A DNA stretch of 64,000 bases. It comes from Acanthamoeba sp. SK_2022b (Eukaryota > Discosea > Longamoebia > Acanthamoebidae). The position numbers were made by a program, and so were the translations under genes. Numbering within the stretch: position 1 is the first letter of the stretch; the number at the start of each line of letters is the position of its first letter. Below the pieces are notes generated by a model. The model was not told the origin of the DNA, did no database searches, and was given only the letters and a program-made list of their open reading frames with translations. Of the stretch, positions 1 through 64,000 are shown piece after piece. The stretch spans positions 62,001 through 126,000 of the forward strand of contig JANDJZ010000038.1 in the NCBI GenBank assembly GCA_027943245.1. The letters are read 5' to 3'.

Positions 1-128
1 GCTTGCAGTTGAACTTTTTCACCGCTTTAATTCCTATCATTTCATCATTCACTACTTAATTATTTACTTTGCTTCTGAATTAACACAACCCGCGTGTGTG
101 TTGGTCGTGCTTGTCCAGAGCTCATGCG

Positions 129-2264
129 ATGAAGGATTCGTCGTCATCGGATGACGGAGTTAGTGTTGGTAAGAAAAGGAAGTTTAATGAGGAGAGTGAC
201 CTCGAGTCGCTCCCCGTCGTTGACGACGACTCGAAGAACAAGGAGTATGGGCTCGAGGTGCTGCGAAAGGGCAGATCTGATGCCCTTGAGGGGCTGAGCT
301 CCCTGAGCCGGGAGGGCACGTGGAGCGATGATGGCGAAGGCCCGGCATTGGAATCCAAGAGGATTTACTCCGCAGAAGAGGAGAACGCCATGATCGACGC
401 CAATCCGACGCCTCCCAAGCGAAGGTACGTCCACTGTGCTGGCTGAGAATTCTTGACCTTCTTTATTTATTTATTTTTTCATTCATTTATTTAAAAAATC
501 CATTAGGCCCGGTCGCCCGCCAAAGAAGGACGGGAGGGCGACAGCAACCATCGCTGCCAAGCCCGAGACGTTCAGCAGCCGAGGCGGGCCGACCCGATTA
601 CAGCAAAAGATGCGGCACTCGGACGACGATCGAGATGGCAGCGAGAGCGGGGACCGGCGGTTCGAAGAGTGGGCCCGGGCCGAAGCGGCGAAGAGGCCGC
701 AACGCCGAGGCCCGGGCAGACCGCCCAAGAAGCATACGATGGTAGGCGGCGAGGAGCTGTTCTCCTTCAACGAAGAGAGCCTCGAGGGCGAGAGGGGTCG
801 AGTTGTCGGCGGCAGAGGCGTCGGCATCGAAGGCCGACAGTACGAACGGGAGTTAAACGATGCCAACGACGAGGAAAACACGGCGACGATGAGGGCTGGC
901 GACACTGATGGATTCTGGCACCAGCGACGACTACGGAGGAACGCGACTGTACAAACGCGACGAGGAGACGGTGCACGAAGCGGCGAGGAATATGAGCTGC
1001 TGAAGGAGAGGGAGCCCGAGAACGGCCGTCGGGCGTCGATGAACGGCGAGGCGAGCATGGGCGGCGTAGAAGCGGCCGAGGCGACGACGCACGAGCGGAT
1101 CACGGAAGAATGGAACAGCGACCAGGAGGATGACGACGACGAGGAGGATGACGACGAGGACGAATGGCACGATGACGATGAGGACGAGTCATGGGTCGAC
1201 TGGGACGCCAGCTCGGAGGGCGAAGTCGAGGTGGAGGTGACGCCCGAGGAGGATGAGGAGGAGACCGCCGTGGTGGCGGAGCTAAAGGCCGCCGAGGAGG
1301 TAAGGGCCGTGGCGGAGGCGGTCAGGCGAGAGGAGGAAGACATGCGGAGGGCCATCGCCGCGTCGATGGCTACAGCGGCGGTTGACGTGATGAGCACGGA
1401 CGACCACCAGATGGTGCTGAACGAGCCGATGCCCGATAAGGAGTCTGCGAGGCCAGCCGTCAAAGTGGAGCCGTGGGTGCCCGCGAAGACCGAGACGCCC
1501 CTCACGCTCCGCCGGCTTCGGTAATTCGCCGTTCCCTCTCCCTCCCCCAATATCCTATGGAGCACCGTAACTGACCACACCACACCACACCACACCACAC
1601 CACACCACACCACACGCAACACAGGCCGCCGTGGTTGGATGCCTTTCAAGAGTTCCAAGCGCGAGGCATCTCCCTTGATGAATGCAAAGCCGAGGTCGAA
1701 CACACGTGGCAGGCGTTTGTGGCCGAGGGAACCGACAAGCGGGCGTGGATCAAGGTGCCGCCGACGGTCACGACCTGGGAGGGCATCGTGGAGTACGTGC
1801 AGGAGCGAGTGCGAGCGACACAGGAGGAAGAGGACACGGGGCGAAAAGAGAGGAGGGAGAAGCGGAGGAAGGAGCTCGACCAATTGGCCGAAGACGCCAA
1901 GAGAGCCAACGAAGAGGACGAGGAGGCCGAAGGGGAAGAGGAAGAGGACGAAGACGACGACGGTGAAGACGAGGATGGCAGCAGTGATGGCGGCGAGGAG
2001 GAGGAGGACGACGACGACGAGAGCGATGATGACGAGGACGAGGACGGAGACGGCAGAAGAAGCCTCTACCAGAGGAGAACGAGGGCCGGCAGCAGAAAGG
2101 CCGACAGGCGAAGGAAGAAGAAGAAGAGGGATATGGTGGCCCAGTTGCTGGACTGCTTCAAGGAGAAGGACCTCGAGAAGGTGCTCGTCGTCAATGCGGC
2201 TGCACGGAAGAGGAAGCCCCCACGCAAGTACGGCATCGACGAGTGGTACAACCGCCGTGGCTGA
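129..2264 (+). CDS. Acidic AT-hook nuclear protein
   Basis: Three exons, 129-424, 507-1520 and 1625-2264, join in frame to 649 residues. Two AT-hook cores are visible: one made only by splicing exon 1 to exon 2 (KRR then PGRPPKK), the other in exon 2 near 705-735 (GPGRPPKK). AT-hooks bind the minor groove of A/T-rich DNA. The rest alternates basic and very acidic low-complexity stretches (near 1125-1200 and 1915-2050), typical of nuclear chromatin proteins. The C-terminal 200 residues begin with a possibly folded segment (PPWLDAFQEFQARGISL) and end in a lysine/arginine-rich tail. The start ATG at 129 is the first in this frame; an upstream ATG at 124 meets a stop at once. No enzymatic domain is seen, so the DNA-binding role is inferred from the AT-hooks only. 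Confidence 0.8.
1574..1617 (+). repeat. (CCACA)n microsatellite in intron 2
   Basis: About nine tandem CCACA units fill the middle of the intron at 1521-1624 of the AT-hook gene. It is a simple-sequence repeat directly upstream of the acceptor. Confidence 0.9.
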
Positions 2265-2718
2265 GCTCTTTGTCCCCCGCTCTGCACCTTGGGTTACGCC
2301 CCGAGCCAACGCACCTACACACATCCATGGATCAGCATCTTTCTCTTCCAGCTACACCTTCTCTTATGTATCTGCTTCTATCTATCCAACTTTGTATGCA
2401 TGTATTCATTCCGCTTCAGGCCTCCAACAGAGCAACAGCACAACGGCAGCACCAAGCATGTTCTTTTTTTCTTTTTTTCTCAGCCTTTTCTTTGCCTTTT
2501 TCTGTTGCCATTTTCCGCTAAGAGGTACAAACTCCGGTGAGCCGAAAGCTTTGGGTTCTTTTTTCGCCGTCGTGCGTTTGGGCAAGCGAAAAAAGGCAGC
2601 AGGAAGGGAATGGAGGCTGCTCGCCGAATGCCGGCGGCTCAAGTAGCGAGCTGTCGTTTGTTCATGGCTTTCATCAACAGCACACCAACACAACACAGCA
2701 CAGCACACATTTTAAGAC
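2265..2718. other. Intergenic: AT-hook 3' end and Rac promoter
   Basis: No supported gene. It contains pyrimidine-rich tracts around 2460-2515 and a CA-rich leader (2680-2710) just before the Rac start. CA-rich, G-poor leaders also precede both actin genes. Confidence 0.6.
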
Positions 2719-3400
2719 ATGGCGGAATATCAGGCAATCAAGTGCGTGGCGATAGGCGACGGTGCAGTGGGCAAGACCTGCCTGTTGATCTCCTACACCA
2801 CCAACGCCTTCCCGGGCGAGTACGTGCCAACCATCTTTGACAATTACTGGTACGTAGTGTACATCCTTCAAATAGTCAAGCTCCATTCCTTCCACTAACG
2901 CGTATACACTACACTATTACAGCGCCAACGTCTTCTACAACAACCGCAAGGTCATCAACCTCGGCTTGTGGGATACCGCCGGACAGGAGGAGTACGACCG
3001 ACTGCGTCCGCTGTCCTACCCGCACACCGACGTGTTCATGCTGTGCTACTCGGCCGTCAACCCTGCCTCGTTGGCCAACATCAAGCAAAAGTGGCTGCCA
3101 GAGGTGAGGCACCACTGCCCCGAGGCGCCCATCCTGCTGGTGGCCACCAAGAGCGACCTTCGCGAGGACAAGAACGTGCTCGCCCAGCTGCGATCGCAGC
3201 TGGGCGTCGAGCCCTGCGTGACGAGCGAGCAGGGCAAGAAGATGGCCGACGAGATCGGTGCGGGCAGCTTCGTCGAGTGCTCTGCACGCACGCAGCATAA
3301 TCTCAGCCTCGTCTTCAACGAAGCCATCCGACTCGCCCTCGACCCGCCGCCGGTCAAGAAGGGCGGCAAGCGAAAGGAGAAGAAGTGCTCCCTCTTCTAA
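2719..3400 (+). CDS. Rac/Rho-family small GTPase
   Basis: Exons 2719-2849 and 2923-3400 give 202 residues. It is a plasma-membrane molecular switch expected to control actin assembly, phagocytosis and motility. Visible motifs in order: P-loop GDGAVGKT, effector loop [12 protein letters not shown] (Cys where Rac1 has Ser; that codon is split by the intron), switch [20 protein letters not shown], guanine-specificity motif TKSDL, and ECSA near the end. The tail is polybasic ([10 protein letters not shown]) and closes with CSLF, a CaaX box ending in Phe, which predicts geranylgeranylation. The Rho insert region between TKSDL and ECSA is present. Length is slightly above human Rac1. Subfamily (Rac versus Cdc42-like) is judged from the effector loop and remains approximate. 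Confidence 0.95.
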
Positions 3401-3892
3401 ACGCAATCAATCCCTCCTCCATGTACATAGACGAAGAATAGCTGGACCACGAGGAGAAGAACCTCCATTTTTGTTTCAACAAGGCCAAGTTATTAACAAC
3501 ACGAGCCACTTTCTTTGCACCAGTTGTGCTGTAGTGCAAAGGGGTGTCTGCTCCCTCCGGACAAGGACCACGACGTCAAATTCAACTTACCCTTGAGTGA
3601 ACCAACCCTTTTGAGCACTTGGGCCCCAAGGGGGAAGTGTTGAGGGCAAGCATTTACCCCCCTGACCGGTAGCGCAAAGCAGAGGAGCAAAAGGCGATTA
3701 ATCGTTTCTTATTTTTTGCTCCGCAAAACCACCAGCTTTGGCAAGGACTGGCGTAGGACTCAACCCCGCACGATCTCACATCAAGGGGACAGTTGTGTGT
3801 AGAGCGCTCAAACTTACTTGGGTGTGATGCAGTGATACTACACCACAAATATGTAATATATATTTTTTGTTTTGGTTGTTGGTACAGGTAAT
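3401..3892. other. Convergent intergenic region
   Basis: Lies between the 3' ends of the Rac gene (+) and the secreted-protein gene (-). No ORF with family support, and no tRNA or repeat that I can defend. A T-arm-like string near 3755 fails the tRNA consensus. Confidence 0.5.
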
Positions 3893-4420
3893 TTACTGGG
3901 CGGGGATGTTCCACCTGAAGGCGAAGAACTGCTTCTGGACGGAGGTCTGGACGGCCTGCGACCAGAAACGGTACTGGAGACCGGTGCGGGTGACGTAGGT
4001 GTAGTCGAAGACGAGGGTCTCGAAGTCGCGGCAGAGCATGGGCTTGCCGAGCGAGTAGCGGCCGCCGTGGTTGTCGATGACGGGGTTGACGCCGAGGGTG
4101 GTGTCCATGGTGATGTCGCCGTTGGAGCGGGTGATGGTGAAGCTCTGCACGGTGTTGTCGTAACCCTTCTGGGTGAGCTTGGCCTTGAGCTGCTCGATGA
4201 CGGCAGCCTCGACGGTGGTGTTGCCGAGGTCGACGTTCTGGGTGATCTGCACGAAGTAGTCCCTGAAGTCCTTGAAGACGGCGCGCTCGGCGTAGAACTT
4301 GAGAATGTTGGAGAAGGCCGGCTGGACGGGGTCATACTGGCTGTCCTGGCAGAAGAACAGGGTGGCCTGCGCGGCGTTGACGATGAAGAAGAGGGCGAAG
4401 AGGGCGAGGAAGGCCTTCAT
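3893..4420 (-). CDS. Small secreted protein of unknown function
   Basis: Single exon, 175 residues from the ATG at 4420. The first 19 residues, MKAFLALFALFFIVNAAQA, form a textbook signal peptide with an AQA cleavage site, so the product should enter the secretory pathway. The mature part of about 155 residues has two cysteines (in LFFCQDSQ and MLCRDF), which may pair, and an alternating hydrophobic pattern suggesting beta strands (SFTITRSNGDITMDTTL, FETLVFDYTYVTRTGLQYRFW). The frame extends seven codons further upstream to a second Met, but the signal peptide favours the inner one. I recognise no family. It could be an encystment or digestive-vacuole protein, but nothing in the sequence decides this. 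Confidence 0.8.
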   Translation of the reverse strand: MKAFLALFALFFIVNAAQATLFFCQDSQYDPVQPAFSNILKFYAERAVFKDFRDYFVQITQNVDLGNTTVEAAVIEQLKAKLTQKGYDNTVQSFTITRSNGDITMDTTLGVNPVIDNHGGRYSLGKPMLCRDFETLVFDYTYVTRTGLQYRFWSQAVQTSVQKQFFAFRWNIPAQ

Positions 4421-4799
4421 ATTGTTTTGTTGATAGTACAAGTAGATAGGGTACAGGTGTTGTTGGTATACAGGGAGTTGGTTGATGTGAGGTAAGCGGT
4501 TGCCTTCGTGGTATTTATCTTCTTTAATGGGTAGACAGTGCGAGTGGATACACGATCACGGAGCAACCACGTGCGACCAATGGCAGTACGGTTGGTTGGG
4601 ATCGGTTCATTGCGGATTGGTGCAAGCTCTCCGCAAACTCCGCTCGGTGCAACCCGCACCCTGCAGCGCCGATGGACGAGGCGCATTGGCCGGTTGTGTG
4701 CTTGCTCTTTTCCTTATCTGAGCTCGTATCCGTTCTAACTGTTTTGCTTGCTCCTATCTTTGGCCTTTCAGTGAGCGATCTCGGAGCACATGTTTCACT
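4421..4799. other. Intergenic between secreted-protein 5' end and LDAH 3' end
   Basis: Holds the promoter of the secreted-protein gene (read leftwards) and the 3' flank of the LDAH-like gene. No gene, repeat or strong motif seen. Confidence 0.5.
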
Positions 4800-6292
4800 T
4801 CACTCCTTCTCTTCTTCCGTGTGGGCCAGTATGTCTTCTAGGAAGTTCGCCACCCGACGGGCCACTGGGCCCGAATGCTTGAGCACGAAGGCATGCGGGA
4901 CGTCCTCATCCGCCAGGTGCACATGGCCTGTGCGGCCCGTTTGGCACCTATTAGCCGGCGAACAAGAGCCCAACGGTTGCGCGTAGAAGGGAGATTGAGG
5001 GGCTTACCGTCGGGCATGAGCATCTTCATGGCGTCGTGAAACTCCATAGGCGTGTAGGGGTCGGTGCGGCCGTAGAGGAATAGCAGCTTGGGTCGCACCT
5101 TGTGCTCGTCGTGTTTGAGGAGCTCCTCATCAAGATCGAGTATCTCGTAGGCCTCCAGGTAGGCCATGTACAGCACGTTCTGTATCGTCGTGTAGCTGCA
5201 TCACAAACGAAGCCACGAGAGCGCGCAACCGCGATCAGACTGAAGCCGGAGATGAAGAGGACGGTGGTGGTGCTTATGAAGAAGACATTAGAATTGGATG
5301 GGCACTTACTTAAGCATTCCAGTGACGAGTTCGCGCGTGGATTGGTCAAAGTTGGAACGGGCCAGGGACAGGATGGCACGCTTGACGAACGTGGGGATGT
5401 AGTGCACGATGCAGCCCAAGAGCTGTCGCAGGCCTGGGCGCATGATCACCTGCGCGCACGATTACAGAGCGACCACACAAACGCTCGTGAGCGAGGCGCG
5501 TGTCTGGGTAGAGACGTGGGGCGGGGCACTCACCTTGACGGGAGGGGGAAGGCCCTGGTAAAGGTCCCTCACGGTGGGAAACAGGTTGATGATCTTGAGG
5601 ATGGGGAAGTCTGGTCGCCTCTTGGCCACCTATTACGTCGTAGGCCAGATGACGTGAGGGAGTGCTGATCGTCAGTCAACACATGCGGGAGAGGAAGGAA
5701 GGACCTGAAGAGAGATGTAGGCGCCGACTGAATGGCCCATCAGCACGAACCTGCTCTTGCCCTCAAAGCTGTCCAGGAAATCGACTGTGCGCACAACACC
5801 GTAACACGTGAGACATGCAGCGTTCATCACACATGTCCACCAAGGCAGGCGGCCATCGAGGAAGCAGGAGGCTGGGGTACTCTTGTGCAGTATCTGGTCC
5901 TGTAGCGTGAAGATGGCGTCGCCGTTGAGCTGCTGCGGCGCATGGCCTGCATGACCCACTGTGTTCGTGCCGCGTCAGCAAAATAAAAAATAATTAAGTG
6001 TAAAACGCCAGAATAAAAATGATTAGGGTGCTCAAATGACGAGGAAGAGCATACCTCCAACGATGGAGTATCGCTGCTCGAGAAGGTGATAGAGCTCCGT
6101 AATGAACTCCACATAAAAATCAATGGCGCCGGGATTGCCTGGAAGGGAAAGATGAGTTGAATTGGTCTGAATGCTTCAACCGCAAGGAAACAAACCAGGA
6201 ACCACTACAAGCGTGATGTCGCTCACGGCCTCTTTGGCCTGCAGCATAAACGCTTCGGTCCTAATCCCTGCCACATCGATTATGGACTTCAT
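4800..6292 (-). CDS. Lipid-droplet-associated hydrolase (LDAH-like)
   Basis: Eight exons (6292-6196, 6138-6055, 5958-5881, 5784-5705, 5629-5534, 5449-5310, 5195-5008, 4927-4800), all with GT-AG ends, join to 296 residues. It is an alpha/beta-hydrolase of the LDAH/C2orf43 family, which acts on lipid droplets. Diagnostic motifs are VVVPGNPGAIDFYVEF at the N-terminus (the family oxyanion strand, split by intron 1), GHAGHAP, then the nucleophile elbow LMGHSVGAY (Ser in GHSVG), the acidic region LLFLYGRTDPYTP (Asp), and DVPHAFVLKHSG at the C-terminus (catalytic His). Length matches the family. Substrate is unproven even in animals, where cholesterol-ester or triacylglycerol turnover has been proposed. 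Confidence 0.93.
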
Positions 6293-6484
6293 GTTCGTCT
6301 TTTTTTGGTTTTCTTTTCGTTTTTCTTGGTCGCTTTTAGTCTCCCCTTTGTGCGCTAAACTCTGTACATGAACGCCCCGCGTAGCTTCCTCTTGTTCGGG
6401 GCAACGTTGCCACAACCGCCTTCTTGTCACGTCGTCGTCGTAGTCAGGCACGGTGCGTGCAGTCATTGCCTTCAATCGTTGGGT

Positions 6485-8116
6485 TCACCACTGTTGCGCG
6501 ATCGCCCTGTCAATGCGAGCTCGGGCTTCGGCGTCGCCCTGGCTGGCGGCGTGCTCCAGCCAATGCACTCCGCGCTCCACGCTCCTCGGCACTCCGCGGC
6601 CTTCGAGGTGCATCACGCCCAACGCGAACTGGGCTCGCATCAGGCCCTGCTCGGCCGCCCTCGTGAGCCATCGAGCAGCCACGACGTCGTCCTTGGGCGT
6701 GCCGCGTCCATTGGCGCACATCACTCCCAGATGAAGCTGCGCCTCGGCGTGCCCCTGGTCCGCAGCCATGCCGAACCAATTGGCGGCAAAGGCGGCGTTC
6801 TTCTCGAGCCCAGCCCGGCCCGACAGGTGGAATACGCCCAGCCGGAACTGAGCGCCAGCGTGGTTGCCCTCGTCGACGCCGGCGGCTCGCTGGTAAAAGT
6901 CGAGGGCCTTCTGCTCGTCCTGCGCCACTCCCCTGCCCTGCTCGTAGGCACGGCCGATCCCGTAAAGCGCCGCAGCGACGTGTTGGCGATTTTCCTCCCC
7001 CGTGGCCTCCACCACCTTCTGGAACCAGTAGACCACCTGCCAGTCATCAAGCTCCACGCCGTTGCCCGTCCACAGCGACTCGGCTAACTCGCATCGCGCG
7101 CCGACGTGGCCCTGCTCGGCCGCCTTGCGCAGCCAGTCGACGCCGACATGCGGCTCGGCAACCTGGCCGTGCCTGCCGTGCAAGAGGGTAAGGCCCAGCT
7201 CGTACTGTGCCTTGGCGTGGCCCTCGGCGGCAGCCCGCTGCAGCCAACCGACCGCGAGCCGTTCGTTCTTGCCCACGCCCCGGCCAGTGATGAGGGCTCG
7301 CGCCAGATGGTACTGCGCGTCGACGTTACCCTTACCCGAGGCCTTGACCAGCCACTCGGCCGCAGCTTCGTGTTGGTTGTCCTGCGCGAGAATGAGGGCC
7401 AGCATGAGCTGGGCCTCGACGTGGTCGAGCTGGGCCGCCTTCATGAGCGAGTTGACGGCCTCCACTATCTCGTCTTCGTCTTCCCTCACGGGCAGCGCGC
7501 CCGATCGCAGTAGGTTTATCTGCACTCGCCCCAGTCGGAACATGGCGTCGACGTGGCCCTTGTCCGCCGCGGCTCTGTACCACTCGGCCGCTGCAGTGTG
7601 GTCTCTCTCTACGCCGTAGCCCTCCTCGAAGGCCCGGCCCAGCTCGTACTGCGACTGTGTGTGACCCTGCTCGGCGGCCTTGGCGAAGAAGTGGTAGGCC
7701 AGCTTGGCCTTGGCCACGCTCTGCTGTCGCTCCTTGGCATACTGCATGCCCACCCAGTACTGCGCGCCCGTGTGGCCCTGGACCGCAGCCTTGCGCAGCC
7801 AATGGAGTGCGAGAGCGTCATCCTTGGCTATTACGCCGTCGGCCCCGACCTGGTAGCAGGCCCCCAGCCGCACTTGGGCCTGGAGGTGGTCCTGCTCGGC
7901 GGCGCGCTGGAGCCAACCAACGGCTTGCCGCTCGTCTCGGTTCACGCCGCGGCCGTACCAGAGGGCATCGCCCAAGGAGTATTGTGCTCCGGCGTGCCCC
8001 TGCTGGGCCGCGAGGTGAAGGTAGAGCATGGCCTGGTCTATGTCGATCGCCGTGCCATCACCACCCGTCATATACCTTTCCGCCTGCTTGCAAAGCTCCT
8101 CCACACCGGTGGGAAT
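6485..8116 (-). CDS. Sel1-repeat protein, 5' end unresolved
   Basis: One long open frame of about 540 residues carries some 13 Sel1-like repeats, a TPR-like helical pair with the pattern A..G...A...LG..Y..G.GV..D...A..W...AA. Typical copies are GHAGAQYSLGDALWYGRGV and GHAEAQLHLGVMCANGRG. Such solenoids scaffold protein complexes, including ER-associated degradation and signalling complexes. No catalytic domain or membrane segment is attached. The first in-frame ATG is at 8071, but the clearly helical VEELCKQAERY lies before it, so an upstream exon is likely. The candidate ATG exon at 8255-8213 (MSAIARQNRASAQ) does not join in phase with the only nearby acceptor (AAAAG before 8116). A sequence error, a non-standard donor or another first exon may explain this. 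Confidence 0.85.
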   Translation of the reverse strand: MPTGVEELCKQAERYMTGGDGTAIDIDQAMLYLHLAAQQGHAGAQYSLGDALWYGRGVNRDERQAVGWLQRAAEQDHLQAQVRLGACYQVGADGVIAKDDALALHWLRKAAVQGHTGAQYWVGMQYAKERQQSVAKAKLAYHFFAKAAEQGHTQSQYELGRAFEEGYGVERDHTAAAEWYRAAADKGHVDAMFRLGRVQINLLRSGALPVREDEDEIVEAVNSLMKAAQLDHVEAQLMLALILAQDNQHEAAAEWLVKASGKGNVDAQYHLARALITGRGVGKNERLAVGWLQRAAAEGHAKAQYELGLTLLHGRHGQVAEPHVGVDWLRKAAEQGHVGARCELAESLWTGNGVELDDWQVVYWFQKVVEATGEENRQHVAAALYGIGRAYEQGRGVAQDEQKALDFYQRAAGVDEGNHAGAQFRLGVFHLSGRAGLEKNAAFAANWFGMAADQGHAEAQLHLGVMCANGRGTPKDDVVAARWLTRAAEQGLMRAQFALGVMHLEGRGVPRSVERGVHWLEHAASQGDAEARARIDRAIAQQW

Positions 8117-8255
8117 CTTTTGGGCCCAACACGAAGCGGAGGGGGATTAGGTTAAAGAACAAACAAGAACGAAGACGACCAGGGAGCAAGGTAAGGCATT
8201 GGCTATCTTATACCTGACTGGCCGACGCCCTGTTTTGGCGAGCAATGGCGGACAT

Positions 8256-8576
8256 CGTACTAAAGGGACGCTTGAGGAGATGGTGGCTTACGCGTAGGCC
8301 GGGGCTGTTGTGGTGGTATGTCTCCGTGAGGTTTGACTGACGGTTTTAAATGTGTGGGCTTGCGGGGTGCCATGGCACGCGCTAAAACGGCCTCGGGTAG
8401 CCGGACAGCAACACGCGCCCGATTGGTGACCAAGGATAAAACCAACCAACACCGCTGCGAGGTTGCGACGTTGCCTAGCCGCGTGGGCTTGCCGCAAGGT
8501 TGTTCGGCGAAACTTTCAAGACAGGCACAGGGACAGGTACCCCGCGCTCCCTTTGCAAAAATCCCAACAGGCTCAC
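8256..8576. other. Intergenic: Sel1 promoter side
   Basis: Between the Sel1 gene 5' region and the 3' end of the ENTR1-like gene, both on the minus strand. No gene seen. Confidence 0.5.
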
Positions 8577-10478
8577 CTACGCGGAGGAGTCCGAGGGGAC
8601 GTGGCTCAGCTTGTCGATGCTCTGCAGGACGGTGGCAATGTCCCGCAAGGTGGCGACGCCGCCGACGAGCTTCTTGATTCCGGCCTCGGCGTCGTTGGCG
8701 GCCTTGTGCAGCTGCGCCGTGAGGTAGGCGCTCTGCTCGTGGATCGTTCGCAGCTGCTGTTGCGCCTCCGAGTTGTCGGTACCCTGGCCTACTTTGGCGT
8801 GCACGCATCGGTCAACATGACGACATGACAACACACGCGTGTTGGTGAAGGGCGTGATGGGAAAGTCAAACAGCAAAAAGCAGAAGCGAATTCGCCCGCG
8901 CACCATGACCAGGATTTCGGCCACACGAGCAGCGAGCAACCTGATCCTCCAGTTGCTGCACTTTGGCCTCTGCCTTCTCCGCTCGCGCCGTGGCCAACAT
9001 GAGGTTGTGCTCAATAGCCTAGACCGACCGGTGAGCGAGGAAACAGAGAAAGAGAGCAGCACCGCACCAGCAACAAGGTTCGAGCACGCATGAAGCGGGA
9101 CTGCATACCTGCACCACGTCGTTAAGTTGCTTGGTGTCGTCCTCTTCCTTTTTCCTGAGCCGGGCCTGCGCCTTTTCGGCCTTGAGCGCTCTTCGCTCGA
9201 TGGCCGCCGCCCGTTTCCGTTCCTCCTCGGCCCGTGCCTCGGCTCGCAGGAGCAGCGCCTTAAGCTCCTGCACCTGAGCCGCCAATCGCGCCTCCGCGCC
9301 ATCGCCGCTGCCGCCACGCTTGCCTGCCGCCCGATGTTCGCTGCTCTCGGCTTCAACCGAAAAATCGGGCACGTCCAAATCGGGCGCCTCCATCGTGTGC
9401 GGTACCTGCACAAAGTCAAGCCGTTAGTGTGTCGTGGTGTGTACGCGCGCCGTAGTCAACGGGGAATGCGAGCACACAAGGAGACGAGGGCACGCACGGG
9501 CAGCGAGGGAATTCCGATGTTGTCATCTTCGTCCTCGTCTTCGCTTTCGCTGATGGCGGGCAGCGGCAGCGAGGCACCCGCTTTGGCGGACGATGACGAT
9601 GCGAGCTGAGTGAACGAGTACGGGTTCTTGTCCTTCTGCTTCCTTAGATCGCTGCCAACGCTGGCGCTTGCCGGCGCTCCACCCTTGTCTCTCTTCACCT
9701 CCTCCTCCTCCTCCTCTTCGTAGTCGTCATCGGACAGCGAGGGCAGCACCGGCGCCTTGGCGACCTTCCTCGCCTGCTGTGGATGTGACTTCCCGTCCCC
9801 GCTCTTCTTGGCAAAGGCTTTGAACGAGAACGGGTTCTCGCCGGGTCGCACCTGCTCCTCGTCTTCGTTGTCGCCGCCGCCCGTGCCTCCGTCTTCGTCA
9901 TCGTCGTCGTCCATGTCCTTCTCTTCGTCTCCTCTTGTGGCAAAGTTCTTGAATGAGAACGGGTTGTCCTTGCTCTTTGGCTTTGCCGCTGTCTTTTGCG
10001 TTGCCGAGGCCGAGCGGCTGGCGCCCGCCGCACCTGTGCTCGTCGGCTGCTGCTCCTTCGCCTTGCGTTTAAGCTTCTCCTGCTCGGCGAGCCTCTCCTT
10101 CATCAGGTCGAACCCCTCGCCCTCGAATGGAGGCGGCTGAAGCACGGGGGCGGCGCTGCTCGTCGACACGCCGCGCTTGGGCTTGGGCACAGAGGATAGG
10201 ATGGGAGGATCGTCGAAGAGGGAAGGAGGTGGGGCCCCCCCAACGGGATGCACAGGACGAGTATTCAGGTTCACCGTAGCTTTGGTCTTGGTGGCAGTCG
10301 GGGGGCTGGTTGTGGGTTCATCAAAGATGCTGTAGGGGGCGGGAGCTCGGCCGGCAGAGGCGCCGGCAGGCTTTGGTGCCGCAAAGAAGGAGAAAGGGTT
10401 CTTCCCCTTCTGCGCCGTAGCCTGCTGCTTCTTCGGTTTTGGCGAATCGTCCTCGATTATCAGCCCTGTTCCCTTCAT
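8577..10478 (-). CDS. ENTR1/SDCCAG3-like endosomal coiled-coil protein
   Basis: Long first exon from the ATG at 10478 to about 9505, then exons near 9409-9110, 9018-8925 and 8790-8577. The N-terminal half is disordered and carries four copies of NP[FY]SF: KNPFSFFAAP, DNPFSFKNF, ENPFSFKAF and KNPYSFTQL. The C-terminal half is coiled coil (LAAQVQELKALLLRAEARA onward) and ends with AANDAEAGIKKLVGGVATL and LQSIDKLS, which resembles the C-terminal block of animal SDCCAG3/ENTR1, a regulator of endosome-to-surface traffic and cytokinesis. NPF motifs are known ligands of EH domains. The assignment rests on the combination of NPFSF motif and C-terminal block. It starts 270 bp from the divergent ZIP gene. 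Confidence 0.75.
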
Positions 10479-10748
10479 GTTTGCTTCGTGCGGCAACCTT
10501 CGCGGTTGCCTTTTCCATTTTCCCTTGTTTTTTTCCACCCCTTCTCGTTCGGAGCGTCGCGACTTCGAGTCCCAGGCCCAACCACTCCAGCGTTGCACGA
10601 ATATCAGAATTGTTATTCCCAATGGTGGGGATTTGTCTGCCCAATCCTGACGCAGGCGATCGGGCCAATTTAAGGGCGCTTGTCGTAGCGGGTTTTTGTT
10701 TTAAAGACTTTTTCTCCGCTCACACTCGCGAAAGAACCAGGCCTGCCA
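10479..10748. promoter_or_regulatory. Bidirectional promoter, ENTR1-like (-) / ZIP (+)
   Basis: The 270 bp between the two start codons must hold both promoters and both 5' UTRs. I see no TATA box or other element I can name with confidence. Confidence 0.55.
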
Positions 10749-12681
10749 TGGCAGACCAAGCTGCAGCATTCGGGTGGGGTGTCCTTAGCGCCATTTCCTT
10801 CCCGCTGGGCTGCGCTATAGGCCTGGTACGCTTGCTTTTCAAATTTTCTACGTCTATCCCAGCCACGCTCTTTTTTTTTTTTTTTTTTTTTAAACAAAAA
10901 AACTTGAAGGAGCTAAGTGCAGCAGACAAAGTAATAAAGATATCACTGTACAGTAGCGCATTTTATTTATTCATCAACAGACAGGACCTCTAGGTTTGGT
11001 TTTATGTGGTGTTTTCCGTAACGCGCTGGAATTCGGAAAATGCGCTGACACCCCCTGGGTTGTGATTCGACGTGCTAGTTCTGGCCCACGATGCCTATCA
11101 AGCTCCGCGCCGTGGCGATGGGATTCGGAGGCGGCGCGTTGTTATTCGCGCTCACTCTTTCGCTGTTTGGTGAGATGCTGTTTCACATCGACAAGTATGG
11201 CCACGGTCCCATGCTCGTCATGCTCTTCAGCGCTCTTGCTGGTACCCTTCTCTCTCTCTCTCTCTCTCTTCCCGCGCCGGCCTTGCGCTTCTCACCATCC
11301 TGTTCGTTTTACTTGTTCGCGGCAGGAGGAATAATCTTCTTGGTACTCGACTTCTTGATTGAGGAGCGAGGCGGCTGGATGCGCCGATTGTCGAAGAACA
11401 GAAAGCGGCTCCTGGAATGGAGGAAGAAGCGTCTCCGGCCAATTCTCGATAAGCTTCGGCGCAAGAACGGCGACTACGCCCACTTGGACGTCGAGTCCTA
11501 TCAGCTCGAGTTGGAGCAGGAGGTATCTCGCATGCTCAAATGCATCGTACATTGCATCGCACACACTTATCTATATACGTACAACGGTGTCCTTTATGCA
11601 GTTGGAGGAGGAGATCGAGAGGCTCGATGAGAAGGAACTGCAGCTCCAGTCGGCATGGAATCCAGCCACCGAACAGAGCAAAGCCGATTTCGACACCCTG
11701 GCTGCGCCGCTCGTCGAGGAAGGAGGTATAGGATGCCTCCATAAACATTGTCTCGCATGTGGCTGCTCGCTGACGCGTGTTGTTGCGGCTGTGCCCAGCC
11801 AACCCAGAGGTTGACGCTGCTGTGGCCAGCGCAGAGGCTCCTGAATCTCTGGAGCCTGTAGGCAGCGGTGTCGGATTGGCCATTTGGCTTGGCATGCTCA
11901 TAGATGGCATCCCTGAAGCACTTGTCATCGGTACACTACCCCGGCCTTTCACCAGATTCCCTGTCGTGCTCACATGTCCCGTTTGTTCGATCATGTATCC
12001 AGGCATAACCACCGTGTCCACTGATGGCGTCAGCTATTCGCTTGTGATCGCCTTCTTCTTGGCCAATCTTCCTGAGGTGCGCCAACGTTGCATGTGTTGT
12101 TAACTTTAGGACAATGCTCACAGTGGCCCGGTGTCTATGCTGCTCCAGGCGCTCTCTTCGTCAATCATTATGCTGGAGAATGGCATGTCCAAATTAGTCA
12201 TCAGTCTCATGTGGAGCTTCCTTGTAGGTGCGGTGGACCGACTCGTCTCATAGTGCTAGAGGCTGACCTTCTATCCACGTTGTAAATGCCGCAGTGATGA
12301 CCGGAGTCGGCGCAATAATCGGATCGTTCATGAAGGAACCGGAGGACGCGGGACCGGATGACGCCTTCTACTTTGGCACGAGCACCATCGAGGGTCTGGC
12401 GGCGGGTGCCATGCTGGTGGTGATCTCCAACGCCATGTACGTGTTACCCTGCGCGCCTGTATGCTCATTCTGCCATCTGGAGTCCATCTCTCACTACTCT
12501 CGGCTCCCGCAGGTTACCCGAAGCTTTCCGACAAGGAGGAAGCCTCTCGGGACTCTCTGTACTATGCGGGTACGACCTCCCAGCCTTCAATCTTGGCGCA
12601 CCTGTTTGCTCAATCCCAGTTTCTCCGCCAACTTCCAGCTTCTTGGCCGCGCTCTTCCTCGAGCTCTCCGACAAGTGGTGA
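10749..12681 (+). CDS. ZIP-family divalent metal transporter
   Basis: At least nine short exons starting MADQAAAFGWGVLS (10749, donor after GLV-coding GTACGC near 10830), resuming at about 11079 (FWPTMPIKLRAVAMGFGGG). Eight hydrophobic segments are visible, with a charged cytoplasmic loop after the third (LSKNRKRLLEWRKKRL to a Glu-rich coiled segment). The core reads WLGMLIDGIPEALVIG, then SLVIAFFLANLPEALSSS, then EGLAAGAMLVVISNAMLPEAF, and ends LAALFLELSDKW before TGA. The IDGIPEA and NLPEA motifs stand where eukaryotic ZIPs have HNFPDG and HELPHE, so it looks like the bacterial-type or GufA/ZupT-like branch. It should import zinc, iron or manganese into the cytosol; metal and membrane cannot be told. 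Confidence 0.8.
10871..10891 (+). repeat. Poly-T run in ZIP intron 1
   Basis: Twenty-one consecutive T residues within the first intron of the ZIP gene. It is a homopolymer prone to length error in assembly. Confidence 0.9.
11249..11270 (+). repeat. (CT)n microsatellite in ZIP intron
   Basis: Tandem CT dinucleotides immediately after an exon ending SALAG. It may serve as the intron's polypyrimidine tract. Confidence 0.85.
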
Positions 12682-13249
12682 GCATTTCTACCATCGGCGG
12701 CAGTATCGAGCCGCTCTTGGCAGATGATTGTCAGCAAGGCGCTTGATTTGATCACCGTTAACAACAAAACCAAAAAGGTGGGTGTGGCTGCTTGGTGGCG
12801 AATCACGCGAGCTTGGGGGTACTGGGGTCTAGGTGGATCCCGACCTTGCGGCCAGGCGATTTGTTGTTGGAGCAGAGTTTACTCTCTGCATTGAAGTGAC
12901 CAAGCCGGCCCTGCGTCTATACCGACGCAGGTCGGCTCGAGTCGATGGGCGCGATGAAACACGGTAAACGAGGCTCAGATGAGAGAAGCGGTCGGACTTC
13001 TTGCTACAGGAAATAGGCGTAATCGAAGTAGCGTAAAACTCATCTTTGCAAGCGAACCACCACACCCATCTGCTTGAACGCCCAGCCGCGCCTATCTGGA
13101 CGGATGCCCCTCCTGGTGGCTGCGCCTTGTGGGACAAGCACAGAAGAAGACCAGAAAGATATCGCGGGATCGAATCCCGAATCTGTCAATGAAGATCCAG
13201 GTGGTGCTTCCTTTTCTTTTTATCTTTCTTTTCGAATCAGCAACAAAGA
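12682..13249. other. Intergenic ZIP 3' flank / UCHL5 promoter
   Basis: 568 bp without a supported gene. A T-arm-like palindrome at about 13164-13179 was examined as a tRNA and rejected. Nothing else stands out. Confidence 0.5.
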
Positions 13250-14912
13250 ATGGCGGACAACTGGTGCACGATTGAATCTGACCCTGGTGCGTGCAACCTC
13301 GAAGGACGTGGCAGAAATGCTGGGATCTCTCTTTAACATTAGTTCAACGAGCTGTGTGCAGGTGTGTTTACCGAGCTGATCGAAGAGATTGGCGTAAAGG
13401 ACTGTCAAGTCGAGGAACTCTATGTGCTGGATCAAGAAAATCTGCAGCGTCTCAAGTAGGTGGCCTCAATCAATTTCATGTTGAATGTTGTAAAGCTACT
13501 CGCTGCGTCTAATCTTGTAATCTCCATCCAGGCCAGTGCATGGATTAATCTTCCTTTTCAAGTGGCGTGCCGACGAATCAGATAACAGAGCCACCGAGAG
13601 CCCCTTCGACACCGACGTGTTCTTTGCCAACCAGGTCATCAACAACGCCTGCGCGACGCAGGCCATTCTTTCTATCCTCCTTAACGCCAGCAAGGTGGAC
13701 CTTGGCGAGGAGCTCACTCAGTTCAAGGAGTTCTCGCAAGAGTTCCCACCCGAGGTGCCTGCCTCCTCGTCGGCTCGGGCTGTGCGCCATTCGTGCTCAT
13801 GGCTGTTGTGGGTGGGGCGAGACAGATGCGAGGCCTGGCCATCAGCAACAGCGATCTCATCCGTAGGGTGCACAACAGCTTCTCCAGGTGAGCACCTCCT
13901 TTCATTTTTATCTACATATATCTTTCTTTTTTGCCTTGGCTCTGCGTTGCGATGCTCACCTCTTGCTCTCCTTCCTCTCTTCTATTTCTATTGTGACTAA
14001 GGCCCGAGCCATTCATCTACTCCGGCGGCAAGCAGGATGAGTCTTCGGAGGACGTTTACCACTTCATCAGCTATCTCCCCTACAAGGGCCGTCTCTACGA
14101 GCTGGACGGGCTGAAGAAGGGCCCCATCAACCTCGGTACCGAGTCTCCCTCTCTCGTGCGCTTTGTCCGCCACCAACGCTCGTTGTGCTTCGCGAGCAGG
14201 GCCTTGCACAGAAGAGGATTGGCTCGAGAAGGTCTGCCCGGAGATCCAGAAGCGCATTGAGAAGTACGCCTCTGCCTCGCTCCCCCCCCTCCGCAACCGT
14301 TTGCTCCCTCGCTTACCCGAGGCTGTTGGACTCAGGTACGCTCGGTCCGAGATCCGATTCAACCTGATGGCAATCATCAAGAATCGCATCAGCGTCTACA
14401 AGGAACAGATCCAGGAGTTTGAGAACCAGAAGGTCGACGTGAACACCAGGCTCATGGACCTGCCGGAGGGACCCGAGGCGGACAACTTAAGACAGCAGCT
14501 TGCTTTGCTGAGTACGTGTTTAGGTTATTCCATTATTTTATTTCGATATGAGAGAAAATGAGTTAATTTGTTTTCGAGCACCGGGCGTACTGCACGCTAA
14601 CCAACCGCTTTGGATCAGACGACCAAATCAGCACCTGTCAGGAGGCTATCAAGCTCGAGGAGGACAAGAGGAAGAACTGGCGATTGGAGAACATCAGAAG
14701 GAAACATAACTACATCCCCTTCATCATGAACATGCTCAAGATTCTTGCCGAGAAAGGCCAGCTTGTGTACGTTGCTCCACACTCTTGGCTGTCCAAGCCC
14801 GCAGCGGCAGTGGTGCTGACAGCTATTTCCCCGTCCTCTCGCCAGGGACCTGGTGGAGCAGGCCAAGTCCAAGGAGGCCGAGGAGAAAGAGCGGAGGAAG
14901 GACAAGCAGTAG
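13250..14912 (+). CDS. UCHL5: UCHL5/UCH37 ubiquitin C-terminal hydrolase
   Basis: Nine exons (13250-13286, 13362-13455, 13532-13754, 13826-13887, 14002-14135, 14200-14263, 14336-14511, 14619-14766, 14846-14912) join exactly to 334 residues, close to human UCHL5 (329). It is a cysteine protease that removes ubiquitin from chains at the proteasome lid (via Rpn13) or in INO80 complexes. Visible: start [19 protein letters not shown], oxyanion Gln and catalytic Cys in [25 protein letters not shown], catalytic His in [10 protein letters not shown], catalytic Asp in YELDGLKKG, and the ULD-type C-terminal domain with [13 protein letters not shown] and a basic coiled-coil tail ending ERRKDKQ. All catalytic residues are present, so it should be active. 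A poly(A) signal AATAAA follows at 14977. Confidence 0.96.
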
Positions 14913-14976
14913 ACACGCGTTGCCGTCTAACCTCAGCGTTTGAGATAACGGCAGCTTTCCTGAGCAACAAGGAGGC

Positions 14977-14986
14977 AATAAATAAA
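14977..14986 (+). terminator. Poly(A) signal, UCHL5-like gene
   Basis: Overlapping AATAAATAAA 65 bp after the stop codon, only about 50 bp before the next gene's ATG, so cleavage must occur in a very short spacer. Confidence 0.6.
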
Positions 14987-15038
14987 GAAAACAGGCCCAC
15001 AAAACGAAACTCGTCTGCAACACCCACTTAGCCCAAAG

Positions 15039-18000
15039 ATGGCGGCTGCTGTAGTGGCCGGTTCGGGCACAACCGCCCTCCTGTCTCCTCGTCCCTCGCC
15101 GTCCCCTCGTCTTTCCTATCAACAGGAACTTTGGGTACCCTCCGCGGAGCGTTTCGCTTTCGTTCTTTGCCCCCCCCCCTCGAATCGATGGGGCCGGTCG
15201 AGAGGATGAGATGGAAGGCGATTATTTTATTTTATTTATAATATTTTTCTAGTATTTAATGATTATTCTCTTATATCGATGGCCAATCTAGGGAGGCCTC
15301 GAGCTGGCGGAAAAAAGGGTTGAAGAGGGTAGAAAGACATATCGAGAGGTGCAAGCCTTCATCGAGGAAATGATAGACTTGGAGCTGTCCTACGTAAAGG
15401 GCTTCAAGAAACTCTCCGCTAGACAGTCCCAGTGCACCGAAGGAGGGTACTCCCCCAATGCATCTGGTACGCTAGATGTTTTCAGCAGTGCTGACATCGC
15501 GTTCGTGTGGTCTCGCGCCTCAGAACACTCGGATCAGCGTGGCAGGCCTTCAGAAGTAAGCACCGCCTCTCCATCTGTCTCCCTCGAACGCCCTCCTTTC
15601 GCTAACGCTTTCCGACGCCCGCCGTACAGAGTATCTTCACATTAATGCCGACATGCACGCTTTGCTAATGGAGCACTGGTACTCAAGAAACACGGCACTA
15701 TTCCCGTGGTAAAAGATAGCCGCTCATCCATGAGTTTTTCATTCACCGCAGGAAGAAGGCCTCCTTCGCACTGCAGGACCACTGCGCTCAGCAGACCAAG
15801 GCCACCACCACCGTAATGCGGCTTCATCTCTTTTTGATCACTTTTTCAGCGGCCAAAGGAGCTGATTTGTGTGATCCTGCAGTACTTCGCCGAGGCTGGC
15901 AAGCTGACCAAGGAGCGGGAGAAGGGCTTGGCCGATGTCATGCGAGTACGTCCAAAGCTAAGAAGACCAACGGTCTGTTTCATGCGTTCGCTCGCTTACG
16001 CGTTACCCACTCCTTCTAGCTCAAGGGTCGGTACTACAAGGTTGCTCGCGAGGTACGACTGGCGCTCCAACGGTTCCTGGTCTGGCCCCATAGTACCGAT
16101 CTCACGCCCACTGCCAATTTGTTGGCGTTGTGTCAGGCCGAGCTCGCAAAGCAGCAGTACGAGGGCGCACAGAACGATCCCTCGATCGCCACCACCAAGC
16201 TGGTCAAGGTGCGCGATGTTGCCCCCGCCACCATTCGATGGCAAGGCGATACCTGACTCTCCATTATCTTCAACAGCTGAACGCTACTCTCCAAGCGCTA
16301 CTCAAGGAATGCGAGGTATCGGAGAAACTCTACGTCAAGTAAGTGTTCGACTTCGACTCTTGCAATGCAATGATTGTTCACTGACGCTTCACTCTGCCCG
16401 CTCCCCATCTCTCCGGCAGAGCTGTGGAGGACTTCAATGTTGCGCAGGAGCTGCATGTCCAGGAGACACAAAAGATTTTGAACGTACACAACACGTGGCC
16501 CACAATTGTCACGCAAGTGTCAGGCCGTTGCTCACTTTTTGTGGGGGGGGGGTCGAACAGGCGTTGGAGGCCATGGAGGAAAGTAGAATCGTCACCATGA
16601 AGTCCATCTTCGAGGTACATACCTCCTTTCTTTTTATTCTTGGCTGTGGTGTGTGACGCAACGCGTGCCTAAGGTTAAGGAAATGGCGGAATGTGCAGGA
16701 AGGATGCCTGACGTGGAGCGGAAGCTTTACTCATCAACCTGAAGCTCTCGGCGCAGTCCAGAAAATCATTAAGAACATTGACAGTCACAAAGACATCCAG
16801 AACTGGATTCTGGGCAACAGGTGCGCTCGATCTGCAGATATTCGCCACATTGCCTTTTCGTCCCTGTTCTGACTTCGACTCTTTGACGGAGTAGGACTGG
16901 GCGAAGCCTGCCCGCGCCGTTGGCTGTGGAGCCCTGGCAGCCGGCGTCCAAGTTCCGCAGGGACAGGTACCGCTCGCGCGCACGTGCGACCCTTTTGTTG
17001 CGTGGCCAATCCAAGCCTCACCTTCAATTGCGTTGATTGCGTGCGTGTTCAGGTCCTCTTCGGGCAATTCTGTGCGTTTCAAGTTCAAACCCGAGGGCGT
17101 GGGAACTGTCATCGTGAGCACCACCTCTGGCGTAGTCCCCACTGCCGGTACGTCCTTCCATTTTCCTTTCTGTTTTATTTTTTTGCATTATTTCTTTGCT
17201 GATTTCGTTTTGTTAAAAAATTATGGGGAATTTATCCCCATTGTTAAGCCTCTCCGCCCATCAAGCGCCAAAAAGAGGAGAAAAAGAGTGAAGGCGATCA
17301 AGAGAAGACGAAGGAAGGCGCCGAATCAGCGGAACGAGCCGTTGTTTTGCCTCGCGTTCAGGCCCTCTACCAGTACGAGGCCGAGGAGGAGGACGAGCTC
17401 AGCATCAACTCTGGCGATATCATTACGGTGCTTGAGGGTACGCGCCATTTGTCCTTCAACAACGCTCGGACCCGGAGTGCACTCACACGTGTGGTGTGCC
17501 AGTCGAGGGCGAGGGCTGGTGGAAGGGCGAGATTGATGGGCGTGTGGGCAGCTTCCCCTCCAACTACGTCCGGCCACTCTCGCCGTCCACGACGACTTCC
17601 AGCGACGGCTTTAGCGCCATTGTTAGCAATGACGACTTCAGCGGAGATGGCAGCGAGGCGCACGATGATAGGGCGCAGCATCAACCAAGTCAACAACACA
17701 GGGGCGTGCCGCAGCCGAGTCGCTCGTTGGGCGACTTCCGTGCGAGCGCCGACCTTACATCTCCGCCGTTATCGCCGTCGTCATCCTACACAGCGCTCTC
17801 CACCTCATCGCCGTCGCTCCTCGCCTTTATCGAACAACAGAAGCAACAGCAGCCAGCATCGGCGCCGCCGAACGGCTCGGGCGCGCCCCCGATGCGCGGA
17901 AGCGAAGGTAAGCGAGGTGGAAAGTTAGTCAGGACCGGCGGGTTGCGAAGGATCGTCAAGGACGACGAACGGGACGACGACGCCAGCGACTCCAACTGCG

Positions 18001-18574
18001 CGGGCAGCGGCGAGGTTGGGTTGACGCAGCCGCAGCTCGGCTCTCTCCCCATCCCCATCCCCGTACCAGATCCGGCCTCGGTGATCATCAGGGAGCCTAA
18101 GCTCGTCCACACGCTGTCGCCCCATTCTACGCCACCCCTAGTGGACGCATTGCCAATGGAGGACCCTGGGTTTGAATGCGTGGTACGGCCACACGCAGAT
18201 GCATCCGTGTTGTGCTTGTATGATGACCGTTTAAGTCCATCTGCGTGAACCAGGTCCTGTTCGACTTTGAAGCCGAAAACGAAGACGAGCTTACCATTCG
18301 AGGTCTGCTCTCCGCCTCCTTTGTCTTTTTCGTGCGTGGATTCGTTAACGACTTGGCTCACGCGTGAACCGTGTCGTGGTTGGTGTACACAGCCGGCGAG
18401 GTCCTGCGGGTGACCGAAGAAGTCGAGCAGTGGTGCGTTCCCACGACGCACCGTTGTGTTTCACGGTGAATGCTTGCTGACCGTGGCCCATGGCTTGGCA
18501 GGTACGTCGGCGTGTATTCTGATGGACGGACCGGCATGTTCCCCTCAAACTACGTCCGGCGCGTAGGGCTCTGA
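15039..18574 (+). CDS. F-BAR protein with two C-terminal SH3 domains
   Basis: Roughly fifteen small exons. The N-terminal part is an FCH/F-BAR helical domain: GLELAEKRVEEGRKTYREVQ then AFIEEMIDLELSYVKGFKKLS (15300-15420), continuing through exons to about 16900. A linker with FKFKPEGVGTVIVS (about 17070) and a Lys/Glu-rich coil leads to SH3-1 at 17355-17580 (ALYQYEAEEEDELSI, GWWKGEIDGRVGSFPSNYV). A Ser/Pro-rich disordered linker and SH3-2 at 18255-18574 follow (VLFDFEAENEDELTI, WYVGVYSDGRTGMFPSNYV). The layout matches yeast Bzz1 and animal FCHSD/Nervous wreck, which bend membrane and recruit WASP to drive actin assembly at endocytic sites. Both SH3 domains keep the ALYDY-like, WW and SNYV ligand-groove motifs. 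Start ATG 15039 (MAAAVVAGSGTTALL) is the best in-frame choice; exact intron borders in the F-BAR part need transcript data. Confidence 0.85.
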
Positions 18575-18991
18575 GATCCCTTCGTTGTTGGGGCTGCTGT
18601 ATGGGTTTAAGTTATTTATTTATTTATTCATAGAGTGTTTACATTACCTCCGAAGGAAAGTGACTTGTGTGTCCCACGGCACGCGAAACAGCTGTTGGAG
18701 ATGACTTAAATGTTGTCTCGTGGTTGCGCCTCATTGAGGGTGGCGCTATCTGGGTGGGTGCCCGTAACGGCCGCCGGTGTTTCGCCAATTTTCGAAGCTC
18801 TTCCGACCGAAACGTTCGTAAAACGAAACCAACCCAGGCTTGTCTTTGGGTCTTTGGCGTGTGTGCATGCCACACGACCAAACAAGTGACCCGCTATTAC
18901 CAACACCCGTGCGCTTGTGTGGTAGGAGAGACTGAAGAAGCCATTACGCGAGGGCGATACTCTAAAAAACAAGTAGGTTGAGCGGAGGGGG
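18575..18991. other. Intergenic F-BAR gene / hemerythrin-like gene
   Basis: AT-rich TTTATTTATTTATTTATT tract at about 18610-18632 in the F-BAR 3' flank; otherwise featureless. No supported gene. Confidence 0.5.
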
Positions 18992-19902
18992 ATGAAGGAT
19001 ACCGCACCCCTGGGCACGGCGACCCACCAGCAAGACGCGCAATACGACGACCGTCACCACAAAAGCATGAACGGAAGCGAAGCAAAGAACGAAAGAGAAA
19101 AAGAAAAGGGAAGTGGAGGGGAGGGAGGGGGAGTGGGCGGAGGAGGCAACGGAGGCGGAATAGAGGGAGCCCTGGGCCTGCTCTTCCTCCAACAGACGAC
19201 ACCGGGGCACCCGCGGGGAGATTTGACTCAGGCAATCACCTTCCGCATTGCCGAGCTCCTATCTGCCCAACTTGTCGTAGAAGAGAAGGTACGCCATTCG
19301 CGTCTTGAGACTACGCATTTTCGAGCATTATTTAAAATCATAAATCTAAATAATGTGTGCATAAATACATAAAGATAGGGCCCATGGAAAAAAAATCTCA
19401 TAATATAAGGAAAAAATAAATGTGTCACGGACAGGTGCTGTTCCCCGTGCTGCTCGAGTGCGGCGAGAGAGGCCGAGGCTTGGTCGACGCGGCGCGCGGC
19501 GAACATCCTGCTATGATGGTACGTACGCACCGCGCTGACGGCTGATGATGTGGTCTCACTCGCGGCTGCAGACCGGTCTCGTTGCGCTCCAAGGGACGCA
19601 CTACACGCAGCCCTCGTTTGGGCCCACCATCGAACCACTCATCGCGCTCATCGGTACAGCCAGTCGGCTTGTTCACCTCGCGTACTGGCTGATCTCGCGT
19701 TGGCCATGACTGACTCCGTGCCACAGCCAAACGTAGCAATAGGGAGGAGCTGGAGATCCAGCCTTGTCTCCAACAACACCTCACGCCCGACGACTACGCG
19801 GAGCTGAACCGTCTCGTAGATCGTGTTCGTGAGCTCAAGGCCAGCGACCACAACATTGAGACTCGCGTGCGCGCCCTCGCTGACAAGCTAAAGGCAACTT
19901 GA
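18992..19902 (+). CDS. Hemerythrin-like helical-bundle protein
   Basis: Four exons: 18992-19288, 19435-19518, 19572 to about 19652, and about 19727-19902, joined in phase. After a charged, Gly-rich N-terminus (a second possible start is at 19067) comes a segment with the internal symmetry of hemerythrin HHE domains: VVEEKVLFPVLLE, GEHPAMMTGLVAL and NREELEIQPCLQQHL, then a helical tail. In true hemerythrins the EE..LFP motifs are preceded by iron-ligand histidines; here Gln and Asn stand at those places and only the middle His is clearly kept. The fold is therefore plausible while di-iron binding is doubtful. Alternatively it is an unrelated four-helix protein. Confidence 0.5.
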
Positions 19903-21442
<1,540 letters not shown>

Positions 21443-21532
21443 GCGCTGAGCTTCGACTCTGTAACCCTCGGTACATTACGTGGTGAACGGAAGCCGCCAT
21501 GCCCTTGTGGCTGTGCTTCCTCATGCCAGCTC

Positions 21533-21538
21533 AATAAA
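21533..21538 (+). terminator. Poly(A) signal, actin copy 1
   Basis: AATAAA about 90 bp after the actin stop codon. The first roughly 27 bp after the stop are the same as in actin copy 2. Confidence 0.65.
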
Positions 21539-21659
21539 CAGCATGAATCACTAGTATCGCTTTTCGCCATTTCTACTTCAACTGCCCGCTGAGTTTATTT
21601 AGGGGAGAAACGAACAGCCAGGGAAGGGAAGACAGAAGGAGCCGAGGGCCGTAGCTCTC

Positions 21660-24600
21660 TCAGTTGAGCTTGGACATGAGCTCGCGGTGGCGACGCTCCT
21701 TGGCATACTCCTTCTCGCGCTTGCGCTGTTCCTTCTCCCAGCGCTTCTGATTCTCGCGTTCTTCCTCGATGCGGTTCTTCTCCTTCTGGCGGGCGATGTC
21801 GGGGGTGAGCTCCCACTCGAGCACCTCGCCGAGGTCCTGCACGGCCTTGGGCGCCGCGGTCTGGTTGAACTGCACGCGCACGGCGCCGTCGCTCACGCGG
21901 ACCTGGTACATCTGCGTCTGGTAGGGGTGGCCCTCGAACGCCGGCGTCGAGTTGGTGGTGTCCAGCACCAGCTGCACCTTCTGGGCACGTGCCAGCAATT
22001 GCTCACGAGCTGCGATGGGCACACAAAGGCGCTGGTTAGTTTCCAGTACGGGCATGCGTTGCGTGGCGGAGCTGGCGCGTACCGACGGGGTTGTGCGTGC
22101 TGAGCCAGGCGATGCCATTGTTGCCGGTGACGATCTTGCCCGGCAGGGCGTAGAGCATGGTGAGGTAGGACTCCAGCTCGGTGAAGTTCTGGAGCGACTC
22201 GACGTGCTTGGACTGGAGCACCTCCGTGAGGTCGAGCTCCACCGCTGCATGCACATCGTCGTATGCGCGAGACGTCAGTCACGGCACGCTGCAGCGACGG
22301 AGGCGGAGAAGGCGTACAGAGGGGAGCGGTGGCCGCCGCGGTGAGCTCCTCGCTGCACTTCTTGATCTGCGCCGGGCCGTGCCTCTCCAGGAAGTGGGCG
22401 ATGATGACCGGGCGCAGGTTGAGCACCCGCACGAGCTTCTGGCCCCACGACCCGCCCTCTGTGGCATTGGGCGCCAGCTGCACGTTGAGCACCAGCTTCG
22501 TGCCTTCCACCGTGGGCCTACATTTTCCGCAAACGGAATTGTGAGTTTGCGTTTGCATTTGTGTTTGCGCTTCGCGGGAGGTGGTGGACGCACCGTCCGT
22601 TTACGGAGCTGTCGGTGGCGTGACTGAGCGAGGGGTCGACCTTGATCTCGATGGAGTCCACCTTCTGGGCGATGGTCTCGCGCACGAGGGACAGCTCGCA
22701 CAGCTGGGGGAGGGCGGGCGCCCTGAAGAAGATCGCTTCGAGCAAGGCATTGCAGTAGTCCAAGATGTACCGCCTCTTGAAGGTCGCCGCGTGTTTCTGT
22801 AACCGCACACCACAAACGCCAGAGGTCAGCCACTCCCCAACCTCGAGAACACACTGGACGCGCGTGCTCTGCGTTGGCGTGACGAGGGCATTGGCCGCCA
22901 ACCTTGAAGACGTCCAGGGTGGTGAAGTCCCAGTTGGGCGTGAACGGCAGCGGCTTGCCGACCGTGTGAGTGAACTTGTCGGCGACCTGGGCGTTGTAGC
23001 TCTCGAGCGAATCATACTGAACGCGCCGGTAAAGAGAGCGTGAGCCCACAGTTTCACAATCGGAGGGGAGCGCTATGCGGGGAGGCGGAGGCGACGAGAA
23101 GTAATGGTGGGTAACCTGAGCGATGGGGACGAGCGCGTCGAAGGCCTCCTCGCCTCGGATCTGCCAGCTGTTCTTGAAGAGGTGCTTGGCGAGGACGTTG
23201 CGCAGGTCCAGCTCGACGTGCAGCTCGCCGTCCCGGTTCTCGACGGTGTCGGCCGAACCCTCGGGCACGATTCGGAAGAACACCCGCTTGAGCTTGGCCG
23301 AGTAGCAAGACTTGCCCACCGGGTGCACGTTCGTAATCAGCACACTGCACGCACGCACGCACGCACGCACAAAAACAAATATTAATCACAATTTAAAATC
23401 GATAGATGAACTTTTAATTTAAAAAAAAGGAAAGGAAAAAGAAAAAGAAATATTGCTGAAGGCGTGTACCCCTTGGTGACGGTCTCTTCGGGGAAGATGG
23501 CGTGGAGGGCCTCGACGACGAAGGACTTCTCCTCGGGCAGGAGGGCCTCGAACTGCGGCGTGTCGACCAGGGTCCAGTCGGCCTCGATGGGCACCGGACG
23601 GCCGAGCGACTCGGCCAGACTCTGGACGACCGCATTGTAGCGCTCGTCGGCCAGCGCCTTGTGCACCTGGATGAGGCGGGCAAGCAGCCGAGGTGGTCAG
23701 CCAAGCACTTGGTTGCGGTGGCGGGATAGGGGAAGGGTGCCCTGAAGGAGTCGTACCTGCACGATGACCTTAAGCAGGTTCTCGACGCGCTCGCGGCGCG
23801 CGAGAATCTTGCCCAGCAGGGAGGCGGAGGAGTAGCCGACGCTAACGCCCATCACGCTGCCGTCGAGGGAGAGCACGGGCTCCTGGGCGATGTTCTTGAT
23901 CTCGAGCACGACCAGGACCGAATCGATGGCGGCGGTGATGGCCTTGAACCCAATCTCGTGAGTGAGCGAGGTGCGGAGGCCCGACGTGGCGTTGGCCGCC
24001 ACCTGGTAGACGTTGCGCATGTAGCCCACCACGGTGTCGTGGCCCAGCCCAACGAACTCGGGGAGGGCGACGAAGGCGTCCCAGTTGATGCCCACCTTGA
24101 TGTCCTTCTTGGCCTGCTGGCTCAGGCCCTGGCTCAGCTTGGCGCAGTCCCTGTTGGCCGCCTCGATCTCGATGGGGATCGTGGCCTCGGTGATCCACTC
24201 GATCTCGTCCTGCAGCTTCATGTGGCGACGCGTCGCCTGGTCGTAGCCCATCGTGATGGACTAAAGAACACCGGTCAACAAGGATGATGACACGTCAGCA
24301 AACAAACCGCAGCGCAACAACTCCCACGAGAGATGGCGTGGCAAGCCGTACGAGAGTGCGTTCGTTCAGGGTGAGAGCCCAGGCGGCAGGGGTGGGCTTG
24401 AGGGTGATCACGATGCGGTCGACCTTCTCGCCGAGGATGCGCTTACCGGCCTCGGTCCACTCGCTCGCGGACTTGTAGCTATAATAGTGGTCGGAGAAGG
24501 GACGTGGCATGGGTTAGCATTGGCGCCCAAGTATCAGCGCAGACGCACGTCGCGGAAAGGCGTACATCTCGGCGAGGTGGTCGAGCTGCGTGGTGTGAAG

Positions 24601-27600
24601 GCCACGCAGGACGGACTCGACGCGGGAGGCGCCGAGGGCCTTGAAGGCGTGAGAGCGGAGGGTGGGTTCCCAGTTGATCTCGGCCTCGACCTTCTTGCCC
24701 ACGTAGCCGCTGACAGTCTTCTCGAAGCTGCGCAGCTTGTCCTCCGAGACGTACTTCTCGGTGAAGATGGCCATCACGGGCATCCACTTGGCGATGAACT
24801 CGCCCCTGAAGGTCTCGGTCGAGCCCTTGTCCTCGTTGATCGTGATCAGCACCTCGTTGTTGTCCTGCACGTCGATCTTGTACCAGCCCACGCTCGGGAA
24901 GTTTTCGAGCTGCTCACACGGCAAGGCGTCGCGACAGCGTCGTGAGCACGCATGTCTACACTGTTGTGTGGTGGCTCGCGGGGGAGGGGAGAGGCCGTAC
25001 CGGGTCGGCCACGCGGTTCTCGATGTCCCACGTGAAGGCGATCCTGCGGACGTAGCGCTGGAGGGCCTCGCGGGCGACGGGCGTGGCTGACTTCATGATC
25101 TGGGTGAGCACCTGGACCTGGGCCGCCGTCGGCGAGAAGGTGGCCTGAGGGATGAGGGTCTCCCAGAAGCGCGAGCACGTCTTGGCCCGAGGCTTCGGGT
25201 CCCACGTTAGGAACTTCTCGCTGAGACCGAAGGGCGCTGCAGCGCACGGCCAAAGAGAGACGACGGTGAGCCACTACTTGCCTGCAAGGGGGGGGGGAGA
25301 GAGAGAGAGAGAGAAGCTCCATACCAAAGTCGATGTCGATGTAGGCGTTGAGACGGGCCTTGTCGGTGAGCTCCTTCATGCGCGGCTGGGCCCTGGCCTG
25401 TGACTGGCACACGGCGATGTTGTAGAGCCTGTCGAGCTTCTCGCACAGAGGTGACTCCATCTGGATCTGGCCGTGCTGGGTCATGTTGATTGTGACGATC
25501 AGATCACCGTCCCTGTTGCGCTCGGCCTTGAAGGTGTTCCTGTTACGGCCATCGAACACCGAGTCGGTGGGATCGTATTGGAGCACGACCCGCTTCGTGT
25601 GGGACTGGACCAGGTTGCGCGCCACCTGATCAGCGCCAATCAGCTGGGCCAGCGCGCCTACGGCCTGACGCGCGCAGTTCTGGTAGAGCGTCTGTTGATT
25701 CCCAAGTCAAGCGTGTCAGCCACTCATGTAACGCGACCCGACACGCACTTGGAGCCAGACGGGGGAGGGCAGCTGTGTCGTGGTTACCTTGATCAGCTCG
25801 AGCTTGGTGCTGTCGGGCTTGGAGGTGAAGCTCTGGTGGTTGACCCAGTTCTCCCAGTTGAACCTGATGGGCAGGGTGGCGCCGACTGCGCGGGCCAGCT
25901 GTTCCTCTAGAGGAGTGACGAACGTCTTCAACGGGCCTACGTTGAGTCCCGCCGGCGGGTCGAGCTCCGCGGCGAGCGACTGGAACGAAGTGGGCTCGGG
26001 CAACAGGAACTGAATCTGTGATCGCCCAAATATTAATTTTCATTTTCAAAAGGCAAGGATAATAAAATAATAAAATAATAATTTTAGCATAGAACTAAAT
26101 TAGCGGAGCGGAAAGTAGGAGAGAGGAGCAGGGTACCTCCTTGGGCGGCTGGTAGGGAGTGTAGGCGCCCTTCTTGGCGGGCGCACCGGCGGCGGCCTCG
26201 TCGGCGTTGTCAGAGGGCTGGATGACGCCGTGCTTGGCCTGGGCGATCTTGATCTGCTGCTCGGCCTCGGCGAGCTTCTGCTTAAGGTGCTCGGCGGCGG
26301 CCTGAGCCTCGGCATTGGCGCCGAACTGGGCGAGCTTCTCGAGCAGGCGCTTGGACTTGGCCGCGGCATCCACGCCCTTGCGGTACTCCTCCTCCTGCAG
26401 CCACTTGGCGACGAAGGTCTGCGATGCACCGCAAGATGAGCAGCTGTGTGTGGTGGAATGCAGTGCATGCAGCTGACGTACCGAGAGGGCGGAGGTGGTC
26501 TTGCGGGCCTCCTCGAGCGCGGGCTGGAGGTGGTACTTGACGCGCAGCTGCGACAGGCGGTCCTCAGCGGCGAGCAGGGCCTGGTGGGCCGAGGACAGCA
26601 CGCCCTCGGTGGCGCTGTCCTCCTTGTACGGCTGGAGAGCCTTGACCAGCTCCTGCAGCTCCTTCTGCAGCTCGAGCCCCTGCTCGAAGTTCTCCCTCGT
26701 CGTCCACTTGCTGCTCGACGTCCTGAGCTGGCTCACGAGCGACTGCAAGACCAGCGTTAACACAGAGCAATCACACACAGGTCAGTATATAGAGACACAA
26801 CTCGCTCGAGCTCGAATGTGGGAGGCGTAGGATACCTCAGCCTTCTTCCTCAAGGGCTCGGCCTGGAACTTGAGGTTGGCCGACTTCATGGCGCCCTCGG
26901 CGGCCATGATCTTCTCCTTGGCCAAGCGGACGGTGGCCTCGGCCTGACCGTCACTGAACGCCTCCAGGCGCGGTACCAGCTGGCTAAGCTCGGTCAGCGA
27001 CTCCACTGCAGCGTTGTAGTTCTCCTCGACCCACCATTGCGAGGTGAAGCGCTGCAGGTCATCGAGATACGTCTAGTCAGTCACCGCTCAACCGACTAGG
27101 GAGCGAGGGACAGCGGCATTGCGTACGTTGAGCTTGTCAAAGTGCTGCTGCACCTGCTTCCTCAACGGCTCGGCCTCGTACTTGGCCTTGGCCAGGGGAA
27201 TGTTGGCTTGGGCCTTGGCGATCTTCTCCTTGGTGTTGGAGAGAACGGAGCTCACGTGGGAGTCGGCGGCGTAGGCCTCCAGGGCCGGCACCAGGACCTT
27301 GAGCTCCTCGAGAGCCTCCGAGGCCGTGTTGAAGTATTCCTCGTGATGCCACGACTTGATGAAGTTCTGTTGGGAATGAAGCATCAGGATCAGAAGTGCA
27401 CCCAGTGTTGCAGATGGAGGTAGGGAGAGCTATTGCGTGGACTTACGTCGAGCTTGGCGCTGACTTGGCCGACCTGCTGCTTGAGCGGCTCGGCCTCGAA
27501 TTTGAGCTTGGCCTGCGGCACGACGCTGTTGACGGCCTGGATTCGGTCCTTGGCCACCTTGATGGTGGTGGCGACGCCCGAGTCGGAAGCGTAGGCCTCC

Positions 27601-30600
27601 AGGGCCGGCAGCAGCGCCTCGAGCTCGCTCAGGCCCTCCATCGCAACGTTGTAGTACTCCTGGTGCTGCCACGACTTGATGAAGTTCTGTTGTCGTTCGT
27701 AGATTGAGACGCGTCAGTGGCTGTGACTGAAATAAAAAGAACATCCACGAAGGAGTAGATTGGGGAGGGGGGCGAACCGGCAGCTTGTCAGCAGCCTTGC
27801 TGACCATCTCTTGGAGGGGCTTGGCCTCGAAGCGAGCCTTGGCCAGCGGGAGGTTGGCCTCGGCCTTCTGCACCTTCTCCTTGACCGACTTGATGGTCGA
27901 CGCCACGTAGTTGTCCGAGGCATAGGTCTCAAGCGCGGGCAGCAGGGCGTTCACCTCGTCGATCGCCTCGATGGCCGTATTGTAGTACTCTTCGTGGTGC
28001 CACGTCTTGATGAAGTTCTGTTGTTGACATTGCGACCACCCCATCAGCGTGAGCGGCAATATTCTAGATTTGGGGGGGGGGGCAAGCTGTGGTTGCGTAC
28101 GTCAAGCTGGCTGGCGGTCTTTTCGAGGGTCGCGCGCAGAGGCTCGGCGGCGAACTTGAGCTTGGCCTGAGGGATGTTGGCCTCAGCCTTCTGGATGCGG
28201 TCCTTGGCCGCCCTGAGGGTGGTCGCCACGCCAGAGTCGGAGGCGAACTCCTCGAGCGCGGGCAGCACCATTTCCAGCTCCTCCAGCGTCTCGATCGCAA
28301 CGTTGTAGTACTCCTCGTGCTGCCACGTCTTAATGAAGTTCTGTTGGATGTTGTTGTAATTATTGTTGTCAGTGTACGTGTACCGAGCGAAAGAAGACGA
28401 GGATGACCATGGAGACGTACGTCCAGCTTGGCGTAGAGCTGATCGACCTTGTTACGCAGAGGTTCGGCCTCAAAGCGTGCGCGGGCCTGAGGGAAGTTGG
28501 CCTTGGCCGCCTGGATCTTGTCGCGCGCGGTCTTGATCGTGCGGGCCACCTGGTCGTCCGAGGCGTAGGTCTCCAGGGCCGGCAGGAGCTGTTCGAGCTC
28601 CTCAATGGTCTCCACCGCTGTATCGTAGTACTCCTTGTAATGCCACGACTTGATGAAGTTCTGTTTCCCCGTGGCACCAAGCACGGTGTTAAAAATGGGC
28701 TGGCCTTGTTGCAGCGTGTGTGATGTGTGGTGCGTGATGACGTACGTCGAGCTTGCCGTGAATTGTGCCAACCTTGTCGCGCAGCGGCTCGGCCTCGAAC
28801 TTGACCTTGGCCTGCGGGATGTTGGCCTCGGCCTGCGCGATCTTCTCCCTCGCGGCCTTGATGGTGTCAGCCACGTGAGAGTCCGACGCGTAGACCTCGA
28901 GCGCGGGCAGCAACAGGTTGAGCTCCTCAATGGTCTCCACCGCCGTGTCGTAGTACTCCTTGTGGTACCACGACTTGATGAAGTCCTGTTTTGTTGCAGG
29001 AGTGCACATGCACGTTCAGTGGATGTAGGGAGACGTGCGAACGGGAGCGGTGAAGTGATGTCCGTGTGAGGGAGACGTACGTTGAGCCTGCTGTAGGACT
29101 TGTTGACCTGATCCTTGAGAGCGGCCGACTCGAACTTGATCTTGGCCTGCGGGATGTTGGCCTCGGCCTTGGCGATCTTGTTCTTGGTGTGCGTGATCAA
29201 CTCAGACACGTAGGTGTCGCTGGCGTAGACTTCGAGCGCCGGCAGCAGAAGGCTGAGCTCTTCCATCGCCTCCATCGCCTCGTTGTAGTACTCTTGATAA
29301 TACCAGTCCTTGATGAATTTCTGTTGATTGTTGGTGACAGTGGTTGGCCAAAGAGACCGTCAGCAGCCGTGCGGTGCTCTTCAACAGAAAAGAAGAAACA
29401 GCAAAGGAAATACTTACGTCGAGCTTCGCCTGAGTCTTGTTGACCTGATCCTTGAGCGGCTCGGCCTCGAACTTGACCTTGGCCTGCGGGATGTTGGCCT
29501 CGGCCTGGGCCATCTTGCCCTTGGCATGCTTGATGACATCGGCCACGTGAGAGTCCGACGCGTAGACCTCGAGCGCCGGCAGGAGAGAGTTGAGCTCCTC
29601 AAGCGCTTCAATGGCCGTGTTGTAGTACTCCTGGTAATGCCAGCTCTTGATGAAGTCCTGTTGTCGATGTTGCGTGGGATTGATTGAGTTTCAGCGCCAC
29701 GCAGCGTCGACAGCGAGAAAGAGGGAGCCAGACGTACGTTCAGCTTCGAAGCGGTCTTGTCGACCTGATCCTTGAGCGGCGCGGCCTCGAACTTGACCTT
29801 AGCCAGCGGGATGTTGGCCTCGGCCTTGGCGATCTTCTCCTTGGCATGCTTGATGGTATCGGCCACGTACGAATCCGCAGCGTAGGCCTCGAGCGCGGGC
29901 AAGAGCGAGTTAAGCTGCTCGATGGCCTCGATGGCTGTATCGTAGTACTCCTGGTAATGCCAGCTCTTGATGAAGTTCTGTGGGTTGTTTGATCAAAGTT
30001 GTCGAGTGAGTCCAACTGTCTTTGAGGCCTTCATACGTGGGAGAGGGGCATACGTCGAGCTTCGACTGGGCCTTGTCGACCTGATCCTTGAGGGCGGCGG
30101 ACTCGAAGCGCATCTAGTCCTGTTGTGGTGCAGGGTGCACCGCGTCAGCAAACCTACTATGAACCAAGTGTCACAGAACGCCATCCAAGAAAAAGAGAAA
30201 GCCAAAAAACACGTACGTTCAGCTTCGAGGCGGTCTTGTCGACCTGATCCTTGAGCGGCTCGGCCTCGAACTTGACCTTGGCCTGCGGGATGTTGGCCTC
30301 GGCCTTGGCGATCTTCTCCTTGGCATGCTTGATGGTATCGGCCACGTATGAGTCGCTGGCGTAGACTTCGAGCGCCGGCAGCAGGCTGTTGAGCTCCTCG
30401 ATGGCCTCCACGGCCTCGTTGTAGTACTCCTTGTAGTACCAGTCCTTGATGAATTTCTGTTTTGTTTTGATTCGTTAGTTGGTTGGTTGGTTGGTTGTTG
30501 TGACCAGAAAGAAGGCATCAGCAGCCGTGTGGTACGGTTAAGACAGAAAGAAGAAGAAGAAGCAAAGGAAATACTTACGTCGAGCCTCGCTTGCGTCTTG

Positions 30601-33600
30601 TCGACCTGATCCTTGAGCGGCTCGGCCTCGAACTTGACCTTGGCCTGCGGGATGTTGGCCTCGGCCTTGGCGATCTTCTCCCTCGCGGCCTTGATGGTGT
30701 CGGACACGTATGAGTCGCTGGCGTAGACCTCGAGCGCGGGCAGCAGGTTGTTGAGCTCTTCGATCGCCTCCATGGCCTCATTGTAGTACTCCTTATAGTA
30801 CCAGTCCTTGATGAATTTCTGTATTGTTTTGATTTGTTAGTTGGTTGAGATGGACACGAACGTTGTTGGTCACGCCTGGCAAAGGCGTGTGGGAGAGGCG
30901 TGGCGTACGTCGAGGCGGCCGTGAGTCTGTGACACCTTCTCCCTGAGCCCGGCGGACTCGAACTTGATCTTGGCCTGGGGCATGTTGGCCTCGGCCTTGG
31001 CGATCTTCCCCTTTGCCGTCTGGATGACGCCGGCGATGTAGCTGTCCGTGCTGTAGGCCTCGAGCGCGGGCAGAAGGACGTTGAGCTCCTCAATGGCTTC
31101 GACGGCTTCGTCATAGTACTCCTTGTAGTACCAGTCCTTGATGAATTTCTGTTGGTCGGTAGAGCTGCGTCAGCACATCGGGATCACACACGTTTCGCGC
31201 TTGCACGCAGGCACGGGAGGGGATGGGCGTACGTCGAGCCTGTTGTGGGTGGCGGTCACCTTGTCCCTGAGCGGCTCGCCCTCGAAGCGGGCGCGAGCCT
31301 TAGGGAAGACGGCTTCGGCCTCGGAGATGGCCTTGTTGGCCTGGCGGATCATGTCGGCGGCGTAGCTGTCCGACGAGTACTGCTCCAGCACCGGCACCAG
31401 AGTCTTGATCTCCTCAGTGGCCTCCACCGCGTCATCATAGTAGGGCTTGTGGTGCCAGGTGTGGGTGAAGGTCTGCAAGCCACGACACAACACGCCAATG
31501 AGCTTTGGCACACGCGCGAGAGTCCCCAACTCGCGAGTGACGTACGCTGAGCTTGCCGAGAAGCGACCTGATCTTGTCGATGACCGACGAAGACTCGAAG
31601 CGGGCCTTGGCCTGGGGCACGAGCGCCTCCGCTTTGCTGAGCTTGCTCTTGGCATTCTTGACGTTGTCGGCCACGTAGGTGTCCGACGTGTAGGCCTCGA
31701 GAGCTGGCAGCAACTCCTTGAGCTCTTCCATCGCTTCCAGCGCCGTGTTGTAGTACTCTTGAACGTGGAAACGGTTGATGAAGTCCTGGAGTTCATCGAC
31801 AGCATCGTAAGAACGCGGCTAAACCAGATATATAAAAATATTAAGAGAGGGTGGAGGTACATCTAGCTTGCGGTGCACCGCGGTCACCTTTTCGTTGAGC
31901 GGGCCGGACTCAAAGCGCACTATTTGGCGCAGGAGAGGCGAACCTTGAGTGTGGTGATGTCACGGCCATACAACAAAGGGGTGATCACAGCGTACCTTTG
32001 GCCTGGGGCAAGACGGCTTCAGTCCGCTTGATCATATCCTTGGCGTTGGTGAGGGCGGTGGCCACGTAGGAGTCTGAGGCGTAGTTCTCGAGCTCGGGTA
32101 TGAGCACCTTGAGCTCCTCCAGCGCCTCGAGGGCCGTGTCGTAGTACTCCTTGACGTGCCAGCGGTTCACGAAAGGCTGCAGCCACCCACGAGCATCATG
32201 TCAGGCGTGTGCTGTGGTGTCGTGTGTGAAATAGGGAAGAGAGGGGGCGATAGAGAAACGTACATCGAGTTTCCTGTAGGTGTCGACGACCTTGTTCTTG
32301 AGCGGCTCAGCGGCGAATTGGACGCCTGCCTTGACAATGAGCTCTTGGGCCTTGGTCATCTTTTCCTTGGTAGTTTTGAGCACGTGGGCGACGTCGCTGT
32401 CGGAGCTGTAGGCCTCGAGCGCCGGCACCAATGCCTTGAGCTCCTCCATCGCCTCCACCGCGTCGTTGTAATAGCTCTGCACGTGCGGCCGGCTGATGAA
32501 ATCCTGTTGTGGTGTGGTACGTGGCGTCAGCGAATACACACTGACCTCTAGCCAACAACACGAACGATTGCCTGCGACGTACATTCATCTTGGCGTGAGT
32601 CGCCGACACCTTGTCCTTCAACGGCGCCGACTCGAACTTCACTGTTGATAGAGGCGACCCCGTCATCAAGAGGCTGTCAGATCTGGGGTGAAGAAGGGGT
32701 CGAGCAGGCGAGGAATGGGGCGGGTACGCTTGGCAGCGGGCACGAGCGGTTCGGCCTTGGCGATCTGCGCCTTGGTGGACTTGATCAAGTCTTCGACAGA
32801 GGAGTCGATGGCGTAGGCTTCGAGGGCCGGCACCAGCGTGGCCAGCTCCTCCAGGCCCTCCATAGCCGTGTTGAAATAGTTTTGCACATGCGGTCGGTTG
32901 ATGAACTCCTGTGGTAATGAGCGTTTGCATTCGGACGAAAGTATTGGGGGAGGGGAGCAGCTACGAGTGAGCGACGTAAGGCGCGAACAGAACGAGAGGA
33001 GCCTGAGGCGTACGGTGAGCTTATCCTTGGACTTCCTAACCAGGTCCACGAGCGGCTTGGACTCGATGCGCGCCTTAGCGATCGGGATGTTTTTGTTGGC
33101 CTTGTCGATGTTCTCCCTGGCGGACTTTACCGTGTTGGTAACAAATCCGTTGACGTCGCCAAACTCCTCGAGAGCCGGCAGCAGGGCCTGCAGCTGTTCG
33201 AGCGCGTCGACGGCGACGTTGTAGGCGTTCTCGTCATGCCACCTGTTGATGAAGTCCTGAAGCTTGCTCGACCACTTCGACACCTCAAGGCGGAGGCCTT
33301 CCACCGAGCCTTCCTGGCTGTATTTGTTGAGCTGTTGTGTCACAACTCAAGCGTGTGAGTGGCCACAACGGGTAGGTGCGTGGGGGGGGGGAGACTCGTT
33401 GCGTACGGCAGCATCGGCGTCCGCAACCGTCTGCTTCGAGGCGGCGATCACGATGGCGGGCTTGAGATCGCCGGGCACGCTGACGCCGGCATGCTGCTCA
33501 AGCTCCGCCGCGGTCGTCCACAACTCGTCCTTCAGCCGACGAACGTCGTTGGCCTCTGCACAGAGTCACAGCATCCGCGATCACGTTGGTGAGCATATGC

Positions 33601-34588
33601 GACGACACTGTGGCTGTGCTGCGTGCATGTCTAGACGAGGAGAGGGCGCAGCATAATACCTTTCTCGTTGACGATGCGACCGAAGAGGACGCCCTTGAGG
33701 TGTCGCTGCTGGGCATCGGTCTTCTTCAACAGCTCAACGACTTCCTTGATCTGTTGGGCGCCCTGGTCGGCGTTCGAGGCCTGGGCCAGCTTGGCGGCGG
33801 CTTCGTCGAGACCGGCCTTCAGTGCGGGCACCTTGGCCTTGGCCTATCCGCGACAGCAGGTCAGGCGTTGCCCCACCGCTCAAAAAGCGAGGCTAGTCCG
33901 AACCTTATCGAGAGCACCATACTTGCCGATGAAGACGTCAAGAGCCGGTTGGAACTCAGCCACAGCGTCGGCCAGCCGCTTCAGGTCCGCTTCCGCTGTA
34001 GCCACCGTCAAGAAATGAGAAAGGGAACAGGAAATCAACTTTCTCCAAGAACGGTGTTTGTCGCCTCGCGAACGGGATACGTACCAGGCCGGATGACGGA
34101 GCCAGGAACGAAGATAACAGCGCGCGCGGCGTCCTGAGTCTTCTTGAGGAGCGCTTCCACGGCCTTGAGTTCGGCGTCGACCTCCTTGGCCTTGCTGGCT
34201 CCATCGATGGCCGCAGCCGCCTGCGCCACGGCAGCTTCGAGAGCCGGCAACTTGGCCTGCACCTTCGCATCCGACCTGTCCAACTATTTGCCGTACACAC
34301 ACCATAAATTTAGGTATATTTACCAATAGTAAAAAACTCTGTTTGGCGACACATGTGCCGTCAGATAAGCTTTGACGCCCTCGCCCATGCATTAACGGAA
34401 GAACGAAAGCGAAGGTCGAGGAAGGAGGGGGGCGTCTTTAAGAGCGGGGGTACCTGGGCTAGCTTGTCGTTAAGCTGGTTGAGAAAATTCTGGGCCTTGG
34501 GTGCTTCGTTGGGCATGAGGTGGAGGAACCGCGACGAGTTCTCCAGTGAGCTCTTCAGAGCCTCGGCTTCGCGCAGCAGAGCGTCCAT
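21660..34588 (-). CDS. Giant modular repeat protein, about 3,100 residues
   Basis: A single multi-exon gene: at least 36 exons follow in compatible phase from the ATG at 34588 (MDALLREAEALKSSLENSS) to TGA at 21660 (RHRELMSKLN). Order: N-terminal helical exons (34588-33407) containing two related segments (LPALEAAVAQAAAA, VPALKAGLDEAAAK); about 21 full copies of an 80-residue helical repeat (33334-26136); then an alpha/beta part with six or seven divergent modules (26015-21660) and a charged coiled tail (KEKNRIEEERENQKRWEKEQ). No signal peptide, membrane segment or catalytic motif is seen, so it is likely an intracellular structural or scaffold protein; this is inference. Repeats 5-19 are mostly one per 240-nt exon with phase-0 introns. 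I recognise no family. A split into two genes is possible but unneeded: the join at 26136/26015 is GT-AG and phase 0. Confidence 0.85.
23347..23370 (+). repeat. (GCAC)n microsatellite in intron
   Basis: About six tandem GCAC units within an intron of the giant gene, close to the donor of the exon that ends near 23470. Confidence 0.85.
25288..25313 (+). repeat. G-run and (GA)n in intron
   Basis: A run of G residues followed by tandem GA in an intron of the giant gene. On the coding (minus) strand this is a polypyrimidine tract (TC)n then C-run. Confidence 0.85.
30054..30113 (-). other. Truncated repeat exon (20 codons)
   Basis: Encodes only MRFESAALKDQVDKAQSKLD, the last quarter of a repeat. 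Upstream of it the usual acceptor CAACAG is followed by GAC then TAG. Splicing at CAACAG would give a stop after one codon, but splicing six bases further at that TAG keeps phase 0 and the reading frame. It looks like a repeat exon that lost about 180 bp internally. Confidence 0.75.
30475..30500 (+). repeat. (GTTG)n microsatellite in intron
   Basis: Tandem GGTT units in the intron between two repeat exons of the giant gene. Confidence 0.8.
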
Positions 34589-35123
34589 GACAACTGTTCA
34601 AGTTCTACTTCGGAACCGGGGTATGTGTACAAGCTTCGAAAAAGCGGGCTGGGGCTGGCGCAGTCGTGAGGAACGGCGATGCCTTTGCGCAAGGAGATAG
34701 ACACTGAAACGGGCCTTGACTTCCGGTTTTTTATAAGTTCCTGCCTCCTGCGCCGATTGGCCGCAAGCGGGCGAATGAGAGCGCTAATTGCGGTACTTGG
34801 AAGAGCTCGCCGCGAAGTGCTCTTCCTCTAAGTCCTGGCGGCTTCTCCCTACCAAGAACTCACAATGGCTCCGCAGTACATGGCGCCTTGTGTGCCTTTG
34901 ATACTGATGTTTTGCCAATGGTTTACAACGGGCGACACGGTTTTACACCACCGATGCTGCCCGATAACCAGCTTCGGGCCTTTTCGAGGAACTGGGTGTT
35001 GCCCTCTCTGTAAGAAAATCGCTTGTTGTATTTACACCAAACAGGTGGACTGCTGTACACTGGTCGTCCTCCTGGCACTTATCTACATCTAAGAGAGCCG
35101 GCTCTCTCTTTGTGCTAGCAATC
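34589..35123. other. Promoter region of giant gene / LCAT-like 3' flank
   Basis: Includes a CCAAT-like ATTGG at about 34757 and a 75-codon cysteine-rich plus-strand ORF at 34865-35092 that I cannot support as a gene. A perfect 16-bp palindrome AGAGAGCCGGCTCTCT lies at 35092-35107. Confidence 0.5.
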
Positions 35124-38100
35124 TCACACGTGGAGTACCTTTTCTCCGGTGCGCACGCTGTCCTCGTGCGAAGAACGCTCGGCGGCGACAACGCGCTGTT
35201 GGTCGACGACGGCGACCATTTCGTCCGTCTCCACCACCATCTCGGTGTGCGGCGCGGTGGCGTGGGTCTGGGAGGTTGACGGCCGTATGATATGCTGCTT
35301 CACCGACGGCTTCAGTCGGCACGACTGGTCCAAGGTGAGGTCGCCGAACACGTAGCTGGAGCCACAATGGAGAGAGAGAGAGAGACGATGGTCAACAACA
35401 CTGGCTGGGAGAGGGGGGGGGGGAGTGGAAAGACTACGCGTACCGGTATTCACAAAACTCGGGGTACTTGCACTTGGCAGCCAGGTAGTCCCACGCGCAG
35501 TCGTAGTCGCCCCGAGGCACGCGGGCATGCTGCGTGGGGGGGGGGGAAATAGATGAACGAGTAGGTAAGGCCACGGTCGTCGGCGAGGCCTCACAAACAC
35601 ACTACCTTGTGGGCAAACGAGCTGAACGAAGAAGCAGACGGTCCGCCCTCGCCATACTCGCCGGCTATTTGCTGTAGGACTGGATGTCCGAAAACGGGGC
35701 AACCGGTCAAGTCAGTCGATGTGGGCAGCACGAAACCAGCAACACAAGCAGCGCCCGTACTGGAGCGTTCGTGAAGGATCTCCTCCGCAAACTCGCGCAG
35801 GAATACGCGGTTCTTGATGACGTCCCTGTGGTCGACGCCGTCGATCTCCCACACGGCAGTGGCGTCGCCACGGCCGGTCGTGTTTACAGATTCGTAGAAA
35901 GTGATCAACGGCTCGCCTGATCCAGGTGCGCCGTGAGTGACGCCCGACGCCCTTCGCTAGTAGCTCATTGTAGGGTGGGAGCGGTACCTGGAACAATGAT
36001 GTCCTTGTTCGGATCGTCCTTGTTGTAGAAACGCTGCGGGATCTTGGTGGTGGTCACCTTGCCTTTGTCGCCCAGCCACTGGTGGCACCACGAGAGGGAC
36101 ACGTAGGGCACTGTCCCATCGCCTGTGGTGGGTCGAAACCAACGTGAGCACTGCGCTGTACCCAACAGTACGATCCGAACAAGGACACGTGTGACGACGA
36201 GAGAACAGAGAGAGTGGGCCCATACCCGACTTGGTGGCATCGGACGGATAGGTGACGCCGGTCAGTTCAGAGTAGATCCGGCCCTTGTCCTCGTAGGTGA
36301 TGTCCTCGATGCGCCACTGCTCCTTGAGCAGGTCGGTGGCGTAGTGATACCCCAGTTCGGTCCGCATGTTGATGCCTAGCCGACGGTTCGAGTGGACGCG
36401 TGAGCCATATAGCGCACTCTCGCTGTAGCCTGGGCAGGCGTGCACCACGTACCGTATGCGCAGATGACCTTCCTGATGGGCGGGCGCTCCCAGGGAGTGT
36501 AGTGCTCCATGACGGGATCGGAGAGGTAGTACTTGTTGATGATGTTTACAGTGTTGTTGACCTTGCCGTCCACGGGAGCGATGTCGTTCAGAGCGTCGAG
36601 GATCTGCGACGAGTTGTAGACCTGCGTCCACGGGAACGGCTTGCTCTTGCCGTTTCTCTGGGCCCTCTTCTTCAACTGCTGCTGGCGCTGCCTCAGCGCC
36701 TCGGCCTTCTCCTCCTCGTTCGTCTCGTTGCTCCGTTCGAATTCGGCGTTGGCTGCATTCAAGAGCGCCTCCTCCTGCTGACGAATGGCCTCGGCGTCGC
36801 GCTGCTGCTGCGTCTTGGCCCAATCCGCGTTCGCGGTGAGGGTGATGAGGTTGTCGATCGGCCAGATGTTGCTGTGCTCTCCCTTGGGATTGAATGGAAT
36901 GTTCCACGAAGGGGTACCGAACCTATCACGAAAGCGTAAGGCAACAAAAGCGTTGGCCATGTCCCACACACATCGACATTGAATAGAAATGCCAGCGCGA
37001 TGGTCTGGACGAGGGAGCATACGTCGAGGCCATTTCGCGGGCGAGCTCGGGGCTGATGCGAGGCAGACCAAATGTGACGCCGCTCATGATGCCCTCGAAG
37101 GCTTGCGGCGCTCCTGCAGAGACCACAGCGCATTGAGTGAGCGAGGCCCCGCGCGCAGAGTCAACTCCGACGGAACACAACAAGGCGACCGAGACTGACA
37201 GGGCTGGCGTACCGAGCAGGGGAGCGCCAACAGCCACGTAGGCAGCAATGTTGTTGTCGAGCCACTCCTGGTACTTGTCCTTCTGGTGGTCCTCGAGCCA
37301 TTCCAGGAAATACCTGAAGATGTTGTTTCCTGAAAGAGAGAGTGTGACAACCGAGGTGATGTGGCGTGAGGTGGCCGAAAGCGCGACATAGCGCGGTGGT
37401 GCGTACCCATGGAGTGGGCCATGACGATGAGACCGGGATGGGCAAGCTTCTTGGTGCGACGCTGGGTCTCCACAGTGACCTCGATCTTGACCATGAGCGA
37501 ACGGAAGAAGTAGTCGCGCTCCTGCAGCTTGCTGGGCGCCAAGCGGAAGTCGTAGGGAGCCGCCACGATGGTGGTGCCGGGTTCATAGTCAAAGATCTCC
37601 ACCATAGCGCGCACGAACTCTTGCCACACAGTCGATAGCGGGCCGGGCCGGTCAAGATGCCTGGCCCACCATACGCACGAGTGTAAGACTCGAGACAACG
37701 GAAAGAGGAAGCGCGTAGGGACATACCAGGGTCGAGCTCGCCAATGGCGGTCATGCCCTCACCTGGACGGAGCTTACAGCCATTGGGCGGGTCGGAGAGG
37801 TCCTCCGGGACCAGCTTCATGCACTCCACCCAGCACGTCGGGGCGCCCAGGATCTTGGCCACGTCAATCCACACTCGGTCGGCGAGGTTGTAGCTGAAGG
37901 GGAAGCAGTCCTTGAAGCGCCAGTTGTAGAGCTGTGTGCTGGCAAACCCGGGAAGCAACAGCACCGCGTTGTGGTCTCCAGAGGCCATCGATTGGGCTGC
38001 GGCGGCCGCGGCTGACGCAGACGATGCGGCCGCGTTCGATGAGGCATCAGACGATGGAGCAGCAGAGATGGAGGAAGAGTAGTTGTTGTGGTCCGCAGAG

Positions 38101-38510
38101 GTGGATGACCGGACGCTCATAAAGGGCTCGGTCACCGTGGGCAGGTGTTCGTAGACTGGCTCGTCCTGTCGCTCCAGGGCGGCAGCGGCGGGCAGGAGAG
38201 GAGGCAGCTTTGGCGGCGTTGTAGGGGCAGCCTCCGTGGCGTTCCCCGTCTCCGTTGGAGCAGCGCAGTTGTTCAGGGCCGCACGAGGGCGACACGGCGA
38301 GAGGAGAGGCACCGGGGAGGGGTGCGGGCAGGCCGCGGGCAGCTGGGAGGCGTTGGAGCAGGCGGTGTGGAAAAAGTGATTCGTGGTGTGACGTGGCGGG
38401 CCGCAAAGGACCAGAGCAAACGAGGCGATGTAGATGAGGAGTAATGCGAACAGATGTCGGAGAAGGCATGGCCCGTGACATGGCCGCCGTTCCCTCGTCT
38501 GCCAAGACAT
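35124..38510 (-). CDS. LCAT/PDAT-like acyltransferase or phospholipase
   Basis: About nine exons. The ATG at 38510 (MSWQTRERRPCHGPC) precedes one hydrophobic segment (LLRHLFALLLIYIASFALVL), a signal anchor or signal peptide. A Ser/Ala/Pro-rich linker follows, then an LCAT-family alpha/beta hydrolase: VLLLPGFASTQLYNW (oxyanion loop), GAPYDFR-like AAPYDFRLAP, nucleophile IVMAHSMG, VAVGAPLLG, GDGTVPYVSL (Asp) and GVDHRDVIKN (His). The triad is intact. An extra charged coil (QQQRDAEAIRQQEEALL and EEEKAEALRQRQQQL) is inserted before the WTQVYNSSQILDAL segment. A Cys-containing C-terminal extension (near 35500-35350, then a tail to TGA) follows. The family moves acyl chains from phospholipid to sterol or diacylglycerol, or simply hydrolyses them; which applies here is unknown. 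It acts in the secretory pathway or outside the cell. Confidence 0.85.
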
Positions 38511-38994
38511 ACGCTGAATAGGAATATAGGGGCGCGGGTTGCTCTCTGGGAATAGAATCACTGGTTGCCGTGCATAGACAACGCGGTGAGGTCGTGGAAG
38601 AGATGCAAAGGAATCTTACAATGAAACGTAAAATCTCATAACAACAGGGAACGGCGTACGTCTTGGCAAGGAAGAGGACGGTCTTTTCGGCTCTCGAGTA
38701 CTTTATCTATTATTGTGGCGCATCCGACCGCAGTGGAAAAGACCAGACTTGCTCTGGCAGCCACGACCCAGCAAAACAACGGAAACAGGAACAACAAAGC
38801 AAGGCAACACCACCACAAAACTCACGCGAAACACCCGTGCTGGCTCCTCGCTTCAGCACGTGCAATTTTCGCGCTCGATTGTTCAGTCTCGCCGGCGATT
38901 TTCACAATTGTGCTCTTTCTCAAGATCAACCCACCAATGGCAATGCTGATAGATCTAAGGAATGCGAAGCGTTTTCTTTTGTCCTTCGCGCCGA
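38511..38994. other. Intergenic LCAT-like promoter / poly-Q gene 3' flank
   Basis: 484 bp with no supported gene. A long plus-strand frame starting at 38663 is an antisense shadow of the Ser-rich exon beyond. Confidence 0.5.
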
Positions 38995-41900
38995 TCAAGT
39001 GGCAAGTCCCTTGGTGTTGTCGGAAGGGGAGGGTGGAGAGGAGCCGTGGTGTCGAGAGGGAGATGGGTTGGGCGCGGGTTGGTTGGCAGGCAGCTTGCTG
39101 CCTCCTCCCTGTTGCTGCTGGGACGCCAGCAACGACGAGGCCGCCGAGGCCGCGGCAGATGTGGTTGAGAAGGAGGGCAGAGTGAACGGGACAAACGGCA
39201 GAGTGGATGAAGAAGAGGCCGCCGATGAAGACGAGGAAGAGGACGTCGAGGGATCCTTCATGCGCAGCGGAGGGAGGGAGACTGGAGGCGAAGAAGACGT
39301 GGACGCGATGGAAGGCAGCCGTCGAGCGAGGTTGCCCAGACCGGCGGGGGTCGGCGGGAGAGGAGGCAGGCCGCGCGTTGTGGAGAGAGGAGGCAGGCGA
39401 TGCAGCGCCGCGTCGCCGCTAGCCGATGCAGTTGTTGAGGCCGCGGGCGCGGGGAAGACGGAGGTCGAGAGCGGCGGGAGAGACGAGGTGGAGTGGGACT
39501 TGACGAGCGGAGCCAGGGAGCGCAGGGGTTGCTGCGATGTCGACGAGGAGGACGAGGTCGCCATGGACTGTGACGACGCGGATGAAGAAGCGGACGACGA
39601 CAGCACCTTGGTCAGCTTCTCTCGCGTATGGTGTCCGCCTTCGAGCTTGCGCGGCGGCGACGGCGCGATCAGCACCGGCCCACCACCGCCACCACCATGG
39701 GACTCCTTGCCTTCGCCTCGTTGGCTCCTTCGCTCGCCGGGCGCGAAGGTCGTCGCTCCCGCGGAGGTTGCCGACAACGCCTTGCCGGTGCTCGACGACG
39801 TTCCCTCATGACTCCCGCCATGGCCCGCCCTGCTTGAGCGACTGGACGACGCGGAAGACGATGACGACGAGGTAGTCGACGTCGGTGTCGGCGGAAGAGC
39901 TTTCTTGCTGGCGTTAGGAGACGCGGCGGTGCTGGCTGACTGCTGCGGTTGTGGCGACGGCTGCTGCAGCTGGGCCAGTGCGCCGTAGTGCTGGTTGAGA
40001 AGCTGCTGCTGGAGGTAGAGCTGCTGGAGGAGCAGGGCCTGCTGCGGCGATAGCTGCATGCCCGAGGCGGCGATCTGCGGCGCGAGCTGGGCGTATTGTT
40101 GGTTGAGGATAGCCTGCTGCTGCTGAAGCTGCTGTTGGAGCTGCTGCTGCTGCGGGTTCAACACTGCGGGCTGCAGTGACGGACCGACACTCTTCGCGGA
40201 CTCCGCCGGACCAGGCTGCTTGCCGCTCACTGCACCAAGATCGCCGGGGGGTCAGCACGTTCGCAACAGACATGAATGTGTTGCAGGCCTGACGCAGGCG
40301 TACCGAGCTGCGAGCCGGGGGCGGCCTGGCTCGGCTTTGGAGCGGATTGGTGTTTACCGTTGCCCCCAGCGGAGGACGAAGGCACGTTTTCAGAGGCGGA
40401 GGCAGAGGGCCGCTTCCTGGTCGCCGAGGAGTTGGAGCTCGATCCCTGCGACTGTCTGCCAATCAGTGATGAGAGCGAGCCTGCGCTGTTGCTCTGCGTC
40501 GCGGTTGGCTTCATCGAGGTCGGTGCACTTGCCTGCAACACACACGCACGGAGAGAGAGAGAGAGAGAAGAGAGAGAGTAAGCACACAGGAGACTGACAC
40601 AGGCGCCTGTCGCCTACACGTACCGCTGAGGCGGCGCTCGGGGCAGGCTTGAGCGGGGCCTGTTGCGACGGCGCAGTGGGCATGATGTACGGACGCAAAG
40701 CGGTGGCACCGCCGGCGGCCACGGGCGGGACTCCAAAGCCCATCGCTGCAAGCTGCACGGCCTGCTGGGGAGTTATCGTGGGCGCGGGCAACACGCGCTG
40801 CTGTCCGGGCGCAATTTGCTGCTGTTGCTGCTGCTGCTGCTGCGGGGCGGCCGACGGAAGATAGGCCATCGCCATCTGCTGAGGGCCATTCGCGCGTTGC
40901 TGCTGTTGGGCAGGCTGCTGTGGCTGAGTGAGGCGTGGCCCGAGCAGGGTGTACTGCCCTAGCGGCTGTCCCGATTGAAGCTGAAGCAGCTCCGCCTGGA
41001 CCTGCTGCGCGAGCTGTGCCTTCCACTGCGGTGGAAATGACGCCAGCGACGGGATGATGGACGCGAGAGCCTGCGCCTGCGCCAGAACTTGTGCTTGGGC
41101 CTGGGCCTGATTCGCTGCAACAGAGGACGACGTGGGAGCAGAAGTCGTCGCACCGGCGGATCGCGCCGACGGAGCCTCCGCGTGAGAGCCGTTGCCACTG
41201 CGCCCGTTCATCGCCGAAGCGTTGGTCGCGGTAGCGGCGTCGTGCTTGACCACCGGAGCCACGGCAGCGCTGGGTGGCCGCTGGCCCGGCGGGACATGAT
41301 GCGGCGACGAAGGAGACTGAAGACGGCGCGCATGAGAAACCATAGGCGGAGGGGCAAGCCACGTGCGCGGTAAATGGCCAGTTTGCTTGCAAACGGTAGT
41401 TGTACCTTCTTTGCTCCGCCATCCTCCGACTTAGCACTGTTTTTCTCGCGGAGCAGACGCGCTTCGGCGGTCGGGTCCAGGGAGAAGGAGAGCATCGCCT
41501 GCGCCTTGGGATCAGAAGCCATCGACTGGTCATGCAACAAAAAAAAACATAGCAGAAGACGGAGGTAAGCCAACTGAAGTTACGCAGTGTTTGAAGTGGC
41601 CCCTTCACTTTCACTTGTAAGAAACGGATGGCGAACCATGAGCAGGTTTTGTCGTTGCTGGTAGTAGATGTAGTAGGCGGTGGCCACGTGTGTCGCACAT
41701 CGCTTGTACATGCGCGGTCGCTGTCCCCCCAGAAGCAACTCATGAGAGTTTGCGGCCGTTTGTTAGGAAGGCACGAGAACGTACCGGCAAGGCGCCCGCG
41801 GCGGGACCGTTGGCCGGCAGCGCGTGGTTCAAGGGATTGAAAATGGCCGCAGCTGGTTGCGTTGGATTCTTGTCGACGCCATGGGTAGCCCCGCCAATCG

Positions 41901-43366
41901 CAACAAACGCAGAAGGCTTCGACTCCGTCTTGATCGCGCGCAACTCTGGCGACGGGGCTGAAGAAACAGAGGAACAAGAACTGTGAGCTCGCTCGTCACA
42001 TCGCTTCGGCAAGCGGGAAGCGAGACCGTACCGCTCGTCTTTTCCTTGGGCACGAATTGATCACCGGGATGGCGCACGGGCAAGAACGAAGACGCGTGGG
42101 CAGGCTCGGCCTTTGGTGCGGGCGATTTAGTGTTGCCTATCAACCACACACAGCCACGTCAGCCACCCAAGCGCACACGTGGGGGGAAGTGGATTGCTCC
42201 ATACCGGATGCCAGCATGGCCAGGTTGAGAAGGGCCTCTGCTCCTTCGTGATGATCCACACCCTTGCCCTCAGCTTCCTCCTCCTCCGCCTCCGCCTCCT
42301 CCTCTTCGTCTCCGTCGTCCGACTCTCCGTCGTCCGCGCTGCGCTTGTCGTGTTTTTGTTGTTCCTTTTTCGCGAGCTTGGCCCGTTTCCTTTCGCCCTC
42401 GTCGCCTTCCCCCTTCGCCTTGGCCGCGGCCATGTGCGTTCGACTCCCGCTGCGGCTTCGGGTCTGCCTGACCTCGGTCACGTAGTTGCGCTTGCCCGCT
42501 CTCCGTCTCTGGCCGTCGGTATCGACATTGTCTTCGTCGTCGTCAGCCTGCTCGTCGCTCAAGTCATCCGATCCCTTCCTGCCGTCTTCTTCGTCATCAT
42601 CGGCCTCCTCCTCCGAGTCCTGGTTTCGTCGCCCATTCGTGCTGCCTCCCTCGCAGTAGTCGTCATCGTCGTCGTCGACGCTCCTTCGCCTTCTCTTTCG
42701 CCCCGGCTGGGCGGCTGCCTTGTGCCGCTTGGCGCCGCTTGTGCTGTTGCGCCGCTTCCTGTGCCTCTCGCCCGACGACACGCGGCTCGTCGACCTGCGG
42801 GCCGGCCGCCCAGATGTCACTGCTACCTCGTCATCGCCGTCCAGAGCCTCCAAGGCTCCGCCGTCGTCTTCAGAGATGTGCAGTCCGGTAGCGCGCTCGT
42901 CGTCCTCCGATTCGGCGGGCTTGCGTCGCTTGTGCTGCTCCTGCGAAAAAAAAAAGCGGGTGATAGTTAACTTGGTGTGTGTCACAATCCAAAAGCGCAA
43001 CTATCAAACTAGAAAAACAATCACACACTAACAACAGTAGGCCCACTTCGTCTCCTGGTACAGGCCGGAAACCAATGAGGGCGCGTCGGTGGTTTTCCTT
43101 TCTGGCCCAATCGGCCAATCAGGAATGGTGCCGCCAAGCAGCGAACCGGGGAGAAGGAGGACGACAAACTCCACCCAGAACACCAAAGATTAAATCTAAC
43201 GCAACAGATTGTAAAATCCAGGCCTTGATGTCGTTCAATTCAATTCAATTACGTTCAAACAAGAAGCCGGGGAGTAAACGAATAAACAGTAAATAAAATA
43301 AAATAAAAATAAGTGCCCAGGTACCTTGTTATTCCTTTCCACGATACGTTTGCTTCGAGTGAGCAT
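38995..43366 (-). CDS. Poly-Q/poly-S low-complexity nuclear protein
   Basis: First exon 43366-43325 encodes MLTRSKRIVERNNK and splices in phase 0 across a 380-bp intron to EQHKRRKPAESEDDE (42942). About eight exons total roughly 1,150 residues. Order: a basic/acidic region with nuclear-localisation-like clusters (KRRKP, RKRRRR, KRKRAK) and Asp/Glu runs; Ala/Pro linkers; a Gln-rich region with a run of nine glutamines (about 40820-40850); then a Ser/Pro/Thr-rich tail of 411 residues from 40230 with more Q runs. No folded domain is recognised. The composition resembles prion-like transcription cofactors, but that is inference. The 5' exon is assigned by splice phase only. Confidence 0.7.
40549..40580 (+). 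repeat. (GA)n microsatellite in intron
   Basis: Interrupted tandem GA; on the minus (coding) strand it is a (TC)n polypyrimidine tract just after the donor side of a short intron of the poly-Q gene. Confidence 0.8.
40818..40847 (-). repeat. Poly-glutamine tract (CAG/CAA)n in coding sequence
   Basis: Run of CAG/CAA codons giving at least nine consecutive glutamines within the low-complexity nuclear protein. Being mixed CAG/CAA it is less slippery than pure CAG. Confidence 0.85.
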
Positions 43367-44038
43367 CCTTTCCTTGTCTGCGGTGGCGCCACTACGTTGA
43401 CCTCCTCTGTTCAAAACAACATCAATAAAGAAAAAACAAAAACAGGACAGAACACGAAACTCCCTGGTAACCCACCTGCTGCAGTTCTATTTGCTAGAAG
43501 AGAGGCCGCCTCCACTTCTCTTTCTCCCTTTCTTTCTTCGATAATCTTCCCGTTCCACGCAAGCCTCAAGTCTGCGTGGCAGGGACGAGTGGAGGCAATG
43601 ACAATGCTAAAGCAAGACTTGCGGCCTTCTAACCAATGATTTCCCGCAACCTGCGGGATTGGGCCCTACGGAGTCTGTTGCTTGGCCCTGGTTGGGCCAG
43701 CAATTGACCATCCAACGATTGGCTAATCCGTCGCCTTGTGCCCGCCAAACGGATATCAGATGGCGCTCAGAACTGTTTCCCGTCGACAAACAGGCCACCC
43801 AAACTCCGGAGATGGAAGTTTGTCCCGCTTGCTCTCCCTTGTCGCGGCCCGGGTAGGAACCAGCCTCGCATCCTGTCAATCCGTACGCTTCTCCGCTACA
43901 TAAGGTAGGTGTTCCTCGAGCGGGTCGTTGGCCGTCGGTTGTTGATCAGCCCGCAGTTGTGGGTTGGTGTGCTGGCACGGTGCACAGAAACAATTTGGTT
44001 TGTCCCGGGGAAAGAAAAAGCGTTAGCTTTAGTTATCC
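43367..44038. promoter_or_regulatory. Divergent intergenic region, poly-Q gene (-) / CLYBL-like (+)
   Basis: 672 bp holding both promoters. AATAAA-like strings at about 43424 lie in the wrong place for a 3' end and are probably chance. CCAAT-box-like CCAATGATT (43633) and ATTGG motifs (43658, 43718) are present. No gene supported. Confidence 0.45.
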
Positions 44039-45735
44039 ATGCAGCGAGCAGGTGGACGGATGTGGCGTCGTGGCGGTTGTGGGTCGCTACGGTTTATTGG
44101 CCCGGCAGCTCGTAGACTATACTCTACTGCCGACAGTAGCGGCAATGGTGGTATGTTGATTCACGAGCACAAGGAGTGGACTTTAAATCTTTTGAGGCGT
44201 GAACGCTCACTTATTCAATGCGGCAAGCACTGAGGAGCTGGTTGTTCGTGCCCGGGAGGAAAGACATGCTCCTTAAGGTGCTGCAGAAGAAAGGAGAAAT
44301 GGTCCTCCCTGGTAAACCCCCCTCTCCAAATGATAGCTTGGGTGAAGTCGCAACTTTGCTCACTGGGTGGGAGTTGCTCGCAACAGATGTGGTGGTGCCT
44401 GACATGGAGGACAGCGTCCCCTTGGCGGAGAAGGCTAGCGCTCGCCAGGCCATCTCCTCGCTCTTGCCACAGCTGGCCCAATTGGGCACACATACCAAGG
44501 TGTTGCCACGAGTCAACTCCCTCGAGACAGGCATGCCCTCCATGCACTGCGTGGCCTGCGCAGGCAGGACCGTGAACCTGTCTTACCTGTGTACACACGC
44601 TATGTCCAAAGGGCTCATGGAAGACGACCTGCAGGCTGTCATTGGCCAAGGTGATCTCATATTCGGCGTCTCGGTCGGTAAGGTGCGCCGACAGCAGCTC
44701 CCCTCTCTCGCTGCTTGCGGCCCCCGTTTTGCTGAATGGCTGGTGTTCCACCAGGTGAGCTCGGCGGAGGAGATGCGCAGAATCGACGAGGTAGTCAGTG
44801 CCTTGGAGCGCGAGAATGGCATCCAAGCGGGCAAAATCAATATCGTGCCATGGCTCGAGACCGCTGCCGGGGTTGTCAACGCGCGTGAGATATGCAAAAG
44901 CTCCAGCAGGCACTGCCCTCTCCCCTAACAACGACGATTTGTTTTCCCTGATTGATGGACACAGCATGAGCTCACAGTTGAACTGTAACGCGTAATTGTC
45001 TCGTAGAATCATTGGTGTGGCCTATGGTGGTGACGATTTCCTCACGGACATGGGCGTCCAGGGTGCCTCGGACCAGGTTCGTAGCGGCACCGCGTCGAAC
45101 GCGTGGGTGAGTACTGCTTACACGGTGAACACTCGCTGCTCAGAGTCCGAGTGGGCTTGTGACTTATGCACGAAGCGCCATATCCGTTGCCGCTCGCGCC
45201 GCCAACGTCCTTGCTCTCGAGACCCCAGTACACCTCACAACTTAATGTTTTGTTAACCCGAGTTCATTTAGCAGATTCAAATGATATGCACATGACGTGG
45301 CAGTATGTCAACTTCCGCTCAACAGAGGGCCTTCGCGCGCAAGCCACGGAGGTGAAGAGGTTGGGCTATCGCGGGATGTTCGCAATCCATCCCAATCAGG
45401 TTCGGTGCAATCCCTTGAGGGATCTCTACTCACACCTCCGCACTTGATGAATCGTGATTGGACACTGAGCCGAGTTGCTTTGATGTGTGCAGGTGCAATC
45501 CATCAACGAATGTTTCTCGCCTACAGCACAGGAAATCGAGTATGCCACGAAAGTGGTGGCCGCCTACGAGGAGGCCGAGCGGTACCTCTACCGATTGCCT
45601 CTTAGTTGTCGTGCTCCCGTTTCTCATCGGTTGTACAGGCAGGGCAAGGGTTCCACATCGGTTGATGGCAAGATGGTGGACGCGCCCGTCGTGAAGAGAG
45701 CCTACGCCCTCCTCAAGGCCTTGCCCCAGCACTAA
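44039..45735 (+). CDS. Mitochondrial CitE/CLYBL-like acyl-CoA lyase
   Basis: Exon 1 (44039 to about 44150) encodes an Arg-rich, acid-poor leader, MQRAGGRMWRRGGCG then RRLYST, a typical mitochondrial presequence. It splices in phase 1 to ALRSWLFVPGRKDMLLKVL. Family landmarks: VVVPDMEDSVPLAEKASAR (metal-binding acidic motif), KVLPRVNSLETG (Arg), INIVPWLETAAGVVNAREI (Glu), GVAYGGDDFLTDMG (Asp pair) and GYRGMFAIHPNQV then INECFSPTAQEIEYA. The C-terminal lid (GKGSTSVDGKMVDAPVVKRA) matches CLYBL, which cleaves citramalyl-CoA to pyruvate and acetyl-CoA and acts as malate or beta-methylmalate synthase in mitochondria. The segment 44540-44690 reads through in frame but looks non-homologous and may be intronic. 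Stop at 45733. Confidence 0.88.
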
Positions 45736-45848
45736 ACGATGAAGTTATCACGCGCACTCGCGCGCGAGCATATACACACGTGCACACGCATCGACTACAT
45801 GCGCGGTCAGTCCCAGGGATGCTGCGCACTTTTCTTCTTCGTCGTGGA

Positions 45849-46682
45849 TCAGCTTTCCTCCGCGTTTATCGCTCCTCGCGGAGATAGGTTTACAGGCCGT
45901 CTGCGCGTAACGCTGTGGACGGTTAACAGGTGTACTTCCACGTGGGCTGGCCTGCATCGGTTGTTGGTTGGACTGGAATCACTATCCGAATCGCTCCTGT
46001 CGCCCGCGGGTGGTGCATCTGTGCGCGAGGCCAGCATGCCCAGCACTTCCGAGTCTTGCCTGCGTTTGGTTACGCCCAAGAGGCCAAGGACATCGGCCGG
46101 CAGTGGCACGCTCTCTTGCTGCAGCCGATACTTGAGCTCCAGGAACTTCACCTTCTCCTCCCGCATGCCGCGCTCGAGGCTGCGCACGAGGTTCTGAAGA
46201 CCCTCCACCTTGTTCCGCTCTCGCTGGCGAGCCTCTTCCAGGATCCGCCGCTCTGTGGCGTTGTTCTCCATCACCTGCTGCAGGACCAGCTCCCAGCTCC
46301 TGTTAAGTTCCCCACCAGCTTTGGGCTCCCGCAGCTGCTCGACGAGCCGGTCCTCCTTGTCGTGCAGCTGCTTCAGTAGAGTTTTGACCTCATGGTTGTC
46401 CTGTTCCTCCTTCTCCTGTATGGCGTTGAGGCTGTCCACGATTCGATTTCTGGTCGCCTCTTTCGAGCGGGCCGCCGTCAGGTTGAAATCGTTACTCCTC
46501 TGGCGCAGCTGGTCACACTTCCCCTTGGCTTCTTTGGGGACTGCCAGCCGCAAGAGCTCAACCTTGTGCGCGGTGAGCTGAACTTCGAGCTCCACGATCT
46601 TCGCCTTGAGCGCTCTGCTCTTGGCCTTGTACCTTTCCCTCTCAGGCGTGATCTTTCCTACGCCCTCCGTTGTTGAGATCAT
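45849..46682 (-). CDS. Coiled-coil protein of unknown function
   Basis: 277 residues from ATG 46682 (MISTTEGVGKITPERERYKAK) in one exon. Nearly all is predicted coiled coil with heptad leucines (LKAKIVELEVQL, VKTLLKQLHDKEDRLVEQL, VEGLQNLVRSLERGMREE), followed by DVLGLLGVTKRR and an Asp/Ser acidic patch (DRSDSDSDSS). The frame is open further upstream to 46811 without an ATG, so a short 5' exon could exist; the MSDRRR-coding candidate does not join in phase. No family recognised; likely a structural or adaptor protein. Confidence 0.6.
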   Translation of the reverse strand: MISTTEGVGKITPERERYKAKSRALKAKIVELEVQLTAHKVELLRLAVPKEAKGKCDQLRQRSNDFNLTAARSKEATRNRIVDSLNAIQEKEEQDNHEVKTLLKQLHDKEDRLVEQLREPKAGGELNRSWELVLQQVMENNATERRILEEARQRERNKVEGLQNLVRSLERGMREEKVKFLELKYRLQQESVPLPADVLGLLGVTKRRQDSEVLGMLASRTDAPPAGDRSDSDSDSSPTNNRCRPAHVEVHLLTVHSVTRRRPVNLSPRGAINAEES

Positions 46683-46829
46683 GCCGCGCCAGATCCTCCT
46701 CTCTCTTGTTGACTTGTTGATATCTTTCTTGGGGTTGAACCGCAACCTTGTAGCGAGAGAAAAGGAAAAGGAAAAGGAATCCGTACAACCCACCTGCGCG
46801 TCTTCTGTCACTCATTCTCCCTCCCCCCC

Positions 46830-49338
46830 TCATCTGCGCGTCTTCTTTTTCTTGTGTTGCTGGTCTCCTTTCCTGGGTCTTCCCCTCTTCCTTTTGGAGG
46901 TGACGCTGGGCTCTTCCTCCGCGTCGCTGACGATGTCTTCGCCCACCTCGGTCCGAGGCTTCTCCACGCGCCACTCGTTGTCGTCATCAGCCTCCTCCTC
47001 CCTCTCCCCCTTTTCAGCGTCGGGGTGGGTCGCGCTCTCTCGCTCCCGCCTCCTGGCACTGCCCTTGGAGTTTCTCTCGCCACCGTCCTCCTTGCTCGTG
47101 TCACCTCCGGGAGCGATCGTTGCCGTCTCGGCAAGCTTGCCACCGTGATCGGCCGGCACGCCCACGACGTAGTCGATGTAGGGAAAGGAAGAAGGGAAAG
47201 GCGACACTCCCATAGGAAGGGTGGGCAGGGGCGGCGGAGGGAAGAAGACGGTGGCGCCCGACGCAGATGAAGGTGAGGGCAACGAGGAGGCCACTGCGGA
47301 CAGCGACGATGGCGTCCCGCCGTCGGCGAAAGTGGACAGCGGGGGCGGGAAGGCTGTGAAGGCGAGCGAGGAGGCGAGGGAAGGCGGCGGCGCGCTCGGT
47401 ATGGTGAAGGAGAGGGAGCTGGCGAGCACGGAGAAGCTGGACGACGGCGATGAGGCGAGGATGGTGGACGAAGCGCAGGTGAGGGCCTCGAGGGACTTGA
47501 TGAACTCCTGCGACGACAGCGTGGGCACGGGGTAGGTGAAGGTGACTGGCAACGGCGATGGAGAGGGGGAGCGCGATTGGCGAGGGTTGAAAATCGGAGA
47601 GCTCGGTGCAGACGACGCGGATGGCGTTGGCTCGCCGTTGTCGTCGCATCGCAGCGAAAGCGGCGTGGTTAGGGAAAGGAGGCAGGCGGAAAGGAGGGAC
47701 GACGTGAGCGCGACGGGGCAAGGGGCATCGTCCAGTGAAGGCAGAAGATCGGCGGGGGCAGCGACGTGCGGCGCGAGAGCGCGAATGGCGAGCTGTTGCT
47801 CCTTGAGCTCCCTCTCAAGATCGGCAATGGTCTCGAGCAGCTTGTGCAGTCTCTCGGCCAGACCGGCGTCTGGGGCAACGCCTCGCCCGGAGTTTGCTTC
47901 CCTTCGCCTCTTCCTGGTTTGCATTCTCTCACCTTCACCGGTCTCGACACGTTCCCCTGTGGCGGCAGGCAGCGAGCCCAAGGCAACTCCCTCTCGCTCC
48001 TCCTTGGATTGTCTCAACGCGCGGTCGAGCTGGTCACGTAGGCTTTCGATGTCGGCCATCTTGGCCTTCACCTTGCTCATGTTGGAGCCCAGGGCGGTCT
48101 CCAGCGCCTTGCCAGCTCTCCTTCGTCGACTTTGCGAAGCGCTGTCCTTGGCTTGCTCGCGCAGCACTCGCCTCTTCTCCTTGGCTTCCTCGAGCTGACT
48201 CTGCAGCTGCTCACGTGCGTTCTCCAGCCTGGCCCACTTCGACGCTGACCTTCTCTCAGCTCTGCTGCCGCTCTATAAGGGGAGGAAGCAAAGTGGTGAG
48301 CTCTTCGTGTTCACCTGACCGGCGAGTGTCCCACGCACCGAGCCATCAGCACTTGGACGTTTGCTTCCGTTGATCGAGAGGAGGGTGTGTAAGGCGGTCT
48401 CGCAGATGCTCTCGTCTTCAGTCCTGCCGCGCTTGCGCTCTCGCTGCGTGACATTGACCCCCATGCCCATGCCCAGCAGGTAGCTCACGTCCTCCTCGAG
48501 GCCCTGAATACGAGCTTCGTCGAAGGCAGCATCAGCGCGGGGAGGCTTGTTTGCTCCCTTATTGCTGCTCCTGTTCCCACGTCCTCGCCTCCCCTGATCC
48601 TCCGCCGCCGGGCTGTCTTCTGTCCCCAGCCCAAGCAGCTTGCAGGGAGAGGGGGGATGAGAAACGCGACGATGTGACGTCAGCAGCGCGAGGAGGGGGG
48701 AGGGGTTATAGTCACACCAGCGTTCCTTGTTCGCGCTCCACAACTGTGCGTACAGGCGGGAGGTGGAGTCAGTTCGTAGTTCCGGAGATGTTGAATAAGA
48801 ATGAAAGGCGAAAAGATGGAACGAGAGAATGAAGAGCGGGTAGTATACGTTCAACTCGCTCCTTTTCCTCGTCGAGGATCTTCTTGGCTCGGTTGTAGCC
48901 CACGCTGAACTCCTGCCGCAAATGATTGACGGAGCACGAGCCCTTCTCATCGAAGCAGTCGCGGATGTAGCGGCGCAGCTTCTCGTCGGAAGCATACCGG
49001 ACCTCGTCAGTCTTGAGACCCATCTCTTGATCGTGAAGGCGTTTGGCCCGAATCCAACCGATGCCGAATGTCTTCCGTACGTTCTCTGTTGAGATGCCGC
49101 CTAATTGCTTGATCTGCTTCCGGATGTACGTGCGAATGGCCTCATCGTCGTTGTTACCCGTACCGTTGCCGTCACCGAGGAGGGCTTGCTCTTCATCTCC
49201 ATTTCCTTCCATCTCGTGCAACCTCTCCCGCGAATTCTCTTCCCCATTCCAATCTGGTGCCGCAACCATCCACTTACCATCTTCAGCTAGAGGCAGCCGT
49301 TCGTGCACCGTAGCTTGGTCGCCATCTCTCGCTTCCAT
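46830..49338 (-). CDS. Nuclear protein with two FtsK-gamma-like winged helices and an AT-hook
   Basis: ATG at 49338 (MEARDGDQATVHERLPLAEDG). An acidic leader is followed by two tandem segments of about 45 residues: AIRTYIRKQIKQLGGISTEN then VRKTFGIGWIRAKRLHDQE, and LRRYIRDCFDEKGSCSVNHL then RQEFSVGYNRAKKILDEEKE. The second matches the FtsK gamma winged-helix signature (S.s.lQR...iGYNRA..l.d.le), a DNA-binding fold. Middle exons (about 48730-48280) are charged. A coiled coil follows (SKVKAKMADIESLRDQLDRAL, LHKLLETIADLERELKEQQL), then a long Ser/Pro-rich region. The last 20 residues hold a clear AT-hook (KRKRGRPRKG). A sequence-reading DNA-binding architecture is inferred. The middle intron borders are approximate. 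Confidence 0.72.
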
Positions 49339-49796
49339 CTCTTGACCACGACCGCGAGTCTTCTATCTTCCTCTTCAATCTCTTGCTTGAGAACACCGCA
49401 CCTAACGATGTAAAGCTCTCCAGTATTCTGCTTCTTATCGGCGTGCGTGTGTCGCGCCGACGCAAGCCCTCAAGTAACCTCCACAAGATGGATGCGGATC
49501 GATCTTCGTCCCTCCCCCTTCGTGGCGTTCTACGCTTTTCGCCACTGGAGGCTTCTCTCTTCGCCCTCTGAGAGCGGCCTGCTGCTCCAAACATTCCAAG
49601 TAGCCAGGCGCCGGTCGATCACCTCCTTCCATAACGTGGTAAGACCACGAGCAGGTGCTACCTTTTTCAGTTCTGAAACATAATTGTCGACAGTTCACAA
49701 CGGCGAGCCGTTTTGGCGGGAGTAGTGTGCGCTTCGAGGCGAACAACAACAGGGTGGCGCAACCAGTTCTGTTGCTGACTCGATTTTGAAAGAAAG
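49339..49796. promoter_or_regulatory. Divergent promoter region
   Basis: 458 bp between the FtsK-gamma-like gene (-) and the Lys-rich gene (+). No supported gene and no motif I can name. Confidence 0.45.
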
Positions 49797-51851
49797 ATGT
49801 CCAACCGTAGCACTCGTAGGATAACGGCCGCGAGGCGCAGCAAGTCGTTCGCGCCAGCGTACCTCAACGCCTTCATCAAGAAAGAGCGTCCCTCGTGGTC
49901 GGCCAAAGATCTCACAGTAACTGAAGATGGAGAAAGCCAGTCAACAGAAGCTCAGAATAAGGTGCTGTGACCTGTACCCATTCGTATTCATGGCCCTCGC
50001 CTTACCTTATCGAAGCAGAAGCGCAAGATAAGCAATCGTGCTACGGATCTGGCACGGCTACGTGACGAGTCGTCTGATCTGCAAGCTCGCATAGAGCGTT
50101 TCAAAGGTACCTGTCCTTTGAGTCCTTTCTTCCTTATGCTCCTTCTATCGTCTCATCAGTCAAAACAGCGGTAGCACACGAGGCCGCAGCCAAGGCGCAG
50201 ATGATCAATTCAGGGGCAGTGACGCTTCGTGCACGCCACGCTCCTTCCACCTCTGCCACCGCCCGCAGGCCACACCAAGGGGTCTGGCCTTCTTCCATCT
50301 CCTACCGCTGCGTTCCATCCTCGTCCACTCAGCGCTTTCGTCGTCAGCTCTCGCCGATGACTCGCCACGAGCCTTCTGCTGTCATCTCCCCGCCCCAGCC
50401 TTCGCCTGCTCTCTCCGTAACGCTCACCAGCACGGTATGGATGTGTCAGATGCGCGAGCATGCCCACAACTGCTGAGTGATGTTCAATCAACTCAGCTTT
50501 TTGCTTCATTACCCCAGGAGATCAAGCCCATGCTGAGCCTGGGCGACTTCATAGCGACCATTCCGGACCAACACCGAACCAACACCCTCAGGAAGAGGAA
50601 ACTCGCTCCGCCAGTCTCCCCCTCTGGTGCGCCTTGTCCTGCTCGACGCATTTATAAACGTCCTCTCTGATACCTTCCTCGTTAGGGTGTGAGGAGGTTG
50701 TCAAGGAGGAATCGGAAACCATCTTGAGCTCACCCGCGCTTAATCGCAAGCTGAGCGAGGTTCTCCTTGCCCAGCTCGGGGCCAGCGGAGAGGTCTCGGC
50801 CGACAACTCTGCCTCGGCAATAGTCGTCACGAGCGGGGAGATGGACTCCTGCGATGAACCAAAAGCCGAGGGTGACAGCAATGAAAAAATGGAGGAAGAG
50901 GAGGCGAAGACAGAGAAAAACGCGAAGGGCCTACGGGGCCGCGACAAGCACGGCGAGGGCAAGCGCAAGAGCATGGTGGTGCACAAGACCAAGGCCAAGG
51001 CCGAAGCGGCGGAAGAAGAAAAAGAGAAGGAGGAAGAGACGAAGAGTAAGGGAAAGAAGAGGAAGGCCTGGCTCTTGTCATCCGTGCTCAAGAAGAACAA
51101 GCGGACGAAGAAGGCGAAGAAGGATGAGCTTCAAGAGCAGCATCACGAGCAACAGCACCATAGTGGCGAGCCCAAGGAGGACGAGGCCAGCGCGGCAATC
51201 GAGCGGGAGAGGCACATACAACGGGTCGCCTACATCAAGAGGAAGATCGAGGAACGCTACGGCGTCGTGCGACGCGAGTCCAAGCAAAGCGGAAAGCGCG
51301 TGCGCATACGGGAGCCCGACCCTGTGCCAACACAGGTCCCCGCCGCACCAGCAGCAGACCACCTTCAGGCCGAAGCCGAAGCCGACGTTGGGAAGGAGGT
51401 GACCAAGAAGGAAGAGGTGGCCTGCGCGGAGGCGATGCGGGCAGAGGCGGAGGGTAATAGTGGTAGGCGAAGAAGGGCGATGACGGTAGATGAGGTGAAC
51501 AGCGAGATGGTCAACGCGATCGCCAGCACCAAGAAGCCGCTGATCAAGCAGCGCGGTGTGATCATCCTCGACAAGGAGAACATCGCCAACAGTAGCGGCG
51601 GTGATGCGAAGCAGGCCAAGAAGCCGAAGAAAGAGGGGAAGAAGTCGACGAAGAAGAGGAATGGCGTCGCCGGTGACGAGGGGGCGAGAGCCGCTGCCGT
51701 CAAGACGAAGAAGGCGACTCACCCTAGCATCTCGTTGTCGTCTGCTTCGCTGCCGTCGCTGTCTTCCTCGGGTTCATCCATCCTTGTGTCGTCGGCTGGC
51801 GGTCGCGGAGTCGACGTGAAACGCCGCCCCCTCCAGTCCCGCAACGTGTAA
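49797..51851 (+). CDS. Lysine-rich, probably nuclear protein
   Basis: About five exons from ATG 49797 (MSNRSTRRITAARRSKSFAP, then YLNAFIKKERPSWSAKD). Exon 2 begins KRKISNRATDLARLRDESSD and is a short coiled coil; exon 3 is Ser/Pro-rich; exon 4 reads EIKPMLSLGDFIATIP. The long last exon (from about 50686) is Lys/Glu/Ala-rich with several basic clusters (KGKKRKAW, KKNKRTKKAKKD, KKPKKEGKKSTKKR) and RERHIQRVAYIKRKIEERYG. The basic first 30 residues, an N-terminal coil and a long disordered Lys-rich tail recall cohesion or chromatin-axis proteins such as shugoshin, but I cannot show homology. Poly(A) signal AATAAA at 51974. Confidence 0.65.
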
Positions 51852-51973
51852 CCTCCTCCCACACGCTGTTCTTTCCCCTCGCTCGTATGTATTATTCCCT
51901 CCTCTCCATCCACTCCCTCTGTTGCCGGGCCTCTCTCTCTCTCTGGTGAGTTAGACTCGCCAGTCACTGGCCC

Positions 51974-51979
51974 AATAAA
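51974..51979 (+). terminator. Poly(A) signal, Lys-rich gene
   Basis: AATAAA 123 bp after the stop codon and 63 bp before the convergent PP2C-like stop, so the 3' UTRs of the two genes probably meet or overlap. Confidence 0.6.
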
Positions 51980-52041
51980 CATGCCTACAAAGCCCACGCT
52001 ACTATGGCGCACATGCGGTGAATACTGTATGCGTGTGTCCC

Positions 52042-53563
52042 TTATGCAAGGAAGCACCCCGCCTTCTTGCCGCCTTTGTTGGGTTTCTTGGAGTCGCTGT
52101 GGTCGTGGCGGCTCGAGGTGGCATTGGGCAGAACGAGGGCTGGAGCGTAGGACGGGATGATGAACGCCGACATGTCATCCAACTCGCCCTCTCGCATCTC
52201 CTTGGCTTCTATCTTGGCGCGGGCCCGAACTCGGGCCTCCTCAAACAGTCGGCCGACAGTCGCCGCTGTCTTGACGTAGCCGCGCTTGTGTTCTCCAGCG
52301 CTGTCCTCCTCCTCGTCGTCGCCGTCAATATGTGTGAGAATATCAAGCAGCGCGGGAACGTCGAGCGCAGGCGGTCCGTCCTTCTTGGCCGGCGCCCCGG
52401 CGTCGGCGGCAACGAAGTGGTCCCACACGCCGTCGGTCACGCACACGATGTGGTCGCCGGCATCCAGCTGGCGGACGCACATGCTGTAGGGCAGCACGGC
52501 CTCGCCCTGCTTGCGCGACGACACCGAATGCGTGGCTCCGATGCCATAGTCTGCGCACTTGTCTTAGTTGGTATTTATCGTGGCATGGTATTGGTCATGT
52601 GATATCGAACCTGAATTGAGTGGTGGGTTGATAAGCTCTAGCGTGCGTTTCTTGGGGTTGACAATGAATACGAGGTTGTCTCCCCAATGCACGGTGAGCG
52701 CATATGGCTGCTTTTCGGCCTCAACCTTGACGGCCACGCTTAGCGTGCAGCTGATGTGACGTATCCTAAGCTCGTTCGCGCACCACACAGAGCGAGCGAT
52801 TAGTGACCCGGCATACGCGAAGTGAAGTCGGGTCAGGGGCAGCCTGCACCGCGAGTCGTCTGCTGCCTCCAGGACCTGCAGCAATGCCAATACCCTGTCG
52901 GCGAGTTGTCGGGGCAGCTGGACATCGTGCAGGCACTCTTGTATGCACGTCTCGAGTTCACTCAGTATGACCCTCCCGTTCTCCTGCATAGTGGGAGCGA
53001 CAGTCAATGTCACGTGGAGTGGGGATCACTGCCGCCGCTGTGGCAACGCGTGTGGTGTGGGAGGTATGCGCACGCTGTGCTTGGCGGCATCGCCGCCCTT
53101 GTCGTGCCCTGTGCCGTCGATGGCCAGCGCGAGGGGCAACTGGGACGAGGCGCCACTGAAGTCGCAGTTGGAGTCCTTCTCGTAGGGGATGTAGGCGCGA
53201 CTGCGGCCCGTCACCACCCCTGCACGGACGACACGTCGCCATGTTGGTGAGCTCTAGTACTGCGATAAGGAAACCTTGCGCGTTTGGTGGAGCACCTGTA
53301 TCGAATGTGGTGATGACCTCATCGCAGGCAGAGGCCGGCGGCACGAGCGTGGCGAGGGCCAGACCTGCCCTTCGCTTCATCTCGTCCATACGTTCGTCTG
53401 TTTTTATCCGCCCTCGCCTCATAAACCACCAGGCGTGGACTCACTGAAGGAAGCGAGGAGTACCTCTTTGGGCGGGCGTCATGTGTGTGGGTGGGGGAAA
53501 GGAGGTCTTGAAGGGCAGCCCCTCAATGTACACGTCGCCAACGTTGTGGCCGTCTTCCTCCAT
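52042..53563 (-). CDS. PP2C-like phosphatase-domain protein with CaaX tail
   Basis: Exons from ATG 53563 (MEEDGHNVGDVYIEGLPFKT) to TAA 52042. Landmarks in PP2C order: ACDEVITTFDTG, PLALAIDGTGHDKGGDAAK (cf. DGMGGH..G), CTLSVAVKVE then YALTVHWGDNLVFIV (cf. CTA...N.GDSR), YGIGATHS, and DAGDHIVCVTDGVWDHF (cf. ..SDG.WD). Aspartates of the metal site at DGTG and TDGVWD are kept, but DGGH and GDSR cores are altered, so activity may be reduced or the protein may belong to the SpoIIE/PPM-like side branch. The tail is Lys-rich and ends GCFLA, a possible CaaX prenylation box, suggesting membrane anchoring. It is head-to-head with the HGSNAT-like gene, 127 bp apart. Confidence 0.72.
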
Positions 53564-53690
53564 CTTTTCAGTTTCTGCTGGCAAACCAGTTCTCTCCCCT
53601 CGGTACACCTCACGCCACGTCAGCAGTTATTAATTATTCCAATCGACTGGCCGATTGTTCGGGACTGCCCGAGGTGGGATAAACAACAGC
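53564..53690. promoter_or_regulatory. 127-bp bidirectional promoter, PP2C-like (-) / HGSNAT-like (+)
   Basis: Both start codons face away from this spacer, which must carry two promoters and two leaders. It includes TTAATTATT (about 53629-53637), the only AT-rich patch, and an ATTGG/CCAAT element (53637-53642). Confidence 0.55.
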
Positions 53691-55867
53691 ATGGAGTATC
53701 GCCGGCAAGAGGAGTGGAAAGGCGACGGTGCCGATACGCTTCACTCCGCACCCGGCTACTACGGGGTGCAGCGGCCGGACGTGGAAGCTCAGGCGCCCAC
53801 CGCTGGTCTCCTCTCGGAGAGCCATGCTGCGAAGGAGCCCCCAGCAGCCAAGAAGAGGCTACAGAGCCTCGACGTCTTCCGAGGGTAGGTCTGACAGTCG
53901 CTCCCTCTCTGCTTCAGCCCTTTCTTCTCTCTTTAACCAACTTATGTCGGTTTGCGTGACCAGCGTGACCATGTTGGGCATGATATTGGTCGACAACCAG
54001 GGCAACTTCGATCATGTCGTGCGTCCTCTCGACGAGAGCACGGTACGCGTTCTCTCACGGCGCCGGTTAGGCCATCCACCCCATTCGCCCGCATCATTTG
54101 ACCGGGTGATGGTGGCGGGGCGTAGTGGGACGGCCTTCGACCTTCGGACTGCGTGTTCCCCTTCTTCCTCTTCATCGCCGGTACGTCCCCCTCCCCATGA
54201 AGCGATGTACAACAACTCTTGGGGGGTTACTGTTGACAACTGTTGTGGCGGTCCGCCATCGGTTATCTTCAGGCTTTGCGGTGGCACTGGCCATGAACGG
54301 GTTTTGGGACAAGATACCTGATCGCCGAGGAAAGAGTACTGCTCTTCTCCTGTCGCCACTGTAGCCTCCATGTCACTCCCTTGGTGACGTTACATATGCA
54401 GTCAAGGCGTGGGCGCGTATCCTGCAGCGAATCGGCACGCTGTTTGTGGTGGGCCTCCTCCTCAACGCCTTTGGAAGCAACCCGTGGGACAAGTGGCCCC
54501 ACTGGCACTTCCGCATCATGGGGTAATCTGCTTATCATTCCTGTTCTCCTTCCTTCTCGATCACCCTCGCTTGTTTGACCGAACTGCAACGCAGAGTGCT
54601 GCAGCGCATCGCCCTGTGCTACGGCACGGTGACGGTACTCTTCCTGGCGACGTCGGCCATCGTTCAGCGTCTAGTGATGCTCAGCTTCACCGTGATCTAC
54701 ATCGGCTTCATGTACGGCCTCGACGTGCCCCATTGCGGTAATGATATCCATCACCTTGCATCAAACAATGTCAATTCGCTTCCACCATCTCCGCGCTCAC
54801 CGCGCGCGACTCGGGCCTGTCTCCTCTGCCGTTGGTACGTGTGTGGCGCAGGGCGAGGGGAGCTGACACCAGGCTGCAATGCGGGCGGGTTCATCGACCG
54901 GTCTATCTTCGGGGATTGGATGATTCGGCCCAACGACCCCGAGGGCCTCCTCTCTACCCTCACGGCTACTCTTACATGCTACCTGGGCCTCGAGTTTGGG
55001 CGCATTCTCCACAAGTACCGCAACAATCAGCTCGAGGTGATCACCTGCTTGCCCCTCAACGCTGGCGACACGACTCGCGGGCGGGTGGGGCTGACAAATG
55101 TGTGACCAGTTGATGTGTAGGTGGATGATGCTCGCGCTGGGTTTGGTTGGACTCGCGCTGTTCTTGTGGCTGTGGATGCCCATCAACAAGAAGATGTGGT
55201 CCGTACCATTCGCTCTGGCAACTGGCGGAATCGGCGGTTTCGTGGTCATCATCTGCTACTACCTCGGTACACTCCTCCCCTCCAAAACCTCTTCCCGCTT
55301 CTCAGCCCCTTATAGGATCTCGTCCGGCTTGGTTTGTGCCCTCCAATCGTGGTCTCTGACTTCTTGGCCACCCCAAACCAACAAATGCAGTGGACATGGT
55401 GCTCGCGAATTGGGAGGGCGACAGCGTGTGGAAGAAGGTCTCCAATGCCACGATACAGTACGAACCGTTCATAATCAGCACTCTTCTCGTTTGCATGCCG
55501 TGCATGATCGCCGCTCGAATAACTGACACAACTGCCAGACCGCTTGTGTGGATGGGCATGAATCCGTTGGCCATCTTCGTGCTCATGATATTCCTGGAAA
55601 TCCTTCTGCTGGACACGATCCGATGGGACGGGGACAATCTCTGGTGCTCCTTTATCCCCCTCAAAGGTGTCTCTGCCCAATGCGTGGTGCCTGCTAATCT
55701 CGCGACATGGTGGAGTGGTTCTCAGGGATTGGATCTATAGGAACGTGTTCCAGTCGTGGATCGTGCAGAAGGAGATCGCGTCCCTCGTGGTATCGTTCGT
55801 CCACTTGGGCCTGTGGGTCCTCTTTGCCTGGGGTATGCATAAAAAGAAGTGGTACATCAAGGCCTGA
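53691..55867 (+). CDS. HGSNAT-like multi-pass acyltransferase (DUF1624/DUF5009)
   Basis: About ten exons from ATG 53691. A cytoplasmic N-terminus of about 60 residues leads to the family hallmark KKRLQSLDVFRG, then TSVTMLGMILVDNQGNFDHV, WDGLRPSDCVFPFFLFIAG, an arginine-bounded helix (WARILQRIGTLFVVGLLLNAF), VLQRIALCYGTVTVLFLA, TPGCNAGGFIDRSIFGDWM, DPEGLLSTLTATLTCYLGLEFG and further helices to KKKWYIKA. About ten membrane spans are expected. The animal homologue sits in the lysosomal membrane and passes acetyl from cytosolic acetyl-CoA to heparan glucosamine. Amoebae lack heparan sulfate, so another sugar or an unrelated acyl acceptor is likely. AATAAA at 55888. Confidence 0.85.
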
Positions 55868-55887
55868 TCAACGGCCCTATCTGCTGT

Positions 55888-55893
55888 AATAAA
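55888..55893 (+). terminator. Poly(A) signal, HGSNAT-like gene
   Basis: AATAAA only 20 bp after the stop codon; followed by an ATT-repeat. Confidence 0.6.
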
Positions 55894-55933
55894 CACCGAA
55901 CACCCGCAGCGGATTCACATATTTTTTCCATTT

Positions 55934-55963
55934 ATATTATTATTATTATTATTATTATTATTA
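55934..55963 (+). repeat. (ATT)n microsatellite
   Basis: About ten tandem ATT/TTA units in the short spacer between the convergent HGSNAT-like and ankyrin genes. Confidence 0.9.
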
Positions 55964-56041
55964 AACACGTTTTTGCCGTCCGCGATAGTGATGCGGACTG
56001 CTGGGACAGATTGGTCTTCATGCGCTGGACGCGAACGAATT

Positions 56042-57213
56042 CTAGACTGGGCTGATGAAGTGTTGGCGCAGTTCATCAGGCAGGGTGGCCAACAATCGGG
56101 GCTCCATCTCCTGGGCGTAAATAGCTCTGCATACATAGCCTATCAAAAACCATGGGCGAAGGTGATACACCAGAAACCGGCTGCACGAACCGTATGCAGA
56201 GACGCATCAAAGTAGCAACGCGTGAATACTTGCGGCTTTTGCGTAGCATGTACTCGCGAGTCTCTGGACTGCCGGCCAGATCGGCTGGTGTTTTACCTTG
56301 AGTTGTACATGATACAGTCAGTCATGCCACATTACATCTATAGATTTGTACAAAAGAGACCACTACGTACCCTTGTAGTTCTGGTGATAGCAATTGGCGC
56401 CGCTGCGCACTAACGCCTTGATCACGGGGTGACGCCGCATTTGCGCGGCGTAGTGGAGGGGCGTGCAGTCGTAGTTGTTCTGCGCCTCATGGTAAGAATG
56501 CAGGGATCGGAGGCCAACAGTCCAAGGACATGGAGCGTACCACACAATTGGCAGGCGCGCCACGAGCCAGCAGATACTCCACCGTCTCCGCATGGCCGCT
56601 CTGCGCGGCCACATGCAAGGGCAGCCACCCGAACGAGCCCGGAAGATCCCACCGGCCGCCGCGAGCCAACAGCAGGGCAACAATCTTGGTGTGGCCTTGC
56701 CTGGCCGCCACCCACACACTGTGCTTATTCATGCCCATGTCTGCGGTGTTGTTGCCATTGAGAGAGACAAATCAGCCAGTCCATAGAGTTGGGACCTCGA
56801 GGCCAGGGACCTTGCCGTAGGGCGAGGACATCAGCGCCGTTTTCGAGGAACACGCGCACCAACGGCTCCGATCCCGCTGCGACCACCTGTTGATCGGGGT
56901 GACCGTAAGGAGGCCTGCTTACGGTCTTTCACGGTGGGCAACTAACCTCGTGAAAGGGACCAAGAGGGCAGGAGGAGTACAGCCGGAGGGCCAGGGCCAC
57001 AAGGCGTGGCTTGCGGTGCCGGATGGCCTGACGGAGGGCGAACTTTGGCGACACCGACCTGTCGCCATCGCTGACCCCCGCTCCCCCATTGTTCTTGAAT
57101 GCGAGCTGCAGCAAGTGCGCATAATTGGACTCGTCTCCGCCTTCTGCCGCCAGACACACCTGCCTGCACCAGTCCCCCACCAGGCCTTCTTCTGCTCCTC
57201 GCCCCGTTTGCAT
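56042..57213 (-). CDS. Ankyrin-repeat protein
   Basis: About five exons from ATG 57213 (MQTGRGAEEGLVGDWCRQVCLAAEGGD is split here: MQTGRGAEEGLVG then DWCRQVCLAAEGGD). Ankyrin units follow: SEPLVRVFLENGADVLAL, NKHSVWVAARQGHTKIVALL, GWLPLHVAAQSGHAETVEYL and NYDCTPLHYAAQMRRHPVIK, each with the helix-turn-helix TPLH.AA..GH...V..LL..GA pattern. After the repeats the last exon (56142-56042) reads YVCRAIYAQEMEPRLLATLP then DELRQHFISPV, an ending similar to the box that closes many amoeba and mammalian ankyrin proteins. It is a protein-binding scaffold; the partner is unknown. Confidence 0.8.
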
Positions 57214-57312
57214 TGCTTGGTGATTTATATTAGTCGTTTTGTTTTACCTTCACCAACAATTTGCGAGGAAAACAAAGAATGAAAACGACCAGAAATAAAG
57301 TTACCCATTTTG
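57214..57312. promoter_or_regulatory. 99-bp bidirectional spacer, ankyrin (-) / Rab7-like (+)
   Basis: AT-rich relative to flanks (TTTATATTAG at about 57223-57232). Both leaders must be extremely short or overlap. Confidence 0.55.
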
Positions 57313-58223
57313 ATGACAACAAGGTTCCTTCTCAAGGTTCTCGTTCTGGGGGACGCAAGGTACACCCACAGCAGCACGTACGCTTTGGTTTTCATCTTTG
57401 CGCGTGCAGTGTTGGTAAGACGTGCCTGATGCACCGCTATGTGAAGGGGGGCTTCGAGGAGGGCTACAAAGCCACGTTCGGTGTGTGCACCTCTTTCACC
57501 AGGCTTGCAGTCTGAAGTTTGCTGATATCCATACTCTCAGGAGCTGAGATCCTGCCCAAGGAAGAAGTTGTCAATGATCGACGAGCAACCATGCAAATTT
57601 GGGACACTGGTGAGCGCTTCCTCACGCTCTCACGCTGGTGAACTTTTTCTCAGCACTGCCGGCTCAGTTGAAGTGACCTTTTTTGTATAATGCATTCACT
57701 CACATGGCTCGAGGGAAGCTGGCCAGGACAGGTTCGATGCGCTGGGCCATGCCTTCTACCGAGGCACCGATATCTGCATTTTTGTTTACGACGTCACCAA
57801 CGCCAAGTCTCTGGATAACCTGCAAAGGTGGAAAGAGAACTACTTCAACGCCGTGTCAGAGCCAGAACAAACTGTGTTTGCGGTGTTGGGGAACAAGGTA
57901 TGCCGAAGTGCTTTCCGCGTTGATGCCACCGGTTCAAGTGCAACGTTTTCTAACATCGTGGCATGTTGTTATAGGCTGACCTCGCAGACAGAAGAGTCAT
58001 CTCGCAGACACAAGCCGAGGAATGGTGTCGTGAAAACGGGGGCTTTCCACACTTCCTGGTTAGCGCCAAGGACGGGCGGAACGTTGCCCAAGCCTTCACC
58101 ATGCTTCTGCAGGACGCCACAACCAGAGCTGGCGCCGTACCAGAGGTCGACTTGGGAGGTTTGGGGGTGATCGACCTGGCATACCAGCCAGCTCAGCCCA
58201 CAAACCGATGCTGTGCTGGATAG
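57313..58223 (+). CDS. Rab7-like small GTPase
   Basis: Five exons (57313-57359, 57410-57480, 57541-57609, 57719-57897, 57975-58223) join exactly to 204 residues. Motifs: LKVLVLGDASVGKTCLMHRY (P-loop, split by intron 1 inside the Ser codon), effector YKATFGAEILPKEEVV, MQIWDTAGQDRFDALGHAFY (Asp where Rab7 has Glu after AGQ), GNKADLADRRVI, and FLVSAKDGRNVAQAF. These match Rab7 block by block; Rab7 directs late endosome and phagosome to lysosome fusion. The C-terminus ends RCCAG, a CCxx-type double-prenylation motif rather than Rab7's usual CxC. It may be a lineage-specific Rab7 paralogue. Confidence 0.9.
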
Positions 58224-59968
<1,745 letters not shown>

Positions 59969-60128
59969 GCGCTGAGCTTCGACTCTGTAACCTCTCATTG
60001 TGATTAGTTGTGTGGTACATACTTTCTTCTACGACGCTGACCACGGCGATCGGGAAGACAAACATAAAAATAGTTGTATACTACTTCTCTCGACGCTTCC
60101 TTGTGTGCACCCGATAAGAACCGTTTGC

Positions 60129-61518
60129 TCATAGCCAAGCAGCAAGCAGCGTGGCGTCTGCCGGAACGTCATGTTCCGGCCGCAGCTCGTACACAAAGTT
60201 GAGTCGCGGCTGCGTGTTTTTGCGCTGCGCGATAGGATGTAATGAGAAGCGTTGTGTGTGATAGACCATAGACAGGACAGCTGTACCACTCGATGGAGCG
60301 CTGCGCTGTAGGCGTCGTTCGTGAGCCACTCTCCTACCTGCCCTGCACTGACGAACCAAGTCAGATTCCATGCCTCTATCAATAAAAGATCGGGACCAAA
60401 GGGCCAGCAAACCGACAAAGACAACCAGATCTGTGGAGTCAATCATCGTCTCAATATCCACCCACTCTGTGGGTATTCATGAACGCGATCGTGGTGAGTA
60501 AGTCTGCCTCTCAGAGCAAGCGTTCGCCTCAGCTTAGATGCGTGCCTTGGGAGTGCGTGTCAAAGAGTTGCAGCCCCGGGGTGTCGGCTCGCGTGGCTAC
60601 GGAGAGGATTCCTGTAAAAGCTGAAGGGTGAGCAACGCTTCCATGAAAGGGCGGCCGGGCTTCGAGAATGAACTGTACTCTACCCGGGTCTGTGTGCTCG
60701 GAGCAATTAGGGCTGTCCAACAACTCGGGCGAGTTAAAGTAGTGAAACACGTCCACGACAGATGTAGCGCACCCATCGGGCGCCACCTCTGGGTCATCTA
60801 TATGCGCACAGCAGCGATGATAATGTGCACGATTGTTCTTCAGATAAGCCAAGTGAATCCAATGAGCGTACCACCATATCGGCTATACTGCTTTCCCACT
60901 GATTCGAGCATCCGCCGTAGCGTCTACACATTTAGATGCTGCCATGGTCAGCCTGGCTTGAAACATGCGAGTGGGAAGTGGGACACCTGCCTGAAGGGCG
61001 ACGCCATGCGTAAGCTCATACAGAGAATGGAGACAGCGCGACATGTCTTCTGTGGACGCGAAGCTCAATAAATGTCAGGCCGCGATGATCAATAAATGTC
61101 AAGGGAGAGTGAGAGGGAGGGTTCGGGACCTGGCTGCGCAGGCCAATGTGCGGTTGAACAGTCGGCGCCACAGACACGATACTGTTTGGGCATGAGACAG
61201 CCTGCTCTGACCATTGGCGGGTGTAAAGCGCGCAGAGGCGTCTGCCGTACCGTGAAACTCTCCTTGGCCCGAGTAGTGGAGTAGCCAAATCTCTTCCCCT
61301 GCACTTCACCCACACATACCTAACGATCAAAGTGCAGAAGGTCCCAATGGGCGGCGGGGGCGCGGGAGTGTAACCTGCTTCGTGACCACGCTTTGCTCAA
61401 AGAATCGACTCATGGAAGCGAAAGCGCGAGTTATGGTTGCGCCATGCTCCTCCTTCGTCTTAAGCACAACGAAAGAATGTTGTTGAAGGTGGAGAGCGTC
61501 GTCCTCGCTCACCTCCAT
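60129..61518 (-). CDS. Isopenicillin-N-synthase-like 2-oxoglutarate/Fe(II) oxygenase
   Basis: About nine short exons from ATG 61518 (MEVSEDDALHLQQHSFVVL, then ATITRAFASMSRFFEQS), a DIOX_N-type N-terminus. Next come GKRFGYSTTRAKESFT (61302-61255), TLRRMLESVGKQYSRY, and the catalytic core: FHYFNSPELLDSPNCSEHTD then PG, GILSVATRADTPGLQLFD, WVDIETMIDSTDLVVFVG, GEWLTNDAYSAALHRV and QRFSLHP. The iron ligands His-x-Asp (HTD) and distal His (ALHRV) and the 2-oxoglutarate Arg-x-Ser (RFS) are all present, so it should be active. The family hydroxylates or desaturates small molecules in plants, fungi and bacteria. The substrate is unknown. It is head-to-head with an SDR, 71 bp apart. Confidence 0.82.
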
Positions 61519-61589
61519 CGGTTGGTTTTATCTTTTCTTGTCGTTTTCCTTGCGTGAGTTTAAGCTTGTTTATTATCTTCCCAGAAGAG
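61519..61589. promoter_or_regulatory. 71-bp bidirectional spacer, 2OG oxygenase (-) / SDR (+)
   Basis: The smallest start-to-start gap in the window. It is T-rich on the plus strand and leaves almost no room for separate promoters, so the two genes are probably co-expressed or one starts inside the other's leader. Confidence 0.55.
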
Positions 61590-63164
61590 ATGATGGAAGC
61601 GTGGGGCAGCGTGTTGCTGGCCCTGGCGGGAGTAGCAATTATTTGGCGATGGACACGACGGCAAACTGATGCCGCTGCCTACTTTAGAGGAAAAGTGGTG
61701 TGGGTAACAGGCGCCAGTTCCGGCCTTGGTGAAGGTGCGTACCTTCGCCTTTGCCAAATACTCAACCTAATTCACTATTTTTTAATTTTATTTTTATTTT
61801 TTTGTTTGTGATTTTAATGTGTTTCAACTGTGCTTTATTGATGTTGTGATAAGTAATCAATGTTTTTGACCTTCAATTCTGGAAAGCCCTTGCGCTCGCG
61901 TTGCAGGCTGCTGGCGCACGACTGATCCTGAGCGCAAGAAGAGAGGACCAGCTAGAGCGAGTTTGCCAAGCATGCGCCACACTGGTACGCCGCTTGACGC
62001 TTGCAAAGCTTGACTCTCTCCTGAGCCGTGCTGAATCATTGTGTGCCGCAGCGGTCTGGCGAAAGGCCAGCCATCCTGCCGCTAGACGTAGCGGAACTAG
62101 AGAGGTGCGCACGCACGTCCACTGTGCGCTTTGGTCTTGTTTGAACCTTGCTTCCTACACCGGTATAGCCTCGAGAGCAAGGTGCACGATGCTACGAAGA
62201 TATATGGACGAATCGACGTCCTGATCAACAACGCAGGTGTCAGCGTTCGCGCGCCCGCCATGGAAACCAAGGCAAGTCCACCCCTTCACGCCACCACACG
62301 TCGAACGATCATCCAACCTTTTCTGTTGCTGATTATCGCTTATTGGCCTGCCACCAGCTGGAAGTGGATCAGCGAGTCATGAACATCAACTACTTTGGAA
62401 CGATAGCGCTGACCAAGGCCCTCGTCCCGTTCATGACCAAGGAGAAGGCCGGGTACGCACGGGCCATGAATGGACATGCTCGTTTTTGTGAGCACTAAAG
62501 ACCGTTTCTCCCCGCCGCCACTCGTCAGTGGGCACATCGTGGCCATCTCGAGCGTGCAGGGCAAGATTGGGATTCCGTTTCGGTCCGCCTACGCCGCGTC
62601 CAAGCATGCTCTTCACGGTTTCTTTGATTCGGCGCGATTCGAGCTTGAGAAACAAGGAGTCGCCGTCACCCTCGTTTGTCCGGGTACGAGACACCCCTCG
62701 CTCATGCGGGATCTGCCGATCTCGTTCGCTGATGCCTGCGGCAGGGTACATCAAGACGGACCTGTCGCTAAACGCCCTGACTGGGAGCGGAGCGAGCTAC
62801 GGCAAGATGGACGAAACCACGGCTAAAGGCTATGAACCGGCCTATGTCGCGCAACGGTACAGTGCACCTATGCCGTGCTCAAGCTCATCAAAGCAAGCAT
62901 TGTCCCTGGCTCACGGCCTCTCTACCGACCTCCGCGGACAGAGTGCTGCAGGCCGTCAGCGATAAGAGAGATGAGATCACGGTGGCCAAGTCAGACGCCA
63001 CCGTGGGGGTGTACCTCAAGCTTCTGTGCCCGTCTCTACTCAAAACCATCCTCCGCAAGAAGGCTGTCACGCATGGATGCAGCTTTGTGCGCCTGGCCCC
63101 GAAGCTGCTGTGGTTGGTATTTTCCTTTTTCCCTTTTCTTTTTTTTAGCAAAAGGCAAAAATAA
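61590..63164 (+). CDS. Short-chain dehydrogenase/reductase, DHRS7-like
   Basis: Exons from the ATG pair at 61590/61593 ([19 protein letters not shown]), a membrane anchor. The Rossmann core follows: [14 protein letters not shown] (TGxxxGxG cofactor loop), [53 protein letters not shown] (NNAG), [33 protein letters not shown] (catalytic Ser), [15 protein letters not shown] (YxxxK), VAVTLVCPG and [15 protein letters not shown]. The Arg after TG favours NADP(H). The C-terminal part ([34 protein letters not shown]) resembles ER-bound DHRS7. The stop at 63162 is used only if the last GT-AG pair (63117 to 63212) is not spliced; if spliced, the frame runs on into the next gene. Confidence 0.85.
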
Positions 63165-63227
63165 ATTTATATCACAAGTTGAATTTCTTGTGCTATTTCT
63201 TGGCCGTGGCAGATCAAAAGGCAGAAG

Positions 63228-64000
63228 ATGGCATCTCGTGGACGCATAACGATTGAGATCGACAAGAACACGAAAAGCCAGCTCCAGGCAGTGCTCAAGG
63301 ACAAGCTATCCAAAATCTCAAGCTACACTGACGATGTGCTCCCGGTACGAATAAATCGCATTAATGTAGAGACGGGTCTGGCTCAGCCATTATTTTAATT
63401 TTTGTGTTGCAGGAGTACGTGCTTGTGATGGTGGGCAATGGCAAGACCGAGGCGCAGGTGTCCGAAGATTTGGAGGCCTTCTTGGGCAAAGACAACGCCA
63501 AAGAATTCTCAAGATGGTAAGGCACTTTTCATGTGGAGGACGCCTTGCCCCCTCCAAGCCCATTTGCTTATTGCGCTGGTGCTTGTCGCGGCACAGGTTG
63601 TGGGAGACGCTCATGTCTCCCAATTTCGGGCTGGGCAACGCGCAGAAGCAGGAGAAGGAGGAAGAGGAGCAGCCACGCAAACTCTCCTCGCAAGTGGTTC
63701 CCATTCACAGGTATGCGCCCTGCACCGCTGCAATTGGCACCATTAGTGGACTCCAGACGCAACACGCTGGTTCTGACGAGTGGGGGGCGGTGGCCACTGA
63801 CCGCGTACCTCGCCTACTCGCCACCAGGGACGACGACATCGTCGGCAACATCTTGGGCGACGACAGGGATGACTACAACGAGACCAACGAAAGGGAAGGC
63901 GAAAGGGAGAGGCCGCGCGAGCGGGAGAGGGAGCGGGACGCCAGAGAGCGCGAGAGAGAATGGAGAGAGCGCGCGGATGAAAGGGAGAGGGAGAGGGAGA
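63228..64000 (+). CDS. ZC3H14/Nab2-like poly(A)-binding protein, 5' part
   Basis: Cut by the right edge. ATG 63228 encodes MASRGRITIEIDKNTKSQLQ, LKDKLSKISSYTDDVLP, EYVLVMVGNGKTEAQVSEDL, EAFLGKDNAKEFSRW and LWETLMSPN. This matches the PWI-like helical N-terminal domain of ZC3H14/Nab2 (LGAYVDEELPDYIMVM, then MVANKKSQDQMTEDL and FLG in the human protein). The family binds poly(A) through C-terminal CCCH zinc fingers (outside this window), limits tail length and aids mRNA export. Beyond 63830 the sequence turns into an Arg/Glu/Asp-rich mixed-charge tract (RERERE), common in nuclear-speckle proteins. Confidence 0.8.

Follow-up and report, generated by a model that had tools for sequence, protein, structure and literature searches.

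A predicted compact spectrin-type rod of 21 helical units, most of them coded by single 240-nt exons, in a large Acanthamoeba gene model

An array of 21 full helical units (U1-U9 and U11-U22) and one 20-residue remnant (U10t) was found on the minus strand, from 33256 to 26137, in a window of 64,000 nucleotides from Acanthamoeba sp. SK_2022b (the whole stretch of DNA that was analysed). The probable explanation is that a single gene encodes all 21 units and that these form a compact spectrin-type rod, acting as a cytoplasmic spacer or cross-linker between an N-terminal and a C-terminal part. As part of this explanation, the sequence points to one minus-strand Acanthamoeba gene from about 34588 to 21660 with a predicted product of about 3000 residues (about 339 kDa). 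The exons of a curated 38-exon list join in frame with zero stops, and counts were taken from this list because automatic models that allowed introns at low cost cut the exons into too many pieces; the last 199 residues of the protein come from the first gene model only. The span originally assigned to the repeats, 26136..33334, does hold all units, but according to the gene models the gene runs well past both of its ends. The features are as follows, with U1-U9 and U11-U22 located by a unit profile and U10t by sequence and unit comparison.

34730..34735, minus: TATAAA motif upstream of the gene, read in the sequence, candidate promoter
33257..34588, minus: N-terminal helical region, about 278 residues (gene models), made up of five exons and the opening part of the U1 exon
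34588-34454, 34283-34085, 33995-33904, 33843-33660, 33555-33407, minus: N-terminal exons (curated model)
33331-33257, minus: start of the U1 exon, part of the N-terminal region (curated model)
33014..33256, minus: U1, 81 residues, part of a 318-nt exon
32583..32908, minus: U2, exons 32908-32728 and 32641-32583
32264..32503, minus: U3, one 240-nt exon
31861..32176, minus: U4, exons 32176-31996 and 31919-31861
31546..31785, minus: U5, one 240-nt exon
31233..31472, minus: U6, one 240-nt exon
30909..31148, minus: U7, one 240-nt exon
30579..30818, minus: U8, one 240-nt exon, central
30217..30456, minus: U9, one 240-nt exon, central
30054..30113, minus: U10t, remnant, last 20 residues of a unit
29738..29977, minus: U11, one 240-nt exon, central
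29418..29657, minus: U12, one 240-nt exon, central
29081..29320, minus: U13, one 240-nt exon
28746..28985, minus: U14, one 240-nt exon
28421..28660, minus: U15, one 240-nt exon
28101..28340, minus: U16, one 240-nt exon
27778..28017, minus: U17, one 240-nt exon
27447..27686, minus: U18, one 240-nt exon
27127..27366, minus: U19, one 240-nt exon
26836..27051, minus: U20, diverged, 216-nt exon, 64.6 bits
26482..26742, minus: U21, strongly diverged, 261-nt exon, 25.7 bits
26137..26418, minus: U22, strongly diverged, 20.0 bits, followed by a short A/P/K-rich linker
21660..26015, minus: C-terminal region, about 1045 residues (gene models), exon structure uncertain below about 22500

The unit profile, built from 18 units, covers residues 279 to 1948 of the spliced model almost without gaps (i-Evalues 1.2e-44 to 4.4e-8). 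U2-U9 and U11-U19 are exactly 80 residues long (17 of the 21 units), and in exactly 15 cases (U3, U5-U9 and U11-U19) a unit corresponds to a single 240-nt phase-0 exon; the first-pass annotation, which had counted about 21 full copies and at least 15 with one such exon each, was thus accurate on both points. U2 and U4 are each split 181+59 nt over two exons, and the exon holding U22 measures 282 nt. Neighbouring full units are separated in 19 of 20 cases by an intron of 63-122 nt; the remaining space contains U10t. When the whole 44.9-Mb genome was queried with a single unit, at least 21 matches were obtained, all within this locus.

Given that the fifteen 240-nt exons are equal in length and phase 0-0, any of them could be skipped in frame, and they might be mutually exclusive or skippable in the manner of Dscam exons, with only a few units in any one protein. 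This we regard as very unlikely, as intronless in-register fusions of neighbouring units occur in five related fragments (U1-U2 twice, U2-U3, U13-U14 and U17-U18), which implies that these pairs are co-expressed, with room left for the skipping of single units. For the units, the fusions contradict an assignment of the exons to several unrelated genes, an outcome that had been named as one that would refute the original observation. Of 13 unit junctions present in related fragments, 11 retained the neighbour order of the window, and in a tree 11 of 19 window units had a well-supported partner in other DNA (U1, for example, groups with fragments P0016, P0031 and P0035), all but U13 lying outside the central U8-U13. 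The description of the array as young and still changing is therefore consistent with the central units but not with the others, given these partners and the conserved order.

The central units are less similar to one another than the near identity originally claimed for them. The closest pair, U8/U9, has 90% identity in DNA and 89% in protein; among the 15 pairs of U8, U9 and U11-U14, 13 fall at 74-86% DNA identity and one at 71%, and synonymous divergence is 0.28 per site or more in each of 21 pairs within U7-U14. The intron downstream of U12 resembles the U8-U9 intron. The remnant U10t follows ...caacagGACTAG; the frame would be kept both by skipping U10t and by splicing at tag, and splicing at caacag would lead to a stop. 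That this incomplete unit lies where the units are most alike, in an assembly of 1129 contigs, could suggest that the array is partly an artefact with central repeats collapsed or mis-joined. Such an artefact has little probability in our view, considering that the central units differ by at least 10% in DNA, that most introns differ, that the codons show dN/dS < 0.6 and that similar central units are present in related fragments.

Structure prediction supports the earlier proposal of a helical rod. In the predicted models a helix of about 22 residues alternates with one of 44-49 residues that continues from one unit into the next. A three-helix bundle could thereby form at each junction, making the array a predicted spectrin-type rod, compact in that its repeat has 80 residues where spectrin has 100-115. 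Two consecutive units of the predicted model superpose on alpha-spectrin repeats 16-17 (PDB 5j4o) with 176 residues aligned at 3.3 A. It is improbable that the units instead pack as a two-helix (alpha-alpha) solenoid or superhelix resembling TPR or HEAT arrays, since the predicted helices are very unequal and the long one runs across the junction of two units; moreover, among the matches listed in the structure comparison the named spectrin-class rows cover 156-191 residues and the four tcTRP9 rows 71-79. The absence of other folds from that list carries no weight in this judgement. Prolines are kept inside the predicted helices at unit positions 27 (18 of 18 units), 57 (17 of 18) and 67 (15 of 18).

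The units had no strong sequence match in Pfam, NCBIfam or PDB. The spectrin family PF00435 was absent among the matches listed at E <= 1 for multi-unit pieces (for three pieces, among the 25 best; no piece included U9), gave no match at 0.1 in 16 single units including U9, and none in an exon-wise genome search, in which the control genomes were likewise without a match; the PDB sequence search also returned no spectrin. PF24531 (ANC1_spectrin, cut-off 27 bits) was above its cut-off in four of seven multi-unit pieces (28.6, 30.4, 29.1 and 43.6), in one register, and below it in three (26.4, 18.6 and 14.2); it matched none of the 16 single units and nothing in the exon-wise search. These register-consistent matches and the tandem spectrin superpositions would fit true descent from metazoan-type spectrin or nesprin repeats, shortened in the lineage, which is compatible with the single-gene rod. 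We consider such descent unlikely, though less so than the other alternatives, as both PF00435 and spectrin matches from PDB are missing as described and those pieces also hold above-threshold matches to other, unrelated families. Matches of multi-unit pieces to STN1_2, DUF7902 and PDE4_UCR, and of a three-unit profile (built from 8 of 10 triples) to aldehyde dehydrogenase (E 0.015), were taken as composition effects. DUF7783, precomputed for P0001, was here just below its cut-off (25.9 and 26.9 versus 27).

An undescribed protein family had been proposed for the repeat. The lack of a strong database match speaks for this, but the predicted architecture is not new, spectrin too being built of three-helix bundles that continuous helices link, and the PF24531 passes touch weakly on the significant family match that had been named as evidence against novelty. 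No description of the array was found in the titles and abstract openings of the papers listed in literature searches. In viral_contigs, no credible relative turned up in scans based on a single unit, on the aligned units or on the aligned C-terminal region; two hits sharing one 88-residue ORF (37% over 58 residues) were taken as chance, and a viral origin or spread was rejected. Relatives in bacteria or archaea, or amoeba sequence contaminating their genomes, were also looked for; a pattern was fitted by 96 stretches, none of which was confirmed.

Spectrin and alpha-actinin repeats are, like the units, tandem helical repeats, and linked three-helix bundles are predicted for the units too, but the units differ in lacking a listed PF00435 match and in the conserved prolines inside predicted helices. 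Spectrin genes largely lack a one-exon-per-repeat organisation, in contrast to the layout found here. ANC-1 and nesprin (PF24531; nesprin-2G, PDB 6xf1) likewise contain diverged spectrin-like repeats in very long arrays, whereas here no CH or KASH domain was recognised and the PF24531 matches are weak. Compared with the spectrin repeats of plakins and plectin (PDB 5j1h), no SH3, plakin or plectin-repeat module was recognised by Pfam. GP-260, a large spectrin-like protein of Acanthamoeba, was reportedly described biochemically in a 1984 paper; large size and spectrin-like character would be shared, but the mass predicted here is about 339 kDa, not 260 kDa. To our knowledge, the spectrin-like activity of Acanthamoeba has long been known but has no assigned gene. 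The usual account of long spectrin rods derives them from intragenic duplications in an actinin ancestor; their repeats measure about 100-115 residues, a length that the units (80 residues, 81 in U1) fall short of, and Acanthamoeba is not mentioned in the passages on rod origin (PMC9145010).

With about 3.7 nm per unit, estimated by helix length, the rod would be about 75-80 nm long. It would lie in the cytoplasm and, as a spacer or cross-linker, hold the N-terminal helical part away from the C-terminal region, which would bear binding sites. Since the 240-nt exons are symmetric, starting and ending in phase 0, whole units could be gained or lost in the centre by unequal exchange, which would alter rod length with the frame intact, and many outer units, individually conserved, would hold fixed roles. 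A wider proposal, somewhat short of an even chance, is that compact spectrin-type repeats of 80 residues form a class of the amoeba lineage. Each repeat would have its own symmetric exon, the outer units would be fixed and individually conserved and the central number would vary between lineages, tuning spacer length in whole-unit steps; the rod would be anchored by the second, undescribed repeat region to which it is joined, and may equal the spectrin-like activity mentioned above. The exon-quantised array would represent another route to a long spectrin-type rod, by descent or convergence, and a clean case of individually conserved outer units around a centre that is turning over; a widely used model amoeba also gains a candidate gene for its large linkers.

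At the ends of the gene, Pfam recognised no CH (actin-binding), EF hand, SH3, plakin or KASH module in 1032 C-terminal residues (no match of any kind at E <= 1) or in a 236-residue N-terminal piece (none at 0.001), where an exon missed or wrongly drawn in the model could conceal such a module. The C-terminal structure model had a mean pLDDT of 38.9 and was left out of the interpretation. Self-alignment of this region revealed a weak second internal repeat with a period of 137-152 residues, and fragments P0011-P0014 are related to it. A second possible in-frame start of the gene lies at 34516.

The approximately 80-residue helical units (U1-U22 in gene order) are all carried on the minus strand. 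The features discussed here are as follows.

33256-26137, minus strand: unit array, U1-U22
30113-30054, minus strand: U10t, a truncated unit at place ten, with the usual acceptor followed by GAC TAG
34730-34735: TATAAA motif upstream of the ATG at 34588
26015-21660, minus strand: C-terminal region, about 1045 residues

In total 21 full units (U1-U9 and U11-U22) were defined in addition to the 20-residue U10t, and 15 full units are each encoded by a single 240-nt exon, in agreement with the first-pass annotation of about 21 full copies with one copy per 240-nt exon in at least 15 cases. Exons of other lengths encode U1, U20, U21 and U22; 17 units are exactly 80 residues long and U1 has 81. The unit exons are in phase 0 with regular splice sites (donors mostly gtacgt/gtaagt-like, acceptors caacag-like). 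For U10t, the tag could itself be used as acceptor, giving a 20-residue in-frame exon. U2 (32908-32583) and U4 (32176-31861), on the minus strand, have an extra phase-1 intron at the identical unit position (after ...P.AK), and U3, located between them, is without it. This pattern hints at either an older two-unit arrangement or an intron loss in U3.

A profile built from 18 units (240 or 243 nt) spanned residues 279 to 1948 of the curated 2818-residue model with a lone gap of two residues, at U20/U21. The scores were 64.6, 25.7 and 20.0 bits for U20, U21 and U22 and 103-137 bits for the remaining 18 units. No match beyond the array's own gene was found in six frames of the window at E <= 1, and in a whole-genome search with a single unit (44.9 Mb, 1129 contigs) every one of the at least 21 matches was at the unit-array locus. 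An actophorin exon of this genome shares 72 of 76 residues with Acanthamoeba actophorin 1ahq, which supports Acanthamoeba as the source, with a sequence distinct from the 1ahq entry. When the 38 curated exons between 34588 and 22605 are joined, the frame stays free of stops throughout. The first gene model runs on to a stop at 21660, and joining its last 199 residues to the curated model gives 3017 residues (about 339 kDa). Given that the gene models disagree, it is uncertain where the gene starts (34588 or, in frame, 34516) and which exons it has below about 22500.

Three protein searches returned 38 fragments from related DNA; units were present in 34 of them (47 hits), and the other four came from the C-terminal region. 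Twelve fragments held at least two unit hits, with 13 junctions, and by best match the window neighbours were preserved at 11 of these (U1-U2 twice, U2-U3, U5-U6 twice, U13-U14, U17-U18 three times, U18-U19 and U19-U20), some best matches being narrow (e.g. 248 for U6 against 247 for U14 in the second unit of P0005). The exceptions, P0002 (U12 then U8) and P0004 (U8 then U14), both contain central-type units. Eight junctions hold 20-37 residues that read as translated intron and five (P0001, P0003, P0016, P0024 and P0029) are intronless and in register. P0001, P0003, P0016 and P0029 look like genomic intron losses rather than spliced cDNA, since intron-like residues occur elsewhere in each. 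The intronless junctions give the predicted joints independent support and show that the units on either side are part of one protein.

A tree was constructed from 58 rows, 19 window units and 39 fragment units of at least 60 residues (eight shorter hits, U10t, U21 and U22 were dropped); it is based on 80 columns only, with 19 of 54 inner branches open. Eleven of the 19 window units (U1, U2, U3, U5, U6, U7, U13, U17, U18, U19 and U20) grouped strongly with foreign fragments, and no strongly supported foreign partner was found in this tree for U4, U8, U9, U11, U12, U14, U15 and U16. Some foreign central-type units formed groups of their own (P0019/P0021 and P0018/P0028/P0032). Many of the outer units are therefore of old origin and conserved one by one, and the centre (about U8-U13) turns over, so that the proposed young, still-changing array holds for the centre but not for many outer units. 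Nor were the central copies nearly identical, as had been stated: central pairs share at most 90% DNA identity and the lowest dS was 0.28 (21 pairs). Protein identity between outer units and their partners is as high as 94-96% (U18/P0006, U19/P0023), and the last duplications thus need not postdate the split from the nearest relatives. Among 210 intron pairs compared, the introns U8-U9 and U12-U13 resemble each other with a score of 53 (1500 shuffled pairs gave 24 at most). The intron U7-U8 has its 3' part in common with U8-U9 (score 37), and the U13-U14 and U18-U19 introns scored 28. These likenesses are traces of block duplication.

Seven multi-unit pieces (U1-U3 in two, U9 in none) were compared with PF24531 ANC1_spectrin, the Pfam model of a spectrin-like nesprin/ANC-1 region (cut-off 27). 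Four pieces were above the cut-off (U11-U13 28.6, U1-U4 30.4, U5-U8 29.1, U14-U17 43.6) and three below (U18-U22 26.4, the N-terminal piece with U1-U3 18.6, P0001 14.2). The best stretch began at unit position 65-68 in six pieces and about 20 residues ahead of U1 in the N-terminal piece. The reversed U11-U13 control gave no PF24531 match at E <= 1, none of 16 single units matched at 0.1, and an exon-wise genome search with this model gave zero matches. Since STN1_2 (33.2, cut-off 27.2), DUF7902 (30.4, 26) and PDE4_UCR (30.1, 26.9) were also passed, each by a single piece, a score above a cut-off counts as weak evidence in sequences of this composition. PDB sequence searches returned nothing relevant to the units. 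The array is real, conserved, exon-modular and helical, and its units form a sequence family for which the libraries searched contain no good dedicated model. To that extent the suggestion of an undescribed family stands, but the predicted architecture is spectrin-like and hence a variant of a known one.

The C-terminal region had no Pfam match. It contains a weak internal repeat with a period of 137-152 residues around a motif ...I.INW....F (the top window scores of 630 pairs were 52-54; 3000 shuffled pairs reached 46 at most). The relatives found are fragments only, namely four that match one of its exons (66-82% identity). P0008, P0020 and P0027 (units) and P0014 (C-terminal) are each on a contig of 13,213 bases; the equal size suggests one contig, and thus linkage of units and C-terminal region in another genome too.

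The protein may form a cytoplasmic rod of near 77 nm (21 x about 3.7 nm), which would act as spacer or cross-linker. The highest Kyte-Doolittle mean over any 19-residue stretch is at most 1.77, and Pfam recognised no actin-binding or membrane module in the C-terminal region or the N-terminal piece. GP-260 is a biochemically known spectrin-like protein of Acanthamoeba to which this gene may be linked; the predicted mass does not fit. The points of interest are the compact 80-residue unit, the correspondence of one exon to one unit, outer units that are conserved around a centre that changes, and a C-terminal region that is unexplained.

Two N-terminal exons in 34283-33660 (minus strand) look similar on inspection (..KLPALEAAVAQ.. 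with ..KVPALKAGLDE..) and may be a further internal duplication, the third and a short one. Upstream, adjoining reading frames at 35957-37582 on the same strand may resemble an LCAT/PDAT-type acyltransferase; one of them, of 235 residues (36379-37083), had no Pfam match at 0.001.
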